From Marinilabilia sp. (lineage in GTDB: Bacteria; Bacteroidota; Bacteroidia; Bacteroidales; Marinilabiliaceae): a stretch of DNA of 64,000 nucleotides. Below, piece by piece: positions 1-64,000 of the stretch. Where the stretch lies: positions 1 through 64,000 of the forward strand of contig NZ_JADQBH010000049.1 in NCBI RefSeq assembly GCF_016278715.1. Direction: 5' to 3'. Numbering within the stretch: the first letter of the stretch is position 1; each line of letters opens with the position of its first letter. A model generated the notes under the pieces. The model saw nothing but the letters and a program-made list of their open reading frames with translations. It was not told the DNA's origin and ran no database searches. The position numbers were made by a program, and so were the translations under genes.

Positions 1-1130
1 TTCAAACCATATCGAGAGTAAACCGAAAGGTTGAAGGCAAGGAAAAAGGTCTGGTGGTAGATTACATCGGCATAAAAAAACAGATGAATCTGGCCCTGGC
101 ACATTACAACAAGGCCGATACCCATAACTTTGAGGATATAGAGCAATCTGTCGTAGTGGTCAAAGACCATCTGGATTTGCTGGGAAGAATTTTCCATAAG
201 TTTGACAGCACGAAATACTTTTCCGGCAGTCCCGTTGAACAACTCAATACGTTGAATATGGCAGCCGAATTTGTCCAGATGACCAATGAGTTGGAAAAAC
301 GGTTTATGTTTCTGGTGAAGCGCTTAAAAGCAGCTTATGATATTTGTTCTGCCAGCGAAAAACTGAGCCAAGTAGAGAAAGACTACGTCCATTTTTATCT
401 GGCCGTTCGCTCCATTGTTTTCAAACTTACCAAAGGAACGGCTCCTGATACGGCACAAATGAATACCAAAGTCCGTGAAATGATAAAAGATGCGCTTGCC
501 AGTGACGGGGTAGTGGAGATCTTTAAATTGAATGAAGACAAAAACGCAGAAACAGACATCTTTGACGAGGATTATCTGGCAAAAATCGAGAAAATAAAGC
601 TCCCTAATACCAAAATAAAATTACTACAGCAATTATTGGCAAAAGCGATTGGTGAGTTCAAAAAAACTAACAGAACTAAAGGGATTAAATTCTCTAAAGA
701 GATGCAAAAGCTTGTAGAAAGATACAATGAAAGAAAAGAAAGTGACGTATTCAGAAGCGAAGTTCTGGAGGATTTTACCGACGAAATAATCAATCTTTAT
801 CATGCTCTCAAAAAGGAACGAGAGTCATTTAATGATCTGGGTATTGACTTCGAAGAAAAGGCCTTCTACGATATCCTAAAAGATCTGACAGTCAAATACG
901 ATTTTGCCTATCCGGAGGAAAAACTCATTCATTTAGCTTCCGAAGTCAAAGGAGTAGTTGACGACAAAGCCAAATACACCGATTGGAGCAAAAGAGATGA
1001 CATTAAAGCAGAGCTAAAAGCCGATTTAATCATTCTTCTTGCCGAAAATGATTACCCGCCCGTTGACCGGGACGAGGTGTATAAAGAGATTTTCGAACAG
1101 GCTGAGAATTTTAAGAAGTGGCAGAAGTAA
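1..1130 (+). CDS. hsdR: Type I restriction endonuclease R subunit, C-terminal part (5' end outside window)
   Basis: The reading frame is open from base 3, so the ORF-track start (a GTG at 54) is internal and the gene begins outside the window. The first residues (QTISRVNR...GKEKGLVVDYIG) match helicase motif VI and the following strand of HsdR. That subunit uses ATP to translocate DNA and cut it within a type I restriction-modification complex. The remaining ~340 residues are the helical C-terminal region that binds the HsdM/HsdS methylase core, ending in a lysine-rich tail. The nuclease and Walker A parts are not visible. The next gene, a nuclease-like protein, starts 45 bp downstream and may be cargo of the same defence locus. 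I am sure of the family; whether the system is complete cannot be seen. Confidence 0.8.
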   Translation, partial: QTISRVNRKVEGKEKGLVVDYIGIKKQMNLALAHYNKADTHNFEDIEQSVVVVKDHLDLLGRIFHKFDSTKYFSGSPVEQLNTLNMAAEFVQMTNELEKRFMFLVKRLKAAYDICSASEKLSQVEKDYVHFYLAVRSIVFKLTKGTAPDTAQMNTKVREMIKDALASDGVVEIFKLNEDKNAETDIFDEDYLAKIEKIKLPNTKIKLLQQLLAKAIGEFKKTNRTKGIKFSKEMQKLVERYNERKESDVFRSEVLEDFTDEIINLYHALKKERESFNDLGIDFEEKAFYDILKDLTVKYDFAYPEEKLIHLASEVKGVVDDKAKYTDWSKRDDIKAELKADLIILLAENDYPPVDRDEVYKEIFEQAENFKKWQK

Positions 1131-1175
1131 ACTTTAATTTTAAAACCTATTTCAGCGTAAGACACAAAAAAATGT

Positions 1176-2279
1176 ATGGAAACAAAAACTTTTTTAGCTA
1201 AGATTAAAAGCAAAAAAATCCTTTTTCCCGAAGTCCGGCGAAATCCATTGACCTTCTTAGGAATATCAAAGCAGCCACATTACGAAGATGTATGGTCCAA
1301 TATTTACGCATTTTTTCTTGATGTTAATGCCGAACATGGATTTAAGGATTTATTTATTTCTTCATTATTAAAAGTCATAAGAGATTCTGGAGTAATTTTT
1401 GAATTCGATAATAACTTTGAGATTGCCAGAGAATACCCGACAAAAGAAAATGGTCGTATTGATTTGGTGCTTCAATCAAGTTCTAAAGCCATAATTGTTG
1501 AGAATAAAGTATATCACTTTCTCAATAACAATTTGGAGGATTATTGGCAATCTATAGATTCACCAAACAAAGTGGGCGTTGTACTCACGTTGCACAAGCT
1601 TGCTCATGTTCCGCATGTTAATTTTATTAATATAACCCACCACCAACTGTTAGATTCAGTTATGCAGTGGCTTGGGAACTATATTGTACAGGCGTCTTCT
1701 AAATACGTTACTTTCTTAACCGATTTTTATCAAAACATTTTAAATCTCAGCAATCCCATGGACTATCAAAACATTGATTTATTCTATAATTACAACAATG
1801 AAATAAAGAAGGTAAATGAACTTTCCGAAAATGTGAAACAACATATTAAATCAGAAACAAACACAGCCGGTGAAATATTGGGCCTAAATGTTCTGGCTCC
1901 CAGGGGTAAACAAGAGAATGAATTCCGTTACTACCTTTCTCACTCTGATCATAACCTCATGTTTACAGTAATTTTCAAAGGACTCTTTTCATCTAAAAAA
2001 CAGCTAATGGTTATTGTAGAACTTCAGAATGCACTGCTAAAGAATAAGGAAATATTTGAATCGATTAAATTTTCTGAAACTGAGAATTCACTTATTAAAG
2101 ATGATTTTTATAGTAACTCGAATAACTGGGCTCATTTTGCTTTAGATACTTTTTCTCCGGCAAATGGACATGAGATTCAAAATTTAAGCGAATTTATTAG
2201 TGAAAAAATCAACAACAGCCCCCTAAAAACAATCTTTCATAAGCTCGAAGAAGCAATTTCTCAACAGATTTCAAAATGA
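1176..2279 (+). CDS. PD-(D/E)XK nuclease superfamily protein
   Basis: This 367-residue protein carries a clear PD-(D/E)XK core at about residues 85-110: GRIDLVL (metal-binding Asp) followed by AIIVENKVY (the E-x-K half). The arrangement matches the PDDEXK_4 type of uncharacterised nucleases (PF14281), which are frequently found in defence or mobile regions. The rest has no recognisable domain and no membrane segment. It follows hsdR by 45 bp on the same strand, which suggests it belongs to the same restriction locus, although its target is unknown. An ATG four bases upstream lies in another frame; the ATG at 1176 fits the frame. Catalytic residues are seen; nuclease activity is inferred from the family. 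Confidence 0.65.
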   Translation: METKTFLAKIKSKKILFPEVRRNPLTFLGISKQPHYEDVWSNIYAFFLDVNAEHGFKDLFISSLLKVIRDSGVIFEFDNNFEIAREYPTKENGRIDLVLQSSSKAIIVENKVYHFLNNNLEDYWQSIDSPNKVGVVLTLHKLAHVPHVNFINITHHQLLDSVMQWLGNYIVQASSKYVTFLTDFYQNILNLSNPMDYQNIDLFYNYNNEIKKVNELSENVKQHIKSETNTAGEILGLNVLAPRGKQENEFRYYLSHSDHNLMFTVIFKGLFSSKKQLMVIVELQNALLKNKEIFESIKFSETENSLIKDDFYSNSNNWAHFALDTFSPANGHEIQNLSEFISEKINNSPLKTIFHKLEEAISQQISK

Positions 2280-2590
2280 TAAAATCTAATAAGAATTACA
2301 GGTAATAAATATTCACAAAATGGATATTATTCTCAGAGTCTAATTCGTAGATTTTGAGGACAATGCTATTCAGGACAAATTCCAAAGCCTTCAAATCGCA
2401 CATAAAACACTCACTATTAGACTTAAGGCAAAGTCACTCATCATTCGAGATCCATGAACAAAGTTAGTCCTGATCCCTTAAATTCAATATTTAACCTGAT
2501 CATACGAGCTTTTAGGATATAACAATTTCGACTCTATGTGATATTCTTTCTCATATTTCATGGGATTGATGGATGAAAGATTTACCATGT

Positions 2591-2733
2591 CTATCCATCC
2601 TCATCAAAATCATCAGAAAATTCATGCATCAGTTTGTCATCTCCATTATAATACGCTTCCCTGGATGCTTTATCTCATCCTTGTCTATCATCCTTTTTTG
2701 GAGAATTTCCTGATTACTCACAGGCCTTATCAT
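2591..2733 (-). pseudogene. Possible small frameshifted ORF downstream of metallophosphoesterase
   Basis: On the minus strand an ATG at 2733 opens a reading frame (MIRPVSNQEILQKRM...DKDEIK). It continues plausibly only if one base is skipped, as ASREAYYNGDDKLM followed by an acidic tail ending at 2591. The span is not a multiple of three, consistent with a one-base lesion. It resembles an acidic small protein, perhaps an antitoxin-like tail, but I recognise no family. The remainder of 2280-2590 shows no gene. This is a weak call made from frame texture only. Confidence 0.22.
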
Positions 2734-2766
2734 ATTCCCCTTTTCTGTTTTCTTAATAACTCAGTG

Positions 2767-3531
2767 CTATTCAATTTCAATTGCAGCATTTCTTCGGAAA
2801 CCATGATGTTCCCCCAAATGCACATATCCCAACTGATTAGTTACCAGCTTAGTGCCATTTATTTCAGTCTCCGGCATATTCACATGGTGATGACCGTAAA
2901 TCCAATAATCTATATGATTGTCAGCAATAAAGTCATAGTGTTCGGAGACAAAAGCAGGATTAATCATTGAATTTTTGAACTGCTCCGGATTACACAACTG
3001 TGTCGGAATGTGGTGTGTGACTACAATTTTTTTGTCTGCGGTAGAGTTGCGAAATTCCCGGCTTAAGAAATCCAGGCTTTCTTCATGTAGTCTGTTAAAA
3101 TCATCACTTCTTAATTTCTTTCCCTTATGCCTTATTTTGTAAAAATCGTTGATGCCTCGCTCAATAATTAATGATTCATTAAAAGGAATGTGAGACCAGA
3201 ACGTAGTGAAGAAAAAATCTGTTCCCTCTACATTGATAACCTTATTGTTGACCAGAAAAACATTTTCCCTCAAAGATTCAAATACAGGCTTATCTAATAT
3301 CTGTACTTCCTTTCCGGTATAGAACTCATGGTTCCCCGGAATGTAATAAACAGTGTTGAAGTTGTCAGAGACATAATCAAAAAACCAGTGTTTGAAATGT
3401 TTCTTCCCCCAATAGGTGATATCTCCTGCCAGAATCAGAATATCACCAAGGGGTTTGATAGGATTTTTATGCAAAAAGAGTGCATTTTGGGCAAATTCGA
3501 GGTGTAAATCTGAGCAATATTGAATTTTCAT
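2767..3531 (-). CDS. Calcineurin-like metallophosphoesterase
   Basis: A 254-residue protein with all signature blocks of the calcineurin-like phosphoesterase fold: DLHLE near the N terminus (D-x-H), GDILILAGDITYWG (G-D), PGNHEFY (GNHE), VVTHHIPT and YGHHHVN (G-H-x-H). These residues hold the two catalytic metal ions. There is no signal peptide, so it acts in the cytoplasm; the substrate (phosphoester, nucleotide or other) cannot be told from sequence. It starts with ATG 41 bp beyond the end of mnmE, so the two may be read together. Family assignment is firm, function generic. Confidence 0.85.
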   Translation of the reverse strand: MKIQYCSDLHLEFAQNALFLHKNPIKPLGDILILAGDITYWGKKHFKHWFFDYVSDNFNTVYYIPGNHEFYTGKEVQILDKPVFESLRENVFLVNNKVINVEGTDFFFTTFWSHIPFNESLIIERGINDFYKIRHKGKKLRSDDFNRLHEESLDFLSREFRNSTADKKIVVTHHIPTQLCNPEQFKNSMINPAFVSEHYDFIADNHIDYWIYGHHHVNMPETEINGTKLVTNQLGYVHLGEHHGFRRNAAIEIE

Positions 3532-3572
3532 GGGAAATGGTTTGTAGGTGTAATATTCATATTATGAGAAGT

Positions 3573-4985
3573 TTACTTCCCGATACAAAAGTTCTTAAAT
3601 ATATTCCCCAGCACTTCATCGGTAGATATTTGCCCGGTGATTTCGCCAAGATAGTGGAGTACTTCACGAATATCCTGCGCAATAAAGTCGCCTGAAATGC
3701 CGGCTTCAAGTCCCTGACGGGTGCGGGTGATGCCATCGCGAGCATTTTTGAGTGCTTCGTAATGGCGGGCATTGGTTACCACCACTTCGTTGTTGTCGAT
3801 GGCGCTTAGATTTACCGTTTTTAGGAGCTGCGCAATCAAAGTATCCAGGTTGGTGTGGTGTTTGGCAGACAGGGGAACAATGGCATCGGAAGCTGTGAGT
3901 TCCCGGAAGGATTCCTCCGAAAAACGTTTCTCTGCAGTTCCGGGAGGCAAGAGATCGGTTTTGTTAATGACAACCAGAAGTTGCTGATCATCGGTTTCCA
4001 TGTGGTTCTTGACATCAGATACTGCCTGGTGGATTTTCTCATCTTCATCACGGGCATCCATCATCAGGATAACAATGGAGGCTTGTTTTATTTTGCTGTA
4101 GGTGAGGGCAATTCCCATGCTCTCTACTTTGTCGATGGTATCCCGTATTCCGGCGGTGTCAATAAACCGGAAAGTAATACCTTCTATATTCATCACATCT
4201 TCAATCACGTCGCGGGTGGTGCCGTGCACATCCGAAACGATGGCTCTCTCTTCCTGAAGCAAAGCATTGAGAAGAGTTGATTTTCCCGCGTTGGTATGTC
4301 CCACAATGGCCACCGGAATTCCATTTTTGATGGCATTGCCCAGCGAGAATGAATTAATGAGTCTGGTAAGAACCCGGTTAATTTCGTCCACCAGTTCAAT
4401 CAGCTGTTGCCGGTCGGCAAATTCTACATCCTCCTCGCTGAAATCGAGCTCCAGCTCAATAAGAGAGGTAAATTCCAGTAGTTTGGCACGGAGACTGACC
4501 AGTTCGTTGCTGAATCCGCCCTTCATCTGTTTAAGGGCAACACGGCGGGCCGATTCGCTGCGCGAAGCGATGAGGTCGGCCACCGCTTCGGCCTGACTGA
4601 GGTCCATTTTCCCGTTGAGAAAAGCACGTTGCGTAAACTCACCGGGGCGGGCCATACGTGCGCCGTTATCGGTGAGCAGGTGAAGGATTTCCTGTTGGAT
4701 AATGGGGGCCCCGTGACAGGATATCTCAACGATGTCGTCGCCGGTAAATGAGCGGGGGCCTTTAAAGATGGTCACCAGTACTTCATCAATTTCTTTTGTA
4801 TCGTTGTGGATGGTTCCATAATGAGCTGAATGGGCCGGTTGGTCGGACAGGTGTTTCTTTTTTCCTGCCGGACGAAAAATTTTTTCAACGGTTTCAAAAG
4901 CATTGGGGCCGGCGATGCGAACTACTGCAATGGCACCGCTGCCTGGAGCTGTGGATATGGCGCAAATGGTATCTTCAAGAAGCAT
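3573..4985 (-). CDS. mnmE: tRNA uridine-5-carboxymethylaminomethyl(34) synthesis GTPase MnmE
   Basis: MnmE with MnmG modifies U34 of tRNAs reading split codon boxes. The protein has the N-terminal folate-binding domain (LLEDTICAISTAPGSGAIAVVRI), a helical middle domain and an inserted G domain with GHTNAGKST (G1), DTAGIRDT (G3), NKTDLL (G4) and SAK (G5). It ends in the invariant C-terminal CIGK, whose cysteine is needed for catalysis. Length (470 aa) is normal. The ORF track starts at a TTG at 5003, but the conserved start is the ATG at 4985, seven codons in; a TACATTTG -7 box lies 15 nt upstream of that ATG, supporting the choice. Confidence 0.96.
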   Translation of the reverse strand: MLLEDTICAISTAPGSGAIAVVRIAGPNAFETVEKIFRPAGKKKHLSDQPAHSAHYGTIHNDTKEIDEVLVTIFKGPRSFTGDDIVEISCHGAPIIQQEILHLLTDNGARMARPGEFTQRAFLNGKMDLSQAEAVADLIASRSESARRVALKQMKGGFSNELVSLRAKLLEFTSLIELELDFSEEDVEFADRQQLIELVDEINRVLTRLINSFSLGNAIKNGIPVAIVGHTNAGKSTLLNALLQEERAIVSDVHGTTRDVIEDVMNIEGITFRFIDTAGIRDTIDKVESMGIALTYSKIKQASIVILMMDARDEDEKIHQAVSDVKNHMETDDQQLLVVINKTDLLPPGTAEKRFSEESFRELTASDAIVPLSAKHHTNLDTLIAQLLKTVNLSAIDNNEVVVTNARHYEALKNARDGITRTRQGLEAGISGDFIAQDIREVLHYLGEITGQISTDEVLGNIFKNFCIGK

Positions 4986-5000
4986 GAATCTGTTTTTTTG

Positions 5001-5008
5001 CAAATGTA
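5001..5008 (-). promoter_or_regulatory. Bacteroidetes-type -7 box for mnmE
   Basis: On the minus strand TACATTTG matches the Bacteroidetes primary sigma -7 consensus TAnnTTTG exactly and sits 15 nt before the mnmE ATG, giving a very short leader. No clear -33 TTG is visible because the upstream position is occupied by a perfect hairpin (5024-5063). Confidence 0.5.
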
Positions 5009-5023
5009 ATATTTATAAATGTC

Positions 5024-5063
5024 ATGGTGGGTTTTGAGAGGCTCATATCTCAAAACCCACCAT
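5024..5063. repeat. Perfect 16-bp inverted repeat upstream of mnmE
   Basis: ATGGTGGGTTTTGAGA and TCTCAAAACCCACCAT are perfect reverse complements separated by 8 bases. The hairpin lies between the sugar-binding lipoprotein gene and the mnmE -7 box, across the place where the -33 element should be. It has no T-run on either side, so it is not a classical intrinsic terminator. It could end upstream transcription, bind a dimeric regulator or be a repeat-derived structure. Confidence 0.7.
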
Positions 5064-5287
5064 TTTAAGTAGAATCCCTTTCTCTAAAGTTAGTTGATGC
5101 TTTTGAATTGTTTAAAATAAACTTTTAGGCACAGATGCTTTTTTTCTAAAACGCAAACACTCAAAACTGCTCATTTAAAAGGCATTGCTTTTCCTCCTTG
5201 CGAGCATTACAGCTGTATTCCCCTTTTTACCACTGATTTCTGATCTTGTTTTTCGCCGGCCACCTGGTTTAACAGCAACGACCTACG

Positions 5288-5385
5288 AGCCAAGAGCTAA
5301 CAGCTAAGAGCTAACAGCTAACAGCCAAGAGCTAACAGCCAAGAGCTAACAGCTAAGAGCTAAGAGCTAACAGCTAAGAGCTAAA
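5288..5385. repeat. Heptanucleotide tandem repeat (AGCTAAS, 14 units)
   Basis: Fourteen consecutive 7-base units, mostly AGCTAAC or AGCTAAG with two AGCCAAG variants, fill the DNA immediately after the stop codon of the sugar-binding lipoprotein gene (minus strand). Units vary only at two positions. There are no spacers, so it is not CRISPR. The stretch 5064-5287 between this array and the mnmE hairpin shows no gene or clear signal. Confidence 0.9.
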
Positions 5386-5389
5386 AAGG

Positions 5390-6397
5390 TTATTCCAGTT
5401 CATATTCGTAAATCTCTTCCTCTTCCTGAAATCCTTCAGAAACTACAGTCATTTTAATGTTTTGACGATTAACCACCTGCGATGGGAGAAGTACGGTAGG
5501 AACCAGTTTGTAACCATTGTGAACGGTGACATTGGTGTTAAAAGGGCCTTCTTCATTAGCCATTTTCATAGCCATTTCTGCAGCAGTGTAAGCTATGGCA
5601 TCAATGGGTTTAAAAATGGTGATTGTTTGATAACCCGCCACAATATTGCGAATTGCTTCGAGATCGGCATCCTGTCCGGCCACCAGTACTTCACGTTGCA
5701 GATTATGTTCCTGAAGAGCTCTGATAGCGCCACCTGCAAGTTGGTCGTTGCCTGCAATGATGGCTTTTAGTTCAGGATCAGAGTTTTTCAGATAGTCATT
5801 AACAATAGTATAAGCCTCATCGGCATTCCAGTTTTCAACATACTGATCCAGTACAATCTCAATATCTCCTTTTTCAATCAGTGGTTGCAGAACATTCATC
5901 CAGCCCAGATGCAACAGGGCTGCATTGTTGTCCTTTTGGGGCCCGCCCAAAAGAGCATATTTTCCTACAGGAGCCACTTTGGACAGATAATCTGCCTGGA
6001 GTTCGCCGATATTAATGTTGTCGGCAGACACATAATAATCAACATCACAATCCCGGATCATCCTGTCGTAGGATATCACCGGAATATTTTTTTTATGGGC
6101 TTCCTTGACAATATCTCTTGAGGAATAGAGGTCAACGGGAATTACAACCAAAACATCTACTTTGTCGTAAATCATTTCCATGGCCTGTTCCATCTGTGTA
6201 GGTGGATTTCCTTCGGCCACGCTAACCAAGACTGTTCCCCCCAGTTCTTCTATCTTTTTTTCAAACAGGTCCTTGTCCTTTTGCCAGCGTTCAATTTCGA
6301 GAGTGTCCATTAAAAACCCGATTTTAGGTTTGTTGCCACAACTTGTCAGAAATGCAACAAGCAGCAGGGTGCTGAGTAGATAACTGAATGCCTTCAT
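5390..6397 (-). CDS. Xylose/ribose-type periplasmic sugar-binding lipoprotein (orphan)
   Basis: A 335-residue substrate-binding protein of the Peripla_BP_4 fold, closest in feel to XylF/RbsB: PKIGFLMDTLEIERWQKD at the first lobe, VLVVIPVDLYSSRDIV, NIPVISYDRMI, VDYYVSADN and AIIAGNDQLAGGAI. The N terminus is a lipoprotein signal (LLVAFLTSCGNK), so it is anchored in a membrane facing the periplasm. No permease, ATPase or sensor kinase gene adjoins it, so its partner must be elsewhere or it acts as a sensor. The C terminus is unusually acidic (EEEEIYEYELE). The heptamer repeat abuts its stop codon. Confidence 0.82.
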   Translation of the reverse strand: MKAFSYLLSTLLLVAFLTSCGNKPKIGFLMDTLEIERWQKDKDLFEKKIEELGGTVLVSVAEGNPPTQMEQAMEMIYDKVDVLVVIPVDLYSSRDIVKEAHKKNIPVISYDRMIRDCDVDYYVSADNINIGELQADYLSKVAPVGKYALLGGPQKDNNAALLHLGWMNVLQPLIEKGDIEIVLDQYVENWNADEAYTIVNDYLKNSDPELKAIIAGNDQLAGGAIRALQEHNLQREVLVAGQDADLEAIRNIVAGYQTITIFKPIDAIAYTAAEMAMKMANEEGPFNTNVTVHNGYKLVPTVLLPSQVVNRQNIKMTVVSEGFQEEEEIYEYELE

Positions 6398-6612
6398 CTG
6401 GTTGAGTTTTTAAAATATCAATCTACGGTATTTCCCAGCATTATTCTGTTTGATGAGTTTCTGGACCGAAAGATTAATAATTTGGTTAACTATTTTTTGA
6501 TAATTTACGAAAATTATGAATTAACGTAAAGAGTTTTTATTCAAGAAAATTGATAATTGTCAGTTTTCCTGAATTGGCTGTATTTTCTTATATTCACAGA
6601 AAAAATAAGGTT

Positions 6613-7155
6613 ATGCAGGTCGATTTATCCAAATATGATAACAGTTGGTTCAATCCGGGGCAGGGAATAATTGTCAGGACAATCTGGCATTTTACCAATA
6701 CCATTTTTTTCACCAATGGTTTGTTTCCTTTTTCAGGTTTTAAAGTTTTTTTGTTGAAGATTTTTGGAGCACAAATAGGCAGAGGAGTGGTTGTTAAGCC
6801 CAGAGTGAATGTCAAATACCCCTGGAATTTGAGTATTGGTGAGAATACCTGGATAGGAGAGGGAGTATGGATTGATAATCTTGCTAAAGTGAGCATTGGT
6901 GCCAATTGCTGTCTCTCGCAGGGCGTTCTGTTGTTGTGTGGAAACCATAATTACCGGAGGGAGACTTTTGACCTGATGGTGGGGGAGATAATTCTTGAAG
7001 ATGGCGTGTGGATTGGTGCCAATTCCATTGTTCCGGGCAATTCTGTTTGTCAGACACATTCTGTTTTGTCACTTCAGAGTGTGGCGCCGGTGAAAATGGA
7101 ACCTTATATGATTTACAGGGGTAATCCGGCTGTGTCGGTGAAAAAGAGAGTTTAA
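6613..7155 (+). CDS. WcaF/colanic-acid-type hexapeptide acyltransferase
   Basis: A 180-residue left-handed beta-helix acyltransferase. Repeats of the hexapeptide type (IGRGVVVKPRVNVKYPW, IGENTWIGEGVWIDN, IGANCCLSQGVLL) are followed by the catalytic-histidine region CGNHNYRRETFDLM and GVWIGANSIVPG. The shape matches WcaF-like O-acetyltransferases that decorate exopolysaccharide sugars. The ORF track starts at a TTG at 6550, but family members start near MQVDLSKYDNSWFNPG, so I use the ATG at 6613. The stop overlaps the end of the convergent Wzi-like gene by 4 bp. The location beside Wzi, Wza and Wzc genes supports a role in capsule or EPS synthesis. Confidence 0.85.
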   Translation: MQVDLSKYDNSWFNPGQGIIVRTIWHFTNTIFFTNGLFPFSGFKVFLLKIFGAQIGRGVVVKPRVNVKYPWNLSIGENTWIGEGVWIDNLAKVSIGANCCLSQGVLLLCGNHNYRRETFDLMVGEIILEDGVWIGANSIVPGNSVCQTHSVLSLQSVAPVKMEPYMIYRGNPAVSVKKRV

Positions 7156-8765
7156 AAATAGTCGTAATAGATATTTTGCAAAGAGGTTCGGAATGCCAGA
7201 TAAAAATAGTTGCCATCAATTGTCTCCAGCTCATTAGACATTTTTCGCTTTCTGGCTCCGATTTGCAGATTCATATTATTGCGGGGATTAATCAGAAACA
7301 TCACATTCAACTCCACCTGAGTCAGATTAGATTTTAATCCTTGCCCGATGGTATGCCCGTAATCTGCCGGTCGGGTAACATTGGGATGATGGATGTTACC
7401 TCCGAAGCTAACATCATCATTGTAATCCAATCCCTTGGTGGCTAGCTGAGTCTTAAGTTCAAAATGCCAGCGACGAGCACGGTAGCGGAGAAAGGTGATG
7501 CTTTCCCGAAAATTGGCTCCCAACACGTGGGCCAGTTCCTGGTTGTAATGGCCGTAATTGGTTATGGGCATATAGTGCGAGTAGGTATAGGGCCTAACCT
7601 GGCTGTATTCTGTCTGGAAGTCAAAGTTTTTGATGCCCAGGAAGTCATATGCTTTCAATCCCAAAAGAAAACCCTGTTTGTTGGCCCACCATTTCTCGCC
7701 GGAAAAAACTTCATCGGCCTTAAATTCTCCTAAAACAAACTGGCCATAGAATGCAGCATTTCTCCAGGGAATGTATTTCAGGTTGATGCCCATCGTCATG
7801 TTGTCGGGCGACCCCAGATTGAATTCTACCGGACGATAAACAACCAGTGGCACCAGATAATTAACATCAAGACCACGATGGCCAACTGTGTCTTCTGCAG
7901 CCCAAATAACACTTTCGAAAAGACCCACACTAAAACGTTGGCCTATGTTCCAGGTGAGGTAATGAAACGCTCCGTATTTGGTTTGATATCGGGTGTCGCC
8001 AAGTGTGGGGTCGCGGTAAAAATTTTTCAATTCGCTCACCATAAACATATATTTGGCTTTCAGAAAGGTGGCAGTCATTTTCAGATAGGGGTAGCTGTAA
8101 GCAGCATCCGAAAGGAAAAGCGAGCGGTGCCCGTCTCCGATAAAATTTTTTCCGAAGCCGGCCTGAAAATTAAAATAACGCCCCGCATTGTAACTGAGGT
8201 ACCCTGTGGATTGAGCGAAGTCATGTCCGTGATCTCCAAATTCTTTGCGGCGCCCCTGACCGGGAACCACATCACGCTCCCTGGCAAAATCGTCTAGATA
8301 TCCGGGAAATGTTGCCTGATTTTCGTGCAAATCCACATAAAAGCCCACATCCGGACCCAATTGACCTTCAATCATGGCGCCACGAGTATTAACAAACCAG
8401 CTCTGACCGGTGGCATCATCCTTTCCAAATTCAAAATTGAAAAGTGGATTGATACGGATCCACACATCCTCTTCTTCCCACGACAACAGGTCATCTGAGA
8501 AAAACCGACCGAAAATATTCTGATGATGAGATGGTTTTCTAATTCCCCGTTGAATTAACGAATCCACATTGTAGTAGCGCGCCACTTCATCCAGGCGTAT
8601 CGGGCCAACGGAGCTATGCAGATTTTGCCCCTGAACATGAAGCACTCTCTCAACTGGATTGAATGCATGGTTATTCCAACTGTTGTAAACCTGTCCCCGG
8701 GTGCTGTGAACCAAAAGAATCAGGATGAAAAATGATATGTAACGTAAGGATGTTTGCAAGTTCAT
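7152..8765 (-). CDS. Capsule assembly Wzi family outer-membrane protein
   Basis: A 537-residue exported protein with an N-terminal signal peptide (FFILILLVHSTRG) and a body of alternating strands rich in aromatics, typical of an outer-membrane beta-barrel. The pattern (PLFNFEFGKD, NTRGAMIEGQLGPDVGFYVDLHENQ, KNFIGDGHRSLFLSD, YPYLKMTATF, YLVPLVVYRPVEFNLGSPDN) is that of the Bacteroidetes Wzi-like capsule assembly family (PF14052). It ends in phenylalanine, as barrels usually do. By analogy with Wzi it would help retain capsule at the surface. It overlaps the acyltransferase gene convergently. Confidence 0.8.
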   Translation of the reverse strand: MNLQTSLRYISFFILILLVHSTRGQVYNSWNNHAFNPVERVLHVQGQNLHSSVGPIRLDEVARYYNVDSLIQRGIRKPSHHQNIFGRFFSDDLLSWEEEDVWIRINPLFNFEFGKDDATGQSWFVNTRGAMIEGQLGPDVGFYVDLHENQATFPGYLDDFARERDVVPGQGRRKEFGDHGHDFAQSTGYLSYNAGRYFNFQAGFGKNFIGDGHRSLFLSDAAYSYPYLKMTATFLKAKYMFMVSELKNFYRDPTLGDTRYQTKYGAFHYLTWNIGQRFSVGLFESVIWAAEDTVGHRGLDVNYLVPLVVYRPVEFNLGSPDNMTMGINLKYIPWRNAAFYGQFVLGEFKADEVFSGEKWWANKQGFLLGLKAYDFLGIKNFDFQTEYSQVRPYTYSHYMPITNYGHYNQELAHVLGANFRESITFLRYRARRWHFELKTQLATKGLDYNDDVSFGGNIHHPNVTRPADYGHTIGQGLKSNLTQVELNVMFLINPRNNMNLQIGARKRKMSNELETIDGNYFYLAFRTSLQNIYYDYF

Positions 8766-8822
8766 GTACTTAGTTGATTAAACCGGTTAACCTGTTGGTT
8801 GGCTAAAACCAAACAGGAGATA

Positions 8823-9308
8823 TTATTGAATATACATGCTTTTAATCATGGATATTCCGGTTTTGGTTTTAAAATACTTCTGGCGAATGCTTTTGATGGA
8901 TGAGTCTGACATTTTTTCTTCATAAATGTTGACCAGAAAATCTGCCTCCACAATAATCTGAAAATCTGTGTCATCAATTTTTTGGTAGGAATGGTGATTA
9001 CCAATTATGTGACAGACTCTATCGATTATCTCATTATCCATTTCCAGTTCTTCAAGAAAATCTCTTGCAATGGGTGGCCCTTCCATTTCCTGGTATTTGC
9101 CGCCGGTGGATTTGTGCTTCAATTCCGCTTCTTTAACTCCAATGTCATGCAGTATTGCGGCGGTATCAACTATCAGCAACTTATTTTCAGGCAGTTTTTC
9201 CCTATGTGCAATACAGGTAGCGAATCCGTAAACTTTAAGCGCATGATTTATCCTTGAAACATCGGTTCCAAAGTAGTAAATCATCATTTCAATAACCGCC
9301 TCATTCAT
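8823..9308 (-). CDS. HD-domain phosphohydrolase-like protein
   Basis: A 161-residue cytoplasmic protein with the HD superfamily metal site: an N-terminal His (RINHALKVYGFA), the HD pair in DTAAILHDIGVKEAE, a downstream His (IIGNHHSYQK) and a late Asp (VEADFLVNIYEE). These residues coordinate the metal in HD phosphohydrolases. The substrate is unknown. It lies 57 bp upstream of the Wzi gene on the same strand and may be co-transcribed with it, but a functional link to capsule is not evident. Confidence 0.75.
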   Translation of the reverse strand: MNEAVIEMMIYYFGTDVSRINHALKVYGFATCIAHREKLPENKLLIVDTAAILHDIGVKEAELKHKSTGGKYQEMEGPPIARDFLEELEMDNEIIDRVCHIIGNHHSYQKIDDTDFQIIVEADFLVNIYEEKMSDSSIKSIRQKYFKTKTGISMIKSMYIQ

Positions 9309-9416
9309 AAGGAATTATTTGTTTTTAAATTATTGGCCCTTTGCAGGAACCTACCAGTTTTGTCATATATGCATTTTTTCACAACCCCCTTCATTCTGCT
9401 AAAAACTGTAGAACGG

Positions 9417-9456
9417 CGTCATTGCGACGGCGAGGAACGAAGCGGGAAGCAATCTC
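9417..9456. repeat. REP-like intergenic element (CGTCATTGCGA...GCAATCTC type)
   Basis: The stretch CGTCATTGCGACGGCGAGG, followed by AACGAAGCGGGAAGCAATCTC, matches a dispersed intergenic repeat type seen in many bacterial genomes. Its ends (ATTGC / GCAAT) can pair. It accounts for the spurious 65-residue ORF at 9341-9538. Only one copy is seen in the window, so repeat status rests on recognition. Confidence 0.5.
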
Positions 9457-9550
9457 TTTTTCTGGATTAGATTTTATCCGAACAATAATGATTTCTTATA
9501 TGCCTTCTATGGTTCAATTCATTTTTTTTGTGGTTTAAAATGTCGTTTCT

Positions 9551-11974
9551 TCACTGTTCCTCATAATAACCATGCCCATATCCGTAGCCATAACCATCCC
9601 CGTAACCATATCCATAACCATAACCATATCCATATTTAGCACCTTTCTTGCCTTTTTTTACCTGTATATCATTAAATAATATACCCACATTTTTTATGCC
9701 TTCCACTCCCAGGTGTTTCAGTGTTTCGGAAAAAGCCTCGCGAATGGTGTAATTCTGGCGTGCCAGGAATATAAGTGTGTCGGATTTACGTGCCAACAAA
9801 ACAGGGTCAGCCACAACGCCCATTGGTGGAGTATCCAAAATAATAACATCAAATCGGTTACTTAACTCCTCAAACAACTCATCTGTTTTTGCTGAAGAAA
9901 TCAATTCTGAAGGGTTGGGAGGAACCGCTCCGGAAGGGATAACAAATAAATTTTCCTGCTCGCTTTGATGGATAATATCATCGAGGCTTACTTTCCCAAT
10001 GTAATACTGAGAAAGACCATCGTAGTTGTCAAGGTCAAGAACTTTGTTCAAACCGGGTTTGCGCATATCGTAACCAATTATCACAGTTCTCTTATTTGAA
10101 TAAGCAAAAACAGCCGCAAGATTAAGGGCACAAAATGTTTTTCCTTCACCGGGCATGGAACTGGATACCGAAATAATTGGTGTTTCCACATTTGCTGTCA
10201 GATACTCCAGTCGGGTTCTGACACGCCGGAATGTTTCTGTAATGATAGAGCGGGGATGACTGTTCACCACATTTGTTACTCCTTTGTGGCTGTGCATAAT
10301 GTGGCCGATAACCGGAATGGAGGTGATTTTTTCTATTTCATCGGTTGAGGTAATGCGGTTGTTCAATAACTGTCGCAACACGATAAAAATGAGCGGTAAA
10401 AGAATGCCGGCAAAAAGGGCTTTCTGATAATTGGAAGCCTTTTTGGGATAAACTGTGCCTGTAAACCGGGGCCTCTCCAGAACAGAATGGTCGGAAGTAT
10501 TGGAAGCTTTCTGAATTTGGGCTTCCGAACGTTTTCTCAGCAGAAAGGTATATACTTCATTGTTCAGGTCAAATTGCCGTTCTATTCCCAGTAATCTGCG
10601 TTCTTTTTCGGGTAATTGATACAGTTGACTCGTAATGGAACGTTTCTCCTCTTCCAATCGTGTGATGGATTTGTCAATGATATCTTTTTGATTGGTTATA
10701 GCTTCAATCAGCGTGTTTCTGGCAACCAGAATCTGTTTATCGAGCTCATTTTTGTAAGGATTGCTCTGCCCGCTTAGAGTCAGTCGCTCATTGTTCAATT
10801 CCAGAATCGTATTTATCTGATTGGAGATAATAGGATTGTCGATGTTGTAGGAGGCTGGAGCCAGCCCCTTTGTTAGTACATCTTCGGATGAAAAGTATTG
10901 ATGCAGATAATCGTAATAATTAAATGTTAATCGTTTCTCAGAAATTCTGGTTGTTAGTTCCTGAATCTGGGTAAACAGATGTTCTGCTTCGGAACTGACA
11001 CTCTGTATTTGGTTCTTGGTACGGTACGAACTCAGCTCAGTTCCTTTTTGTGACAGAGAGTCCGAAATTATTAAAAGCTGTTCTTCAATGAAATTAATGG
11101 TATTGGTAGCTATCTGGTTTTTCTTTTCCAGGTTTGCATTAATGAATGTCTCGGAGAGTTTATTCAGGAAGGTGATGTTTTTCTGATGGTTATTACCGGT
11201 AACAGAGACATTAACAATGGTAGAGTTTTCACCTGCTTTCTGTGCGTTGAGTACAGATGAAAAATGTGCCGTAAGGCTTTCGGGGTGGTTAAATTCAAAG
11301 TAATAAGCTTTATCAGAACTGGTTTTAAGCCCGTTGTTAATAATTATGATTCTAAGCCATGGCGTTTCTACCAACTCGCCGAAGGAGAACGTTTCTTCGA
11401 AGTCGATAATGCTCCCGTAATTCTGTGTAGCCTCAGAGTTGTACTGTATGGTGTTAAAACCCTCGGATTTTATCGAAAGTTCAAATTGCTTTTCATTTAG
11501 AATGGTGATATAGATGGGCACATTTAAAATCTGTGCCGCCGAAGAATCCATTTGGACATTAAAACCGGGATTGGTATAGACTTCGGTGTCTTTCAATCTT
11601 CCTGCCGCAAAATAACTGATGTGGAAATCAAGCTGGTCAATTGCTTTTCGGATAATATCGCGGGAAGTCAAAACAGCAATCTGATTATCCAGACTGCGCT
11701 GACCCGGCGTCAATCCGAATCCTTCCATCATACTTTCCCGTGAGTTCTCCGTTCCTCTTTCTTCCATTAATAAAGACATGGATGCTCTGTAAATGGGGGG
11801 GGAATAACGGTGAATCGCCAAAACAACGCCCAATGCCAGTGGAATGGTAATGGCGAAAAGCCACCAGAAACGAAGCAGATCAAACAGTATTTTTTTGTAA
11901 TCCAGCATAAACTGGGGTGATTGATTCTGACTTTCCGGATTTCGAAGTTGATTGGAATAATTGTTTTGTTGCAT
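9551..11974 (-). CDS. wzc: Wzc-type polysaccharide co-polymerase / BY-kinase
   Basis: An 807-residue fusion of a Wzz chain-length domain and a bacterial tyrosine kinase. The N-terminal transmembrane segment is at about residues 35-55 (FWWLFAITIPLALGVVLA). A long periplasmic coiled coil follows (about 270-480), then a second membrane segment (ALFAGILLPLIFIVL) and the cytoplasmic kinase: SSMPGEGKTFCALNLA (Walker A), IIGYDMRKPG (Walker A') and VIILDTPPMG (Walker B). The tail is an extended Gly-Tyr repeat, an exaggerated tyrosine cluster for autophosphorylation. It lies 28 bp downstream of the Wza-like gene in the same direction, the usual export pair. Confidence 0.92.
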   Translation of the reverse strand: MQQNNYSNQLRNPESQNQSPQFMLDYKKILFDLLRFWWLFAITIPLALGVVLAIHRYSPPIYRASMSLLMEERGTENSRESMMEGFGLTPGQRSLDNQIAVLTSRDIIRKAIDQLDFHISYFAAGRLKDTEVYTNPGFNVQMDSSAAQILNVPIYITILNEKQFELSIKSEGFNTIQYNSEATQNYGSIIDFEETFSFGELVETPWLRIIIINNGLKTSSDKAYYFEFNHPESLTAHFSSVLNAQKAGENSTIVNVSVTGNNHQKNITFLNKLSETFINANLEKKNQIATNTINFIEEQLLIISDSLSQKGTELSSYRTKNQIQSVSSEAEHLFTQIQELTTRISEKRLTFNYYDYLHQYFSSEDVLTKGLAPASYNIDNPIISNQINTILELNNERLTLSGQSNPYKNELDKQILVARNTLIEAITNQKDIIDKSITRLEEEKRSITSQLYQLPEKERRLLGIERQFDLNNEVYTFLLRKRSEAQIQKASNTSDHSVLERPRFTGTVYPKKASNYQKALFAGILLPLIFIVLRQLLNNRITSTDEIEKITSIPVIGHIMHSHKGVTNVVNSHPRSIITETFRRVRTRLEYLTANVETPIISVSSSMPGEGKTFCALNLAAVFAYSNKRTVIIGYDMRKPGLNKVLDLDNYDGLSQYYIGKVSLDDIIHQSEQENLFVIPSGAVPPNPSELISSAKTDELFEELSNRFDVIILDTPPMGVVADPVLLARKSDTLIFLARQNYTIREAFSETLKHLGVEGIKNVGILFNDIQVKKGKKGAKYGYGYGYGYGYGDGYGYGYGHGYYEEQ

Positions 11975-12002
11975 TTTCTTCGGTGGGCTTTAGCATTTAT
12001 TA

Positions 12003-12815
12003 CTAGCGGGAAACAGCTTCAATGGTCAGGTAAATAGCGAGTACAGAACTGATGATACCAAATGAGAACGTCTCACCGATACCAAAACTTTTGGCCTTCA
12101 TTGGGCGGACATAAATCAAGTCGTTGGGATAGACGTAATATTCGTCCGACCCAACGATGTTGTTGTCGGTGATATCCACAAAAAATGTTTTGTAGCCGTC
12201 GCCTTCAGGACGTACAATTTTTATCTCTTTGCGTTTACCAAACGTACGCACATCTCCAGCCAGTGCAATGGCTTCATAAATAGTAATTTGTTCTTTTCCC
12301 ATATCGATACGTCCGGGTTTTCCTATTTCTCCTAAAATTACGAACGAATTATTGGCCAATCGCATTTTTACGTGGGCGTCGCTAACGAAAGGAACCAATA
12401 CTTCCTCCATTTTTTCGCGTGCCTGCTGAAGATTGCAACCCTCAAAATTGATTTTTCCGACAAACGGGAAATCGATGTTCATGTTGTCATCTATCGGATA
12501 AGTGTACAGGGATTGGTTTTGCTGAGTGTTTGTTCCTCCTGTACGGCTTGGATTAAAAAAATCGGATAGTTTGGGGTTGCTGGTGTTTATCTGAATGTAC
12601 AACTGGTCATTGGGCCTGAGAATATATCTTTCTGTTATGGTGGTCAGGTCTGAATAGGGATTGTCGTAATTCCGATCATCGGATTGGTTTTGAAGATAAA
12701 CCGTTTCTTTTTGCGGAATGCAGCTGGTAACCAGCATCGTCAGGATGAAAAAAAAGAAAATGTTTCGTCCCCGGGAGGAGGAATTTTTCGGCAGAAAAGT
12801 CATATTTATTTGCAT
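12003..12815 (-). CDS. wza: Polysaccharide export outer-membrane lipoprotein (Wza-like)
   Basis: A 270-residue lipoprotein (LVTSCIPQKETVYLQNQ) with the poly_export domain (YILRPNDQLYIQINTSNPKL ... DFPFVGKINFEGCNLQQA), an SLBB-type second domain (FVILGEIGKPGRIDMGKEQITIYEAIALAGD) and a C-terminal hydrophobic helix (FSFGIISSVLAIYLTIEA). The architecture matches short Bacteroidetes Wza homologues that form the outer-membrane exit for capsule or EPS. It precedes the minus-strand Wzc and probably forms one transcription unit with it. ATGs at codons 1 and 5 are both possible starts. Confidence 0.9.
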   Translation of the reverse strand: MQINMTFLPKNSSSRGRNIFFFFILTMLVTSCIPQKETVYLQNQSDDRNYDNPYSDLTTITERYILRPNDQLYIQINTSNPKLSDFFNPSRTGGTNTQQNQSLYTYPIDDNMNIDFPFVGKINFEGCNLQQAREKMEEVLVPFVSDAHVKMRLANNSFVILGEIGKPGRIDMGKEQITIYEAIALAGDVRTFGKRKEIKIVRPEGDGYKTFFVDITDNNIVGSDEYYVYPNDLIYVRPMKAKSFGIGETFSFGIISSVLAIYLTIEAVSR

Positions 12816-13148
12816 AATGAATATTGTGTCCGGTTTTAATGTTCAAATTTATGGTTTTCTTTTTTAAAATTAAACATTCATAAATTTAACTTTCTCAAAA
12901 GGGTTTCATAAATTTGCCACGTTTTAATGGAGGGCCTCATCAAAAATAAAAACAGATAATCTGTACATTTAGTATCCGAATTTTTCATAACGCGTATTTT
13001 CAGTTAAAGTTATAACCCTGTTGTTCTTAATTACGTAGGAATACTATATGAATTATTCTATGCTGAATTCGCACAAGAGCATGGCGACGTTTGTTTCTTG
13101 TTCAGATTTTGTTCCATTAGGCCGAAAACAATAGAAAGCTTTATTCTA
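12816..13148. other. Divergent intergenic region between wza and the MraY/WecA-like gene
   Basis: This 333-bp AT-rich gap must hold promoters for both directions. A TAAATTTG -7-like box reads rightward at 12909-12916, more than 200 nt before the transferase ATG. No convincing -33 element, hairpin or small ORF was found. Confidence 0.35.
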
Positions 13149-14261
13149 ATGATTGATTACTCGACTATCCTGATGGTTTTGTTTGCCGCAATTCTCTCTT
13201 TTTTGCTGGTATTTCTTTCTATACCTACTATTTTAAGGGTATCACATGCCAAAAACCTTTTTGATGAGCCAGGAAAAAGAAGAATTCATAAAAAGAAAGT
13301 GCCGAATTTGGGGGGACTGGCGATTTTTATAGGAATTCTTTTTACTTACTCTCTTTATATCGATTGGTTTGATTTTCGGGCTGTTCCGTTTTTAATTCCT
13401 GCTTTACTGGTTGTATTTTCAATCGGGATTAAAGACGATATAATGATAACTGCACCTATGATGAAGTTGCTGGGCCAGCTTTTAGCTGCATTTATTATTG
13501 TAGGCTTTGGTAGTTTGCGATTGACTGATTTTCACGGGTTCTTTGGAATTCAGCCCGATTATTTTACCAGCATATCCATCTCTATTTTGTTTGTTATTTT
13601 TATTGTAAACGGGTTCAACCTTATTGATGGGGTTGATGGATTGGCTGCTATCAGCGGAATGATTTCAATTCTTACATTTTCTATTTGGTTTTTCCTCAAC
13701 GGGAACATCCATACAACCACATTGGGCGCCATTGTGCTCGGCTCATTAGTGGCATTCCTTTATTACAATGTCTTCTCCAAAAAACAGAAGATCTTTATGG
13801 GTGATACAGGTTCCATGATTATAGGCTTTATCCTGGCCATTTTTTCGTTGCAGTTTATGGAAGCCAATGCTCCCGGGGTCAGAACCAATCTGAACATTCA
13901 AATGATTTCGGCCCCTGCCGTCGTGGTAGGTATTCTGATAGTACCTGTAATTGATACACTTCGGGTTTTCTTTTTGCGATTGTCAAAGGGCAATTCTCCT
14001 TTTGTAGCCGATAAAAACCATATTCATCACCGGTTGCTCACCCTGGGTTTTTCACATTTGCAGATTGCCCTGATTTTGGGAGGAGTAAATGTAGTCTTTA
14101 TTGTCTTCAATTTCCTGTTGAAAGACTTTGGGATGTTGAAACTAATGGCCTTAAATCTCGTATTGGGATTTGTAGTATTTTATCTTCCGGCATTTTTTAT
14201 TCGGTTAAAAGCCAAAAAAATGAGGGAGAATCAGGCCGGAACCTATCCCTTAGAGCAATAG
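13149..14261 (+). CDS. MraY/WecA-family undecaprenyl-phosphate sugar-1-phosphate transferase
   Basis: A polytopic membrane enzyme of 370 residues that transfers a sugar-1-phosphate from a UDP-sugar to undecaprenyl phosphate, the first step in building a lipid-linked glycan. Family motifs are clear: SIGIKDDIMITAPMMKLLGQ (the DD pair), VNGFNLIDGVDGLAA, FMGDTGSM and DKNHIHHRLL (the HIHH motif of WecA-like members). About ten or eleven hydrophobic helices are visible. The ORF-track start (13098) adds 17 poorly conserved residues; the ATG at 13149 (MIDYSTILMV) is better. The GT2 gene follows after 19 bp, so both are likely one operon initiating EPS synthesis. Confidence 0.9.
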   Translation: MIDYSTILMVLFAAILSFLLVFLSIPTILRVSHAKNLFDEPGKRRIHKKKVPNLGGLAIFIGILFTYSLYIDWFDFRAVPFLIPALLVVFSIGIKDDIMITAPMMKLLGQLLAAFIIVGFGSLRLTDFHGFFGIQPDYFTSISISILFVIFIVNGFNLIDGVDGLAAISGMISILTFSIWFFLNGNIHTTTLGAIVLGSLVAFLYYNVFSKKQKIFMGDTGSMIIGFILAIFSLQFMEANAPGVRTNLNIQMISAPAVVVGILIVPVIDTLRVFFLRLSKGNSPFVADKNHIHHRLLTLGFSHLQIALILGGVNVVFIVFNFLLKDFGMLKLMALNLVLGFVVFYLPAFFIRLKAKKMRENQAGTYPLEQ

Positions 14262-14280
14262 TTGGTTTTAAAAAAGTTAG

Positions 14281-15036
14281 ATGAGCAAACGGGTATCCCT
14301 TATTACTGTTACTTACCAGTCAGCCGAAACGCTTAAAGATACCATTGAATCGGTACGTCGTCAGAGTTTTTCGGATATGGAATATATTGTGGTTGATGGC
14401 GGTTCGACCGATGAAACCATCGATATTCTTAAAAATAATGAAGACGTGGTAGATCATTGGATTAGTGAACCTGACAATGGGATTTACGATGCTATGAACA
14501 AAGGAATTCGTCTGGCCAGTGGCGAAGTGATAGGTTTTCTTCATGCAGATGACGCATTCGCAGGCAGAGAAGTAATTGAAAACATTGTAGATAGATATTT
14601 AGAGTCCGGGTTTCATCTTTTGTATGGCGATTTGGAATATGTGAGTGCCGGTAATCCCGAAAAGGTGATTCGTTACTGGAGGAGTGGATCTTTTCGCAGG
14701 CAACAGTTGCAACGTGGCTGGATGCCTCCACATCCTACCGTATATGTGAGTCGCGATTTTTTTGCCCAAATTGGAGCTTTTAATATCGAATACCGTATCT
14801 CTGCCGATTATGAATGGCTGCTCAGGGCTCTTTCGTTTCCAGCAATTAAAGTGGAATATCTTCCCGAAGTATTGGTCAGAATGCGGTTGGGAGGGGCAAG
14901 TAATAAGTCTCTTCGCAATGTTATTGCCAAATCGGGAGAAGATCTCCGGGCATTAAGAGGCAATCGGGTAGGAGGGTTTCGCACTCTGTTTTGGAAAAAT
15001 GCTTCTAAAATTTCACAGTTTGTTCGTCGCAATTGA
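14281..15036 (+). CDS. Family 2 glycosyltransferase
   Basis: A 251-residue GT-A fold glycosyltransferase: VSLITVTYQSAETLKDTIES (nucleotide-binding strand), YIVVDGGSTDETIDIL, DNGIYDAMNKGI and FLHADDAF (the DXD-like metal site), then WMPPHPTVYVSRDFF. The pattern fits the WcaA/PGL-type GT2 enzymes that add one sugar to a growing polysaccharide repeat unit. There is no membrane helix. It follows the lipid-linked transferase directly and ends in an intrinsic terminator whose stem begins at its stop codon, closing the two-gene unit before the second wzc. Confidence 0.88.
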   Translation: MSKRVSLITVTYQSAETLKDTIESVRRQSFSDMEYIVVDGGSTDETIDILKNNEDVVDHWISEPDNGIYDAMNKGIRLASGEVIGFLHADDAFAGREVIENIVDRYLESGFHLLYGDLEYVSAGNPEKVIRYWRSGSFRRQQLQRGWMPPHPTVYVSRDFFAQIGAFNIEYRISADYEWLLRALSFPAIKVEYLPEVLVRMRLGGASNKSLRNVIAKSGEDLRALRGNRVGGFRTLFWKNASKISQFVRRN

Positions 15037-15057
15037 CCGGATTTTCCGGTTTTTTTT
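15036..15057 (+). terminator. Intrinsic terminator after GT2 gene
   Basis: ACCGGA-TTT-TCCGGT forms a perfect 6-bp stem with a three-base loop followed by a run of T, beginning at the last base of the GT2 stop codon. It would separate the transferase/GT2 unit from the second wzc. Confidence 0.8.
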
Positions 15058-15106
15058 ATTGGTGTTTGTTGGTTATTTTAGCACCGGAAAATAAAATTCT
15101 TTCAGT

Positions 15107-17503
15107 ATGGTAACGCCTCCTAAAGGACCGGCAAACGTTGCGGGACACACTCCCGGCTTGAAAAACGACGGATTCTCAGATATAAAGAAGATTGTCCGGT
15201 TAGTTTTGCATCACTGGTTCCTGTTTGCATTGAGTATCCCATTGTTTTTGGGGGGTGTTTATATTTATCACCGTTATACGTTACCTGTTTACAAGGGAAC
15301 CGTAACCATGCTCTTCAAGAGTGAAAGTGAAAGAATGATGCGGGATATTAACCTTATGGAGGGGTTTGGTCTTTCGGCTGAAGTCAGAAATATTGAAAAT
15401 CAGTCGTTTATCATTCGTTCTCAAAAAACCATACGTGAAGTTATCGACCGGCTCGATTTCCGTATCTCTTACTTTGCCGATGGTCGCTTCAAAGACACAG
15501 AATTATATCGGTCGGCTCCTTTTGTTATTGAAATCGAAGAAAACCATCCTCAGGTATTGGGGGTTTCAATTTATGTTTCGATGCTCGATAACGGAATGAT
15601 GAAAATTTCGGCTTCTTCGGAGTCCGGAATATTGCATCGTTTCGATGCGAATCAGGATGTGGGGCGTGCAGTGCCTTTTTCATTTGAGAAAACTGTACGA
15701 CCGGGAGAGTTGGTGGAACATAAAAATTTCGCTTTCAGAATAAAACTTACTGAAGGATTATCTTCCGGGTTGGGAGAATATTTTGTGCAATTTCACTCGC
15801 ACGTTCAATTGACTGCCCGTTATCGTTCCAGAGTTTCGGTCAACAATTATCGTGAAGGCTCTTCTATTGTATTTATCGGCGTTACAGGGCAAAATCCACG
15901 AAAAATTACTTCTTTCCTGGATGTACTTTCCGATGTGATTGTGGAGAACAATCTGAAGCGAAAAAATGATATGGCTTCCCGTTCTCTCGATTTTATCCAA
16001 AACCAACTGAAAAGCGTTGCCGATACATTAAATCAGACGCAGAGGCAGTTGATGGATTTTCGTAAAAAGAATCGTTTTATGGTTCCCTCTGAATTTGCCT
16101 CCGAACTGGCGGGACAGTTCATTGAGAAAGAAAAAGACCTTCGGTTGCTGGAGATTAATTATGATTATTTTCAACAGTTGAAAGCCCGTTTGAAAAGCGG
16201 TGATATGAATGAAGATTATTTGCTCACTGCTTTTGTCAACGATGACCCCGGTGTGGTGAATCAATTGGTTGGCAAATATATGGATGTATTGTCTGAACTT
16301 AAATCGGTAGAACTTACTGCAGGTACTTCGAATCCCTATTATCAGCAACTTGAACAGGAATTGAAGATTGTTAGTGAAACCATGATTCAGGCCATCGATA
16401 AACGGATGGAATCGATTATTGTGCGGCAGGAAGAAATGAGAAAGCAGATTGCTGCACTTTCAGGCAGGATGAATTATCTGCCCGAACTGGAGAAGGAATA
16501 CCTGGAACTGGAAAGGGCTTACAAGTTGAATGATGCAATTTACACTTTTTTGCTGCAGAAAAATTCGGAAACCCAGATAGCTAAAGCGTCTAATGTTCCT
16601 GACAATGAGATATTGGATCAGGCAACGATTTCGGGGGTGGTATCGCCCGACAAAAAAGGAAACTACGGAAAAGCATTCTTGCTGTCCCTGATTCTCCCCG
16701 CAGCTGTTATCGGTTTACGGGAGATGCTGAATACCCGCGTGCGCGACAAACAGGAAATGGAAACCATTGCAGGCGATTTTCCAAATATGGGGAGCGTTGT
16801 GCGCAATCGCGTGGTTAGTGAAAATGCCATTAATCAGTCGCCACACTCTCTTTTGGCTGAATCGTTCAGGTCGTTACGCACTAAAATCAGGTTTATGCTG
16901 GCCGAAGATACCCATCAGGTAATTTTGCTGACTTCTACTAATACCGGCGAAGGAAAAACCTTTTGTGCGCTCAATCTGGCTACCGTTTTTGCCATTTCAG
17001 GAAAAAAAGTAGCCCTTTTGGGCTTCGATATGCGAAAACCCCGTTTGTCGGAGATTTTTGACAGAAACCAAAACATTGGCATATCTAATTATCTTTCCGG
17101 ACAAAACCAGCTTGAAGAAATTATCTATCCTTCCGAGATAGAAAACATGTGGGTGGTTCCTTCAGGAATTACTCCTCCCAATCCTTCGGAATTGATTGCC
17201 GGAGAGCGGACAAAAGGACTGTTTGATTACTTGAGAAGCCGGTTTGATGTGATTATAGTGGATACTCCTCCAATAGGGCTGGTTGCAGATGCCAGGATTT
17301 TGATCCAGTATTCCGATTGTCGATTGTTTGTGGTAAGAGCAGGAATGACCAATAAAGAGCATTTTGCAGCTACTATAGACGAACTACGAAATGAAAATAT
17401 TAATCGGGTTGGATTGGTTTTGAATGATATCAACCCCGGCGATAAACGTTATGGTTATTACAATACCGGGTACTACGGACCTCCGACTGAGGATTACAAA
17501 TAA
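15107..17503 (+). CDS. wzc: Second Wzc-type polysaccharide co-polymerase / BY-kinase
   Basis: A 798-residue paralogue of the minus-strand Wzc with the same plan: membrane helix at about residues 35-55 (HHWFLFALSIPLFLGGVYIY), periplasmic Wzz/coiled-coil region, second helix (AFLLSLILPAAVIGL) and kinase with TNTGEGKTFCALNLA, LLGFDMRKPR and VIIVDTPPIG. Its tail is a short ordinary tyrosine cluster (YGYYNTGYYGPPTEDYK) rather than a long Gly-Tyr repeat. No Wza partner lies beside it. Two divergent BY-kinases within 6 kb suggest either two polysaccharides or a duplicated regulator. murB follows after 42 bp. Confidence 0.92.
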   Translation: MVTPPKGPANVAGHTPGLKNDGFSDIKKIVRLVLHHWFLFALSIPLFLGGVYIYHRYTLPVYKGTVTMLFKSESERMMRDINLMEGFGLSAEVRNIENQSFIIRSQKTIREVIDRLDFRISYFADGRFKDTELYRSAPFVIEIEENHPQVLGVSIYVSMLDNGMMKISASSESGILHRFDANQDVGRAVPFSFEKTVRPGELVEHKNFAFRIKLTEGLSSGLGEYFVQFHSHVQLTARYRSRVSVNNYREGSSIVFIGVTGQNPRKITSFLDVLSDVIVENNLKRKNDMASRSLDFIQNQLKSVADTLNQTQRQLMDFRKKNRFMVPSEFASELAGQFIEKEKDLRLLEINYDYFQQLKARLKSGDMNEDYLLTAFVNDDPGVVNQLVGKYMDVLSELKSVELTAGTSNPYYQQLEQELKIVSETMIQAIDKRMESIIVRQEEMRKQIAALSGRMNYLPELEKEYLELERAYKLNDAIYTFLLQKNSETQIAKASNVPDNEILDQATISGVVSPDKKGNYGKAFLLSLILPAAVIGLREMLNTRVRDKQEMETIAGDFPNMGSVVRNRVVSENAINQSPHSLLAESFRSLRTKIRFMLAEDTHQVILLTSTNTGEGKTFCALNLATVFAISGKKVALLGFDMRKPRLSEIFDRNQNIGISNYLSGQNQLEEIIYPSEIENMWVVPSGITPPNPSELIAGERTKGLFDYLRSRFDVIIVDTPPIGLVADARILIQYSDCRLFVVRAGMTNKEHFAATIDELRNENINRVGLVLNDINPGDKRYGYYNTGYYGPPTEDYK

Positions 17504-17545
17504 CAAAGAATTTCTTTTGTTGAAAACTTACACTTCCTGTTTTTA

Positions 17546-18556
17546 ATGGAACATTATAGCAATTACTCCCTTAAACAGCACAATACTTTTGGTCTGGATG
17601 CCAGGGCTAAAGACTTTTGGATATTTGATAATCCTGATGAATTGGGTGGTTGGCTTCATAATAATCAATCCGGAGACCAGGTTTTGGTAATCGGAGGAGG
17701 TAGCAATCTGCTTTTTACTAAGGATTATGAAGGCACTATTCTATCACCTGCTTTTAAGGGTATTGAAATAACTGCGGAAAATGGGGATGATGTGTGGGTG
17801 CGCTTTGCGGCAGGTGAAGAGTGGGATTACTGTGTGGAGTGGGCTGTGGAGCGTGGATTGGGAGGAATCGAAAACCTTTCCTACATTCCGGGACATGCCG
17901 GTGCCGCACCGGTTCAGAATATCGGGGCCTATGGCGTTGAAGTGGCTGATGTTTTGGCCTTTGTGGAGGGTTTTATGCTGGGAGACGGTACTTTCTTTCG
18001 GAAAACCCGGGAAGAGTGTGATTTTGATTATCGTTACAGCATTTTTAAAGGGCCCTTGAAAAATAAAGTGGTGGTAACTGGGGTTGTTCTGCGTTTGTCG
18101 AAGAATCTGAAGTTTTTATTGGATTATGGCACCGTAAAAGACCGTGTCCGTAGTCTTGGTGAGCCATCACTGGGAAATATCCGAAAGGCGGTTGTTGATA
18201 TCCGCAAAGAAAAACTACCGGAACCCAAAGTTTTGGGAAATGCAGGCAGTTTTTTTAAAAATCCTGTGGTTACAATTTCTTTTTATCAGCAATTACAAGA
18301 GAAATGGCCCGACATCCCCGGTTATAGGCTCGAAGCGGGTAAAAAAGTAAAGGTGCCGGCTGGCTGGTTAATTGAAAAAACAGGCTGGAAAGGCCGGGAA
18401 TATGGCAATGCCGGTGTCCATAAAAATCAGGCTTTGGTTCTCATCAACCGGGGAGGAGCCACAGGTAGCGAAATTGCCAATCTGGCTCGGGCCATACAGG
18501 ATGATGTGCTTACTACTTTTAACATCGAACTTCAGCCTGAAGTGAATTTTCTTTAG
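17546..18556 (+). CDS. murB: UDP-N-acetylmuramate dehydrogenase
   Basis: MurB reduces UDP-GlcNAc-enolpyruvate to UDP-MurNAc in cytoplasmic peptidoglycan precursor synthesis, using FAD and NADPH. The 336-residue protein has the FAD-binding N-terminal domain (LKQHNTFGLDARA, VLVIGGGSNLLFT, GLGGIENLSYIPGHAGAAPVQNIGAYGVE), the substrate domain (YRYSIFK) and the catalytic stretch LGNAGSFFKNP with its active-site Ser, followed by AGWLIEKTGWKG. It is the long type I form usual in Bacteroidetes. It lies 42 bp downstream of the second wzc and could be read with it. Confidence 0.95.
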   Translation: MEHYSNYSLKQHNTFGLDARAKDFWIFDNPDELGGWLHNNQSGDQVLVIGGGSNLLFTKDYEGTILSPAFKGIEITAENGDDVWVRFAAGEEWDYCVEWAVERGLGGIENLSYIPGHAGAAPVQNIGAYGVEVADVLAFVEGFMLGDGTFFRKTREECDFDYRYSIFKGPLKNKVVVTGVVLRLSKNLKFLLDYGTVKDRVRSLGEPSLGNIRKAVVDIRKEKLPEPKVLGNAGSFFKNPVVTISFYQQLQEKWPDIPGYRLEAGKKVKVPAGWLIEKTGWKGREYGNAGVHKNQALVLINRGGATGSEIANLARAIQDDVLTTFNIELQPEVNFL

Positions 18557-18611
18557 GGTTTGTAATGAAATTAATTGACAGATTTGCCGAAGTTATTTTG
18601 TTCTTTGCCGA

Positions 18612-18655
18612 CTTGAAAATACTGCGAATAGCGAGCTGTTTTATGGATTTTCAAG
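18612..18655. repeat. Inverted repeat between murB and mltG
   Basis: CTTGAAAAT and ATTTTCAAG are perfect complements 26 bases apart, with looser pairing extending outward. It lies between the convergent ends of murB and mltG and could be a shared terminator-like or repeat-derived structure. A nearby string (GGAACAATCCTTTAA) recurs in variant form at about 20345. Confidence 0.5.
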
Positions 18656-18711
18656 GAAGTTAAAGGGCAAAACAACTAGTCTAAAGCGGCAAGTTATTTC
18701 GGAACAATCCT

Positions 18712-19797
18712 TTAACGCCAGATTCTTCTCTCACTCAATGCCCGGCGGTATTTGGCGGCGTTTATATTGTGCTGACGCAGGGTTTTGGCAAAATTGTGGT
18801 ACCCCGAAAAATCATCCTTGGCACACATGTATAAATAGTCGTGATCTTCATGATTAAGGACGGCTTCAATGCCCGAAACTGATGGGTAACGGATGGGGCC
18901 GGGGGGAAGTCCGCGATACAAATAGGTGTTGTAAGGAGAATCAATTTCCAAATCGCGCGACAACACTCTGTTTATGGTAAAATCTCCAAGAACATACTTG
19001 ATGGTTGGGTCGGCTTGTAATCTGATGCCTCTGTTCAGCCGGTTGATGTAAAGTCCTGCTACTGTTGCCTTCTCGTCGCTTTTAATCGTTTCTTCATCCA
19101 CAATGCTGGCAAGGGTGGCTACCTCTTTGGGAGTCATTCCCGATTTTTGGGCTTTCTTCAGGCGTGTTTCATTCCAAAACTGCTTATATTCCCGATGCAT
19201 CCGGTCAATAAATTCTTCCGCATCGGTATTCCACCAGATTTCATAGGTGTTGGGAATAATCATGGCCGGAACTGTTTCCGGAGAAAAATCATACCTGGTC
19301 AAAAGAGTGGAATCACTCAGGGCATTTAGCAACGACAATGAATCTGCTTCAATCATGCGGGAAACTTTTCCTGCCAGGTCTTCCCGGGTTCTTACATTGT
19401 TGAACGTCAATTTTACCGGGGTTTGCAATCCGCCCCGTAACATATTCACCAGTTCGTTGTTGTTCATTCCATCCTTCAAAAGATAGTGGCCCGGGTGTAT
19501 CCTCTCCGGATAATCTTTTATTTTGGCCAACCAAACAAAAGATTCCGTGTTCTTGAGAAATCCTGATACGCGAAGTAACCCGCTTACATCCTCAAAAGTA
19601 GCATTCGTCGGAATATAAAAACTTTCGGTTTTTTTGTTGCCCAACTCCACGTTGGGAGCAAATATTCTTTGCTGAAAACGAAGTGTCAGCCACCCTCCAA
19701 TTGCAATGATAATAGATGCAATCACAAAAAACAGGATTAGTTTTCGTCCTGTTTTTTTATTCCGTTTGGTCGATTGTTTTAATGCCATCTTTTTCAA
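18712..19797 (-). CDS. mltG: Endolytic transglycosylase MltG (YceG-like)
   Basis: MltG cuts nascent glycan strands in the periplasm and so limits peptidoglycan chain length. The 361-residue protein has an N-terminal cytoplasmic basic stretch and one membrane anchor (LILFFVIASIIIAIGGWLTL). The YceG domain follows, with the LysM-like N-terminal part, the catalytic region LASIVDEETIKSDEKATVAGLYINRL, RLQADPTIKYVLGD, SPYNTYLYRGLPPGPI and a C-terminal YLYMCAKDDFSGYHNFA. Length and motifs are normal. It stands alone on the minus strand, convergent with murB. Confidence 0.93.
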   Translation of the reverse strand: MKKMALKQSTKRNKKTGRKLILFFVIASIIIAIGGWLTLRFQQRIFAPNVELGNKKTESFYIPTNATFEDVSGLLRVSGFLKNTESFVWLAKIKDYPERIHPGHYLLKDGMNNNELVNMLRGGLQTPVKLTFNNVRTREDLAGKVSRMIEADSLSLLNALSDSTLLTRYDFSPETVPAMIIPNTYEIWWNTDAEEFIDRMHREYKQFWNETRLKKAQKSGMTPKEVATLASIVDEETIKSDEKATVAGLYINRLNRGIRLQADPTIKYVLGDFTINRVLSRDLEIDSPYNTYLYRGLPPGPIRYPSVSGIEAVLNHEDHDYLYMCAKDDFSGYHNFAKTLRQHNINAAKYRRALSERRIWR

Positions 19798-20165
19798 ATA
19801 ATGATGCGTGTGGTATAAAAAGGAATTTTCTTGTTAAAATAAAGACGTTTAAAATAATGTGCCATTATTAACTCGTTGTTAATCGGGGTTCAAAAAACTC
19901 ATGGTGTGATGTCTGCCAAATAAAAACCAATTAATTAAAACATCTCTGGCACACCTCCTCAACAATCTTGTGTGTCAGTTATTAAAGTGGGTTACTTAAA
20001 TTTCAGGTTATTTTCCTTCTTTATGCCAGACGAGGTTTGCAAAGCATAGCCGTAGCTACGGTTAAAAACCCCTGCGAAGCAGAAAGGAAAAAAGCGCTTG
20101 AAATTAGTGAAGGAATTTAGTAATTGCCACACTAGCCTGCTTTATTCATGAATTATCGTTATGAG

Positions 20166-20330
20166 ATGTTCAAATATCAAGAAATACAATCAACCGCAGA
20201 GAAAATGGATGTAGGAAATAATAAATTATTCTCAAATCCATTTTTTTGAGGACGGTTGTATTTTGCAGATAGTTGGACATCGGAATAGATTATTTTTGAA
20301 TAATGCACGCTAGAGGCTGGCAATAAAATT
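20166..20330 (+). repeat. Repeat A, degenerate copy
   Basis: Aligns with 32622-32790: both begin ATGTTC then a stretch like TATCAAGAAATACAA, and share TGTATTTTGCAGATAGTTGG / TGGTATTTTGCCGGTAGTTGG and ACATCGGAA. Translated, the copies share MF-YQEIQ, NN-L, YFA-SWTSE, but this copy has several in-frame stops. It is a decayed member of a small repeat or gene family. Confidence 0.6.
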
Positions 20331-20339
20331 TCTCTTCAA

Positions 20340-20451
20340 ACTTCGGCACAATCCTTTAATTTAGGGCGTAAAAATACAACTTTATTATAAATGCTCAGCC
20401 CAACTTTTTGTTTGTTTCCAATGATTTTTTTTGCAATTTTGGTGCCGAAGT
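20340..20451. repeat. Spaced 10-bp inverted repeat
   Basis: ACTTCGGCAC (20340-20349) and GTGCCGAAGT (20442-20451) are perfect reverse complements about 92 bases apart, with AT-rich DNA between. This could be the ends of a small mobile or structured element; no ORF lies inside. Confidence 0.5.
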
Positions 20452-20902
20452 TCTTGATTGAAAATGTGTGGTTTGTTTATATATATGAAGCTTAACCACC
20501 TGGAAAACACAAGGCAACAAAAATATTTTGAACCAGATAAGGCATTTAAGTAGCACATTTGAAGCGGCATGTGACTTAATTTAGATGCAGCTATCCCTTT
20601 GGCGGAGGCAAAAGGTAGGTCCCTGAAAGGAGACAATTTGAATAATCCGGGGTAGCCGGGGCAAGTGAACAGGGTTCCCGGATGGGGGCCGGCAATTAGT
20701 ATTGAGGATTAAAGCAAAGTCCATTTTGCCACATATCCAAAAGGCAAGTAAAATATACAAGCATACTATTTTCAGTTGGTTGTATTTCTACTTTGATAAA
20801 AGTAAATATATCAAAAGTGAGGATTCCAGGCACTGACAACCCAAAGAATTAACAAAGAATAGTATAACAGACATATTTTGAACGGTTTATTACCTTAGTT
20901 AG

Positions 20903-21394
20903 ATGAAAGCGATGATGAAGAAATTATTTTTTTTAGTAATAGCGGTTTCCGTAATGACCTCATGCGCTTCGCTGCGCAAGGGGTCCTCCAAAATGGGAGA
21001 ATCACCTTATGCCGACGGAGTTAAAGATGACGGGATTGAGGTGCGTGACGATATTCAGCCCATTGTGGAACCAGAGAAAGCTGAATCTGAAGAACCTGCC
21101 ATAGTGGTAAGGGAAGAGAAAGTGAAGACGGTGGATGTGGATGAGACTTCCGAAAATATTTTCCGTTATTATGTTATAATTGGTTCTTTCCGTTATGTAG
21201 ACAATGCCCGAAATTACAAAACGGATTTGATACGAGAGGGTTTTGTTCCTGTAATATTGGAAAATGAAAACGGTTTGTTCAGGGTTTCAGTGGCTGCATA
21301 TAATGAAGAGCAACCTGCCCGGAATAATATTTCTTCTATTCGTCGTAATTACCCCAAATATGCTGATGTATGGCTATTAATCAGGAAGCAATAG
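20903..21394 (+). CDS. SPOR-domain lipoprotein
   Basis: A 163-residue lipoprotein (VMTSCASLRKGSS) with an acidic disordered linker and a C-terminal SPOR domain (YYVIIGSFRYVDNARNYKTDLIREGF...VSVAAYNEEQPARNNISSIRR). SPOR domains bind denuded glycan strands at division septa, so it probably sits in the periplasm attached to a membrane and associates with peptidoglycan. It is followed after 58 bp by fprA on the same strand but no functional link is evident. Confidence 0.85.
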   Translation: MKAMMKKLFFLVIAVSVMTSCASLRKGSSKMGESPYADGVKDDGIEVRDDIQPIVEPEKAESEEPAIVVREEKVKTVDVDETSENIFRYYVIIGSFRYVDNARNYKTDLIREGFVPVILENENGLFRVSVAAYNEEQPARNNISSIRRNYPKYADVWLLIRKQ

Positions 21395-21452
21395 GAGAGA
21401 AGTTTGTTTATTAAATCAAGATATATCACGAAATTAACAATTAAACCGAATT

Positions 21453-22652
21453 ATGTATCAGCCGATTCAATTATCAGAAGATATTTTTTACGTTGGTGTT
21501 AACGACAGACGAACAGAACTTTTTGAAAATATGTGGCCTTTGCCACGGGGAGTTGCTTACAATTCATATCTCATCAATGACGACAAAATAGCACTTTTGG
21601 ATACTGTCGATATCGGACAGGTTGAGAAGTTCCTGAAGAAGATACATGCCATTATTGGGGATAAACCTATAGATTATTTGGTGATTAATCACATGGAGCC
21701 CGACCATGCCGGTTCGGTAAATATCATTCGCCAGTTGTATCCAGACCTGAAGATTGTGGGAAACAAAAAAACGCTTCCCATGGTGGAAGGATTTTTTGGA
21801 ATTACAGAAAATTTGGTGGAGGTGAAGGAGGGAGATGAGCTTGACCTTGGGAGGCACAAGCTTCAGTTTTATCTGGCGCCAATGGTTCATTGGCCCGAAA
21901 CAATGGTGACTTATGAGCAGTCGCAGAAAATACTGTTTTCGGCTGATGCCTTCGGAAGTTTTGGAACACTGGACGGTGGTGTTTTTGATGATGAAATGGA
22001 CTTCTCCTGGTTTCATGACGAGATGCGTCGCTACTATTCCAACATCGTAGGAAAGTACGGCAGCCCGGTTCAAAAGGCCCTTGAGAAACTTGGTGCGCTC
22101 GACATCAAGATGATTGCTGCTACACACGGACCAATCATTCGCAGTCACATCCCGGAAGTACTGAAAATGTATGATGACTGGAGTAGCCATAAAACGAAGG
22201 AAGGGGTGGTGATAGCATATGCTTCTATGTATGGAAATACCGAAGAGATGGCCGAAGTAACAGCCAGGGCTATCGCAGAGCAGGGAATTAAGGAAATCAG
22301 GATATATGATGTCTCTAAGACTCACTCCTCTTACATCATCTCTGATATTTTTAAATACAAAGCACTGGTGTTGGCCAGTCCGACCTACAGCAATGAACTG
22401 CATCCCAATATGGAAGCGCTTGTCAACAAGTTAAAACACATGGCCGTTAAAGACCATTATCTTGGTGTATTGGGCTCTTTTACCTGGGCCGGAACGGCTG
22501 CCAAGCGTCTGAAACAGTTTGGGGATGATCTGAAATGGGAAGTTATTGGCAATCCGGTAGAAGAAAAACACGCTTTAAAGAAACAAAAATACGACGAATG
22601 TCGTATACTTGGCGAATCCATAGCTGAAAAGCTAAAAACAGAAAGAGAATAA
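21453..22652 (+). CDS. fprA: FprA-type A flavoprotein (flavodiiron protein)
   Basis: Flavodiiron proteins reduce O2 or NO in the cytoplasm of anaerobes. The 399-residue protein has an N-terminal metallo-beta-lactamase domain with the diiron ligands in NHMEPDHAGS (H-x-E-x-D-H), APMVHWPETM and FSADAFGSFG, and a C-terminal flavodoxin domain with the FMN loop YASMYGNTEEMAE and LASPTYSNELHPN. Length is typical of the two-domain class without extra rubredoxin. It ends in a hairpin terminator. It suggests the host meets oxygen but is adapted to low oxygen. Confidence 0.93.
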   Translation: MYQPIQLSEDIFYVGVNDRRTELFENMWPLPRGVAYNSYLINDDKIALLDTVDIGQVEKFLKKIHAIIGDKPIDYLVINHMEPDHAGSVNIIRQLYPDLKIVGNKKTLPMVEGFFGITENLVEVKEGDELDLGRHKLQFYLAPMVHWPETMVTYEQSQKILFSADAFGSFGTLDGGVFDDEMDFSWFHDEMRRYYSNIVGKYGSPVQKALEKLGALDIKMIAATHGPIIRSHIPEVLKMYDDWSSHKTKEGVVIAYASMYGNTEEMAEVTARAIAEQGIKEIRIYDVSKTHSSYIISDIFKYKALVLASPTYSNELHPNMEALVNKLKHMAVKDHYLGVLGSFTWAGTAAKRLKQFGDDLKWEVIGNPVEEKHALKKQKYDECRILGESIAEKLKTERE

Positions 22653-22682
22653 AGAGTTTTCTTTTCCTTTCCTTTAAGACCG

Positions 22683-22723
22683 AGGCTGTCTCTACCAATT
22701 GGAGATGGCCTTATTCTTTTTAA
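22683..22723 (+). terminator. Intrinsic terminator after fprA
   Basis: GGCTGTCTC and GAGATGGCC pair over nine positions (two G-T) around a nine-base loop, followed by a T-rich tract. It lies 31 bp after the fprA stop and just before the convergent hypothetical gene. Confidence 0.75.
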
Positions 22724-22733
22724 GTCTGCTCCT

Positions 22734-23258
22734 TTATCTTATTCCCAGTTCATCAATGTCGCGTCGAATGCTTTCCAAGGCTTTACTGACCGATAGATTT
22801 GCTGTAGCTCCGGCATCCTCAATAATTCTACGTCCCAGCTCAAATGAAGGCACATTAGGAGGAACTTGTACAGAGGCTGTATTGATCAGTCGTGAAACTT
22901 CCCCACGCGCTTTTTTTATCAGTTCCCAGGTATTGGCAGGTACATAAATCTGCATGGCAAGATTATGGTTAAATTCCGTCCGGATGGTTTTGAGCAAATG
23001 ACTTTGCAGATGGAATGCATTCATGTTTTTTTGTTGCTCGCGCAAAACCAACGATTCGGGTGAAATTCGCTCCAGAAAAAGGGAAAATCTCTCAAATGCC
23101 TGCAGACGTTGAGTCAGGATTGTATTTCCATTGGCCATCAAAAATTCCTGACGCCGCTTTTTTGCCTCGTGATCCAGAAACCATTTAACTAAAATCAGGG
23201 TGAAAACGGTAATTATCACAATCGGGGCAAGTATCCAGATGATTTGAATGCTTTCCAT
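22734..23258 (-). CDS. Conserved-looking membrane-anchored protein of unknown function
   Basis: I do not recognise a named family. The 174-residue protein has one N-terminal membrane helix (IIWILAPIVIITVFTLILVKWFL), a basic juxtamembrane stretch, then a soluble helical domain with AFERFSLFLERISPESL, FNHNLAMQIYVPANTWELIKKAR and VPSFELGRRIIEDAG. It would be anchored in the inner membrane with the domain in the cytoplasm. I use the ATG at 23258; the track's 23288 start adds ten residues. It stands alone between convergent and divergent neighbours. The well-formed sequence texture argues for a real gene. Confidence 0.7.
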   Translation of the reverse strand: MESIQIIWILAPIVIITVFTLILVKWFLDHEAKKRRQEFLMANGNTILTQRLQAFERFSLFLERISPESLVLREQQKNMNAFHLQSHLLKTIRTEFNHNLAMQIYVPANTWELIKKARGEVSRLINTASVQVPPNVPSFELGRRIIEDAGATANLSVSKALESIRRDIDELGIR

Positions 23259-23336
23259 AATTAATAGTTCTTTTTTCTCCGAAAACAAAGTTAATTATTT
23301 AATTGAAATTTCTGATTTTACAAGACATTCCTCATC

Positions 23337-23365
23337 TTGCCGGGTGTAAAAAAAGATTATTTTTG
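23337..23365 (+). promoter_or_regulatory. Bacteroidetes promoter upstream of the aminotransferase
   Basis: A TTG at 23337-23339 is followed after 18 nt by TATTTTTG (23358-23365), matching the -33 TTG and -7 TAnnTTTG consensus with near-ideal spacing. It would give a leader of about 200 nt before the ATG at 23572. Confidence 0.5.
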
Positions 23366-23392
23366 TACTTTCTTTTCAAACTATTAACCGTT

Positions 23393-23433
23393 AAAAAACT
23401 CAACGCAGAGGCAATAATGTGAAGAGTTTTTTT
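23393..23433 (+). promoter_or_regulatory. AT-rich leader hairpin with T-run (possible attenuator)
   Basis: AAAAAACTC and GAGTTTTTT pair around a loop of about 22 bases and end in a T-run, roughly 30 nt downstream of the predicted -7 box and well before the aminotransferase start. It could be a weak terminator or attenuator, or chance in AT-rich DNA. Confidence 0.3.
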
Positions 23434-23571
23434 CAGAGAATTAAGTTATACTTGTTGCTATGTAGGCAGTTTGTTATCAGTTTTTTGTTAATGATTTACG
23501 GAAGATTGTTTAAAGAGAAGATTTAGAAATTATTGTTTAGCCGATTTTTTGGTCATAAAAATATACCGAGT

Positions 23572-24765
23572 ATGAAACAATTATCTGACAGACTGACCGG
23601 GTTGTCTGAATCCGAAACAATAGCTATGTCTCAGCGAAGCAGGGAATTGCAACGCCAGGGGAAAGATATCATCAATTTGAGTGTGGGAGAACCTGATTTT
23701 CCATCCCCTCCGTATGTAAAAGAAGCAGCTATTGCAGCCATCGAGGATGATTTTACTCACTATCCCCCGGTTCCCGGAATTCCGGAATTGAGGGAGGCAA
23801 TTGTTGCCAAATTTAAAAGAGACAACAATCTGGAATATAAACCGTCTCAGATTGTTGTATCAACAGGCGGAAAGCAGGCATTGTCTAATGCCATTTATGC
23901 TTTGGTCAATGAGGGGGATGAAGTAATAATTCCTTCCCCTTATTGGGTGAGTTATCCTGCTATGGCACAACTGGCCGGTGGAAAATCGGTATTTGTCTAT
24001 GCCGGTATTGATCAGGATTTTAAAATGACCCCGCAGCAGTTGGAAGATGCCATTACTCCAAAATCCAAAGTGCTTTTGCTGAACAGTCCCTGTAATCCAA
24101 CAGGTAGTGTTTACTCTTTGGAAGAGTTAAAAGCACTTGCAATTGTATTGGAACGTCATCCCAATGTTTTTGTGATTTCTGATGAAATTTATGAATACAT
24201 CAACTATGAGGTTCCACATCACTCCATGGCCGAAATTCCCTCCCTGAAAGAAAGGGTGATTATTGTGAATGGCGTATCAAAAGGTTATGCAATGACTGGC
24301 TGGAGAATTGGCTATATGGCTGCTCCCGAGTGGGTTGCATCGGCTTGCTCCCGTTTGCAGGGACAATATACTTCTGGTACTTCTACTATTTCTCAAAAGG
24401 CTGCGCTTGCTGCAATTGAAGGTCCGCTGGAATATACCCGTTCTATGGTAGATGCTTTTAGGCGAAGGCGTGAATTGGTGGTTAAAATGGCCAATGAAAT
24501 ACCGGGACTGAAAAACAACAATCCGGCAGGTGCATTTTACCTGTTTCCCAATGTGAGCTCGTTTTTTGGAAAAAGCTTCAACGGACATACGATTGAAGAT
24601 GCTCGTGATCTGAGTTTCTACCTGTTGGAACAAGCCTATGTGGCAACCGTTAGCGGAACCGCCTTTGGAAATAAAAATTGCATTCGATTTTCTTATGCGA
24701 CCAGTGATGAGTTGCTGGTGGAGGCCATGAAGCGAATTAAAAAGGCTCTTGCAGCGCTAAAATAG
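23572..24765 (+). CDS. aspC: Pyridoxal-phosphate aminotransferase class I (aspartate aminotransferase-like)
   Basis: A 397-residue fold-type I aminotransferase. The PLP lysine is in NGVSKGYAMTGWRIGY, with SVGEPDFPSPPYVKEAA and HYPPVPGIPELREAI at the N terminus, STGGKQALSNAIYAL, NSPCNPTGSVYS and ISDEIYEYINY in the core. The pattern is that of the Igamma/AAT subgroup, so aspartate (or a similar amino acid) with 2-oxoglutarate is the likely reaction. The track's TTG start at 23533 is replaced by the ATG at 23572 (MKQLSDRLTGL), where the family begins. Next downstream is ftsE, 173 bp away. Confidence 0.9.
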   Translation: MKQLSDRLTGLSESETIAMSQRSRELQRQGKDIINLSVGEPDFPSPPYVKEAAIAAIEDDFTHYPPVPGIPELREAIVAKFKRDNNLEYKPSQIVVSTGGKQALSNAIYALVNEGDEVIIPSPYWVSYPAMAQLAGGKSVFVYAGIDQDFKMTPQQLEDAITPKSKVLLLNSPCNPTGSVYSLEELKALAIVLERHPNVFVISDEIYEYINYEVPHHSMAEIPSLKERVIIVNGVSKGYAMTGWRIGYMAAPEWVASACSRLQGQYTSGTSTISQKAALAAIEGPLEYTRSMVDAFRRRRELVVKMANEIPGLKNNNPAGAFYLFPNVSSFFGKSFNGHTIEDARDLSFYLLEQAYVATVSGTAFGNKNCIRFSYATSDELLVEAMKRIKKALAALK

Positions 24766-24938
24766 AGATTGATTTTTGATAAGTGCGATTTGTCCTCTAT
24801 CTTTATAGTCTCTGAAGGAAACAACAGAACTGAAAGGTGAAGTTTCCCGATGGAATTGTATTTGTGAGTCTGGCAATAAAGAAGCTTTATAAACCGGGCT
24901 CATTTTTCAGCGGTTCATTTGTAATTAATAGGGAGTCC

Positions 24939-25676
24939 ATGGCAAAAGAAACACAACCGATTCTTAATAAAAAAGGTAATATCATTGAGGTTTCCGACGG
25001 CCTGGTGCGCCAGAAAGAACACATTATTCTCAGGGATGTAAATCTGGAAGTCAAACCGGGAGAATTTGTTTACCTCATAGGTCGTGTGGGTAGTGGGAAA
25101 TCTAGTCTGCTAAAAACGTTCTACGGAGATCTTCCGTTCACCGATGGCTATGGATTTGTTGCAGGTTATAGTCTAAAGTTACTGAAAACCCGGCAACTTC
25201 CTTTTCTTAGGCGAAAAATGGGGATTGTTTTTCAGGATTTTCAGTTGCTTACCGACCGGAATGTTTATGACAATCTTCAGTTTGTTCTGAAAGCCACAGG
25301 ATGGAAAAATCAAACCGATATGGATCACCAGATTCGCGATGTTCTGTCGAAAGTGGATATGGTTCATAAAGGATATAAAATGCCGCATCAACTGTCGGGT
25401 GGCGAACAGCAACGTATTGGTATTGCCCGTGCACTGCTCAATAAACCCGATTTAATTTTGGCTGATGAGCCTACCGGAAATCTGGATCCCGATACGTCGG
25501 ATGATTTGCTGGATTTACTTCACACCATCTGTAAAGAAGAGTCTAAAACGGTGGTGATGGCGACACACAATTACGGATTGATTAAAAAGTTCCCAGGACG
25601 CACCATTCGTTGTGAAAATACAAGGCTGGTGGAATCGGCTCAGGAAGAAATTGATTTTGATCAATTGATTGAATAA
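24939..25676 (+). CDS. ftsE: Cell-division ABC transporter ATPase FtsE
   Basis: A 245-residue ABC ATPase with [14 protein letters not shown] (Walker A), [16 protein letters not shown] (Q-loop), [16 protein letters not shown] (signature), [14 protein letters not shown] (Walker B) and [10 protein letters not shown] (switch His). The tight FtsE/LolD-like sequence and length point to FtsE, which with FtsX activates septal peptidoglycan hydrolases at the inner membrane. ftsX is not adjacent. The track's GTG start at 24837 adds an unlikely 34-residue extension; the ATG at 24939 fits. A heptamer repeat array begins ten bases after the stop. Confidence 0.85.
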
Positions 25677-25686
25677 AAAGGCAAAG

Positions 25687-25735
25687 AGCATGGAGCATGG
25701 GGTATGGAGCAGAGAGCATGGAACATGGAGCAAAG
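25687..25735. repeat. Degenerate heptanucleotide tandem repeat (AGCATGG-like, 7 units)
   Basis: Seven 7-base units (AGCATGG, AGCATGG, GGTATGG, AGCAGAG, AGCATGG, AACATGG, AGCAAAG) begin ten bases after the ftsE stop. The unit length and the AGC start equal those of the array at 5288-5385, which likewise abuts a stop codon. Confidence 0.75.
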
Positions 25736-25772
25736 GGGTAACTCTTCAGCTCATAAATATTCCGGCATAGAT

Positions 25773-25803
25773 TTGATTAAGAGGCAAAAACTGTGTTACT
25801 TTG
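25773..25803 (+). promoter_or_regulatory. Likely promoter of slyD
   Basis: TTG at 25773 and TTACTTTG at 25796-25803 (one mismatch to TAnnTTTG) are separated by 20 nt, about 33 nt before the slyD ATG. This is good spacing for a Bacteroidetes primary-sigma promoter. Confidence 0.5.
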
Positions 25804-25836
25804 CAGCTTGTTTAACGAACAAAAAAGAATATAAGA

Positions 25837-26364
25837 ATGGAAATTGCAAGAAACAAATTCGTATCGCTTTCATATCAATTGCGTCTCAATGGTGCCGAAG
25901 GTGATTTAGTAGAAGAAACCGGAGAGAACAATCCTTTACAATTCGTTTATGGAGCTGGAAAAATGATTGAGATGTTCGAGAAGAAAATCGAAGGTCTTAA
26001 TGAAGGTGACAATTTTAAATTTGAATTAAAGGCAGACGAGGCTTATGGCCAGGTTAATACTGATGCTATTGTGGATCTGCCTAAAAATATTTTTGAAGTA
26101 GAGGGTCAGATTGATGATTCATTGCTCAAAGTTGGTAACATGGTGCCTATGCAGGATGCCAATGGTAACCGGTTGAACGGTATTGTTCTGGAAGTAACAG
26201 ACGATACTGTAAAAATGGATTTTAACCATCCTTTGGCGGGCGATGATTTGCATTTTGCCGGTCAGGTACTGGAAGTGCGTGAAGCCACCGAGGACGAACT
26301 CGTTGAAGCTGTTGGCGGAGACGGATGTAGCTCTGGTTCATGTGGAGACGGATGTAGCTGCTAA
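25837..26364 (+). CDS. slyD: SlyD-type FKBP peptidyl-prolyl isomerase
   Basis: A 175-residue cytoplasmic FKBP of the SlyD class, which combines prolyl isomerisation with chaperone activity. The isomerase half is split by the insert-in-flap chaperone domain: [67 protein letters not shown] and [24 protein letters not shown]. The C terminus is a short Cys-rich metal-binding tail ([15 protein letters not shown]), the counterpart of the His/Cys tail of E. coli SlyD. A terminator follows, separating it from aroC. Confidence 0.93.
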
Positions 26365-26385
26365 TATTTAAGCAAAATTTTATAG

Positions 26386-26424
26386 AAAAGGGTGTTTCAT
26401 TGACTGATGGAACACCTTTTTTTT
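26386..26424 (+). terminator. Intrinsic terminator after slyD
   Basis: GGTGTTTCAT and ATGGAACACC pair over ten positions (one G-T) around a six-base loop, flanked by A and followed by eight T. The ORF-track start for aroC at 26400 lies inside this stem, which is a further reason to reject it. Confidence 0.88.
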
Positions 26425-26489
26425 GCTCATGTAGCCTGCATCACCTATTTTTACAACTCATTTTTAGAAACGACATAAACAATTATACG

Positions 26490-27560
26490 ATGGCAGGTAA
26501 CACATTTGGCAGGATTTTTAAACTGACTTCTTTTGGTGAATCTCACGGACGTGGTGTTGGGGGAATTCTGGAAGGCGTAAAGCCCGGGTTGGAACTGGAT
26601 ATGGAATTTATTCAGCACGAACTGGATAGACGGCGACCGGGACAGTCGAAAATTACTACTCCCCGCGACGAAAAAGACCGGGTTGAATTTATTTCCGGGG
26701 TAATGGACGGAAAAGCCACCGGAACTCCTTTGGCCTTTGCCATCTGGAATAAAGACCAGAAGTCCAATGATTATGACAACCTGAAAGAACTGTATCGTCC
26801 TTCTCATGCCGATTACACCTATGATGCCAAATACGGAATCCGGGACCATCGGGGTGGAGGTCGTTCATCTGCCCGGGAGACTATTGCCCGGGTGGTAGCA
26901 GGTGCTATTGCCAAACTGATGCTGAAGGAAATTGAGGTGGACATCACCGCTTTTGTTTCCCAGGTGGGAGAACTGATTATGGAGGATATTCCCGCCGATT
27001 TGTCGACCATTGAATCCACCCCGGTTCGTTGCCCTGATACAGAGATGGCCGAACGCATGATAGATTACATTGATAATATCCGTCAGGATAAAGACTCCGT
27101 GGGCGGGGTCGTTAGCTGCGTGATTAAAAATGCTCCGGCAGGTCTGGGAGATCCGGTTTTCGATAAACTTCATGCCACTTTGGGACAGGCAATGCTTTCC
27201 ATCAATGCCGTAAAAGGTTTCGAATACGGAATGGGCTTTAAAGCTTCTTCTATGAGAGGGTCGGAGCACAATGATGAGTTTTATACTGAAGATGGAACAG
27301 TTAAAACCCGTACCAATCGCTCCGGAGGGGTACAGGGGGGTATCTCCAACGGTGAAGAGATTGTTTTTCGCGTGGCCTTTAAACCTGTTGCAACCATTCT
27401 TAAAGATCAGAATACTGTGGATAAATCCGGCAATGAAGTGGTGATGAAAGCCCGCGGACGACATGACCCCTGTGTGGTTCCCCGTGCAGTTCCTATTGTG
27501 GAGGCTATGGCTGCTATGGTAATTTTAGACGCATGGCTGATGAATAAAACCTATCGGTAA
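26490..27560 (+). CDS. aroC: Chorismate synthase
   Basis: AroC makes chorismate from EPSP, the last step of the shikimate pathway, using reduced FMN. The 356-residue protein shows the three family signatures: [18 protein letters not shown] near the N terminus, [18 protein letters not shown] in the middle and [17 protein letters not shown] near the C terminus, plus [11 protein letters not shown]. Length is typical. The track start (26400) falls in a terminator; the ATG at 26490 ([15 protein letters not shown]) is the conserved start. The symporter gene begins 19 bp downstream and may be co-transcribed. Confidence 0.95.
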
Positions 27561-27579
27561 GTTTTTGATTGGAAATAAT

Positions 27580-28988
27580 ATGTTGAAAAAACTTCCACTT
27601 CATTGGAAAATTATTATCGGCCTGGTTTTGGGAATAATTTGGGCCCTGGCATCCAGCTGGCTGGGGTGGGGCTCATTCACCGAGAGTTGGATTGCACCCT
27701 GGGGCCGGATTTTTATTGATCTGCTGAAACTGATTGCTGTTCCGCTGGTACTGTTTTCTATTATTGGTGGAATTGTTAGCCTTGGACATCCCCGGGACCT
27801 GGGGAGACTGGGTGGAAAAACGTTGTTGTTGTATCTGACGACCACCATTATTTCGGTTACGGTGGGGCTGGTGCTGGTTAATGTATTGGCTCCCGGCAAA
27901 GCCCTGGATAAAGAGGTAAGGCTCGAAAACAGAATGGCCTACGAACTTTGGCTTCAGGAACGGGGTATGAGGCCCAAAGACGGGCGCTGGTTTTCTCAGG
28001 ACAGCACTTATCAGGAGGTATTAAACAAGGTTGTCGAAAAAAGTGGTTTTGAAGAAACCGAGGAGGTCAGAGTTCGTCTGGAAACAGCACAAAAAGCCAA
28101 TGAAGATGGTCCTTTGGTATTTTTGGAGGAAATGGTGCCGGGGAATCTGTTTTTTAGCCTTTCCGATAACCGGAATATGTTGCAGATTATTTTTTTTGGA
28201 ATATTCTTTGGAGTCGCCCTGTTGTTTATACCTGGCGAAAAGGCAGCTCCCCTCAAAAAGCTAATTGATTCTATTGCGGCGGTTTTCCTCAAGATGGTGG
28301 AGGTGATAATGGCCGCAGCTCCCTTTTTTGTTTTTGCATTAATGGCTGGAATGGTCAATCAAATGGCAGGGGGTAATCCTGGTCATGTGTTGGAACTGTT
28401 TAAAGGACTTACCTGGTATTCTCTGGTGGTGGTACTGGGCCTGGTAATTATGGCTTTTGTCATTTATCCGGCTTTTATGGCCTTTTTTGTCAAAGGGATG
28501 TCTTTTAGGGATTTCCTTAGGGGCATTAGTCCTGCTCAGATGCTTGCTTTTACAACCAGCAGTAGCGCTGCCACGCTTCCGGTGACCCTGGAGTGTGTGG
28601 AAGAGAATTTGAAAGTGGACAAGCGGATTTCCAGTTTTGTGTTGCCTATCGGGGCAACCGTCAATATGGACGGAACCAGTTTATACCAGGCAGTGGCAGT
28701 GGTTTTCTTGCGCAGATGCATCTGGTTGATTTGAGTATCGGTCAGCAGTTAATGGTTGTGCTTACGGCCACCCTTGCCAGCATTGGAGCCGCAGCCATAC
28801 CCAGTGCAGGGGTAGTGATGTTGATGGTGGTTTTAAGCTCCGTAGGGCTGAATCCGGCATGGATAGGCATTATTCTGCCAGTGGATCGCATACTGGACAT
28901 GATGCGCACGGTCGTGAATGTGACGGGTGACGCAACCGTCTCGACCATTGTGGATAAAACCACAAAACTTGAAGAACCAACCGAGTAA
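27580..28988 (+). pseudogene. Dicarboxylate/amino acid:cation symporter (DAACS family), single frameshift
   Basis: Two overlapping frames together form one GltP/DctA-like carrier. Frame 1 (MLKKLPLHWKIIIGLVLG ... PIGATVNMDGTSLYQAVAVVF) breaks off as LRRCIWLI and stop at 28734; the other frame continues LAQMHLVDLSIGQQLMVVLTATLASIGAAAIPSAG ... PVDRILDMMRTVVNVTGD to 28988. The join falls near 28709, where TTCTTGCGCAG would need one extra G to read F-L-A-Q. Transport motifs on both sides are intact. The gene is therefore freshly broken, or the base is a sequencing error. Multiple membrane helices are evident; the substrate would be dicarboxylate or glutamate/aspartate with Na+ or H+. Confidence 0.85.
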
Positions 28989-29086
28989 TTCTTGTCAATC
29001 ATAAAACATCGCGCCAAGCATCACTGATTTCCGTTTCAACTTATACGTCATCTTTTACATGACACAACACTAGGGGGGGCAATATG

Positions 29087-30448
29087 TTACAGACAAGGCT
29101 CTTCCACTTTTGTCGCTGAGATTTCTGATTCTTTACAATTACTGATTTCTCTTTTTTCACCAGTTATTATATCCGGCGAAAATGAGAAAATAAAAGTGGA
29201 ACCTTTATTGACTTCAGAATGAAGTTTTATCTGACCATCTAATAGATTCAGGATTGCTTTGCAGATGGATAAGCCCAAACCTACGCCATCAGAGTTTGTG
29301 TTGCCGTTCGATGCGTTATTTAGTTGGCTGAAACGTTCAAAAATTTTCGCCTGTTGCTCTTTGGGTATTCCCGGCCCTGTGTCAAAAACAAAAAAATGTA
29401 CCTGTTGATTTTTAAATCTTATTCCATAGCGGATTTCACCTTGCTGCGTAACCTTTATTGCATTGGTTATGAGGTTGGAGAATACCTGGAACAACAATGT
29501 CCTGTCACTTCTTATAATGGTATTCTTTAACTCTTCGGGAAGATCCTGTTCCAGATATAGATTGGTTTTATTGATTTGAGTGATATGGGCATTGTAAATT
29601 TGCGAAAATAAAGAAGCGACACAAAATTCTGAAGTATTTATTTCAACCAGTTTTGCTTCCAGTTTGGAAAGGTCCAGGATATTGTTGAGCATATTTAGCA
29701 AAAGGTCGCTGTTTTGCTTAATAATGTCAATATAATCGTGTTGTTCATTTCGGGATACGTCAGGGTGTTTGAGTAATTCCGCAAACCCAACGATGGCATT
29801 CATGGGTGTACGGATTTCATGACTCATATTGGCCAGATAAGCCGATTTTTGTCGATTGTCCTGTTCTGCCTGCTCTTTTTGTTGAATAATAATGCGTCGC
29901 GAATAGGAAAGAGCCGGCACTACTGCCAGAAAAAGAAATGAAACAACAACAAGAAAATCCAGAATTCGCTGTTCTGTTGATTGATATTGTAAAATCAAAT
30001 CGGGAAAATAGAATTCCAGCAGAATGAGTGCAACCAGATTAACACCAATTAAAAGAGAGATATAGCCGGCTCCGGGTTTTGGCTCCATGTAAACAATGAG
30101 TGCCATGAATGCCATGAAAATAAGGGGAGACGGGCTCTTGGATCCTCCATTGTATATCCACATGCCATTGAGAGTAATTACGACAGAGAGATAAAAGAGG
30201 CTTTTGGCAATGGTCCGATACTTTTTTCCGGGATGACGGTTCAGATAAAAGACAATCAAAAGGATCAAACTTAGTAATCCACTCCAGGCAGCAACCATTG
30301 TGGGAAGACCGATGAGTAAATTAAAAACGGTACTTAAAGCGGCAAATAGAAAAGCCAGGCAGATGATGATACAAAAGAAATGTTCTGTAAAGTCGTCTTT
30401 TCCGGTTAGGATTCTTTTTATCAAACTATGTGCATGATCTTTAAACAT
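29087..30448 (-). CDS. Membrane sensor histidine kinase (orphan)
   Basis: A 453-residue kinase with six or so membrane helices in residues about 20-190 (FFCIIICLAFLFAALSTVF, LLSLILLIVFYL, LVVVSFLFLAVVPALSYS). A short linker then leads to the HisKA dimerisation helix with the phospho-acceptor His in NMSHEIRTPMNAIVGFAEL, and a HATPase domain with the N box (NLITNAIKVT), DTGPGIP and GLGLSICKAIL. It has no receiver domain, and no response regulator adjoins. The input is probably membrane-linked; the signal is unknown. Confidence 0.88.
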   Translation of the reverse strand: MFKDHAHSLIKRILTGKDDFTEHFFCIIICLAFLFAALSTVFNLLIGLPTMVAAWSGLLSLILLIVFYLNRHPGKKYRTIAKSLFYLSVVITLNGMWIYNGGSKSPSPLIFMAFMALIVYMEPKPGAGYISLLIGVNLVALILLEFYFPDLILQYQSTEQRILDFLVVVSFLFLAVVPALSYSRRIIIQQKEQAEQDNRQKSAYLANMSHEIRTPMNAIVGFAELLKHPDVSRNEQHDYIDIIKQNSDLLLNMLNNILDLSKLEAKLVEINTSEFCVASLFSQIYNAHITQINKTNLYLEQDLPEELKNTIIRSDRTLLFQVFSNLITNAIKVTQQGEIRYGIRFKNQQVHFFVFDTGPGIPKEQQAKIFERFSQLNNASNGNTNSDGVGLGLSICKAILNLLDGQIKLHSEVNKGSTFIFSFSPDIITGEKREISNCKESEISATKVEEPCL

Positions 30449-30562
30449 ACTGGGTTAAGCTTTTATTCCGCGCAAATTTCTAAAAATATCCCCAGATTGT
30501 AAAGTTATTTCATAAAAAAAATATATTTTTGTGGCCGTATTTGAGCAGTCAAGCAATATTTT

Positions 30563-30639
30563 CGGGGTGTAGCGCAGCCCGGTAGCGCGCGTCGTTCGGG
30601 ACGACGAGGTCGTAGGTTCGAATCCTGTCACCCCGACCA
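30563..30639 (+). tRNA. tRNA-Pro (anticodon CGG)
   Basis: A 77-base cloverleaf with CCA encoded: acceptor CGGGGTG / CACCCCG, D arm GCGC...GCGC, anticodon stem CGTCG / CGACG with loop TTCGGGA (anticodon CGG, reading CCG), T loop TTCGAAT. The discriminator is A. It is followed at once by a terminator and then by the accessory region. Confidence 0.95.
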
Positions 30640-30646
30640 AAAATTT

Positions 30647-30686
30647 AAAAAGCCACATGAACTTTTATGTTTGTGTGGCTTTTTTT
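30647..30686 (+). terminator. Intrinsic terminator of tRNA-Pro
   Basis: AAAAAGCCACA pairs with TGTGGCTTTTT (11 bp) around a 16-base loop, running into a T tract, seven bases after the tRNA CCA end. Confidence 0.88.
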
Positions 30687-30805
30687 GGTGCTTTCCCGTT
30701 CTCAAAGAGGGAAGAAAAGGACCACATCCAAAATCCGGTTGTTTTTTATGTTATTTAAATAAACGTGTTGCTTTCTTGGTTATGAAACAATTCAGGCTAA
30801 AAAAA

Positions 30806-31248
30806 ATGGACTTATTTAAAAGGAACTGAAAACTGAAATTCTCATTAATTCCAGTCCGAAAAAAGTTTGGGCTATCCTCACCGATTTTGAAAATTTCCCT
30901 TTCTGGAATCCTTTTATCACTTCTATTAAGGGTGAAGTAGTACCGGGAAAGAAAAAATCGGTAAGGATTGTTCCTCCTGGATCTAGAGGTATGATCATTA
31001 AACCTGCGATTAAAACTTTTAACCCCAACCGTTAGTTAAGCTGGCTGGGGTGATTGTTTGTAGCCGGTATTTTTGATGGAAAACACTCTTTCAAATTAAT
31101 CGACAATGAGAACGTGACTACAACTTCCATTCACAGTGAGAATTTCAACGGACTACTTGTGGCTTTTCTGAAAAAAATGATTGACAAAAAAGTGAAAACA
31201 GGCTTTAAGATGATGAATGAAAAATTGAAAGAAATAGCAGAACAATAA
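30806..31248 (+). pseudogene. SRPBCC/polyketide-cyclase-like gene, degraded
   Basis: The frame ELKTEILINSSPKKVWAILTDF ... WNPFITSIKGEVVPGKK is the start of an SRPBCC lipid-binding-fold protein of the small 'activator of Hsp90-like' type. It continues in the same frame through two stops (TAG then TGA) within NR-stop-LSWLG-stop-LFVAGIFDGKHSF, and on to MMNEKLKEIAEQ. The ATG that should start it (30806) is one base out of frame. Family pattern at the stops suggests E and R (or W) originally. It is decayed beyond function; the 64-residue ORF at 31054 is only its tail. Confidence 0.75.
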
Positions 31249-31283
31249 CCTTTTTAATCATACATTTTAAAGCTCAAATAATT

Positions 31284-31553
31284 ATGGAGGAAGAATATGC
31301 CGGAAACATAACGGTTGATGAACTCGCCAATAAGCTCTATGCCAGTAGAAGAACTTTTGAGCGAAGATTTAAAAACTCATCAGGAAATGCCATTTCGAAG
31401 TACTTACAACGGGTTCGTGTGGAAGTAGCAAAACGACACTTCGAAGAAGGTGGGAGTCCGGTCAAAGAAGCCATGAACCATGTTGGGTATTCCGATGCAA
31501 AGTCTTTTAGTTCCGTTCTCAAAAAATATGTAGGACTAAGTCCAGTAGAATAG
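31284..31553 (+). pseudogene. C-terminal HTH fragment of an AraC-family regulator
   Basis: Eighty-nine residues form just the AraC-type double helix-turn-helix domain: NITVDELANKLYASRRTFERRFK and SPVKEAMNHVGYSDAKSFSSVLKKYVGLSP. The sequence resembles GlxA/FtrA-like regulators that normally carry an N-terminal amidase-like domain of about 200 residues, and that part is missing. Placed between two other decayed genes it is most likely a 5'-truncated remnant, though a stand-alone DNA-binding protein cannot be excluded. Confidence 0.65.
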
Positions 31554-31646
31554 AAAGCCCGATACGCTCAATCATCTTCGCATTTGCCTATTGAACGGTC
31601 TTGCAAGTCATAATTAATTTGCATTAAACACAAATCAATAGCAGAT

Positions 31647-32114
31647 CTGAAAAATCAAAAAATCATTCCAAATCTTTGGTTTGACATGCAGGCAAAGGAA
31701 GCCGCGGAATTTGACACCACAATATTTCCGAATTCCAAAACTGGGAAATCTACTTACTATGGCAAGGAAGGTTATGAAATTCATGGTATGCCTGAAGGCT
31801 CCATTCTTTCCGTTGATTTTGAACTGGATTCTTTCAAATTCATTGCCTTAAAAGGTGGGCCGGTTTTTCAGTTTAATTCGTCCATAACTTTTTTCGGTGT
31901 TTGTGAAACGGTCAAAGAGATGGATGACCTTTGGAAAAAGCTTATAGAGAACGGACAGGAATTAATACCCCTCGATAATGAGATGGTGGAAAAAGCTGTC
32001 CAGTCGGGCGGTAAAATTTATTCCGAGCCTCAGGATCACGGCTGGATGTATCAAAAATCCTTTGCCGATCCGGATGGACACAAATGAGAAGTAGTATGGA
32101 TGAATTCGAATTAA
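31647..32114 (+). pseudogene. VOC-family protein (3-dmu-9_3-mt/PhnB type) with lost start and one in-frame stop
   Basis: The reading frame from 31647 gives LKNQKIIPNLWFDMQAKEAAEF, which is the usual family N terminus except that the start codon is CTG. It runs through the beta-alpha-beta vicinal-oxygen-chelate repeats (SVDFELDSFKFIALKGG, FADPDGHK) to a TGA at 32085. Past it the same frame reads EVVWMNSN and a stop. Family members read DPDGHxWEVVW here, so the TGA replaces a Trp TGG. The track's 133-residue ORF is the surviving middle. Both lesions point to decay. Confidence 0.65.
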
Positions 32115-32129
32115 TTAAATCAGGGAAAT

Positions 32130-32495
32130 ATGGAAATAATTTGCAGAGAAGATTGTGGAAATGCTCCACTAAAAGAGTTGATACGTGACTATAACATAGC
32201 TTTCGCAAAAGGGGATGTTAATAGTATCGCCGACAAACTTACCGATGATATGGTATGGGAAATGGTGGGTGACAGCAATTTGACAGGAAAAGAGAATGTT
32301 ACGAAAGCTCTTGAAGAGATGAAAGATCACACCGCTTCGACCATCGTTATTGACAACATCATTACACATGGGAAAACAGCTTCCTGTAACGGAAAATCTG
32401 TAATGGCTCAAAATGGAAAAGAGTTTTCTTTTTGCGATGCGTACGAGTATGATAAAAGCGGTGAAAATGCCCGGATTAAAAAAATGGCATCATAA
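32130..32495 (+). CDS. SnoaL/NTF2-like small protein
   Basis: A 121-residue protein with an NTF2-like cone fold pattern: LKELIRDYNIAFAKGDVNSIADKLTDDMVWEMVGDSNLTGKENVTKALEEM, then alternating strands ending DAYEYDKSGENARIKKMAS. Members bind small hydrophobic ligands or act as stress-response isomerase-like proteins; no specific function can be given. It follows the VOC remnant by 15 bp, so the two were probably an operon, of which this gene looks to be the only intact survivor. The C terminus is slightly short for the family. Confidence 0.6.
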   Translation: MEIICREDCGNAPLKELIRDYNIAFAKGDVNSIADKLTDDMVWEMVGDSNLTGKENVTKALEEMKDHTASTIVIDNIITHGKTASCNGKSVMAQNGKEFSFCDAYEYDKSGENARIKKMAS

Positions 32496-32609
32496 TTTAA
32501 TAAAAACGGGGTAATTAAAGAATAACTCAGTAGAATTTCTCCGTACATATTTGTTTTGAACTTTTAGGGGCTGTCTCCGCGCAACCCATAAAATATTTTT
32601 TTACCTTCT
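32496..32609. other. Short gap with IS-end-like string
   Basis: GGGGCTGTCTCC near 32567 looks like the terminal string of some transposons, but no transposase or matching inverted end is visible nearby. Nothing else was seen. Confidence 0.2.
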
Positions 32610-32801
32610 ATATTCATAAATATGTTCAGGTATCAGGAAATACAAGCAACCACCGACCCATTTGATGCAGAAAATAATGAACTGGTTTTTAATCAAATTT
32701 GGCGAGGACAGTGGTATTTTGCCGGTAGTTGGACATCGGAAAAGATAAATACTGAATATTGCAGGTTAGTATCCGGCAGGCAAAAAACTCAGAGTGGTTG
32801 A
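32610..32801 (+). repeat. Repeat A, better-preserved copy with a 59-codon ORF
   Basis: This copy of the repeat also found at 20.17 kb contains an uninterrupted ORF from ATG 32622 to TGA 32801 (too short for the ORF track): MFRYQEIQATTDPF ... RGQWYFAGSWTSEKINTEYC. The other copy has the same frame with stops. Conservation of residues such as YQEIQ and SWTSE suggests a small protein or the edge of a larger lost gene. No family is recognised. Confidence 0.5.
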
Positions 32802-32849
32802 AATTGATGAATAGGTGGTGATAACCGGCAATTATTTTCTTCAATTTTA

Positions 32850-33080
32850 CTTCTTTGGAAAATAAAGCTAAAAAAGTTAATTTTACTATTAGAATTAAAC
32901 TAACCACTATGTTCCAAAAACCTTTTTCAAGCCCTGCTCGCCCATACAATTTCTTCAAAGAAAAATGCTTTTTAGAAATGTTCCCGTTTTCAAAACCTTT
33001 TCATTTAGAACTGAACTATTCACCTTTTAAAACAAAGGATTAATAACAGTCCCTAGGTGCATTTATAATATAGCTGGGAC
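32850..33080 (+). repeat. Repeat B, copy 1 (candidate recombination-site-like element)
   Basis: Aligns with 37020-37279 across about 220 bp: both contain TTTGGAAAATAA, AAAAAAGTTAATTTTAC, AACTAACCACTATGT, CCAAAAACCTTT and end in TAACAGT...TAGG...TATAGCTG. The right end TAGCTGGGAC marks the start of the SIMPL gene block. It also holds a 45-codon ORF (MFQKPFSSPARPYNFFKEK) with a partly conserved counterpart in copy 2. Confidence 0.6.
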
Positions 33081-33130
33081 ATTAAAACGGACATAACCGA
33101 TAAACCGATAAACCGATAAAATTTACCATT

Positions 33131-33853
33131 ATGAAAAGTAGAATACTAACCATCATTTTTTTATTGACTGCTGTCAGTTCATTTTCTCAATTGAAAGATA
33201 ATCTTTTGCGAGTTCAAGGTAACGCAATTATCAGTGAGGTTCCAGAATTGATGTTAGTTGATATAACTATTAACTCAAAAGATACTGTTTATTCAAAATG
33301 TTCAGATTTACTAGTTACCTATTACAACCAACTCGAAAAGGCATTTGCCAGAAATGGAATTTCAAAAGAAAATTTAAAATCTAGTGGATTGAATATTACG
33401 GAGAGTTATTCATGGTCCCAAGAAACAAGAACTCGAGAACAAGATGGATATTCAGGAAACCTCACAGTGATTCTTGAACTTCCATATAATTCAAATTCTT
33501 TGAATACAGTAATGAAAACCTTAAAAAACACAGGATTTCCAACAGCATATTATTTATCTTTCAAACTAAGTAACCAGCAAAAAAACGAGTTACTAAAACA
33601 ATCAATTGAATTGGCAATTGATGATGCAAAAAAGAAAGCAAATTACATAGCCGGGTCACTGAATATCAGACTATCTAAAATTAAAGATATAAATTTTGGA
33701 TTTTCAAACTATCAAGATGATTTACTCACAAACGAACCACCAATATTTTACATAGTCGAAGAAGAAGAGGGAAGTCAGCAAGACTTAAATCTAAATCCAA
33801 ATAAAATAGAAATAAAAAAGACCATTGGAGTTATTTGGAATATTGAAGATTAA
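33131..33853 (+). CDS. SIMPL-domain (DUF541) exported protein
   Basis: A 240-residue protein with an N-terminal signal peptide (IIFLLTAVSSFSQ) and a SIMPL/DUF541 domain: LRVQGNAIISEVPELMLVDITIN, YYNQLEKAFARNGISKENLKSSGLNI, LTVILELPY and ELLKQSIELAIDDAKKKANYIAGSLNI. The family includes periplasmic or surface proteins of poorly defined role, some linked to oxidative stress. A short 8-bp tandem (AACCGATA, three units) lies just before the start. The gene ends where the PIN-domain remnant begins; its own cassette end is therefore missing. Confidence 0.85.
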   Translation: MKSRILTIIFLLTAVSSFSQLKDNLLRVQGNAIISEVPELMLVDITINSKDTVYSKCSDLLVTYYNQLEKAFARNGISKENLKSSGLNITESYSWSQETRTREQDGYSGNLTVILELPYNSNSLNTVMKTLKNTGFPTAYYLSFKLSNQQKNELLKQSIELAIDDAKKKANYIAGSLNIRLSKIKDINFGFSNYQDDLLTNEPPIFYIVEEEEGSQQDLNLNPNKIEIKKTIGVIWNIED

Positions 33854-33863
33854 CGACGCCACA

Positions 33864-34007
33864 ACAAACCATCTTAGCTCAAAGTTGTGGACTGGCGATA
33901 AAAAATTAAGTGTAGGATTAAAAAAGAAAAAATATTTCAGAACAATATCGACAAATGAATTGTATGATTTATTCATTGAGAAGGAATTACGAAAGAAAAG
34001 AACCTAA
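33864..34007 (+). pseudogene. C-terminal remnant of a PIN-domain toxin (copy of 37680-38141)
   Basis: The frame reads TNHLSSKLWTGDKKLSVGLKKKKYFRT then ISTNELYDLFIEKELRKKRT, nearly identical to the last third of the complete PIN toxin at 38 kb (TNHLGSKLWTGDKKLGVG...). Identity continues at the DNA level through the 3' flank into repeat R1, as the intact copy continues into R3. The antitoxin and the N-terminal two thirds of the toxin are absent. The short string AACGACGCCA is found at both the deletion edge here (33853) and upstream of the intact antitoxin (37424), marking where the deletion joined. Confidence 0.88.
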
Positions 34008-34078
34008 TTTCATACGATAATACTATCAGATCCTTAGGACAAATAGAATAAAAAAACACACATGCCGAAGAATAAAAC

Positions 34079-34226
34079 GGTGAGCAACAAAGCTGTGATA
34101 CGCCAGCCATGCCATCCACTGCATATTGAGGGCTTCGTTTTACCTTCTCACATGCGTTCAAACTGATAAAATCAAAGCTGGTCTGAGTGCCCCAGGCAAG
34201 GTGAATGTAGCCAGGTCGTTTGGAAC
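34079..34226 (+). repeat. attC-like repeat R1
   Basis: Member of the R family: GGTGAGCAAC at the left, conserved body (GCTGTGATACGCCAGCC, GCATATTGAGGGCTTCG, CTCACATGCGTTCAAACTGA, AAAGCTGGTCTGA, AATGTAGCC) and right core CGTTTGGAAC. The left end GTGAGCAAC resembles that of R3, as expected if it closed a second PIN cassette. Confidence 0.75.
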
Positions 34227-34252
34227 AATTTAACAAAACGCATACACAGATA

Positions 34253-34951
34253 ATGAACAGACTTGACAGACTAACCAGCATTCTCATACAACTTCAATCA
34301 AAACGACTGATTACCGCTCGTGAAATAGCTGGACGATTTGAAGTTACAAACAGGACCATTTACAGAGATATTCAAACATTAAGACTTGCGGGTGTTCCAA
34401 TTGGTGAAGAAGAAGGAAAAGGTTATTTCTTAGTTGAAGGCTATCGGTTGCCTCCCGTAATGTTTACAACCGAAGAAGCAAGAGCTTTGATAACAACTTG
34501 TAAAATATTAAACTATCATACCGAAGATTCCCTTAAAAAAAATTACGAATCGGCACTTTTGAAAATAAAGGCAGTTTTATCACCCAATGACAAAGAAAAA
34601 TTAGAATTTCTGGATTCAAGAATCGGATTTCAAAAATCCTGGGCACCTACAAGTTTGTATTTAGACAGTATCCAGAATTCAATTACAGAAAGCGAAAAAC
34701 TGAAAATAAAATATCAGTCAAGAGGAGAAGAGCAAATTACAGAACGAACAATTCGACCTTACGCCGTTTACTTTAGCGGTGCTGTTTGGACAACTATTGG
34801 CTTTTGTGAGTTACGACGAGAAATAAGAGAGTTTCGGCTTGACAGAATAAAAGAACTCAAAATTCAACAAACTCATTTCAAACCCGACAAGACTTTCAGC
34901 ATTGAACACTATTTAGAAGAACGTTCAAAAAGATTATTTTTAAACCCCTGA
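34253..34951 (+). CDS. HTH/WYL-type (YafY-like) transcriptional regulator
   Basis: A 232-residue regulator with an N-terminal DeoR-like winged HTH (MNRLDRLTSILIQLQSKRLITAREIA, RFEVTNRTIYRDIQTLRLAGVPIG) and a C-terminal WYL-type sensing domain (YLDSIQNSITESEKLKIKYQ, PYAVYFSGAVWTTIGFCELRREIREFRLDRI). WYL regulators bind nucleotide or other ligands. The ATG at 34253 is preferred over the track start inside the R1 tail. The hydrolase starts 56 bp downstream of the stop on the same strand; the pair occupies one cassette-like block and the regulator probably controls the hydrolase. Confidence 0.85.
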   Translation: MNRLDRLTSILIQLQSKRLITAREIAGRFEVTNRTIYRDIQTLRLAGVPIGEEEGKGYFLVEGYRLPPVMFTTEEARALITTCKILNYHTEDSLKKNYESALLKIKAVLSPNDKEKLEFLDSRIGFQKSWAPTSLYLDSIQNSITESEKLKIKYQSRGEEQITERTIRPYAVYFSGAVWTTIGFCELRREIREFRLDRIKELKIQQTHFKPDKTFSIEHYLEERSKRLFLNP

Positions 34952-35007
34952 CAAAAGGCTGTCCTATGTGCCTTTTATCTTTGTTTCAAATTCAAACAAA
35001 AAGGAAT

Positions 35008-35883
35008 ATGAAAGCAATTTTTTTTATCGTCATTGCTTCACTTTTAGGAAGTTTAAGCGAGGCACAAACACCAAAAGGCATGACAGCAAAACAAATCACA
35101 ATCAGAGACAAACAAGTTGAAATCAATTATTTTCAACAGGGACAAGGCGACACAACAGTTTTGTTTTTACACGGTTGGTGTATTGACGGAACTTATTGGA
35201 AGAATCAAGTAGAATATTTTTCTCAAAATTACAGTGTTTATGCAATTGACCTACCGGGATTTGGCAAATCAAAAGCCGAAAGAACCAATTGGACCATTGA
35301 AGAATATGCCAACGATGTAACAGCATTTATTGACACCATGAACCTTAAAAATGTTGTAATCATTGGACATTCTATGGCAGGTGAAATTATGCTACAAACC
35401 GCATTAACCAACAATCCAAGAATTGTCGGAGTTGTAGGTGTTGACAATTTCAAATTTATTGACGTTGAATTTACACCGGAACAGATGAAACAAATGACCG
35501 ATTTTTTTCCTATGCTTGAAAAGGATTTTAAAAATTCGGCACCGGCATATGCAGATATGATGCTTTTTCACCCAACAACATCCAGGGAAGTGAAAGACAG
35601 AGTAAAAACTGATTTTGCAAATAGCGATTCCGTTATTGGCTATGGAGCATTTATGAACCTAATGCAATACGCATCGACTGAAGCACAAAGATTAGAACAG
35701 CTTAATTACAAGTTGTATTTAATAAACAGTGACAGTTTTTCAATAAACGAAACCGGACTGAAAAACCATTGTAAAAATGGTTTTCAAGTGGAGACTATCT
35801 CTGCAACGGGACATTATCCAATGATAGAAAAACCCACAGAGTTTAATTTAATATTAGAAAATTTGTTGAAAGGAATGATTTAA
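35008..35883 (+). CDS. Exported alpha/beta hydrolase
   Basis: A 291-residue hydrolase with a signal peptide (FFIVIASLLGSLSEAQ), so periplasmic or secreted. The alpha/beta fold shows FLHGWCIDGTYWKNQ (oxyanion region), the nucleophile elbow IIGHSMAGEIM (Ser), a late Asp and the C-terminal His in SATGHYPMIEKP. The substrate is unknown (esterase or lipase-like). The ATG at 35008 follows AGGAAT and is preferred over 34966. Its stop codon lies within the first bases of the next recombination-site-like repeat, typical of tightly packed cassettes. Confidence 0.87.
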   Translation: MKAIFFIVIASLLGSLSEAQTPKGMTAKQITIRDKQVEINYFQQGQGDTTVLFLHGWCIDGTYWKNQVEYFSQNYSVYAIDLPGFGKSKAERTNWTIEEYANDVTAFIDTMNLKNVVIIGHSMAGEIMLQTALTNNPRIVGVVGVDNFKFIDVEFTPEQMKQMTDFFPMLEKDFKNSAPAYADMMLFHPTTSREVKDRVKTDFANSDSVIGYGAFMNLMQYASTEAQRLEQLNYKLYLINSDSFSINETGLKNHCKNGFQVETISATGHYPMIEKPTEFNLILENLLKGMI

Positions 35884-36020
35884 ACTACTGCTGGCAGTCG
35901 GTCGGAAAATATTGGGGGTTAGATGTTTGGCTATGCGTATCACTCGCTGATAATGGTCGTTCGGTTGATAGGTTCGTATCTCAGCAACCCCAAAATTTCA
36001 TTTTGTCAAACGTTGAACGC
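35877..36020 (+). repeat. attC-like repeat of a second family
   Basis: A different sequence from the R family but with the same plan: left end GATTTAAAC containing the hydrolase stop, an imperfect inverted pair (AAAATATTGGGGGTT near 35911 and AACCCCAAAATTT near 35988), and a right end CAAACGTTGAACGC whose GTTGAAC fits the integron core GTTRRRY. The left end can pair with the start of its own block (GTTTGGAAC) at eight of nine positions when G-T is allowed. Confidence 0.65.
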
Positions 36021-36378
36021 AAGCCAGACAACCATCCTGCAAAAGCTAATTTGTATAAATTGCTTTTATGAGGATGATGAATTGATTGGTTATGGAGTTA
36101 AGTTCAAAAAGAATGGGGTATACGCGAATGTTCATTTGATTAAGCTCAATACAAGTACAGGCCAATTTAGTGCTGGATTTGCTAACGGAGGATTCCTGAC
36201 TAATAAAGTAGAAGTATATGCAGAGAATAAATGGATTGATAAAAAAATGTTGATTTTCGAAGCAAAAGATGAGCTAGAAATGCTTGAGGATAAATATATT
36301 TTGAAAGGGGAAGAAAAATTAATGTCAGCTAAAAATGAGGTAATTGAAGCAGCTGAATTCATAATACATTTAGAATAA
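35923..36378 (+). CDS. Hypothetical protein, probably 5'-fused to repeat sequence
   Basis: The ORF begins inside the preceding repeat; only the part after about 36030 (ILQKLICINCFYEDDELIGYGVKFKKNGVYANVHLIKL ... AAEFIIHLE) looks like genuine protein, roughly 110 residues with no signal peptide, no membrane helix and an acidic C terminus. There is no good in-frame ATG at the start of that part, so the gene may be truncated or use an unusual start. No family is recognised. The block is closed by R2, whose left end complements the block's start at eight of nine bases. Confidence 0.4.
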   Translation: MFGYAYHSLIMVVRLIGSYLSNPKISFCQTLNASQTTILQKLICINCFYEDDELIGYGVKFKKNGVYANVHLIKLNTSTGQFSAGFANGGFLTNKVEVYAENKWIDKKMLIFEAKDELEMLEDKYILKGEEKLMSAKNEVIEAAEFIIHLE

Positions 36379-36403
36379 ATTTATTTTTGAAAAGATAAAG
36401 CCA

Positions 36404-36548
36404 GCGTTTAACTATGCTATCATTCTCCAGCCGCGGCATTCACAGCGTATTGAGGACTTCGTTTTACTTCTCACATGTTTTTGGGCTGATAAATTCACGG
36501 CTGGACCTAAGGCCACGCCCAGAACCGTATTGCCGGGAAGTTGGGACA
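36404..36548 (+). repeat. attC-like repeat R2
   Basis: R-family element: left end GCGTTTAAC, body matches to CCAGCCGCGGCATTCACAGC, GTATTGAGGACTTCGTTTTA, CTCACATG, GGGCTGATAAATTCACGGCTGG, and right core GTTGGGACA. The left end is the complement, with one C-T difference, of GTTGAACGC at the start of the same block. Confidence 0.75.
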
Positions 36549-36591
36549 AACCCGGAAAATGACCGTACAATGAATTGTTGTACTTACCGGG

Positions 36592-36980
36592 ATGCTAATG
36601 CTTTTCCATATATTTGATGGTTATACAGAGGTGGTTCACGAGATATTTGGCCTTTTCTTTGTTATATCTTCAGTCTTCCACATCATACTCAATTGGAAAG
36701 CCTTAAAAATTCATTTACAGAAGGGTGTTTTCATTCCTGCAGCATTGGGCTTAACAGTTATATCTGTTTTATTAATATTCCAATCCGAAAGTCGATGCTA
36801 TTATTTTTGAAAGAATAATAAAAGCACCAATTAATGATGTATTCAATGTGTAACAGGTTGATTATTTCGTAGCAGTTAAAAGCAAAAGGAATATCAATTG
36901 ATGAAGCCGAAACAATAGAGAATATCTGGATTAACAATGATGCAGATCCTGAAGAAGTATTTGATTTGATGGCAGAATAA
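36592..36980 (+). pseudogene. DUF4405-like membrane protein gene, multiply frameshifted
   Basis: The 72-residue ORF MLMLFHIFDGYTEVVHEIFGL...VFHIILNWKALKIHL has the helix pattern of DUF4405 proteins (two membrane segments with conserved His). The coding signal continues in other frames: AIIFERIIKAPINDVF, then after another shift KGISIDEAETIENIWINNDADPEEVFDLMAE ending at 36980. The pieces in order make one plausible protein with at least two frameshifts, so the gene is dead. Confidence 0.6.
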
Positions 36981-37019
36981 TTGGCATCGGTAAAATGAGA
37001 AAGAATTGCAGTCCTTTTT

Positions 37020-37279
37020 TGGAAAATAAGTCAAAAAAGTTAATTTTACCATTAGCACCAAACTAACCACTATGTCCCAAAAACCTTTCTCAAGCCCTGC
37101 TTACCAATTCCATTTCTTCAAAGTTAAATACTTTTTGGGAATGTCCCGTTTCAGAATACCATTTCATATTTCCAAAACTATTTCACAAAACTTCCTAATT
37201 GGAACTTAGTCGGGCAACTGCTGTCATTATGCAAGGTAAATAACAGTACATAGGCGCGTTTATTTTATAGCTGCCCACC
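37020..37279 (+). repeat. Repeat B, copy 2 (candidate recombination-site-like element)
   Basis: Second copy of repeat B (see 32850). It ends TTATAGCTGCCCACC, and GCTGCCCACC is complementary at nine of ten bases to GGTGGGCAAC at the left end of R3, which closes the toxin-antitoxin block. A 45-codon ORF beginning MSQKPFSSPAYQFHFFK corresponds to the ORF in copy 1. The stretch 37280-37476 that follows shows no gene. Confidence 0.6.
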
Positions 37280-37476
37280 ATTTAAAATACGATGTAGTTT
37301 GGAAATCCCCATAAAACAGAAAAAACGCTTTAAAATTTCATTGTAGCAAATGAATTGATAATGAAATGATTTCAGATGGATAGTTTATGGAAATGATTGA
37401 AAACATCTAACGGGCAACAAGAAAAACGACGCCAATCTCCAGTGAATTTTGTATATTTAAGGAAAATGAATCGCTT

Positions 37477-37680
37477 ATGATACTTGAAAGAACAAAAGAC
37501 GAAATATTGGTAAGATTACCAGCAAATATGGACATCACCGAGCTTCAAAACATGTTGGATTATCTTGATTACAAAGAAAAAACAGCAAATTCAAAAGCTA
37601 CTCAAAAGCAAGTTGATGAATTGGCTCAAACCGTGAATAAGAAAATGTGGACTAAATTCAAAGCTCAACGGAATAAGTAA
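37477..37680 (+). CDS. Antitoxin of a PIN-domain (VapBC-like) toxin-antitoxin pair
   Basis: A 67-residue protein with a short beta-strand start (ERTKDEILVRLPANMDITELQNMLDYLDYKE) and a charged, lysine-rich C-terminal helix (NKKMWTKFKAQRNK), the general layout of small antitoxins that bind DNA and cover the toxin. I do not recognise a named antitoxin family, and the assignment rests on size and on the one-base overlap of its stop with the PIN-toxin start (TAATG), which ensures coupled translation. Confidence 0.7.
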   Translation: MILERTKDEILVRLPANMDITELQNMLDYLDYKEKTANSKATQKQVDELAQTVNKKMWTKFKAQRNK

Positions 37681-38141
37681 TGAAAATAGTCGTTGACTCA
37701 AATATTGTTTTTAGTGCCATCCTAAATTCACAGGGGAAAATTGCACAATTAATCATAAACGGTTCAAAATATTTTTCCTTTTTCAGCGTAAGTCTGCTTA
37801 AAGAAGAAATTCTTAATCATAAAGATAAACTACTATCTATTTCGGGATTAACCGAAACTCAGTTTGAATCTTCCTTTTCTCATATTGCTTCAAGAATAAA
37901 ATTCGTTGATGAAATCTTGATTTCCGACCAAGATTTGGAAAAAGCCACGAGATTAACTAAAGATATCGATGAAAATGATATTTTGTTTGTCGCTCTGACA
38001 AACCATCTTGGCTCAAAATTGTGGACTGGCGATAAAAAATTAGGTGTAGGATTAAAAAAGAAAAAATATTTCAGAACAATATCGACTAATGAATTATATG
38101 ATTTATTCATTGAGAAGGAATTACGAAAGAAAAAAACCTAA
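37680..38141 (+). CDS. PIN-domain ribonuclease toxin (VapC-like)
   Basis: A 153-residue PIN domain. Acidic active-site residues are visible at the start (VVDSNIVFSAIL), in the middle (DIDENDILFVALTNHLG) and near the end (LWTGDKKLGVGLKKKKYF). PIN toxins cleave RNA, often tRNA, when the antitoxin is lost. The start codon overlaps the antitoxin stop by one base. The same 3' half plus flank is duplicated at 33.86-34.08 kb as a remnant. The pair lies in a block bounded by complementary ends (37270 and 38220), so it looks like one mobile cassette; toxin-antitoxin pairs are known to stabilise cassette arrays. Confidence 0.88.
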   Translation: MKIVVDSNIVFSAILNSQGKIAQLIINGSKYFSFFSVSLLKEEILNHKDKLLSISGLTETQFESSFSHIASRIKFVDEILISDQDLEKATRLTKDIDENDILFVALTNHLGSKLWTGDKKLGVGLKKKKYFRTISTNELYDLFIEKELRKKKT

Positions 38142-38210
38142 TTTCATACTATAATACTATCAGATTATTAAGACTAATAGAATTAAAAAACACATACCGA
38201 GGAATAAAAC

Positions 38211-38350
38211 GGTGGGCAACAAAGCTATATACACCAGCCGGGGTATCCACAGTATATTGAACGTTTCGAATTACTTTTTCACAGGCGTTCATTCTATTAA
38301 TTTCACAGAGGGTCTGAATGCCACCTCCGGGGCATTTTGCCGAGCGTAGT
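38211..38350 (+). repeat. attC-like repeat R3 (right end disrupted)
   Basis: Left end GGTGGGCAAC, then R-family body (GCTATATACACCAGCC, GTATCCACAGTATATTGAACG, CACAGGCGTTCA, TCACAGAGGGTCTGAATGCC, GAGCGTAGTAGG). A GTT-containing right core is not found before the polysaccharide locus, so this end appears broken, probably where foreign DNA joined. 38351-38600 otherwise shows only the presumed promoter region of the HTCS gene. Confidence 0.65.
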
Positions 38351-38600
38351 AGGCTGAGAGAAACCGCAGGACTCAAAAAGAGTGCGGAACGGATTCCCAA
38401 GCCGAATTCTCTTTTGGGAAAATATTTATGACACTATCTGATAATCGAAGAAACATTTTATCTACTACTACATCCCGTAAGCCATGGTCTCCATAATTAG
38501 TCAAATTAAAGGGTTTTTGCTATTTTTAGCTCACGAAACCAAAAACTTTTCGGAGTCCCTTTGAACGGCCTGAAAAAGCTTCCACCACTGAAAAACAGAC

Positions 38601-41600
38601 ATGGGATTATTATTGAAATACACGCTGATAACCATATTTTGGCTGACAGCTGTGGCCGCCAATGCCGAACTGACCAAGAACATGTTTGACATCAGACACC
38701 TTGGTTATTCGGAAGGGCTCAGCAGTCAACGGGTGTTTTCCATTGTCGAAGACCAGCACAGTGCCATTTGGGTGGCTACCAAAATTGGGATAGATCGGTA
38801 CAACGGTGAGGTAGTAAAAAGCTATACTTTGCCTGGGAACTTTTATCACGGCGATATGGCGGGGCGACGATTGCGTTTGTGGTACGACGAGCACAACGGA
38901 CTATGGGCCTATGACCATACCGGCAGAATTTTTCAATACTCCACTAAAGATGATGCCTTTGAATTGAAGTTTTCGCTTGGAGAAGCCATTGGTGGCGAAA
39001 TCATCCTCAATAAGGTGTTTATTGACAAAAAGGGTTGTTTATGGATGGGACTGAGCAAAGGGCTGTATAAAAAAGAAAAGGAGGGCAACATCGTTACCGT
39101 CCTGGACGATCGGTATGTGAATGACATTGTGGCTGATTCATCCTCTGTTTACGTAGGTACTTCCACCGGCGTGGTAAAGCTTACTTCCCAACAGGAAGCC
39201 AACTGGCTGGTAAAGGAAGAAGATGTCCAGAGCCTTTACTACCACAGCGCTGATCAGGAACTCTGGATCGGTACCTTCAACAACGGCCTTTGGGCGTTAA
39301 ATCTGGACAACTTGTCTTTGCTGTCGTTAAAAGGAAAAAGTTCCGGTTTTTTAAATCCAATACGGGCTATTACCGCCTACGATACCCAAACGATGTTGGT
39401 GGGAGTGGATGGCGGCGGCGTTTACACGGTTGACCTGCTATCGAAAGAACCCCATTTGCTGATGAGCACCGAGGACAGCACCGACATCTACCTTCGAGGC
39501 AACGGCATTTATGCTGTTACCACCGATCGCCAGGGTAACATCTGGATTGGCAGCTACTCCGGAGGGGTATCTGTGGCCATTCGCGCGGGTTATCCCACCC
39601 GAATACTGAAACACGAAAGAGGCAATCAACATTCAGTGGCCAACAACAACATTAACGGCATTGAAGAAGACAGTAATGGCGACCTGTGGTTTGCCACCGA
39701 CAACGGTATCAGCATATTAAATGAGAGTGCCAATACGTGGCACCATGTATTGCAAGGAACCGTAGTGGTTACCCTGTGCCGGGCCCACAGCGGAAACATT
39801 TGGGCCGGCACTTATGGCGACGGAGTTTACCTGCTGGATCAGAAAGGGCAGCGGCTCCAACATCTTACCCAACAACAGGAGGAGCTCACTACCAATTACA
39901 TTTTCTCCATCAGGCAGGACCCGGATGGGGATATATGGTTGGGCGGGCACAACGGCTGGTTGATGCTGCTCGACAAGGAGGGCCGGCACAAGCAAACCTA
40001 CGACATTAAATGGATTCACTCCATAGAAATCGTTTCTCCGAACCAAGTGGGTGTTGCTACTGTAAATGGGTTTTATCTGGTAAATAAGGTGACCAACACG
40101 GTGAAAAGATACGCCTCCTTCCCCGAATTTCAGAATCAAAATGCCAGTGCTTACATCATTTCCATGTTGTTCAACGAAGACCAGACCGTTTGGCTGGGTA
40201 CCGAAGGCGGAGGCTTAAATCTCTATAACCTGAGCACCGGCGAAACCAGGATTTTTACCACGCGGGAAGGCTTGCCCTCGGATGATGTCTACAGCCTGCA
40301 AAAAGATGCGCTGGGCCGTCTGTGGATGAGTACCGCCAAAGGATTGGCGCTGATGAAAAACAACGAAGTGTCAAACCTCAATTATTTGGGCGATGTAGAT
40401 AAGGAATACAACAAATCCGCTTTTGCAAGGCTTTCCGACGGACGCTTTGCTTACGGTAGCACCAATGGTGCGGTACTGGTGAAGCCCGAAGCCATTGCCC
40501 AGACCGACTATGAGGCCCGTCTGCGTTTAACCGGTCTGGCCATTGATTACCTCGACTCCGAAAAGGAAAAGATTTGGCGGCCGGTTCTGCACGATATGGT
40601 AACCCGGGGCGCTGTGGAGTTACCCTACCGGCACAACTCCTTTGCCATCCATTTCGAATCCATCAATTACCGTTTTCAGCGCGACATCAATTACCAGCAC
40701 ATCCTCGAAGGCTACGACAAAACCTGGAGCAATTCATCGCCCGATGGCACTCTTCGTTACACCAACGTGGCACCCGGCACTTACCTGTTAAAAGTCCGAA
40801 ATCTCCGTCGAAGTAACGGAGAGATAATTGAAGAAAAAAACCTGTTTCTGACCGTCGCTGAACCATGGTGGAACACCTGGTGGGCCCGGATCATCTACCT
40901 GGCAATGGCAGGCTCGGTACTCTATTTCATTTTTCGCTACAACAGCAATAAGCTTCAGAAGAAACACGACGAAGACAAAATCAAGTTCTTCATCAATACG
41001 GCCCACGACATTCGGACACCGGTTACCCTTATCATGGCACCCCTGGAGGATCTGGGCCGGGTTTCAGGGCTCAGCGACAAAGCCCAATACTACCTTGACA
41101 TGGCGCGTAACAATACGCAGAAGTTGAATACCCTCATCACCCAACTGCTCGAATTTGAGAAGGTGGATATCACCAGGCAAAAAATAAGCCTCTATCCGAT
41201 GCCTCTCAACAGCATCCTGGAGGAAGAGATTGTTGGTTTCCAGTCTTATTGCGATAACAAACAGCTTCACCTAAATCTTAACCTGCCCGATGAAGAGGTG
41301 GGTATCAAAGGCGACCGGCAACTTCTGGGTATGTTGCTCGACAACCTGCTTTCCAATGCCTGTAAATACACTCCGCCCCGGGGGGAAGTCAGTTTGGCTT
41401 TAGCCGCAACCAAACGAAAAGCCATCATCACGGTCCGTGACAGTGGTATGGGCATTCCCAAAAAAAGCCAAAAATACCTGTTCAAGAAAGTTTACCGGGC
41501 TGAAAACGCCCAGAAGTCACAGGAGAAGGGCACTGGGTTCGGACTGTTGCAGGTTCACCGAATCGTTAAAATACTGGGTGGGAAAATCAGTGTTCAGTCG

Positions 41601-42563
41601 GAAGAGGACCAGGGAACGGCTTTTACCATCCTCTTGCCAAGAACCTACGACCGTCCAGAATTGGTACCGGAACCAAGCTTTGCCGCCAGCCAATCCGTTT
41701 CATCCGAACACCCTCGTTTGGCTTCTCAGGAACAGCAGGGGATAACGAAACATAAGGGCGAACAACCCGGAGATACCCTACTCATTGTTGAAGACAACGA
41801 AACGCTCCGGTATTACTTACGTCACACTTTTGACGACGAATACCGGGTAATCGACGTTGCCAACGGTCAGGAAGCCCTGGACAGTCTCAGCAACGAATAT
41901 CCCGATCTAATTCTTTCGGATGTTATGATGCCGGGTATTCAGGGTGATGAGCTTTGTCGCATGGTCAAGGACAATCCTGATACAGCAGGCATTCCCTTTG
42001 TGCTCCTCACCGCCAAAGCAACTCACGATGCCACAGTGGAGGGACTGAAGAAAGGGGCCGACGACTACATCCCCAAACCTTTCAGTACGGAGATATTGAA
42101 ACTAAAAATACAGGGCCTGATAGAAAACAGAAAAAGGCAAAGAGCTTTTTTCATGCGTCAAGCCCTCCGGAAAGTCGGTGCCAAAAAGGAAGAGTCTAGG
42201 TGTGAACAGGAGTCGCCAACCACCGAAGAAGTCGTCCCGGGACTGTCCGAAAACGACCGCAACTTTGTTGACCGCGCTACCCATCTGGTCATTGACAACA
42301 TAAGCAACACCGATTTTACCATCGACATTCTTTGTCGCGAAATGGCTATGAGTCGCACTCTTTTCTATAACCGACTTAAATCGCTTACCGGTAAAAGTCC
42401 TCAGGAGTTCATACGACTCATCCGACTTCAAAAATCTGCCGAATTGTTAAAATCTGGCAAAAATGTTACAGAAACTGCAATCGACTGTGGCTTTGTAAAT
42501 CCCAAGTATTTCAGTTCGTTGTTTAAGCAACATTTTGGGGTACAGCCAAGCAAATACCAGTAA
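38601..42563 (+). CDS. Hybrid two-component system regulator (HTCS) of the polysaccharide utilisation locus
   Basis: A 1320-residue one-protein sensor. A signal peptide (LITIFWLTAVAANA) leads a periplasmic two-bladed propeller (repeats such as SIVEDQHSAIWVATKIGIDRY and DSNGDLWFATDNGISILN, to about residue 640). Then come a Y_Y_Y domain (YQHILEGYDKTWSNSS), one membrane helix (IIYLAMAGSVLYFIF), HisKA (FINTAHDIRTPVTLIMAPLE), HATPase (NLLSNACKYTPPRG, DSGMGIPKK), a receiver (LLIVEDNETLRYYLR, LILSDVMMPG, KPF) and a C-terminal AraC HTH (GFVNPKYFSSLFKQHFG). Such proteins bind a glycan breakdown product and switch on the adjacent susCD genes. It lies 233 bp upstream of the GH16 gene. Confidence 0.95.
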   Translation: MGLLLKYTLITIFWLTAVAANAELTKNMFDIRHLGYSEGLSSQRVFSIVEDQHSAIWVATKIGIDRYNGEVVKSYTLPGNFYHGDMAGRRLRLWYDEHNGLWAYDHTGRIFQYSTKDDAFELKFSLGEAIGGEIILNKVFIDKKGCLWMGLSKGLYKKEKEGNIVTVLDDRYVNDIVADSSSVYVGTSTGVVKLTSQQEANWLVKEEDVQSLYYHSADQELWIGTFNNGLWALNLDNLSLLSLKGKSSGFLNPIRAITAYDTQTMLVGVDGGGVYTVDLLSKEPHLLMSTEDSTDIYLRGNGIYAVTTDRQGNIWIGSYSGGVSVAIRAGYPTRILKHERGNQHSVANNNINGIEEDSNGDLWFATDNGISILNESANTWHHVLQGTVVVTLCRAHSGNIWAGTYGDGVYLLDQKGQRLQHLTQQQEELTTNYIFSIRQDPDGDIWLGGHNGWLMLLDKEGRHKQTYDIKWIHSIEIVSPNQVGVATVNGFYLVNKVTNTVKRYASFPEFQNQNASAYIISMLFNEDQTVWLGTEGGGLNLYNLSTGETRIFTTREGLPSDDVYSLQKDALGRLWMSTAKGLALMKNNEVSNLNYLGDVDKEYNKSAFARLSDGRFAYGSTNGAVLVKPEAIAQTDYEARLRLTGLAIDYLDSEKEKIWRPVLHDMVTRGAVELPYRHNSFAIHFESINYRFQRDINYQHILEGYDKTWSNSSPDGTLRYTNVAPGTYLLKVRNLRRSNGEIIEEKNLFLTVAEPWWNTWWARIIYLAMAGSVLYFIFRYNSNKLQKKHDEDKIKFFINTAHDIRTPVTLIMAPLEDLGRVSGLSDKAQYYLDMARNNTQKLNTLITQLLEFEKVDITRQKISLYPMPLNSILEEEIVGFQSYCDNKQLHLNLNLPDEEVGIKGDRQLLGMLLDNLLSNACKYTPPRGEVSLALAATKRKAIITVRDSGMGIPKKSQKYLFKKVYRAENAQKSQEKGTGFGLLQVHRIVKILGGKISVQSEEDQGTAFTILLPRTYDRPELVPEPSFAASQSVSSEHPRLASQEQQGITKHKGEQPGDTLLIVEDNETLRYYLRHTFDDEYRVIDVANGQEALDSLSNEYPDLILSDVMMPGIQGDELCRMVKDNPDTAGIPFVLLTAKATHDATVEGLKKGADDYIPKPFSTEILKLKIQGLIENRKRQRAFFMRQALRKVGAKKEESRCEQESPTTEEVVPGLSENDRNFVDRATHLVIDNISNTDFTIDILCREMAMSRTLFYNRLKSLTGKSPQEFIRLIRLQKSAELLKSGKNVTETAIDCGFVNPKYFSSLFKQHFGVQPSKYQ

Positions 42564-42796
42564 GCGAGCCATTTTCACCCCCTATACTCTTCTGTTTTTA
42601 TGTCAAAAGTGATAGCTGTCAAACCTTGTTTGTCAGCTATCAAACCTCCTTTTTAACAGTAGTTAGCATATTTGTGCCGACCTCATTTTTCATGAGGCGA
42701 ACAGGGAAAGCATGCCAACAACTTTCACACACACACTAAATATTTTTTCCACAAGTATGTATCACACATTAATCACAACTTAAGAAAAATTGAAAC

Positions 42797-43624
42797 ATGA
42801 GGAGTTTATTGACATTACTGATTTTCACAAGCAGTTTCATCCAGACGGCCTGCTCTCAGAAGGAGGATGTTTCCTCTCCGGAAGACAAACAGGAAACTCA
42901 TCGGTTTATGGATGATTTTGACTTTTTCGACGAAAAAGTATGGACCAAAGAAACGCACGAGCCGGGCTGGGTCAATCAGGAACTGCAGGCCTACCGACCC
43001 GCCAACGTAGCGGTGGGAACCGACAACGGTAAGTCGGTGCTTATTCTGACGGCCGAACGCAATGGCGACAAAATCTACTCCGGACGCGTCAACAGTCAGG
43101 GCAAATTTAATTTTAAGTACGGCCAAATAGAGGCCAGCATAAAATTGCCTAAAACAGCCAATGGCTTGTGGCCGGCATTTTGGATGATGGGCGACAACGG
43201 TAAAAACTGGCCAGCCTGTGGCGAAATCGACATTCTGGAAATGGGCGAGCGCAATGGCATCCTCAATGGAACCACCGAAACTTATTACAACACGGCCATC
43301 CATTATGGACCTGATATGGCTTCGCACCGCCAGGAATATCACGGCGCCAACTTTTCTCACAGCTTGCAGGATGGCGAGTACCATACCTATACATTGGACT
43401 GGACCGAAGACAAGCTTACCATCAGTATCGACGGGATTGAATTCAAAACCTTTGACATCGGCTCCAAGAGCGAGCGTCAAGAATACTTCAGAGACCCCGG
43501 CTTCATCCTGTTCAACTTAGCTGTAGGAGGTGCCTTCCCTGACATTCACGACCTCAATGAACTGACCGCCTTGAAAGACGGTGAAAAAGCTTACATGTAC
43601 ATCGATTGGGTAAAAGTTTATTAA
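42797..43624 (+). CDS. GH16 beta-glucanase lipoprotein (laminarinase/lichenase-like)
   Basis: A 275-residue family 16 glycoside hydrolase. The catalytic motif GEIDILEMGE supplies nucleophile and acid/base glutamates; the fold pattern includes ETHEPGWVNQELQAY, YSGRVNSQGKFNFKYGQIEASIKLP, GLWPAFWMMGDN and a C-terminal AYMYIDWVKVY. It resembles GH16_3 laminarinases, so a beta-1,3- or mixed-linkage glucan is the likely substrate. The N terminus has a lipobox (FIQTACSQKED) with acidic residues after the Cys, consistent with display on the cell surface. It is the only polysaccharide-degrading enzyme in this locus. Confidence 0.92.
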   Translation: MRSLLTLLIFTSSFIQTACSQKEDVSSPEDKQETHRFMDDFDFFDEKVWTKETHEPGWVNQELQAYRPANVAVGTDNGKSVLILTAERNGDKIYSGRVNSQGKFNFKYGQIEASIKLPKTANGLWPAFWMMGDNGKNWPACGEIDILEMGERNGILNGTTETYYNTAIHYGPDMASHRQEYHGANFSHSLQDGEYHTYTLDWTEDKLTISIDGIEFKTFDIGSKSERQEYFRDPGFILFNLAVGGAFPDIHDLNELTALKDGEKAYMYIDWVKVY

Positions 43625-43730
43625 TCCTTTGCAAAAGATCTATGAAACGAGCATGGTAATAACATCTCACTTACGAGCATGATTATCTCAGCGAGTTCTA
43701 TATGGCAATTAAAAAACAAATTGAAGGCAT

Positions 43731-46700
43731 ATGAAAGAAAGTAAACTAAAAATGGTATTGTTCTGTGGAACAATGTTCCTCATGCTGTTGGGGAGTACCC
43801 AACATCTGAGCGCATCCTTACCGGAAAGCCGTCTGCTTTTACAAGAAGACGGAAAGGTTACCGGTACAGTATCCGATGCCGTGGGCACAGTTCCCGGTGT
43901 AACCCTTATTGAAAAAGAAAATCCGACCAACGGAACCGCTACCGACATGAACGGCCGTTTCACTCTGGACATTCCCGTAGGTTCCACATTGGTCGTTAGT
44001 GCTATTGGCTATAAAACTCAGGAAATAGCCATCACCGACACTCAGATGTCACTGAACATCGTGTTGGAAGAAGACACCAAGCTGCTCGACGACGTAGTGG
44101 TTACAGCTTTGGGCATAAGAAGAGAACGCAAAGCTCTGGGTTACGGCCTGGAGGAGGTAGATGGCGCCGACTTGACCAAAGCAGGGGAGACCAATGTCAT
44201 CAACTCAATGGCCGGACGTGTGGCCGGACTGGTTGTCAGCCAAACCGCTGGCGGACCCTCAGGATCTACCAGAGTTATTCTGCGTGGTAGTACCGAAATG
44301 ACCGGCAACAACCAACCCCTGTACGTTATCGATGGTGTGCCTCTGGACAACACCAACTACGGCAGTGCAGGAACCAGCGGAGGTTACGACCTGGGCGATG
44401 GCATCTCCAGCATCAACCCCGACGACATTGAAAACATGTCGGTACTGAAAGGTCCCGCCGCATCAGCGCTTTATGGTAGTCGCGCCAGTCACGGTGTTAT
44501 CCTTATCACCACCAAAAAAGCCGATGGCAAAGAAAAGATTAGCGTGGAGTACAACGGAACGCTGACCTTTGATACTCAGTTGGCCAAATGGGACGATATT
44601 CAACAGACTTACGGAATGGGAAGTTCCGGTACCTACAGTATCGATGCCGTATCCAACACCAACAAGAGCTGGGGCCCAAGGGCAGACGGCGGAAATATGC
44701 TTAACTATTATGATGGTGTTGAACGACCTTACCTCATTATCCCCGACAACACCTCGAATTTTTTCCGTACCGGGAATACCGCTACCAACTCAGCCATTGT
44801 TAATGCCCAAAGTGGTAAAACAGGCGTGCGTTTCACCATTACCGATATGCGCAACAACGATATTGTGCCGGAGGCTTTTATGAGCCGGGACGTATTTAAC
44901 CTTCGTACACATACTTCATTGGGAAAGGTCGATATGGACCTTAGTGCTAATTACACCTTCGAAGATGTGAAGAACAGACCGGCCCTGGGCGACAGTAAAT
45001 CGAACATCGGGAAAAACCTGATGACCCTGGCTACCACTTATGACCAGAATTGGTTGAAGACATACGAGGACGCAGACGGCAACTATGCCAACTGGAACGG
45101 AATGGACCCCTACAACGTGAATCCTTACTGGGATATTTACAAGAACTACAACAAGTCGCACAAAGATCTTTTCCGCCTCAACGGTAAGGTGCTATGGAAC
45201 CTGAACGACCACCTGAAACTTCAAGGAACTGTGGGTAGCGAACTCAACTGGTTCGAGTTCGACGATTTTAAAGCACCCACCACTCCCGGTTTTGAAGCAG
45301 GTCGTTTGCAAAACAGCAACTATCGCAACAGCATGTACAACGTGGAGTTTCTGGCACTTTACAACAACAACTGGGGCGACTTCGACTTCAACGCTACTCT
45401 GGGAGGCAACATGTACAAGGTTGACAATCTTACCACCGTGGTTAATGCGCAAGATATGCAGATTCGCGATGTAGTAGCTCTGATGAGTTTTAACGAAACC
45501 AGCATCAACCAATACAGCTATCGCAAACAAATTAATTCGGCATTCGGCGCCCTCAATCTGGGCTGGCGACACATGCTGTATCTGGATGCAACCCTGCGTA
45601 CCGACCAGTCATCAACACTCCCGGCAACCAATAACGTGTACACTTATCCCTCGCTTTCGGGTAGTTTTGTGTTTTCTGAACTCCTGAAGTTGGGCAATAC
45701 ACTGCCCTACGGAAAAGTGCGCCTGTCGTGGGCACAGGTAGGCAGCGACACCGATCCCTATCAGTTGGGACTGGTTTACAGCAAATCGAATCTTACCTAT
45801 CCTGGTTACACCATCGGTTTCATCGACAACAACACAATTCCCAACAAGGAGCTGATGCCGACTATTACCAACTCCTTTGAAGCAGGTTTGGAAATGAAAC
45901 TTCTGGACAACCGTATGGGGCTGGATTTCACCTATTACACACAAATCAGTGAAAATCAGATCATGGGTATGGCTACCTCCTGGACTTCAGGATACAATTA
46001 CCGCCTGATTAACGCCGGCGAAATTGAAAACAAAGGAGTGGAAATATCCCTCAACACCCGTCCGGTTCAGATGAAGGACTTCTCGTGGGATGTTAATTTG
46101 AACTTCGCAAAAAACAGCAACATTGTAAGAAAGCTGGTTGACGATATGGACATGATTGAACTGGAAAAAGCAGCCTGGCTGGATGTCCAGGTAGCCGCCA
46201 TGGTGGGCGAAAACTTCGGTTCCATCGTTGGTCCTGACTTCCAACGCAATGAAAACGGCGATGTCCTGATCGATGCCAATACCGGCCTGCCCCAATACGA
46301 CAAAAGCAACCACGTACTGGGTAACGCCTCGTGGGACTGGACCGGCGGTCTGGGAACCACGCTTACATACAAAAATGTTTCTCTTTGGGCCCTTTTTGAT
46401 GTGAAAGTGGGAGGGGACCTTTACTCCATGTCGGCCCGCTCCGCACATGAATCGGGCAAGGGAAATGCCACCCTGCTGGGACGCGAAGAATGGTACAAGT
46501 CGGAAGAGGCCAGACAGGCAGCCGGGGTTCCAAAGGGAGACCAGTGGACACCCACCGGCGGCTACGTTGCACCTGGTGTAATCGACAACGGCGATGGTAG
46601 CTACCGCCCTAACGACATCTACATCAATCCTGAAGACTACTGGATGAGCGTTAGTCGCAATGCCCCCTCCATGTTCATCTACGATAACTCCTACGTGAAA

Positions 46701-46925
46701 TGTCGTGAGATATCCTTGTCCTATAACGTGCCCCAAACCATATTGGGAAATGCCTTTAAAGCACTTACCGTCTCTGCTGTTGCCCGAAATCCCTTCATTG
46801 TTTGGAAGAATATTCCCAACATCGACCCGGATTCGAACTACAACAACACCACCGGTATGGGACTGGAGTACGGCTCTTTACCCTCGCGAAAAAGCTATGG
46901 TTTTAATGTCAATGTTAAATTCTAA
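43731..46925 (+). CDS. susC: SusC/RagA-like TonB-dependent outer-membrane transporter
   Basis: A 1064-residue TonB-dependent barrel that imports oligosaccharides. After the signal peptide comes a carboxypeptidase-like beta-sandwich (GKVTGTVSDAVGTVPGVTLIEKENPTNGT) and a plug (AGRVAGLVVSQTAGGPSGS, VILRGSTEMTGNNQPLYVIDGVPLDN, VLKGPAASALYGSRASHGVILITTKK). The rest is the barrel, ending in an aromatic (GFNVNVKF). Length and plug motifs are normal for SusC. It precedes susD by 53 bp and forms with it the surface glycan import complex. Confidence 0.95.
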   Translation: MKESKLKMVLFCGTMFLMLLGSTQHLSASLPESRLLLQEDGKVTGTVSDAVGTVPGVTLIEKENPTNGTATDMNGRFTLDIPVGSTLVVSAIGYKTQEIAITDTQMSLNIVLEEDTKLLDDVVVTALGIRRERKALGYGLEEVDGADLTKAGETNVINSMAGRVAGLVVSQTAGGPSGSTRVILRGSTEMTGNNQPLYVIDGVPLDNTNYGSAGTSGGYDLGDGISSINPDDIENMSVLKGPAASALYGSRASHGVILITTKKADGKEKISVEYNGTLTFDTQLAKWDDIQQTYGMGSSGTYSIDAVSNTNKSWGPRADGGNMLNYYDGVERPYLIIPDNTSNFFRTGNTATNSAIVNAQSGKTGVRFTITDMRNNDIVPEAFMSRDVFNLRTHTSLGKVDMDLSANYTFEDVKNRPALGDSKSNIGKNLMTLATTYDQNWLKTYEDADGNYANWNGMDPYNVNPYWDIYKNYNKSHKDLFRLNGKVLWNLNDHLKLQGTVGSELNWFEFDDFKAPTTPGFEAGRLQNSNYRNSMYNVEFLALYNNNWGDFDFNATLGGNMYKVDNLTTVVNAQDMQIRDVVALMSFNETSINQYSYRKQINSAFGALNLGWRHMLYLDATLRTDQSSTLPATNNVYTYPSLSGSFVFSELLKLGNTLPYGKVRLSWAQVGSDTDPYQLGLVYSKSNLTYPGYTIGFIDNNTIPNKELMPTITNSFEAGLEMKLLDNRMGLDFTYYTQISENQIMGMATSWTSGYNYRLINAGEIENKGVEISLNTRPVQMKDFSWDVNLNFAKNSNIVRKLVDDMDMIELEKAAWLDVQVAAMVGENFGSIVGPDFQRNENGDVLIDANTGLPQYDKSNHVLGNASWDWTGGLGTTLTYKNVSLWALFDVKVGGDLYSMSARSAHESGKGNATLLGREEWYKSEEARQAAGVPKGDQWTPTGGYVAPGVIDNGDGSYRPNDIYINPEDYWMSVSRNAPSMFIYDNSYVKCREISLSYNVPQTILGNAFKALTVSAVARNPFIVWKNIPNIDPDSNYNNTTGMGLEYGSLPSRKSYGFNVNVKF

Positions 46926-46978
46926 GCCGCGTTCGGTTTTACATTCCTAAAACAATGGACACGCTAAAAATAAAAAAG

Positions 46979-48655
46979 ATGAGATACAAACAATACTATA
47001 TCACAGTATTATTGGTGGTTTCGGCGCTATTCTTCGGCGGATGCAGCGATGAATACCTGGAGAATCTGAATACCGATCCGTCCAAGGCCGCCACCATTGA
47101 CCCCAACGCACAGCTGACCACTGCGCAGTTGCAGACCTATGGAGACCTCGGCATGGTAGAGATATACCGGAACTACCTCTATGGCTTCAATCAGCATCTG
47201 ATGGGATCCTGGAACACCACCAATTATGGTGGACGACATACCGTCGATAACAATGAAATGAGTCGAATCTGGACCAGTTTCTATACCAATGCCATCAAAA
47301 ACCTTACCGATGGTGTGGCACGGACTGCCGACGACTCCACCAGGGTGAACATCAACTCTGCCTTGCGCATTTACCGGGTTTACATGATGTCGCTGATTAC
47401 CGACATCTATGGAGATGCTCCCTACAGTGAAGCCGGCATGGGCTATCTCGACGGCAAATTCAACCCCCGTTACGACACTCAGGAAGAGATCTACAACGAT
47501 TTCTTTGCGGAACTGACGGCTGCCGTTGATGCTTTCGACAGCGGGAATGACCAGATTACCGGCGATGTCATCTTCGATGGCAACCTGGGCAATTGGAGGA
47601 AACTGGCCAACTCACTCCGTCTGCGCTATGCCATGCGCATCTCTGATGTTGCGCCCGAAAAAGCACAGGAAGAGTTTCAAAACGCCCTCCAGGCAGATGG
47701 CGGCATTATGGAAACAGCCGGCGACGATGCCCTGATTCAATACCTGTCCATCGCCTTCAGCTTTGGACAAGAGGCCTACGCCGATTTTCGCGGTAACGCC
47801 CTTTCGCAACTTCTCTTTGGCAACGACCCTGCAAACAATCCCAGTTACCTGTGTGCCACCTTTTTCAACCAAATGTATGAAAACGGTGACCCCAGGACTT
47901 TCAGGATTGCACGCTGTTACTACGACGGACTTATGAGTGCCACCAGTCCCGATAATCGCATCGATCTGACGCAGGAAATGCTCGATAAAGGCATCGCCTT
48001 TGAAGCACGCGAACCGGGTGCCTACTCATGGGAACCCTGGCCTCCTGGATACGAAAGTGACATCCTGAAAGAGTTGGCCGAAAGCAATCCTTCCATCGAT
48101 CCTTTCGTTGCCCGCGAAACCGAGCCCAAGCTGGCCAATAATTTTCTCCGAGGCGACAATCCCGGTGTGGTAATGACTTCTGCAGAAGTTAAGTTTCTGC
48201 TGGCAGAAGCTGCCCTTAAGGGATGGAACGTTGGCGGCAGCACAGTAGAAGAGCTGTACCAGCAAGGCGTGCGCGCAGCCATGGATTTTCTTTCTGACAA
48301 CTATGATACCGAAGTAGTGAGCGACGAGGAATTCAATACCTACATGGCCGACAATGGCATCGGCTACACCATGGAGAAGAAGAAAGAAGCCATCAACACT
48401 CAGGCCTGGATGCTCCATTTCACCAATCCCTCCGAGGGCTGGGCCAACCTGCGCCGTTCGGGCTATCCAAGACTCCAGTCACCTGCTGAGTACGGCTTTG
48501 AGCAATTCCTCACCGGTGGAACTGAAATCCCTGTTCGTCTGGGCTATCCCGTATTGGAATCTTCCTACAACAAGAAAAACTACGAGGAAGCACTGGGCCG
48601 AATGGGCGGAACCAACAGTTGGAACACCACAGTTTGGTGGGATATCACAAAATAA
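46979..48655 (+). CDS. susD: SusD/RagB-like surface glycan-binding lipoprotein (SusD_2 type)
   Basis: A 558-residue lipoprotein (ALFFGGCSDEYLENLNTDP; acidic residues follow the Cys, a surface-export pattern). The helical SusD core with TPR-like helices is visible (IYRVYMMSLITDIYGDAPYSEAG, GNWRKLANSLRLRYAMRIS, EVKFLLAEAALKGW, SEGWANLRRSGYPRL). It caps the SusC channel and binds glycan. The start at 46979 (MRYKQYYIT) is preferred; the track's 46955 start adds eight residues. The next gene follows by 21 bp in the same operon. Confidence 0.93.
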   Translation: MRYKQYYITVLLVVSALFFGGCSDEYLENLNTDPSKAATIDPNAQLTTAQLQTYGDLGMVEIYRNYLYGFNQHLMGSWNTTNYGGRHTVDNNEMSRIWTSFYTNAIKNLTDGVARTADDSTRVNINSALRIYRVYMMSLITDIYGDAPYSEAGMGYLDGKFNPRYDTQEEIYNDFFAELTAAVDAFDSGNDQITGDVIFDGNLGNWRKLANSLRLRYAMRISDVAPEKAQEEFQNALQADGGIMETAGDDALIQYLSIAFSFGQEAYADFRGNALSQLLFGNDPANNPSYLCATFFNQMYENGDPRTFRIARCYYDGLMSATSPDNRIDLTQEMLDKGIAFEAREPGAYSWEPWPPGYESDILKELAESNPSIDPFVARETEPKLANNFLRGDNPGVVMTSAEVKFLLAEAALKGWNVGGSTVEELYQQGVRAAMDFLSDNYDTEVVSDEEFNTYMADNGIGYTMEKKKEAINTQAWMLHFTNPSEGWANLRRSGYPRLQSPAEYGFEQFLTGGTEIPVRLGYPVLESSYNKKNYEEALGRMGGTNSWNTTVWWDITK

Positions 48656-48676
48656 CCATTGAAAAAAAACAATAGT

Positions 48677-49936
48677 ATGAAGAACCTAAAATATTTACTG
48701 ATGGCCGTCCTGGCCCTGAGTTTGTCCATCATCGGCTGCTCCGAAGAGGAAGAACCCTTCGAGACCATTACCGAAAATGATGAGCCAAGGATACTTGATC
48801 CTATTTTTGCCGACGGCCAAAATGGACAAATGCCCCTTATTTCAGAAATCGACAGAGATGCCAACCTCACTATGGAGTTGGTCGTTACCCCTTCAGCATA
48901 CAGTACCGTTACCTGGCTGATTGATGGTGCCGAAGTGCACGAGGGAACCGAGCTCGACATCAACCTGAAAGCTGGCACCTACCATTTTAAGGTGCTGGTG
49001 ACCACCGATGCCGGAAAAAGTACCTATCGCGAAGGAACCGTAAGGGTAAATCCACTGGCTGGTGATCCCTGGTCCACCGAACAGGGCTTCGAACGCATCA
49101 TTGTACCAGGTGGCACCGCCGTTTTATACGGAGACAACCTTAACCTGGTGACTGGTATCGAAATGGGTGGTAAAAGCATCAGCGACTTTACTTTCGTTGA
49201 AGACGCAGAAGGCAATTATATCGAATACACCGTACCCAACGATTTGAGCGTGGGGCAATACAGGGTGCTGTTGGCAGATGAAGCCGGAAACGATTACGGT
49301 GCCAACACTGTTACCGTAACTAAGTCGGCCCTCGTCACCGAAGGTGCCAGTCGCGCCAACCCCAACTCAGAATGGCGCCTGAGCGGACTCAATATGGACC
49401 AGATTGCATCGTTGACCATTGCCGGAGAATCCATCACCAGCTTCACTGAGCAAACATCCTCCGAATTGGTACTCACCAGTCCCAACCTGGAAGCTGGCAC
49501 TTACAGTATGACCGGAAAAACCAGCAGCAATACCGATGTAGAATTCTACAGTGGAGGCAGCGTAGAAACCGAAATTACGGTAACCATCTCCTCCGAAGCT
49601 GTGCTGTTCGAAGGTCACCACTATGTTTCCTGGGCTTTTGAAGACGGAAACCCCAACAAAACTTTTAACCTGATAGGGAAAGACGTTTTTGCCACTATCT
49701 CGGCAGGCTCCATCCTCGGCATTCACTATTCGGTAGAACCTGCTGATGTGGACCGACAACTGCAAACCACCTCTGCATGGTGGACCATGTTGCCGGGCAC
49801 CGAAGCCGTTATGTTGTCGGAAGATGGGGTAGTGGAAGTCGTGCTCACTCAGGAAGCTCTGGATCTGATTCAGGCCCAGGACGGTTTCCTTTGTGTAGGC
49901 CACGGTTACTATGTTGATAAAGTTACTCTGAAATAG
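48677..49936 (+). CDS. PUL surface glycan-binding-type lipoprotein with Ig-like repeats
   Basis: A 419-residue lipoprotein (LSIIGCSEEEEPFETI; strongly acidic after the Cys, so probably surface-exposed). It is made of beta-sandwich, IPT/TIG-like modules: a PKD-like first domain (TWLIDGAEVHEGTELDINLKAGTYHFKV), a TIG-like domain (GGTAVLYGDNLNLVTGIEMGG) and a C-terminal part with several Trp/Phe. Position after susD matches SusE/SGBP proteins that hold glycan at the surface; direct similarity to SusE is not obvious. The ATG at 48677 replaces a TTG at 48659. A terminator closes the operon 35 bp downstream. Confidence 0.78.
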   Translation: MKNLKYLLMAVLALSLSIIGCSEEEEPFETITENDEPRILDPIFADGQNGQMPLISEIDRDANLTMELVVTPSAYSTVTWLIDGAEVHEGTELDINLKAGTYHFKVLVTTDAGKSTYREGTVRVNPLAGDPWSTEQGFERIIVPGGTAVLYGDNLNLVTGIEMGGKSISDFTFVEDAEGNYIEYTVPNDLSVGQYRVLLADEAGNDYGANTVTVTKSALVTEGASRANPNSEWRLSGLNMDQIASLTIAGESITSFTEQTSSELVLTSPNLEAGTYSMTGKTSSNTDVEFYSGGSVETEITVTISSEAVLFEGHHYVSWAFEDGNPNKTFNLIGKDVFATISAGSILGIHYSVEPADVDRQLQTTSAWWTMLPGTEAVMLSEDGVVEVVLTQEALDLIQAQDGFLCVGHGYYVDKVTLK

Positions 49937-49970
49937 CGCTGTAGTATAAACAGCAACACTTTAATAAACA

Positions 49971-50007
49971 AAAAAGGCCGGCTCATGTCGGCCTTTTTGT
50001 TTTTTAT
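49971..50007 (+). terminator. Strong intrinsic terminator closing the PUL
   Basis: AAAAAGGCCG and CGGCCTTTTT form a perfect 10-bp stem around an eight-base loop, followed by a T-rich tract, 34 bp after the last gene of the locus. Confidence 0.92.
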
Positions 50008-50039
50008 GCCTGATGTTCAGGAATGAAACCGTTAACCTT

Positions 50040-50290
50040 TTTGGAAAAAGGGAACAAAAAGTTAATTTTACGGGAAGCAAAATCATTTTAAAACAAGAAA
50101 TAAATTGATTGCCCAGCCCCACATATTGTTTAAAGGAAATTTGAACTTCCCCGCATCAGCAGGAGGGGGAGTGATTGATAAGGTTTAGAAAGGTGTACAA
50201 TGCATTCGGAATTTGGATGTTTTGTGCACCTTTTGTTTTTATAAGGGGAGTATAGGGGCACTTTGGTGGGGTTATAGAAGTGTTGTGCGG
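50040..50290 (+). repeat. Repeat C, copy 1 (recombination-site-like, precedes the DUF6713/GrpB block)
   Basis: Aligns with 56765-57025 over about 250 bp. Both share TTTGGAAAAAG, AAAAAGTTA, TTGATTGCCCA-CCCCA, GGGGAGTGATTGAT, AAAGGTGTACAATGCATTCGG, TTTTGTGC-CCTTTTG and TATAGAAGTGTTG. The AAAGGTGTACAA / TTTTGTGCACCTTT pair forms a long hairpin, and a wobble change in the other copy keeps it paired. The right end GTTGTGCGG is exactly complementary to CCGCACAAC at the left of R4. The front half shares sequence with repeat B. Confidence 0.7.
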
Positions 50291-50331
50291 CATGCAAGGA
50301 AACGTAGTACAAACCTTAAACTAACTGAAAA

Positions 50332-50712
50332 ATGGATTTGAGTTTATTATTTTGGATTTACCTGATAAATTCCGTGATTCTTATAAATCATGAGATTGAT
50401 TCAGCTTATTGGCAGGAATGGAAATTAGTTAATCCCAATGACACAAGTGACGTAAAAGGATTCTTAATAATTCATTTTCCGATGTTATTTGCAATTCTTT
50501 TCGGCTTAATACTCATAGATAGGGGATTAATAGCTGGATATGTTATTTCTTTAATTGTTGCAGCTGGTGGGATTTTTGCATTTTTCTTTCATTTTTACCA
50601 TTTAAGAAAAGGACGAAAAGAATTTAATAACTGGCTTTCCAAACTGATATTAATTTTAACATTTCCGATTTCGATTTTTCAAATTGCATTGACAATCATG
50701 GATTTGATTTAG
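50332..50712 (+). CDS. Small four-helix membrane protein (DUF6713-like)
   Basis: A 126-residue integral membrane protein with about four hydrophobic helices and the opening WIYLINSVILINHEIDSAYWQEWKL. The HEIDSAYWxEW string is the mark of a small family I associate with DUF6713; its function is unknown. It begins 41 bp after the right end of repeat C and is followed by the GrpB gene after one base, so the two are translated together in one cassette-like block. Confidence 0.65.
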   Translation: MDLSLLFWIYLINSVILINHEIDSAYWQEWKLVNPNDTSDVKGFLIIHFPMLFAILFGLILIDRGLIAGYVISLIVAAGGIFAFFFHFYHLRKGRKEFNNWLSKLILILTFPISIFQIALTIMDLI

Positions 50713-50713
50713 T

Positions 50714-51277
50714 ATGACTGCACCAAAAGATCTACATAAAATGACAATCAACGAATTAGGTCAATTATTTCCGATTATAATAAAAGACTATTCGGATAGG
50801 TGGTCGGATTTATATAAAGAAGAGGCCAAATTGATTACTGATTCATTCTCGCAAACTGATATTGTGAAAATTGACCATATTGGTAGTACTGCAATCCCAA
50901 GAATTAAATCAAAACCAACGATTGATATCTTATTGCAAGTTACAGAGCAGATTGATATTCAAAGATTAAAGGCTACATTTAAATTACTCGGATACCAAAT
51001 CAATGCACATCCAGAAAATCCCCCACCACATTTGACATTTGTGAAAGGTTATACAAAGCATGGATTTAAAGGACAAGCATATCATGTTCATATCAGATAC
51101 CGTGGAGACTGGGATGAAATTAGGTTCAGGGATTACCTGATTAAAAATAAAGAGATTGCAAAAGAATACGAATTATTAAAATTGGAGCTTGCTGAGAAAT
51201 ATCCAAACGATAGAGAAGCATATACTGATTTAAAAACCGAATGGATTGAAAAAATTAATAACTTGACACGAAAATAA
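50714..51277 (+). CDS. GrpB/UPF0157 family protein (nucleotidyltransferase fold)
   Basis: A 187-residue GrpB-like protein. The nucleotidyltransferase-like core reads IDHIGSTAIPRIKSKPTIDILLQV, with G-S and the D-x-L acidic positions of the fold, followed by PPPHLTFVKGY, KAYHVHIRY-type strand (QAYHVHIRYRGDWDEIRFRDYL) and a C-terminal helix (YPNDREAYTDLKTEWIEKI). The family's biochemical role is unclear. It ends 7 bp before the left end of R4 and shares a block with the DUF6713-like gene. Confidence 0.85.
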   Translation: MTAPKDLHKMTINELGQLFPIIIKDYSDRWSDLYKEEAKLITDSFSQTDIVKIDHIGSTAIPRIKSKPTIDILLQVTEQIDIQRLKATFKLLGYQINAHPENPPPHLTFVKGYTKHGFKGQAYHVHIRYRGDWDEIRFRDYLIKNKEIAKEYELLKLELAEKYPNDREAYTDLKTEWIEKINNLTRK

Positions 51278-51284
51278 TGCACGA

Positions 51285-51427
51285 CCGCACAACAATCTGT
51301 ATACGCCATCCGGGTCTCCACAGCATATTGCAAGCTTCTTTTTACCTTGCTACCCGCTCACGGTTTGACACAATCTTATGGGGTTTGAAAGCCCCGGCCT
51401 GACGCATACGGCCGAGACGTTGGGGAC
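51285..51427 (+). repeat. attC-like repeat R4
   Basis: R-family element with left end CCGCACAAC, exact complement of GTTGTGCGG at 50282 (start of the same block), and right core GTTGGGGAC that starts the next block. The arms are complementary with extra unpaired bases: CAAC-ATCT-GTATACG near the left against CGCATAC-GAGA-GTTG read backward from the right. This is the fold plan of attC sites. 51428-51566 holds nothing recognisable. Confidence 0.8.
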
Positions 51428-51566
51428 AAGCAAAAACACATGGTCTATATTGTCTTAAAAATTAGATGTTTAATTATAAAAAAAACTTAAATTAAAGACT
51501 TTAAAACCTGATTTTCAATTATGCTAAAAATAACCAAATAATTATCGAGCCCTAAATAAGGATAAT

Positions 51567-52040
51567 ATGATTCAATTCTTCCAAACGATTCCAAATAGGG
51601 TACTGTATTTTATTTTTTCTTTGGTCTTAATATTAATTATCATTAAGATAAAAACATTACTCAGAATAAACAGAGTGAGGAAAACTGCTATTCAATTGAT
51701 AAAAAATACATTAACCGGCATAAGTTTTAATGATTTACCAGAAAAAGAAAATGATGATATATACGTCAAATTTTTTGAGACAAAAGAACTGAAATATTTC
51801 AATATAATTCGTGACAATGGTGAGGATTTGGAATATAGACTTCGTGATTCAAAAGATTTAAAGGAAAACAATCCTAAAGTGAGAAATTTGATTACGAAGT
51901 TTAGAGAAAAAGGAAATAAAGATGGAAAAATCCTCAAAGAAACTGGTGGGTTCATCTTAATTCACAAAATAAACAATACCAGTTTTGCAGTTCTTATGTT
52001 CTCAAAACCTAATTATTCAGAGATAATTTTTAAAAAATGA
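51567..52040 (+). CDS. Membrane-anchored hypothetical protein
   Basis: A 157-residue protein with one N-terminal membrane helix (VLYFIFSLVLILIIIKI) and a basic soluble domain (NDIYVKFFETKELKYFNIIRDNGEDLEYRL, GGFILIHKINNTSFAVLMFSK). It is the only gene in the block between R4 and R5. No family is recognised. Strand and position as sole cargo of a perfectly bounded block are the main support for it being a real gene. Confidence 0.65.
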   Translation: MIQFFQTIPNRVLYFIFSLVLILIIIKIKTLLRINRVRKTAIQLIKNTLTGISFNDLPEKENDDIYVKFFETKELKYFNIIRDNGEDLEYRLRDSKDLKENNPKVRNLITKFREKGNKDGKILKETGGFILIHKINNTSFAVLMFSKPNYSEIIFKK

Positions 52041-52087
52041 TATCTTTAAATCAATTAATTTAAAACAAATAAAACAAGAAAATGCCA

Positions 52088-52232
52088 GTCCCCAACAAAA
52101 ATATATACGCCAGCCTTAGCATCTACCGCATATTGAGAGTCTCATTTTCCCCGCTCGTATGCGTTCACGCTGATTAAGTCACAGTTGGTCCGAAAGGGGC
52201 GGGAGGTGGATGTAGCCTAAACGTTCGAACAC
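52088..52232 (+). repeat. attC-like repeat R5
   Basis: R-family element with left end GTCCCCAAC, exact complement of GTTGGGGAC at 51419 (start of the same block). Body: ATATATACGCCAGCC, GCATATTGAGAGTCTCA, TATGCGTTCACGCTGAT, AGTCACAGTTGGTC, GATGTAGCC; right core ACGTTCGAACAC. Confidence 0.8.
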
Positions 52233-52263
52233 AAAAAACAAGCCGGGATAAACATACTTGAAA

Positions 52264-53163
52264 ATGAAAGAATACAAATTTAAAAAGATAGACGCTTTTG
52301 CAACTAAAAACTCTGCCGGAAATCCAGCAGGCTACATTTTGTTAGATGATATGGGAGATATTTCTGAAAAGGAGATGCTACAAATAGCAAAGGAGTTAAA
52401 AGGATTCGTAAATGAGGTTGGATACGTTGCAAAAATAGGGGACAACGAATTTGATTTGCGATATTTTTCATCCGAGCGAGAGGTGGGCTTTTGTGGCCAT
52501 GCTACAATTGCCATATTTTACGACCTGATAAAAACAGATGATAAGTTAGTAAATATCCCGATTTTAACAATCAATACAAACAAAGGGACATTAAAAGTAG
52601 AAAACAGATTAAAAGAGTCTGATTCTGTTTTTATTATGTCACCCAATCCAGAAACTAAAGAGACTTCTGTAAATGTTGGAGAATTAGCGAATGAATTGGG
52701 AATTGATAAGTTGAAAATCAATTCAGTTTTACCAATTTCTGTTATAAATGCAGGGCTATCAACCTTGATTGTTCCTATAAAGGATTTAGAAACAATTTTG
52801 GCGATTAATCCTGACCTTGAAGGACTAAAAAATTATTGTTTTAACATTGGAGTAGACATCATTGAGGTATTCACATCCGACGTTAGAGAAAAAACAAGTG
52901 ATTACAGAACCAGAGTTTTTGCACCGACTTTTGGATACATCGAAGACCCTGCCACCGGTTCAGGTAATTCAGCATTCGGATATTATTTGATAAACAACAA
53001 TTTGTGGAAAAAAGAAATCATAACTATTGAGCAAAACGGACTGATTGACAATTTCAACATTGTAAAACTTCAAAAACAGATGGATGAAAACAGTATTGAA
53101 CGTGTATGTTTTGGAGGAGGAGCAATAACAAAAATCGAAGGAAAATATAGGACCTATAATTAA
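52264..53163 (+). CDS. PhzF family isomerase/epimerase-like protein
   Basis: A 299-residue PhzF-like protein with the two-lobed diaminopimelate-epimerase fold. The N-terminal lobe has KIDAFATKNSAGNPAG and ELKGFVNEVGYVA (with the conserved Glu), FSSEREVGFCGHATIAIFY; the C-terminal lobe has RVFAPTFGYIEDPATGSGNSAFGYYL. Members isomerise small acids; the exact substrate here is unknown. The ATG at 52264 (MKEYKFKK) is as good as the track start at 52258. It lies 34 bp after R5. No phenazine genes are nearby, so phenazine synthesis is not implied. Confidence 0.85.
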   Translation: MKEYKFKKIDAFATKNSAGNPAGYILLDDMGDISEKEMLQIAKELKGFVNEVGYVAKIGDNEFDLRYFSSEREVGFCGHATIAIFYDLIKTDDKLVNIPILTINTNKGTLKVENRLKESDSVFIMSPNPETKETSVNVGELANELGIDKLKINSVLPISVINAGLSTLIVPIKDLETILAINPDLEGLKNYCFNIGVDIIEVFTSDVREKTSDYRTRVFAPTFGYIEDPATGSGNSAFGYYLINNNLWKKEIITIEQNGLIDNFNIVKLQKQMDENSIERVCFGGGAITKIEGKYRTYN

Positions 53164-53362
53164 TTCTTTGTGCTAAAAATGCTTACAAATTAACCACAAA
53201 TGATGTGCTAAATATCAGGCCATTGGTTCGCTTGCGCCTAGGTGAATGAACCGATCTCATTGATTCGCATAATTTAAGAAGCGACCATCATGATAATGAT
53301 ATTTGGTTAAACTCATTAAAGATGGTGATTATTACAGAAATATGAATTAATATGTTTGTTTC

Positions 53363-53908
53363 ATGGATGGTTTTGAAAAAAGATTAAATGAGTCATTGAT
53401 ATTACTATATGATTTTGTAAGAAATCCCTTTCACAAACCGATTGATAAACTAGAGGATGATAAAAGTCTGGTTTTTTTGGCATCAGTCTTATCAGGTATT
53501 ATTGTTATCGTTAAGTTTTTAAATACTCCGATGGATAATTGGGTATATATTGCTTTCCTGATAGGAGGATTACTACTAACACCATTGTTTGGACTTTTAG
53601 TTGTTCATTTTAAGGGGGCTGTATTTGGATTGTATTTGACCTTTGTTGCCGCACCACTATTTAAAGTTCAATTGAATGATTTTCTGAAAGCGAAACAAAT
53701 TATGACGTTTTCATCTATTGGATTAATTGTTTCGTCCGTTCCAAGTTTGTCGAATGTTGGGATTGTAATTGGCCTGGCAATCCAAGTTTTGGGACTGATT
53801 AAATTGTTTAACGTCAGTTTAATAAAATCACTGGCAACTGCCCTTATTTATTCTGCATTGTGGATGGGGGTGATTTTTCTAATTGCAACAGGAACCGCTT
53901 GGATTTAG
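53363..53908 (+). CDS. Polytopic membrane protein, Yip1-like pattern, function unknown
   Basis: A 181-residue protein with an N-terminal polar segment (LYDFVRNPFHKPIDKLEDDKS) and five hydrophobic helices, an arrangement reminiscent of bacterial Yip1-domain proteins, though I cannot confirm the family. It shares a block with PhzF, preceded by a 199-bp gap (53164-53362) in which I see nothing, and followed by R6. Confidence 0.6.
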   Translation: MDGFEKRLNESLILLYDFVRNPFHKPIDKLEDDKSLVFLASVLSGIIVIVKFLNTPMDNWVYIAFLIGGLLLTPLFGLLVVHFKGAVFGLYLTFVAAPLFKVQLNDFLKAKQIMTFSSIGLIVSSVPSLSNVGIVIGLAIQVLGLIKLFNVSLIKSLATALIYSALWMGVIFLIATGTAWI

Positions 53909-53942
53909 ATTGAAAATGATTTGAACTAAAAAATTTATAAAC

Positions 53943-54060
53943 GATGCCCAATAAAGCCAATATGCAATAGCCCTGGGACGCACAATAATTTAAGGGTTCA
54001 GTGGTTCCCAAAACCTATCTGCCCCAGATTAAATCCTGTGACGGCAGATAATGATCCAGC
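53943..54060 (+). repeat. Divergent attC-like candidate R6
   Basis: CCCAATAAAGCCAATATGCAA and ATCCTGTGACGGCAG recall the R-family left arm, and the position between two gene blocks is right, but the body is largely different and no clear GTT right core is seen. It may be a decayed element or another family. Confidence 0.35.
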
Positions 54061-54186
54061 GGGTAAAATCGAGATGGATTGATACGTACCAGTTCTATTT
54101 GAGCCTTCGAGAATCCAAAACAAAACATAGACTAAAAAACAATAAGCTGATATTAAGATTGCTCAAATATTTGGAGATTACAAAAC

Positions 54187-54609
54187 ATGGAGACATTAAT
54201 AGCATTATCGAACTTTCTGATTGCCGGATTGATAATAATTGCGCCGGTTTTAATATTTATCATACTTAAAAAACTAAAAACAAAACGGCCTCTTATAATT
54301 TATTCTTTGATAGGCTTGTTTGTACTTGGAGTTTTGATGTGGATTTTTGCCTGGTGGAGTTATGAGTCAGATTTGATTTTATTGAAACATTATGGTTACA
54401 ACCTAGACGGAATGAGTGAAACTGAATTTTTTGGGAATGTTCTACCTGAGAATATGGATAAAGTAAAAAGACTTGAAACCAGTATTATGGGAATTGGCTG
54501 GCCTGTTAAAGCGATTTTGGGATTTGTGATGACTATTCCGTATTTGATTTTTGTTTATATTGGCAAGGTGTTGATTGATAGGATATTGTTAAATAAAAAC
54601 GATGCTTGA
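54187..54609 (+). CDS. Small membrane protein of unknown function
   Basis: A 140-residue protein with three membrane helices: FLIAGLIIIAPVLIFIIL, IIYSLIGLFVLGVLMWIFAWWS and GFVMTIPYLIFVYIGKVL, and a soluble loop with LKHYGYNLDGMSETEFFGNVLPENMDKV. No family is recognised. It lies in the block that follows R6 and precedes another unknown membrane protein on the same strand. Confidence 0.6.
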   Translation: METLIALSNFLIAGLIIIAPVLIFIILKKLKTKRPLIIYSLIGLFVLGVLMWIFAWWSYESDLILLKHYGYNLDGMSETEFFGNVLPENMDKVKRLETSIMGIGWPVKAILGFVMTIPYLIFVYIGKVLIDRILLNKNDA

Positions 54610-54759
54610 CAAATAATATACATGATGCCGGACGAAATACCATATTTGAAAATAAGTGCCTTTAATAAACCTTGAAGGTGTGATAGTTTGGACCTTAGAA
54701 ATCCCGCATTCCGTATATTAAAAACTATATGAGAAATTTTATAAGAGTCTCCGAATAAC

Positions 54760-55341
54760 ATGACAAGAAACCTCAAAACATCACTGATTATTTCACTTCT
54801 ATTTGTCGGATTGATAAGATTTCGACCGATTTGGGAAAGGAATCCTGGAGGGTTTTGGAATGTTTTATTTTTTCTGGGAATTGCAGTTTTATTCTTCTGG
54901 CTGATTGTTAAGATTATTATTGAATTTGTCAGACTAATAAAGCAACGAAAAAACCTGACAATCAAACTGTTTGTTCCGTTTTTTATTATGGCAGTCTTTC
55001 TATTAGACGGAATGTTTAACCCCTTGAGAATAAATTTAGAAAAAATTTATGGACGAGTGGTATTTCGTGCCTGTTACGAGGGGACACAGAATCAAGCAAC
55101 TTTTAAACTTAGAGAAAGTGGGAAATTTGATATTCATTGGACAGGAGTTTTTTTCTCCGATGAATTTTTTACAGGAGAATACACAAAAAACCAGGATACA
55201 TTATTGCTTGATTTTAAAACTGAGGTTCCAAGAAATTTAAGTGATACCTTGGTTATTAATGGAGATTATATTTATAGATTAAAAGCAGACACTTTAATTT
55301 CGACTCATTTTTATTTGGGTGATTGCAAAGGACTTAATTGA
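54760..55341 (+). CDS. Membrane protein of unknown function with C-terminal beta domain
   Basis: A 193-residue protein with three membrane helices in the first half (LIISLLFVGLIRF, FWNVLFFLGIAVLFFWLIVKI, LFVPFFIMAVFLLDGM) and a strand-rich C-terminal half (ATFKLRESGKFDIHWTGVFFSDEFFTGEYTKNQDTLLLDF), probably on the outer face. I do not recognise the family. The gap 54610-54759 before it and 55342-55505 after it show no further gene. Confidence 0.6.
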   Translation: MTRNLKTSLIISLLFVGLIRFRPIWERNPGGFWNVLFFLGIAVLFFWLIVKIIIEFVRLIKQRKNLTIKLFVPFFIMAVFLLDGMFNPLRINLEKIYGRVVFRACYEGTQNQATFKLRESGKFDIHWTGVFFSDEFFTGEYTKNQDTLLLDFKTEVPRNLSDTLVINGDYIYRLKADTLISTHFYLGDCKGLN

Positions 55342-55505
55342 TAATAATGGAAAGGATACATAATCATACAATAGTCCTGTTTTCATTTTTGGAACCTAAA
55401 ATGTAGGATATAGTCATAATGATTCTTAATATACCGGGCCTGAAATATACAGCCAAACCGTTTTAGTCAAAATAATCGAAACCAACCATTAATATCAATA
55501 GCATT

Positions 55506-55937
55506 ATGAAAGAAGAAGCTCTCAAACAACTGCTCAGAGATCCGGAACAAGAACCTACCGAAGACTTGTTAAGGACCGTTTTGTCTGACTCCATTTTTGA
55601 AGTAATGAAGGCGGTGGAACAAAGTTTTGTTTCAGCAGGAATCGACTTTGAATGGAGATACTATAAAGATGGAAAAGCCTGGCTGGGAAAAGCCACTTTC
55701 AAGAAAAAAACGATGGTGTGGATTTCTGCCTGGGAGAAGTGCATTACAGCAGGTTTTTATTTTACTGAAAAGACACGTTCAGGAGTTTTGGATTTGAGTT
55801 TTAGCGAAGAAGCTAAGTCCACATTTGCCGATGCGAAGCCAATAGGGAAAGTCATTCCGCTGATTCTCGAAATAAAGGATAAAGCATCATTGCAAGATTT
55901 TAATATACTGCTCAACCATAAAATGAACCTTCGATAA
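55506..55937 (+). CDS. DUF3788 family protein
   Basis: A 143-residue cytoplasmic protein matching DUF3788: FEWRYYKDGKAWLGKATFKKKTMVWISAWEKCITAGFYFTEKT is the family core. Function is unknown. It is followed after two bases by the DNA alkylation repair protein, so the two are co-translated; both are more G+C-rich than other cargo and may have arrived together. Confidence 0.8.
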   Translation: MKEEALKQLLRDPEQEPTEDLLRTVLSDSIFEVMKAVEQSFVSAGIDFEWRYYKDGKAWLGKATFKKKTMVWISAWEKCITAGFYFTEKTRSGVLDLSFSEEAKSTFADAKPIGKVIPLILEIKDKASLQDFNILLNHKMNLR

Positions 55938-55948
55938 AATTGGAGCAA

Positions 55949-56665
55949 ATGAAAGAAAAACTGGTTTCCGACATTAGGATGGAACTTCAAGCCGGTGCCG
56001 ACATTGAAGTGAAAAAAACTTCAAGTCGATTTTTTAAGCAGGGAGAAGAAGCATTGGTTTACGGATTAAAATCGGCCGATGTCACCAAAATCGCAAAGGA
56101 GTTCCGCAGGCAGATCAAAACGTACTCCAGGCAAGAGGTGTTTGCCGTTTGCGAAGAGCTGTGGAAATCCGGGTATCTTGAAGAGGCCGTTATCGCTTGT
56201 AAGTTTACCGAATCTTTATCGAAACAATACGAACCGGAAGACTTCAGGACTTTTGAGCGTTGGGTCAATAGTTATGTAAGCAATTGGGCAGCTTGCGACA
56301 CGCTTTGCAATCACACCATAGGAACATTTATGATGATGTATCCCGAATTCGTTAACGAATTAAAGAGGTGGGCGCAGTCGCCCAATCGTTGGACAAAAAG
56401 GGCTGCTGCAGTAACTTTGATTATCCCGGCCAGAAAAGGATTATTTCTTAAAGAGATATTTGAGATAGCTGATATCCTGCTTCTTGACAATGACGACCTG
56501 GTACAAAAAGGTTATGGCTGGATGTTGAAAGCAGCTAGTGAGAGCAACCAAAAGGCCGTTTTTGATTATGTGGTATCTAAAAAAGAGATTATGCCACGAA
56601 CAGCACTCCGTTACGCCATAGTAAAAATGCCGAAAGAATTAAAAGTAGAGGCAATGAAAAAGTGA
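55949..56665 (+). CDS. DNA alkylation repair protein (AlkC/AlkD-like HEAT repeat glycosylase)
   Basis: A 238-residue all-helical protein of the AlkD superfamily: VKKTSSRFFKQGEEALVYGLKSADVTKIAKEF at the N terminus, WVNSYVSNWAACDTLCNHTIG (the W/D-containing catalytic cleft) and SPNRWTKRAAAVTLIIPARKG, DLVQKGYGWMLKAASE as HEAT-like repeats. AlkD members remove alkylated bases from DNA. The track starts at a TTG at 55940; I use the ATG at 55949 (MKEKLVSDIRM). It follows DUF3788 closely in a two-gene unit. Confidence 0.85.
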   Translation: MKEKLVSDIRMELQAGADIEVKKTSSRFFKQGEEALVYGLKSADVTKIAKEFRRQIKTYSRQEVFAVCEELWKSGYLEEAVIACKFTESLSKQYEPEDFRTFERWVNSYVSNWAACDTLCNHTIGTFMMMYPEFVNELKRWAQSPNRWTKRAAAVTLIIPARKGLFLKEIFEIADILLLDNDDLVQKGYGWMLKAASESNQKAVFDYVVSKKEIMPRTALRYAIVKMPKELKVEAMKK

Positions 56666-56764
56666 GTCTCAAACCAAACCTCATAAAAGATAACGGGGGG
56701 GGAGATTTTTTGAGGGTTTCAGCTCCATCGGCATGAGTATCACTGAAGTTCAGCAATGAAATCG

Positions 56765-57025
56765 GTAATCTTTTTTGGAAAAAGAAAACAAAAAAGTTAG
56801 TTTTACAGCAACCAATAACACTCTAAAACCAAAAACAAATTGATTGCCCAACCCCATATACTGTTTAAAGAAAATTTGAACTTTCTCGTCCCAACGGGAT
56901 GGGGAGTGATTGATCAGACATAGAAAGGTGTACAATGCATTCGGGATTTGAATGTTTTGTGCGCCTTTTGTTTTGATAAGGGGAATATAAGCGCACCTTG
57001 GTGGGGGTATAGAAGTGTTGGGGCC
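56765..57025 (+). repeat. Repeat C, copy 2
   Basis: Second copy of repeat C (see 50040), closing the DUF3788/AlkD block. It keeps the AAAGGTGTACAA / TTTTGTGCGCCTTT hairpin with a T-G wobble in place of T-A, and ends TATAGAAGTGTTGGGGCC. 56666-56764 before it and 57026-57171 after it hold nothing recognisable. Confidence 0.7.
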
Positions 57026-57171
57026 AAGGTGGAAAAATTAGATAATTCACTATTAAAGAGTGAACAAGTAAGAGTGTACTTATGATTAAAAATATATTAT
57101 TAATCAAAATTGCTTCCAATTTGAACATTACCCAAATATTGGATTGGAAATGAAAACAAAACAAAAAAAAC

Positions 57172-57699
57172 ATGACAATTAGAACATTTTGGACACTACT
57201 CCTAAAAGCGTTGGGAATATGGCTTGTATTAAATGGATTGACTGTTATCACACAATTCATAAGCTTTTTTTCATTTTTTGGAAGTAATCACAATGATAAC
57301 ATTTTGGGAATTATTTATGTCTCCATATTATTGCTAATTACAATTGGAGCATATTTTATTGTGTTGAAAATATTTGTTTTTAATTCAAACTGGATAATTG
57401 ATAAACTAAAACTTGATAAAGGTTTTCAAGAAGATAAAATTGATTTAAACATTTCATTAAGAACGGTACTAAAAATTGCAATCATAGTCATCGGTGGATT
57501 GATTTTCGTAGAAGCCTTCCCCATGCTTTGCAAGCAAATTTTCTCTTCGTTTCAGCAGAAAGAAGTGTTTAGAGAAGACCCCCAATTTAGCTGGGTAATT
57601 TTCTATTTTGTTAAGGTATGTATTGGATATTTAATGATGACAAAAAGCAATTATTTGATTGATTTTATTCAGAAGAAAACAGACAAAACTAAAGATTAA
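57172..57699 (+). CDS. Four-helix membrane protein of unknown function
   Basis: A 175-residue integral membrane protein with helices at about residues 10-35, 40-65, 95-115 and 135-155 (ALGIWLVLNGLTVITQFISFF, IYVSILLLITIGAYFIVL, VLKIAIIVIGGLIFVEAF). The general pattern recalls DUF2975-like small membrane proteins but no signature is certain. It is the only gene between repeat C copy 2 and R7. Confidence 0.6.
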   Translation: MTIRTFWTLLLKALGIWLVLNGLTVITQFISFFSFFGSNHNDNILGIIYVSILLLITIGAYFIVLKIFVFNSNWIIDKLKLDKGFQEDKIDLNISLRTVLKIAIIVIGGLIFVEAFPMLCKQIFSSFQQKEVFREDPQFSWVIFYFVKVCIGYLMMTKSNYLIDFIQKKTDKTKD

Positions 57700-57712
57700 A
57701 TTAAAACGTCTT

Positions 57713-57847
57713 ACAATAAAGCTATGATACGCCAGCTGTGTCACAGAAAATTGAGGGTTTAGTTTTACCCTCTCCCATGCGTTCAAACTGATAAAATCAG
57801 TGCTGGCGGGAAAAGCGCTTGGGGGGGTAGCGGGGACCTTTCAACAC
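57713..57847 (+). repeat. attC-like repeat R7
   Basis: R-family body is very close to R1 (AGCTATGATACGCCAGC, ATTGAGGGTTTAGTTTTACC, CCATGCGTTCAAACTGATAA, AATCAGTGCTGGC), but the right end reads CCTTTCAACAC instead of a GTT core, and the left end does not complement the start of its block. Confidence 0.65.
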
Positions 57848-57864
57848 ATTAATTAAAACAAGAA

Positions 57865-58542
57865 ATGGCAAAACCCATATTACTGATAATAATGATATCT
57901 ATATTGGTTGTTCCTTCCCTAAAAGGACAATCCCAAAAGTTAGATAGTTTAAAGCAAATTGCATTAACATATTTTCAGAAAAATGATTTCGTTAATGCTG
58001 AAAAGCAATTCGAAAAAATTTATTTAGTTGACTCACTAGATGTTGATGTTGTTTTTAATTTGGGAACTTTAAATTTACAACTTGACAACGAAAAGGATGC
58101 GATCAAATATTTTCAAAAAGCGGTTTCTCTTAGGGATAGAGAATCAGCTAAAATTTTAAAAAAGAATTTAAATCAGAAAATTGAATACTCAGATTTCATG
58201 CACACAGATGATGTTGACAAACAACCAAAATGCATTTACAAAAATAAAGAACTTGACTTAATTGAAAATCACAACCTTAACAGCAAGTTGATTTCAATAA
58301 TAACTAAGGGGTTGAGAAAATCGAAGATAATAAAAGACTCAAATTTCTCAGGGAGAGTTTATGTGATGATTGAGATTGATAAATCTGGAAAAATAATATG
58401 TCAAATTAAGAAAGGAACTGATTCGGAAGAAGTAAATTCCGAAATAAAACAAATAATTGAAAATTCAGGACTATTTATTCCTGCAAAATATCAAAACAAA
58501 GATGTTGGAGTTTGGGGATGGACAATTCCGATATCAATTTAA
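57865..58542 (+). CDS. Exported TPR protein with C-terminal TonB_C-like domain
   Basis: A 225-residue protein with a signal peptide (LLIIMISILVVPSLKGQ), a TPR pair (ALTYFQKNDFVNAEKQFEKIYLV, DVVFNLGTLNLQLDNEKDAIKYF) and a C-terminal region of the TonB_C type (GRVYVMIEIDKSGKIICQIKKGTD ... FIPAKYQNKDVGVWGWTIPI). It has no inner-membrane TonB anchor, so it is more likely a periplasmic binding or scaffold protein than a true energy transducer. It begins 17 bp after R7. Confidence 0.7.
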   Translation: MAKPILLIIMISILVVPSLKGQSQKLDSLKQIALTYFQKNDFVNAEKQFEKIYLVDSLDVDVVFNLGTLNLQLDNEKDAIKYFQKAVSLRDRESAKILKKNLNQKIEYSDFMHTDDVDKQPKCIYKNKELDLIENHNLNSKLISIITKGLRKSKIIKDSNFSGRVYVMIEIDKSGKIICQIKKGTDSEEVNSEIKQIIENSGLFIPAKYQNKDVGVWGWTIPISI

Positions 58543-58642
58543 AGATGAATGCAATAACTAAAGGGTACAATTGAATTTGATGGATCTGGTCTTAAGAAAT
58601 CTATGGTATTCAAACAACTATATTAAATTCAAAAAGTAAATC

Positions 58643-58927
58643 ATGAAAAAAACTAGCTTAATAAACTTTTGTGGCAATTTTGGAACTGTATTATTGATCA
58701 TTGCAGCAATTTTTATGATTCAGCACTATCCTTTTCACAATGAATTAATGACAATTGGACTTCTATCATTTGCAGTTTTCTGGATTTGGATACTAATTAA
58801 AATATTTAGAGCCCACCAACCATTAAACTATAAAACTGGCTGGACTATTTTTGTTTTGTTTATTCCAATAGTCGGATCCTGGGTTTATTATCATTTGGAA
58901 TTAAAAAAATTAAACAATTTGCAATAA
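58643..58927 (+). CDS. Small membrane protein with PLDc_N-like C terminus
   Basis: A 94-residue protein with three membrane segments; the last (KTGWTIFVLFIPIVGSWVYYHL) has the W-x-x-F/V-x-x-P-x-x-G-x-x-x-Y pattern of the phospholipase-D-nuclease N-terminal helix pair. Such free-standing domains are common small membrane proteins of unknown role. Its stop codon lies within the left end of R8, as with other tightly packed cargo. Confidence 0.6.
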   Translation: MKKTSLINFCGNFGTVLLIIAAIFMIQHYPFHNELMTIGLLSFAVFWIWILIKIFRAHQPLNYKTGWTIFVLFIPIVGSWVYYHLELKKLNNLQ

Positions 58928-59074
58928 GGCTGTGATACACCGACCGCATCATCCACTCCATAATGCGGGTTTTGTTTTAGCCTCTCACATGCTTTCTGGA
59001 TCATAAAGTCACAGATGTTCAGAAAGCCATCGCCAGGTGCAAATTGCAGGGGAGCTAAATGCATTGTTCGAATT
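58921..59074 (+). repeat. attC-like repeat R8
   Basis: R-family element: CAATAAGGCTGTGATACACC, CATCATCCACTCCATAATGC, CCTCTCACATGC, TCATAAAGTCACAG; right core TTGTTCGAATT. The left end does not complement the block start. Confidence 0.65.
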
Positions 59075-59110
59075 AAGGGATAAACAATTCAAACGATAAA
59101 AAAATGTGAA

Positions 59111-59572
59111 ATGAGAAGAAACAAGCTAACAAACAATTCAACGTTCAAATCTAAATGGATTAGCACTAAACTAATTTGGGGATTAATAGTACTATTCAGT
59201 GCTATTAATTTAGGTTGCGATAAAGAGGAAGAGGCCGATGTCTATTACGTTAAATATGTGATTAATGCTTCAAACATTAACCCGGGGGGAAAGCTTAATG
59301 TCACAATTAATAATGAGAATAGTGAAAAAGTATTATTTGTAATTGACCAAAATTCGAATTGGGAAACGATAATTGGTCCGGTTTCAAAGGGTTTCAGTGC
59401 AGCCTTATTAACTTCAAATGAAACAGGTACAGAAAGGTTGAATGTTTATTCAGAGATAGATGTAAGTAAAAACAACAGTCCGTTCGCAATTAAGGCAAGT
59501 GATGAATCTTATGTTAGTGAAATTACTTTGACGATAACTTCTACAGTTTTAGATTATACAATCGATTATTGA
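59111..59572 (+). CDS. Lipoprotein of unknown function
   Basis: A 153-residue lipoprotein: after a long charged N terminus comes a hydrophobic helix and lipobox (LFSAINLGCDKEEEADVYY; acidic residues after the Cys suggest surface export). The mature part is strand-rich (YVKYVINASNINPGGKLNVTINNENSEKVLF), Ig-like in texture. No family is recognised. It shares the last block with the thioredoxin-fold gene. Confidence 0.65.
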   Translation: MRRNKLTNNSTFKSKWISTKLIWGLIVLFSAINLGCDKEEEADVYYVKYVINASNINPGGKLNVTINNENSEKVLFVIDQNSNWETIIGPVSKGFSAALLTSNETGTERLNVYSEIDVSKNNSPFAIKASDESYVSEITLTITSTVLDYTIDY

Positions 59573-59661
59573 AAATTTTAAGAACTCACAAATGCTAAGT
59601 GTCAGTGGAAAGCAGTTCCGGGACGAGAATGCAGGAGTGGGTCTTGATTAATTTGTGGATT

Positions 59662-61128
59662 ATGAGAATAGAAACAAGAATTATCCTGCTTTTCTTATTG
59701 ACAATTTTTCTAGGCGGATGCTTTGAAAAACATGACCAGGAAAAAAAATCCACATTAACTGTCATCACTGGAAATGTGAGGAATATTGAGGTTTATCCAG
59801 ACACAAAAGAATTTTCTGTACAGATTATAGATTTCCGAGGTAAAAAAACCATTTTTACTGATTCAATAAAAAATGATGGAACCTTCAAGATTGAGTTTGA
59901 GCTATATAAAACACAAGATTTAAATATAAATCCAATTGTTGGAAAAATTATTGCAAGCCCGGGAGATTCAATACATCTTGAAATTGATTTTAAAGATATT
60001 GGAAATGTTCGTTTTTTTGGTGACAATCAGCAGTCGAACATGAATATAAATAAATATCTAAACAGCAATTATGGAGTGTTTGAGTTTAGCCCCAGAGAAA
60101 CTCAAAGCATGAGTCTCAATACTTATAAATCATTCTGTGACAGCATTAAGAGTGTTGCAGAACAAAAACGACAAAAGTTCATTAGGGAGATAAACCCTTC
60201 ACCAGCAATTCGCAGATGGACTAAAGATTACATAACTATTAATTACCAAAAATCACTATTGTTTTTTCCCTTGAGTCATGCTCACAAAAACAATATAGCC
60301 TACCGTGATTTAGATATCCCTCGCGACTACTACTCCTTTCTTGAAAAAATAGAAAGGAAATACTCAGACTCAATTGTTAATACCAATATATATGAACTAT
60401 TGGGGGTTTATACCAGCAGCTTTGCTCAAAGAACGATTAATTTTACAAAACGTTCAAGAGATTCTTATATTTCTACCATAGTAAACTCCGTGATAAAGAA
60501 CCATGAAGAGAGTTATTTTAGGCAAATTCTTATTGGAAGTATATTTTATGAAGAACTTAATTATAATAATTTAGATCTTTTCGAAGAAAACAAAATTTTG
60601 TTGAATGAGAATGTATCTGATGGTTTTTTAATAACTCCTCTAAACAAATATTATGAGGACTTAAGAGAACAGAAGAAGAATCCTGAAATAAACTCAAATG
60701 AAATTTTGTCAAAATTAAACGGCACAACAGCTAGGCCGTTGATTGATTCGATTTTGTTAGCAAACCAGGGTAAGGTTTTATATATCGACTTTTGGGCAAC
60801 CTGGTGTGGTCCCTGTAAAGAAGAAATGTTAAATTCAAAGAAACTTAAGCATATTTTAGCAGGAGAAGATGTTGAATTTGTTTATTTATGTCTGCAATCA
60901 AAGAAGGAACAATGGAAATCGGATATATCTCAAATGCAACTTGATGGTCAACACTATTTCTGTGACATTAAACAAAGTAGGAATATTCGAAAAACTTTTG
61001 ACATAAAATCATTACCGCACTATATGTTGGTAAACAAAAACGGACATATTATTGAATCAGGTTTTTATTTAAGGCCAATGAGTCCAAGAACCTTCGATAA
61101 AATTGACAAATTATTAGCGGAAGAATGA
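59662..61128 (+). CDS. TlpA/ResA-like thioredoxin-fold lipoprotein
   Basis: A 488-residue lipoprotein (FLLTIFLGGCFEKHDQE) with a DUF4369-like N-terminal beta domain (GNVRNIEVYPDTKEFSVQIIDF, GKIIASPGDSIHLEIDF), a long helical middle and a C-terminal thioredoxin domain: GKVLYIDFWATWCGPCKEEMLNSKKL with the CGPC active site and the cis-Pro loop SLPHYMLVNKNG. Bacteroidetes use this architecture for periplasmic disulfide reduction. The ATG at 59662 is preferred over 59599, which lies upstream of the lipoprotein signal. Confidence 0.85.
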   Translation: MRIETRIILLFLLTIFLGGCFEKHDQEKKSTLTVITGNVRNIEVYPDTKEFSVQIIDFRGKKTIFTDSIKNDGTFKIEFELYKTQDLNINPIVGKIIASPGDSIHLEIDFKDIGNVRFFGDNQQSNMNINKYLNSNYGVFEFSPRETQSMSLNTYKSFCDSIKSVAEQKRQKFIREINPSPAIRRWTKDYITINYQKSLLFFPLSHAHKNNIAYRDLDIPRDYYSFLEKIERKYSDSIVNTNIYELLGVYTSSFAQRTINFTKRSRDSYISTIVNSVIKNHEESYFRQILIGSIFYEELNYNNLDLFEENKILLNENVSDGFLITPLNKYYEDLREQKKNPEINSNEILSKLNGTTARPLIDSILLANQGKVLYIDFWATWCGPCKEEMLNSKKLKHILAGEDVEFVYLCLQSKKEQWKSDISQMQLDGQHYFCDIKQSRNIRKTFDIKSLPHYMLVNKNGHIIESGFYLRPMSPRTFDKIDKLLAEE

Positions 61129-61139
61129 AATTCCGTCCT

Positions 61140-61210
61140 AAACAAAGCAATAACCCCCTAGCCTAGGATTCACAGCATATTGCAGGAATTTCCGTTTTTT
61201 TCATAAATTA
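61140..61210 (+). repeat. attC-like repeat R9, truncated
   Basis: AACAAAGCAATAACCCCCTAG and GATTCACAGCATATTGCAGG then TTTCCG match the left half of the R family; the right half is absent. It marks the right end of the array. The rest of the gap to 61474 contains a 10-bp inverted repeat (TGTGAGGGCA at 61314, TGCCCTCACA at 61371) and no gene. Confidence 0.5.
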
Positions 61211-61474
61211 CTTTTACACTGTTAAATCAGATAAATAATGTTAACCTATAAGTTAGGGTAAAAAGCATTGTAGTTTAGGTGGTTATTAGGGCATTCTGAC
61301 CTACATCAGGTTTTGTGAGGGCAGCCAGGAAGGTGGTCTGCAAACCTCAATATTTCAAACATGTGACTATTGCCCTCACATAAGAGACCAAACCCAAAAT
61401 CTTGCAAAACCAAAATCGCGATCAGGGATTAAGGGACGAAATCTCAATTTTTAATGTTTGAAGGAGTGTTGATT

Positions 61475-62626
61475 TTATTTTGGATTTAAAGGCTCCTCAA
61501 TGGGCAATGTAAAATAGAATGAGGAACCTTCACCTTCAATACTTTCCACCCATATTTCACCTCCATTTTTTTCTAAAAACCCTTTTACCAGTAATAGCCC
61601 AATTCCGGCCCCTTTGTTATTTTTTCTTGCTTCTGAAAGGTTTTTCATTTGCGGGGTAAAAAGATTATCCATTATTTCTTTGGACATTCCAACCCCGGAA
61701 TCTTTAATCTGAACAATAATTTTATCCTCTTTATTTTTTGCTGAAATCTCGATGGTTCCTCCTTTCCCAGTATGCTTTATCGCGTTTGAGACAATGTTCT
61801 GGATGATGGAGATTAACATTTTGTCATCTGCAAATACGGAAGTATCCTCTTCAACTTCCTGATGCAGGTTGATTGTATCTATAGTGGCAGTGTCTTTTAA
61901 GTTTTCAAAGACTTTATTTATGTATTCGGTTAGTTTTATCTTGGTTGGAGAAAAAATGTCCGACGCGTATTTTATCCTTGCCCATTCTACTAAATAGTCT
62001 AACATATCCAATTCATCCGTTGATGATTTATAAAGTGTATCCAGCATTTTCTGAATTTCATCGGGCTTCATTGTCCGATAGTAATCTTTCAAATACGATG
62101 TGAGTTGAATAATCGCTGTCAGGGGACTTCTTAAATCGTGCGAAAGAATAGCCAGAACACTCTCCTTATGCTTATTTAGATCCTCCAGGTCTTTGGTGTA
62201 TTTTTTTATTGCATCCTCCGATTTTTTCTGTTTTGTTAAGTCGCGCAAGATTTTAACATAACCCAAAATATCTCCCTCTGAACCGATAAGTGGGAAAACC
62301 TGCCCATAAGCATAAAACAGACTTTTATCTTTAGTAAGGTGCCATCTATTATCTGTTGCCCTGCCTTCTTTTAAGGCAGTTTTAATTTCCTTTGCGGGAA
62401 TGCCAATCTTTTTATCTTCCTCGGTAAATATTATATCATAAGGTTTACCAATAATTTCTTCTGCCTGATAACCAAAAATAGTTGTCGAACCAGAACTCCA
62501 GCTGTTAATATTGAACTCATTATCCAACGTTAAAACTGAATAATCTTCTAAGCTGTCAATTATTTGACTGTAAAACTCAGCATCGGGGACAAAAATATTT
62601 TTCCGAGTTTCCGGTTTGTTTTTCAT
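61475..62626 (-). CDS. Soluble PAS-domain sensor histidine kinase
   Basis: A 383-residue kinase without membrane helices. Residues about 10-130 form a PAS domain (DYSVLTLDNEFNINSWSSGSTTIFGYQAEEIIGKPYDI, plus PAC-like YVKILRDLTKQ). A coiled linker leads to HisKA with the phospho-acceptor in LAILSHDLRSPLTAIIQL and a HATPase with NIVSNAIKHTGKGG, DSGVGMSKE and GAGIGLLLVKGFLEKNGG. There is no receiver domain and no adjacent regulator. It is the first minus-strand gene after the array and so probably lies outside it. The 416-bp gap to 63042 shows nothing recognisable. Confidence 0.88.
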   Translation of the reverse strand: MKNKPETRKNIFVPDAEFYSQIIDSLEDYSVLTLDNEFNINSWSSGSTTIFGYQAEEIIGKPYDIIFTEEDKKIGIPAKEIKTALKEGRATDNRWHLTKDKSLFYAYGQVFPLIGSEGDILGYVKILRDLTKQKKSEDAIKKYTKDLEDLNKHKESVLAILSHDLRSPLTAIIQLTSYLKDYYRTMKPDEIQKMLDTLYKSSTDELDMLDYLVEWARIKYASDIFSPTKIKLTEYINKVFENLKDTATIDTINLHQEVEEDTSVFADDKMLISIIQNIVSNAIKHTGKGGTIEISAKNKEDKIIVQIKDSGVGMSKEIMDNLFTPQMKNLSEARKNNKGAGIGLLLVKGFLEKNGGEIWVESIEGEGSSFYFTLPIEEPLNPK

Positions 62627-63042
62627 GAGATTAATTTTAATAGAAATGTAGAGCTGCTATTTACCCAACAAAAGGTATTGGTAAGCAAAACTCTATTGCC
62701 CGGAAGTTATTGAAGTTATAGGATTTAATCAATACCCTTGTTTTATTTGATTATTGAATTGTCATCCAACAAGTGAAGCAATCTCATTTCTTTACCGGAC
62801 ACCAGGGGTATGCATTCAGGTTCTATCTCCTCCGGCATTCTACATTTTCACTTTTTGAATAATTGAAAATAACTCTTGAAATTTAGAAGTTAGGAACAAT
62901 TAAGATAAATTTCAAATCGCTTCCACGCCCTTCAATCAGGCCCTTCAAATACTTAGTATACTAAGAACTTAACTGATAACATTGAACGAATTGATAATTT
63001 TATTAAATTGTAAACTTTTTAAACCAAATAAATCATAATACA

Positions 63043-64000
63043 ATGAAACTTGAAAAAATCCTTGACTTACTAAATTCGTTTGAAAAAAACTCGTTTCTGA
63101 AAATTATTGATTCTATAATTAGCGAAAAACCTAAAATAAGTGGTCAGATTGATAAAATCCTTATTGATGGGTCCAAGGATCTGAAAAACCTGGATAATAT
63201 TAATGTGTCAAAGGTTTTTTCTGTTGTAGAGGAGGAGTTCAAAAAGTATGTGCATAGTGAATTTGTAAACACTACATCACAACTTGATATTCTAACAGAT
63301 ATTTTAACTCGTGATGGAAACTGTGTAATGAAACAAGATTGGTTTGCCCGTTTGTATGAGAAAGAAATTAAAGATCTTGAAAGAAAATTACAATCTTTCA
63401 ATAAAAACATAAACTCAGATACCACTGAGATTGAACCTAAAAGACTTCGGGATTATAAGGTTTATACCGAGTGCTTAAAAACGGCTTACGAAAATGATGA
63501 TAGCCACGGAGAGGATAGAAAAATAACATCAGATGAGCAATCCATTTTATATACCTTATCGAAACAACTTGAACTCTCACAAGAGGAAATTAAATTGATT
63601 AACTATTCAATTATTCCAGTTTGTATCCAACATATCGATAAGGTAATTAATGATTTAAAAAATTTAGGGGTAATTTTTTATTCCAAAAAGACCAATACCG
63701 TTTATGTTGCCCAGGAAGTAGTTAAATTATTAAGAGATATTAGGGGAAAAGCTATTGCTGACAAGCATTTCAGGAGAATTTTAAAGCAATTACGAGAACC
63801 CCAAATTAATATGGTATGTAAAAAGCATAATATCGACTGGCGACAATCCTTGGATGTAAAAATTAATGAAATAATAAGTAAAGGGATTTCATTACACAAT
63901 ATTCTTGAGAATGAAATCCATAAGGAGGGAACATATTTGAATGACATTAAGAAATTCCTAAATGAACTAAATGAAAGAAGCTTCGATATCCCAAACCCAA
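63043..64000 (+). CDS. Unrecognised protein, 3' end outside the window
   Basis: An open frame of 319 codons runs from ATG 63043 to the window edge and is missing from the ORF track because it has no stop. The N terminus (MKLEKILDLLNSFEKNSFLKIIDSII) and the lysine/glutamate-rich helical body look genuine. The region around residues 245-290 (KHFRRILKQLREPQINMVCKKHNIDW, then KINEIISKGISL) resembles a SAP-like helix-extended-helix DNA-binding motif, but this is a guess. A minus-strand ORF opposite (63144-63425) is its shadow. Confidence 0.7.
   Translation, partial: MKLEKILDLLNSFEKNSFLKIIDSIISEKPKISGQIDKILIDGSKDLKNLDNINVSKVFSVVEEEFKKYVHSEFVNTTSQLDILTDILTRDGNCVMKQDWFARLYEKEIKDLERKLQSFNKNINSDTTEIEPKRLRDYKVYTECLKTAYENDDSHGEDRKITSDEQSILYTLSKQLELSQEEIKLINYSIIPVCIQHIDKVINDLKNLGVIFYSKKTNTVYVAQEVVKLLRDIRGKAIADKHFRRILKQLREPQINMVCKKHNIDWRQSLDVKINEIISKGISLHNILENEIHKEGTYLNDIKKFLNELNERSFDIPNP

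Follow-up and report, generated by a model that had tools for sequence, protein, structure and literature searches.

The locus examined here raises the question of why a block of genes that is opened by one repeat and closed by another should have exactly complementary ends. The block lies in a 64,000-nucleotide stretch of Marinilabilia sp. DNA, referred to as the window, and carries a DUF6713 and a GrpB-family gene between a repeat termed C and a repeat termed R4. As the initial annotation had claimed, the letters at 50282-50290 (GTTGTGCGG) and at 51285-51293 (CCGCACAAC) form an exact 9-base complement when read in the window. As GTT and AAC belong to the site consensus, six bases are free per pair, which corresponds to a chance of about 1/4096. 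In the next block the match was likewise exact (9/9), although in a different sequence (GTTGGGGAC at 51419 paired with GTCCCCAAC at 52088), and a probable third block at 36012-36412 (GTTGAACGC ... GCGTTTAAC) reads as 8/9 plus a G-T pair. An unrestricted search of the region for GTT-nine-mers yielded 21 pairs compared with 11 in shuffles; since chance pairs turn up in such a bare search, evidential weight was given only to pairs at repeat ends.

All block starts were compared with all repeat left ends using 34 different consecutive blocks of less than 2.5 kb from the window and related genomes, with only the six free bases being scored. A 6/6 match was found within the own block in 24/34 cases, in contrast to 1.6% of the other-block start/end pairs, and the maximum reached in 20,000 permutations was 6 perfect matches (p about 5e-5, which is the lowest value this test can give). 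Own-block pairs being no better than other-block pairs, which the initial annotation had named as the outcome that would speak against it, was thus not what was observed. Within a single site, the left and right ends matched at 2.4/6 positions, which is no better than the 2.5/6 of other-block pairs. Chance or shared repeat ancestry as the source of the complement could draw on the consensus letters shared by repeats within a family and on the 1.6% of other-block pairs reaching 6/6, but the own-block excess and the permutation result make this explanation extremely improbable.

The same block was also looked for elsewhere. The GrpB block of G010, a genome of another genus, starts with GTTGTACGGCATGCA (window GTTGTGCGGCATGCA) and closes with GCACGACCGCACAAC, which is identical in the window, whereas the site body that follows belongs to another repeat family (AACATCATGTATAAAATATTGGGGG vs AACAATCTGTATACGCC in the window); its first gene, as called from the sequence, is acetyltransferase-like where the window has DUF6713. 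As this block keeps both signature ends despite a different repeat body, the signature is bound to the block, and the earlier claim that the complement goes with the block rather than with the repeat family agrees with both this case and the own/other-block test. The occurrence of identical cassette ends with different site bodies in two genera (G010:C2, locus L252, vs window 50282-51293) suggests that site bodies may be exchanged at the AAC border.

The own-end run, GTT included, was measured in 105 cassette blocks drawn from 80 named loci of Bacteroidota and came to 9 bases in 43 blocks, 10 in 61 and 11 in one; because these blocks were chosen for a run of at least 9, only the sharp stop at 9-10 is informative. 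In canonical cassettes, R'/R'' self-pairing is documented as 9-11 nt (PMC2727003), and the analogy to integron cassettes drawn at the outset is upheld by this length as well as by the block-bound complementarity. Block ORFs, taken as the longest frame per block in blocks from named loci, lay in array orientation at 86:3 (n = 89). Judged from the sequence, the matching ends are the mark of a mobile gene cassette, whose signature would travel with the block as integron cassettes require; the 9-base signature as a cassette property is already known. Complementary ends flanking blocks of 0.3-3 kb would also be expected if the blocks were small transposons and the nine bases their terminal inverted repeats, but the inverted repeat varies from block to block, one side always runs into a site of 120-135 bp, the blocks are chained head to tail and no common transposase is present, which renders this interpretation highly improbable. 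The features of the window are compiled in the table.

Table. Cassette-related features of the window, with the basis on which each was assigned
Feature	Position	Strand	Basis and remarks
Repeat C, element with terminal stand-alone attI-like site	50038..50281	+	copies scattered through the window's genus
Terminator-like hairpin inside C, AAAGGTGTACAA ... TTTTGTGCACCTTTTGTTTTT	50189..50240	+	read in sequence; conserved in copies
attI-like core, inverted repeat right before crossover point	50248..50281	+	relatives and similar integrase-adjacent sites
Putative gene cassette 1 (DUF6713 + GrpB), first bases to left end of own site	50282..51293	+	9/9 complementary ends; Pfam
Cassette 1 start, GTTGTGCGG, R'-like half	50282..50290	+	read in sequence
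Left end of closing site, CCGCACAAC, R''-like half	51285..51293	+	read in sequence
DUF6713 gene	50332..50712	+	PF20460, E 2.4e-32
GrpB-family gene	50714..51277	+	PF04229, E 1.6e-42
attC-like site R4	51285..51421	+	model R1, 129 bits; bottom strand -27.0, top -20.7 kcal/mol
Putative gene cassette 2, GTTGGGGAC ... GTCCCCAAC, one gene (51567-52040)	51419..52096	+	9/9 complementarity
attC-like site R5	52088..52225	+	model R1, 137 bits; the block that follows begins with GTTC, probably decayed
Probable third cassette, GTTGAACGC ... GCGTTTAAC	36012..36412	+	8/9 plus G-T
attC-like site	36395..36557	+	model R1
attC-like site, best R1 match	34071..34235	+	171 bits; no 6/6 own-block partner
attC-like site, decayed right end	38203..38363	+	model R1
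Second copy of C	56773..57016	+	block start GTTGGGGCC at 57017, partner gone
attC-like site, decayed ends	57700..57855	+	model R1
attC-like site, decayed ends	58908..59071	+	model R1

Model R1, built from an alignment of seven window repeats, detected more than 110 sites in 9/61 relatives, chiefly of the window's own genus. The closing sites are mostly 110-135 bp long with variable arms and contain complementary R''/R' and L''/L' boxes of the attC type, and R4 and its relatives resemble attC sites; several window sites are decayed and lack their partner. Two of the attC-like sites are preceded by copies of a 197-bp repeat (33864-34060 and 37998-38194, 94% identical) that takes in the end of a PIN-like gene and represents a cassette-end duplication with different upstream genes. 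An Rfam search of the array returned nothing but a tRNA.

Folding was analysed on 66 sites of 100-140 bp from 25 named loci, taken in integrase orientation. The L-box helix measured 10.4 bp within a site, 7.8 bp with another site of the locus and 6.9 bp with a site of another locus. The bottom strand was the more stable one in 63/66 sites compared with 218/330 segment-shuffled controls, and A.C, which on the top strand equals G.T on the bottom strand, made up 53% of arm mismatches vs 26% in two controls. Segment-shuffled sites slightly favoured the bottom strand and shuffled arms also contained more A.C than G.T, and the top/bottom asymmetry is partly due to base composition. The A.C to G.T ratio was dropped as evidence, because it is much the same in shuffled arms; what counts are the A.C share and the energies, which alone lie above the controls. 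R4 and R5 folded alone were no better than shuffles, the folding signal appearing only with the cassette's own start included and over many sites. In the same sample, unpaired arm bases numbered 28 on the left and 23 on the right, without one-sided bias, and all 66 sites ended in GTTR, as required by the search, with GTTRRRY in 4/66.

In the window's genus, repeat C occurs as dispersed copies of about 250 bp, of which 10/14 could be aligned through to GTT (usually GTTR) at the junction and diverge beyond it. It consists of a promoter-like pair, about 150 bp, a terminator, an inverted repeat and GTTR. In related copies the promoter-like pair is of the Bacteroidota type (TTTTTTGG, 20 bp, TAGTTTTAC), and the inverted repeat before the crossover, which the terminator precedes as well, reads ATATAACCGCAC-TTTGAG-GTGTGGTTATAGAATC (also written ATATAACCGCAC-TTTGAG-GTGTGGTTATA), then GTTR. 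An exact 6/6 closing partner was present within 4.5 kb, each time at a site, in five of eight C junctions, and one further junction had a 5/6 match with a G-T pair. Integrase-adjacent sites of two loci (L038 and L039) resemble the core of C, with TATAAACACAATGTC(A/G)CTATAGGGAC followed by GTT. C is best read as a stand-alone attI-like site and not as a cassette site. On this reading, the opening and closing repeats belong to different families, as remarked in the initial annotation, because C ends in an attI-like site while R4 is an attC-like site. The upstream half of C (50038-50190), with about 150 bp conserved between the promoter-like pair and the terminator, is possibly a small RNA gene or a remnant.

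A tyrosine recombinase of 691-696 aa heads the arrays in G001, G004 and G010, and in each of these the block that follows the gene is closed by the first site. Relatives of its C-terminal part at E<=1e-40 were present in 110/396 Bacteroidota genomes; 80 named recombinase loci were retrieved, and the 41 with more than 1.5 kb downstream were used for an array test. A self-complementary block was found within 450 bp of the integrase stop in 30/41 loci compared with 2/41 after shuffling, mostly starting 35-100 bp downstream of the stop codon at an attI-like site, and chains of at least two blocks numbered 18 vs 0; in 11/41 loci no self-complementary block was found near the gene. By its position, the recombinase would be tied to the arrays. 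The long form (675-697 aa in close relatives of the window's organism) occurs in Marinilabiliaceae and related genomes (Anaerophaga, Geofilum, Natronoflexus and Alkalitalea), and a shorter one of about 345-390 aa in Flavobacterium, Winogradskyella, Polaribacter, Pedobacter, Chitinophaga and others. In the window's own assembly (326 contigs, 94% complete) no member of this integrase family was found; since sites are present and the integrase is absent from an incomplete assembly, the window array may be static at present, or else depend on a gene that escaped assembly.

It could be argued that XerC/XerD act on these sites as in the pdif modules of Acinetobacter plasmids and that the large recombinase has no part in the process. 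Genes of the XerC/D type are frequent in these genomes, and several attI-like sites contain dif-like inverted repeats (8-11 bp arms, 3-8 bp spacer) located 5-6 nt before GTT; the closing sites, however, are long variable hairpins rather than 28-bp dif sites, and blocks begin beside the HARP-type gene in 30/41 loci, so that we consider this proposal very unlikely.

Further recombinase genes were also noted. On two Chryseobacterium plasmids (L240, L241) the integrase is plasmid-borne, and the recombinase platform may on this account be mobile; no clear block chain was found on these plasmids. On the Acinetobacter baylyi plasmid pJAT2044 (L245, 2642-4663), the 'xerD' beside tet(X3) is a truncated member of the family, and this tet(X3)-adjacent 'xerD' of Acinetobacter plasmids is 48% identical to the enzyme of the Flavobacterium type. 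Directly upstream of tet(X3) stand an attI-like inverted repeat and then GTTATGTGCC, and tet(X3) may therefore derive from a first-cassette position; a closing partner for tet(X3) was looked for and not found. A metagenome-assembled genome labelled Spirochaetes ADurb.Bin218 (L190), outside Bacteroidota by its label, holds a family integrase with a self-complementary block nearby, which may represent a binning error or a transfer. Single attC-like sites are accompanied, at a distance of 0.2-6 kb, by another recombinase family of 291-311 aa (G004:C18, G001:C25 and G003:C7; L042, L043 and L045), which in the tree branches close to IntI and to the HARP-type clade.

The catalytic residues are conserved throughout the array-associated family. 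Its KGxKDR to HxLRH spacing is 64-65 aa in nearly all members and 69 in one, compared with 107 in genuine IntI, indicating that the additional (I2) domain of IntI, which is used for recognising intI genes (PMC2426708), is absent. Likewise, IntI4 aligned to the recombinase in two pieces and XerA in one without an insert. TIGR02249 matched in all controls, and only a score above its cut-off of 265 bits was counted as IntI; the array-heading enzymes scored 207 and 186 bits, and no IntI above the cut-off was found in the window's genus or its own genome. The C-terminal 260-280 aa match NF040815, with P0001 above the cut-off (231 vs 220 bits) and P0003 just below, and the NCBI name for such proteins is 'site-specific tyrosine recombinase/integron integrase'. 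In a tree of 46 sequences, built without archaeal XerA, an IntI clade (100/100) excluded this family, which formed a clade of its own (92/91).

Structure prediction for the 675-aa form (mean pLDDT 82), in which domain placement is unsure because of a pTM of 0.40, shows two small beta-alpha modules, a recombinase-like part and then the active recombinase, and its best fold match was IntI (2a3v). The middle part appears to comprise an SAM-like region and a shortened catalytic region, with an AGLRR motif that reads like ANxRL, and would be a degenerate second recombinase. The N-terminal module matched the HARP domain of SMARCAL1 (4o66) with a Pfam E of 0.0066, a profile E of 0.22 and a fold probability of 0.72, all three matches being weak and below accepted cut-offs. 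HARP domains bind DNA forks, and a fork-binding, HARP-like module would suit a hairpin substrate.

These data also bear on the notion that the array is the remnant of an ordinary IntI integron (CALIN) whose canonical IntI has since been lost. The cassette layout, own-end pairing and bottom-strand folding are integron-like, and G025, a relative of another family, has a genuine IntI. Against this, IntI above the cut-off is missing from the genus, the arrays of sister genomes start at the other recombinase, GTTRRRY is found in only 4/66 site ends (GTTR) and model R1 detects no site in G025; a CALIN origin is hence unlikely, to a considerable degree.

We therefore regard it as very probable that Bacteroidota have an integron-like system and that block 50282-51293 is one of its gene cassettes. 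Each block opens with GTTR and about six further bases, whose complement stands at the left end of the closing attC-like site of 120-135 bp. When the cassette is circular or single-stranded, its first bases would complete its own site, the bottom strand of which would then fold into a hairpin, and the recombinase, equipped with SAM-like and catalytic domains and a HARP-like N-terminus but devoid of the IntI additional domain, would link this hairpin at GTT to an attI-like site in double-stranded form. Such a site would be offered in the window by C, away from any integrase gene, with the enzyme acting in trans. A more far-reaching proposition, which in our judgement could equally well turn out right or wrong, is that Bacteroidota harbour a second, separately evolved lineage of single-strand hairpin cassette recombination, whose integrase never gained I2 and reads folded sites otherwise (by the HARP-like module and G-T bottom-strand stability), with one clade fused to a degenerate second recombinase and with scattered stand-alone attI platforms served in trans.

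The whole looks like a previously undescribed, phylum-wide and integron-like gene-capture system with a recombinase other than IntI. A literature search confined to an open-access collection turned up no account of a system of this kind. IntegronFinder 2.0 reported essentially one complete integron in Bacteroidetes proper, that of Salinibacter ruber (PMC9024848); searches relying on IntI would miss this recombinase family. If the system is active, cassette gene capture would be common, and so far unseen, in a whole phylum of central importance in the gut, the soil and the sea. Furthermore, the origin of hairpin recombination before the I2 domain is a stated puzzle (PMC4792948), which becomes testable because hairpin-like sites here coexist with an enzyme devoid of I2.

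Several known systems invite comparison. Riemerella anatipestifer acquires aph(3')-IVb without homology and always with a 27 bp 5' UTR and a 140-bp attC-like 3' UTR; the 2026 report suspects attC-like sites and names no integrase (PMC13148043). As proposed here, the gene there travels together with a short stretch on its 5' side and an attC-like one of 140 bp on its 3' side and without flanking homology, which lends the proposal outside support, although that study named no enzyme and made no link to a phylum-wide system (PMC13148043); if active, the system described here would account for this homology-free uptake of a resistance gene. Unlike pdif modules (XerC/XerD), the blocks lack 28-bp dif-like boundaries, their closing sites being mostly 110-135 bp. 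The enzyme is like XerA (NF040815) in its C-terminal match, above the cut-off for P0001 and aligned without an insert, but differs in an N-terminal extension of about 80 to 400 aa and in sitting at cassette arrays rather than serving only chromosome maintenance; to the HARP domain of SMARCAL1 (4o66) the likeness is confined to weak N-terminal matches below accepted cut-offs. With integrons and CALINs the arrays share head-to-tail cassettes, a site body that normally moves with its gene, own-end pairing of 9-11 nt, an R/L box hairpin with the bottom strand favoured, an attI-like site adjoining the integrase and a crossover at GTT. They differ in an integrase with a HARP-like N-terminus and without the IntI additional domain, which reads in the array direction so that attI follows its stop codon, in a GTTR core rather than GTTRRRY / RYYYAAC, and in the presence of stand-alone attI-like copies. 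Moreover, I2 reads extrahelical bases of the R''-L'' arm in canonical attC (PMC2727003, PMC4792948), whereas no clear bias to one arm was seen among the unpaired bases here (28 vs 23). As far as can be told at the sequence level, the system would work like an integron, but it lies outside that class both by its IntI score and by GTTRRRY.

Follow-up and report, generated by a model that had tools for sequence, protein, structure and literature searches.

Within the window, meaning the whole 64-kb stretch of Marinilabilia DNA that was analysed, one block with a single gene begins and ends with exactly complementary 9-mers. This locus raises the question of what kind of unit such ends delimit and which enzyme would move it. 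Judged by its anatomy and by comparison with other genomes, the block is an integron-type gene cassette. It very probably belongs to a capture system of the Bacteroidia, whose candidate integrase, as seen in relatives, is not IntI and is instead a tyrosine recombinase of one of two kinds, herein named SHORT and LONG.

Matching Ends and Boundaries of the Block

GTTGGGGAC, at 51419–51427, is exactly the 3′ end of the repeat 51285–51427, and GTCCCCAAC, at 52088–52096, opens the repeat 52088–52231; the two repeats are homologous (~135 bp). The initial annotation had claimed exact complementary 9-mers at the block ends, and both are exact and in place. With both strands counted, GTTGGGGAC has exactly 2 occurrences in the 64 kb (0.37 by chance); the pair is found at these two places only and at no other R repeat of the window. 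A matching pair of another sequence, GTTGTGCGG at 50282–50290 and CCGCACAAC at 51285–51293, is found in the neighbouring block. The first and the second 9-mer (R′ and R″) match in 9/9 bases in both blocks. Since GTT/AAC is fixed by the repeat, only the six free bases are counted, and their chance match amounts arithmetically to ~2e-4 per block.

The attC site of an integron begins with R″. Its sequence is the reverse complement of R′, with which the same cassette starts, as both come to lie in one attC in the circular form. In terms of sequence, the complementary 9-mers of the block are the signature of an integron cassette: the first is the R′ core with which it starts, and the second is the R″ core of the attC belonging to it. 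The natural boundary of the unit is G^TT. Hence, the unit covers ~51420–52223 and not the 51419–52096 given initially. The cassette and its neighbours, all on the + strand, are as follows:

51420–52223, +, gene cassette, from G^TT to G^TT
51419–51427, +, R′ core GTTGGGGAC, cassette start, with complement, unique in the window
51567–52040, +, 157-aa ORF, the sole ORF of the cassette, an ORFan with an N-terminal hydrophobic segment and no family match
52088–52096, +, R″ core GTCCCCAAC, start of the cassette's own attC
52088–52231, +, attC-like site of the cassette, ending with the next core GTTCGAACA at 52223–52231
50283–51419, +, neighbouring cassette with a DUF6713 gene (50332–50712) and a GrpB gene (50714–51277)
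51285–51427, +, attC-like site of the neighbouring cassette (the upstream repeat of the initial annotation)
52224–53163, +, start of the following cassette with a PhzF-family gene (52258–53163)

Core Complementarity of the attC-Like Sites

The attC-like sites were recognised by a model built in this analysis from sequence only. Strong copies of the modelled repeat number 12 in the window's genome; in eight relatives, the copies per genome range from 3 to 27. They are intergenic and scattered through the own genome, as would also be expected of ordinary interspersed repeats (terminator or REP-like) in which matching ends arise inside the repeat family. Against this highly improbable reading, the complement of each R″ is found where the upstream gene unit begins and not in the same repeat copy, and it changes from unit to unit and travels with the unit, the 9-mer of the block being unique in the window.

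The complementarity was quantified for 37 consecutive site pairs, mostly from Marinilabiliaceae relatives, using the six variable bases after GTT. R′ and its own R″ agree in 176/222 letters, compared with 85±7.8 after shuffling (z ~11.7) and a maximum of 117 in 20,000 shuffles, and 23 of the 37 pairs match perfectly (6/6). On one M. salmonicolor contig (L115), six consecutive cassettes match, five of them perfectly. The core consensus of 55 sites is GTTR (54/55), with GTTRRRY occurring at 4/55.

Perfect cores are retained by the block, its neighbour, and one cassette of contig C306. Several other attC sites of the window's genome are without matching cores; thus, its arrays may be decaying. 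The further attC-like sites of the window are as follows:

34082–34226, +, attC-like site, own cores now mismatched
36401–36547, +, attC-like site, own cores now mismatched
38211–38358, +, attC-like site of the PIN-domain gene cassette
57708–57844, +, degenerate attC-like site
58916–59063, +, degenerate attC-like site

Behind the PhzF gene, no matching attC was found for its cassette (52224–53163). When the array of one relative (G075) was walked by exact 9-mers, only two cassettes were reached, perhaps because the cores further along are mutated. A truncated attC-like remnant is present at 61133–61227 of the window, downstream of the last array.

Exchange of Whole Cassettes

Entire cassettes are found again in further species and genera with 88–96% identity (Marinilabilia–Marinilabilia pairs and pairs of Marinilabilia with genome G031), and elsewhere within one genome with 99% identity. 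The match begins at the first base of the cassette and ends at its last base or close to it; it is cut at G^TT, and the flanks are unrelated. Because whole units bounded by the cores have thus been exchanged between species, the reading as ordinary repeats is largely refuted. Together with the generality of own-end complementarity, this exchange also upholds the early proposal of a discrete mobile block that has complementary ends and could circularise. The other 70 genomes of the family that were searched contained no relative of the 157-aa protein; therefore, we infer the movement of this particular block from its class.

Group II introns (Rfam RF02012 and RF00029) reside immediately 3′ of the R′ core of attC-like sites at three loci (L119, L123, and L128). 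The matching intron start sequence follows R′ at a fourth (L118) and, as far as the contig end reaches, at a fifth (L116). Such introns have a known association with IntI integrons (PMC7923331).

A ~1-kb stretch of the own genome (L028:9354–10359) shares 98% identity with a cassette of G031, a member of another genus, and adjoins a transposase gene.

Folding of the attC Sites

When the own start of a cassette is joined to its attC as in the circular form, the bottom strand gives the more stable fold at 9/9 sites, two of which (the neighbouring cassette and L028) have a joined start offset by a few bases. For the circular-form attC of the block, the values are −22.0 (bottom) and −17.5 kcal/mol (top). 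Without their own start, several attC sites do not exceed shuffled sequence in stability. An RNAalifold consensus of the raw alignment was uninformative. The folded bottom strand of attC is the presumed substrate.

Leaders of the Arrays in the Window's Genome

The arrays in the window's genome begin at leaders of ~250 bp, of which there are about eight in this genome. Leaders in the window are as follows:

50038–50281, +, type II leader with a Bacteroidota-like promoter, a hairpin, and an attI-like end directly before GTT
56773–57016, +, second type II leader, first core GTTGGGGCC at 57017–57025
32854–33076, +, type I leader
37017–37269, +, type I leader, core GCTGCCCACC at 37270–37279

The core GCTGCCCACC complements GGTGGGCAAC (38211–38220) in 9/10 bases. 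The leader profile matches the DNA just 3′ of SHORT integrases in two genomes (G003, E 6e-4; G031, E 3e-4), and the leader starts resemble the promoter and first codons of SHORT, with only some of these comparisons being significant. The leaders are likely attI sites from which the integrase gene was deleted, the match of their 5′ half to integrase starts being significant in only part of the comparisons. The own assembly, which is 94% complete, yielded neither SHORT nor LONG, and the search for IntI in the own genome gave nothing above the cut-off and just Xer-like and other partial matches. The integrase is absent from the window's genome or unassembled. As the leaders appear to have lost the integrase gene, the cassettes behind them would either stay in place or depend on an integrase acting in trans.

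A short open frame is conserved in the leaders at 50038 and 56773 and in those on contigs C306 and C56. These leaders also contain a hairpin (AAGGTGTACAA..TTTGTGCACCTTTTG) that resembles a terminator, and they might alternatively act as regulatory 5′ leaders.

SHORT and LONG Recombinases beside the Arrays of Relatives

In relatives carrying the sites, a tyrosine recombinase is situated directly upstream of the array, either LONG with ~700 aa or SHORT with ~380 aa. LONG hosts include Marinilabilia rubra, M. salmonicolor, Anaerophaga thermohalophila, Geofilum, Natronoflexus, Alkalitalea, Labilibacter, and Plebeiobacterium. The integrase stop codon is followed by a stretch ending in GTT (attI) and then by the first cassette; the complete chain of integrase, attI, first cassette, and matching attC is present at three loci (L101, L102, and L103), and the two best examples have the integrase oriented toward the array.

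A GTT 9-mer 3′ of the integrase has an exact complement downstream at 15/17 LONG and 13/15 SHORT loci (28/32, across Bacteroidia), compared with shuffled means of 0.72 and 0.87, respectively; herein any GTT within 600 bases is accepted, and the matches cluster at constant distances. In the small control set of other recombinases, four loci were long enough, and the sole match (L109) branches with the SHORT group. Several families of the class are represented among the SHORT loci, whose attC sequences are unlike the type of the window; hence, the link with the integrase is independent of one repeat family.

The cassettes could be real and SHORT and LONG bystanders, with another enzyme such as XerCD moving them. 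This is unlikely: the own genome does have Xer genes and not SHORT or LONG, but in many Bacteroidia families the post-integrase DNA matches an attC further downstream, and LONG goes with the sites, which occur in 7/11 genomes of the family with full-length LONG versus 12/71 overall. Four LONG genomes are without attC of the modelled type, and three of those loci have other matching attC types. We infer that a SHORT or LONG recombinase acts on these sites.

By sequence comparison, SHORT and LONG are a separate lineage of tyrosine recombinases and not IntI. In a tree of 37 recombinases, IntI (100/100) and LONG (100/100) form separate clades, and LONG and SHORT group together (96/94); the branching order among the IntI and LONG+SHORT groups is left unsettled by this tree. 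The distance from the catalytic Lys to HxxR is 58–59 residues in the candidates and 100 in IntI. Hence, the insertion of ~41 residues typical of IntI, described as essential for integron function (PMC8138268; PMC9668308), is missing in SHORT and LONG. In the test for the IntI family (TIGR02249, cut-off 265 bits), the best whole-protein scores of the candidates are 207–215 bits. The curated XerA family (NF040815, cut-off 220 bits) is scored above its cut-off by L101 (231.5) and L104 (236.7) and below it by L112 (217.4), L103 (207), and L107 (185.3).

The AlphaFold model of LONG has a mean pLDDT of 75 and a pTM of 0.39; therefore, the domain placement is unsure. It displays two small α/β domains, a recombinase-like half without a normal catalytic domain, and a C-terminal recombinase that is closest to XerA and Vibrio IntI.

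Another alternative is given a slim chance, namely an ordinary IntI array (CALIN) that has lost its IntI or has it on a contig missing from the assembly. It fits with IntI being common in other classes of the phylum (above the cut-off in 105/396 genomes, and listed for one genome of the same class) and with the incomplete own assembly. However, IntI is above the cut-off neither in the own genome nor in any of 13 relatives searched, seven of which have sites, the arrays of relatives begin behind a non-IntI recombinase, and GTTRRRY is the exception among the cores.

A SHORT-type integrase is also encoded on a plasmid of Phocaeicola massiliensis, a gut member of the Bacteroidales (L205:3001–4107), and the GTT 9-mer after it has a matching complement 0.9 kb downstream.

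Proposed Mechanism and Comparison with Known Systems

In the proposed mechanism, the tyrosine recombinase would bind the folded bottom strand of attC, with R″ at the cassette end and R′ at its start. LONG has a second, degenerate recombinase half. Strand exchange at G^TT would free the cassette in circular form, with 52223 joined to 51420 and GCCTAAACG followed by TTGGGGAC at the predicted junction, and the circle would be inserted at an attI or attC elsewhere. The cassette 51420–52223 may still be able to move. We lean toward the wider reading of a second integron lineage across the class Bacteroidia, in which the integrase would recombine folded attC hairpins without the IntI insertion and integrase-less attI leaders would seed several small arrays per genome.

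This system shares with IntI sedentary chromosomal integrons (e.g., Vibrio and Xanthomonas) cassettes of mostly unknown genes, complementary R′ and R″ with GTT/AAC, an attC predicted to fold as a single strand, group II introns at attC, and an array behind an attI that adjoins a tyrosine recombinase (here in relatives). It differs in that the candidate integrase is outside the IntI clade and without the IntI insertion, the cores are GTTR and not GTTRRRY, the R match is longer (9 bp or more), LONG enzymes have two recombinase halves, and the integrase faces the array in the two best examples. Of the features of a strict integron, an attI next to the integrase (in relatives; the leader of the window is integrase-less) and an R″ complementary to its own R′ are present. 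An integrase of the IntI family was not found in the own genome or in the 13 relatives searched, the additional domain of IntI between the catalytic Lys and HxxR is missing, and the GTTRRRY core occurs at only 4/55 sites.

The window's cassettes resemble CALIN (attC clusters lacking an integron integrase) in having no integrase in the same genome, and they form an attC cluster without IntI nearby, attC being recognised by our own model. Unlike CALIN, they retain an attI-like leader, in several copies per genome, and the integrase of relatives is not IntI. Simple tyrosine recombinases of the XerA-like type (NCBIfam NF040815) are the closest curated family and the closest solved fold of the catalytic part; in contrast to these, SHORT and LONG have extra N-terminal domains, the tandem architecture of LONG, and a steady place beside attI and cassettes.

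Integrons are considered very rare in Bacteroidetes, with a survey from 2022 finding a complete one only in Salinibacter ruber (PMC9024848), because searches look for IntI. The system of the relatives adjoins a recombinase outside the integron-integrase family and thus points to an apparently undescribed kind of integron that is spread through the Bacteroidia. An earlier description of Bacteroidia integrons of the SHORT/LONG kind was not found within the open-access papers searched; a paper on crAss-like phages mentions integrons by way of using IntegronFinder only. If true, many Bacteroidia hold cassette arrays missed by IntI-based searches, and with them a large pool of unknown genes. The use of folded attC by a recombinase without the IntI insertion would become testable, as would the question of whether integrons arose more than once.

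Cassette Gene and Further Features of the Window

The block had been described as encoding a single 157-residue membrane-anchored protein. It does hold one ORF of 157 aa, and the membrane part corresponds to an N-terminal hydrophobic segment in the sequence. PADLOC gave no match for this gene; our best guess is that its product is a small membrane-attached accessory protein.

Elsewhere in the window, PADLOC assigns the WYL regulator at 34220 to general WYL models. The stretches 33864–34060 and 37998–38194 are a 197-bp duplicate with 94% identity, the earlier copy being a remnant of the 3′ end of the PIN-domain gene cassette (37680–38141). At 5257–5389, short direct repeats with AACAGCCAAGAGCT units are located between two genes.
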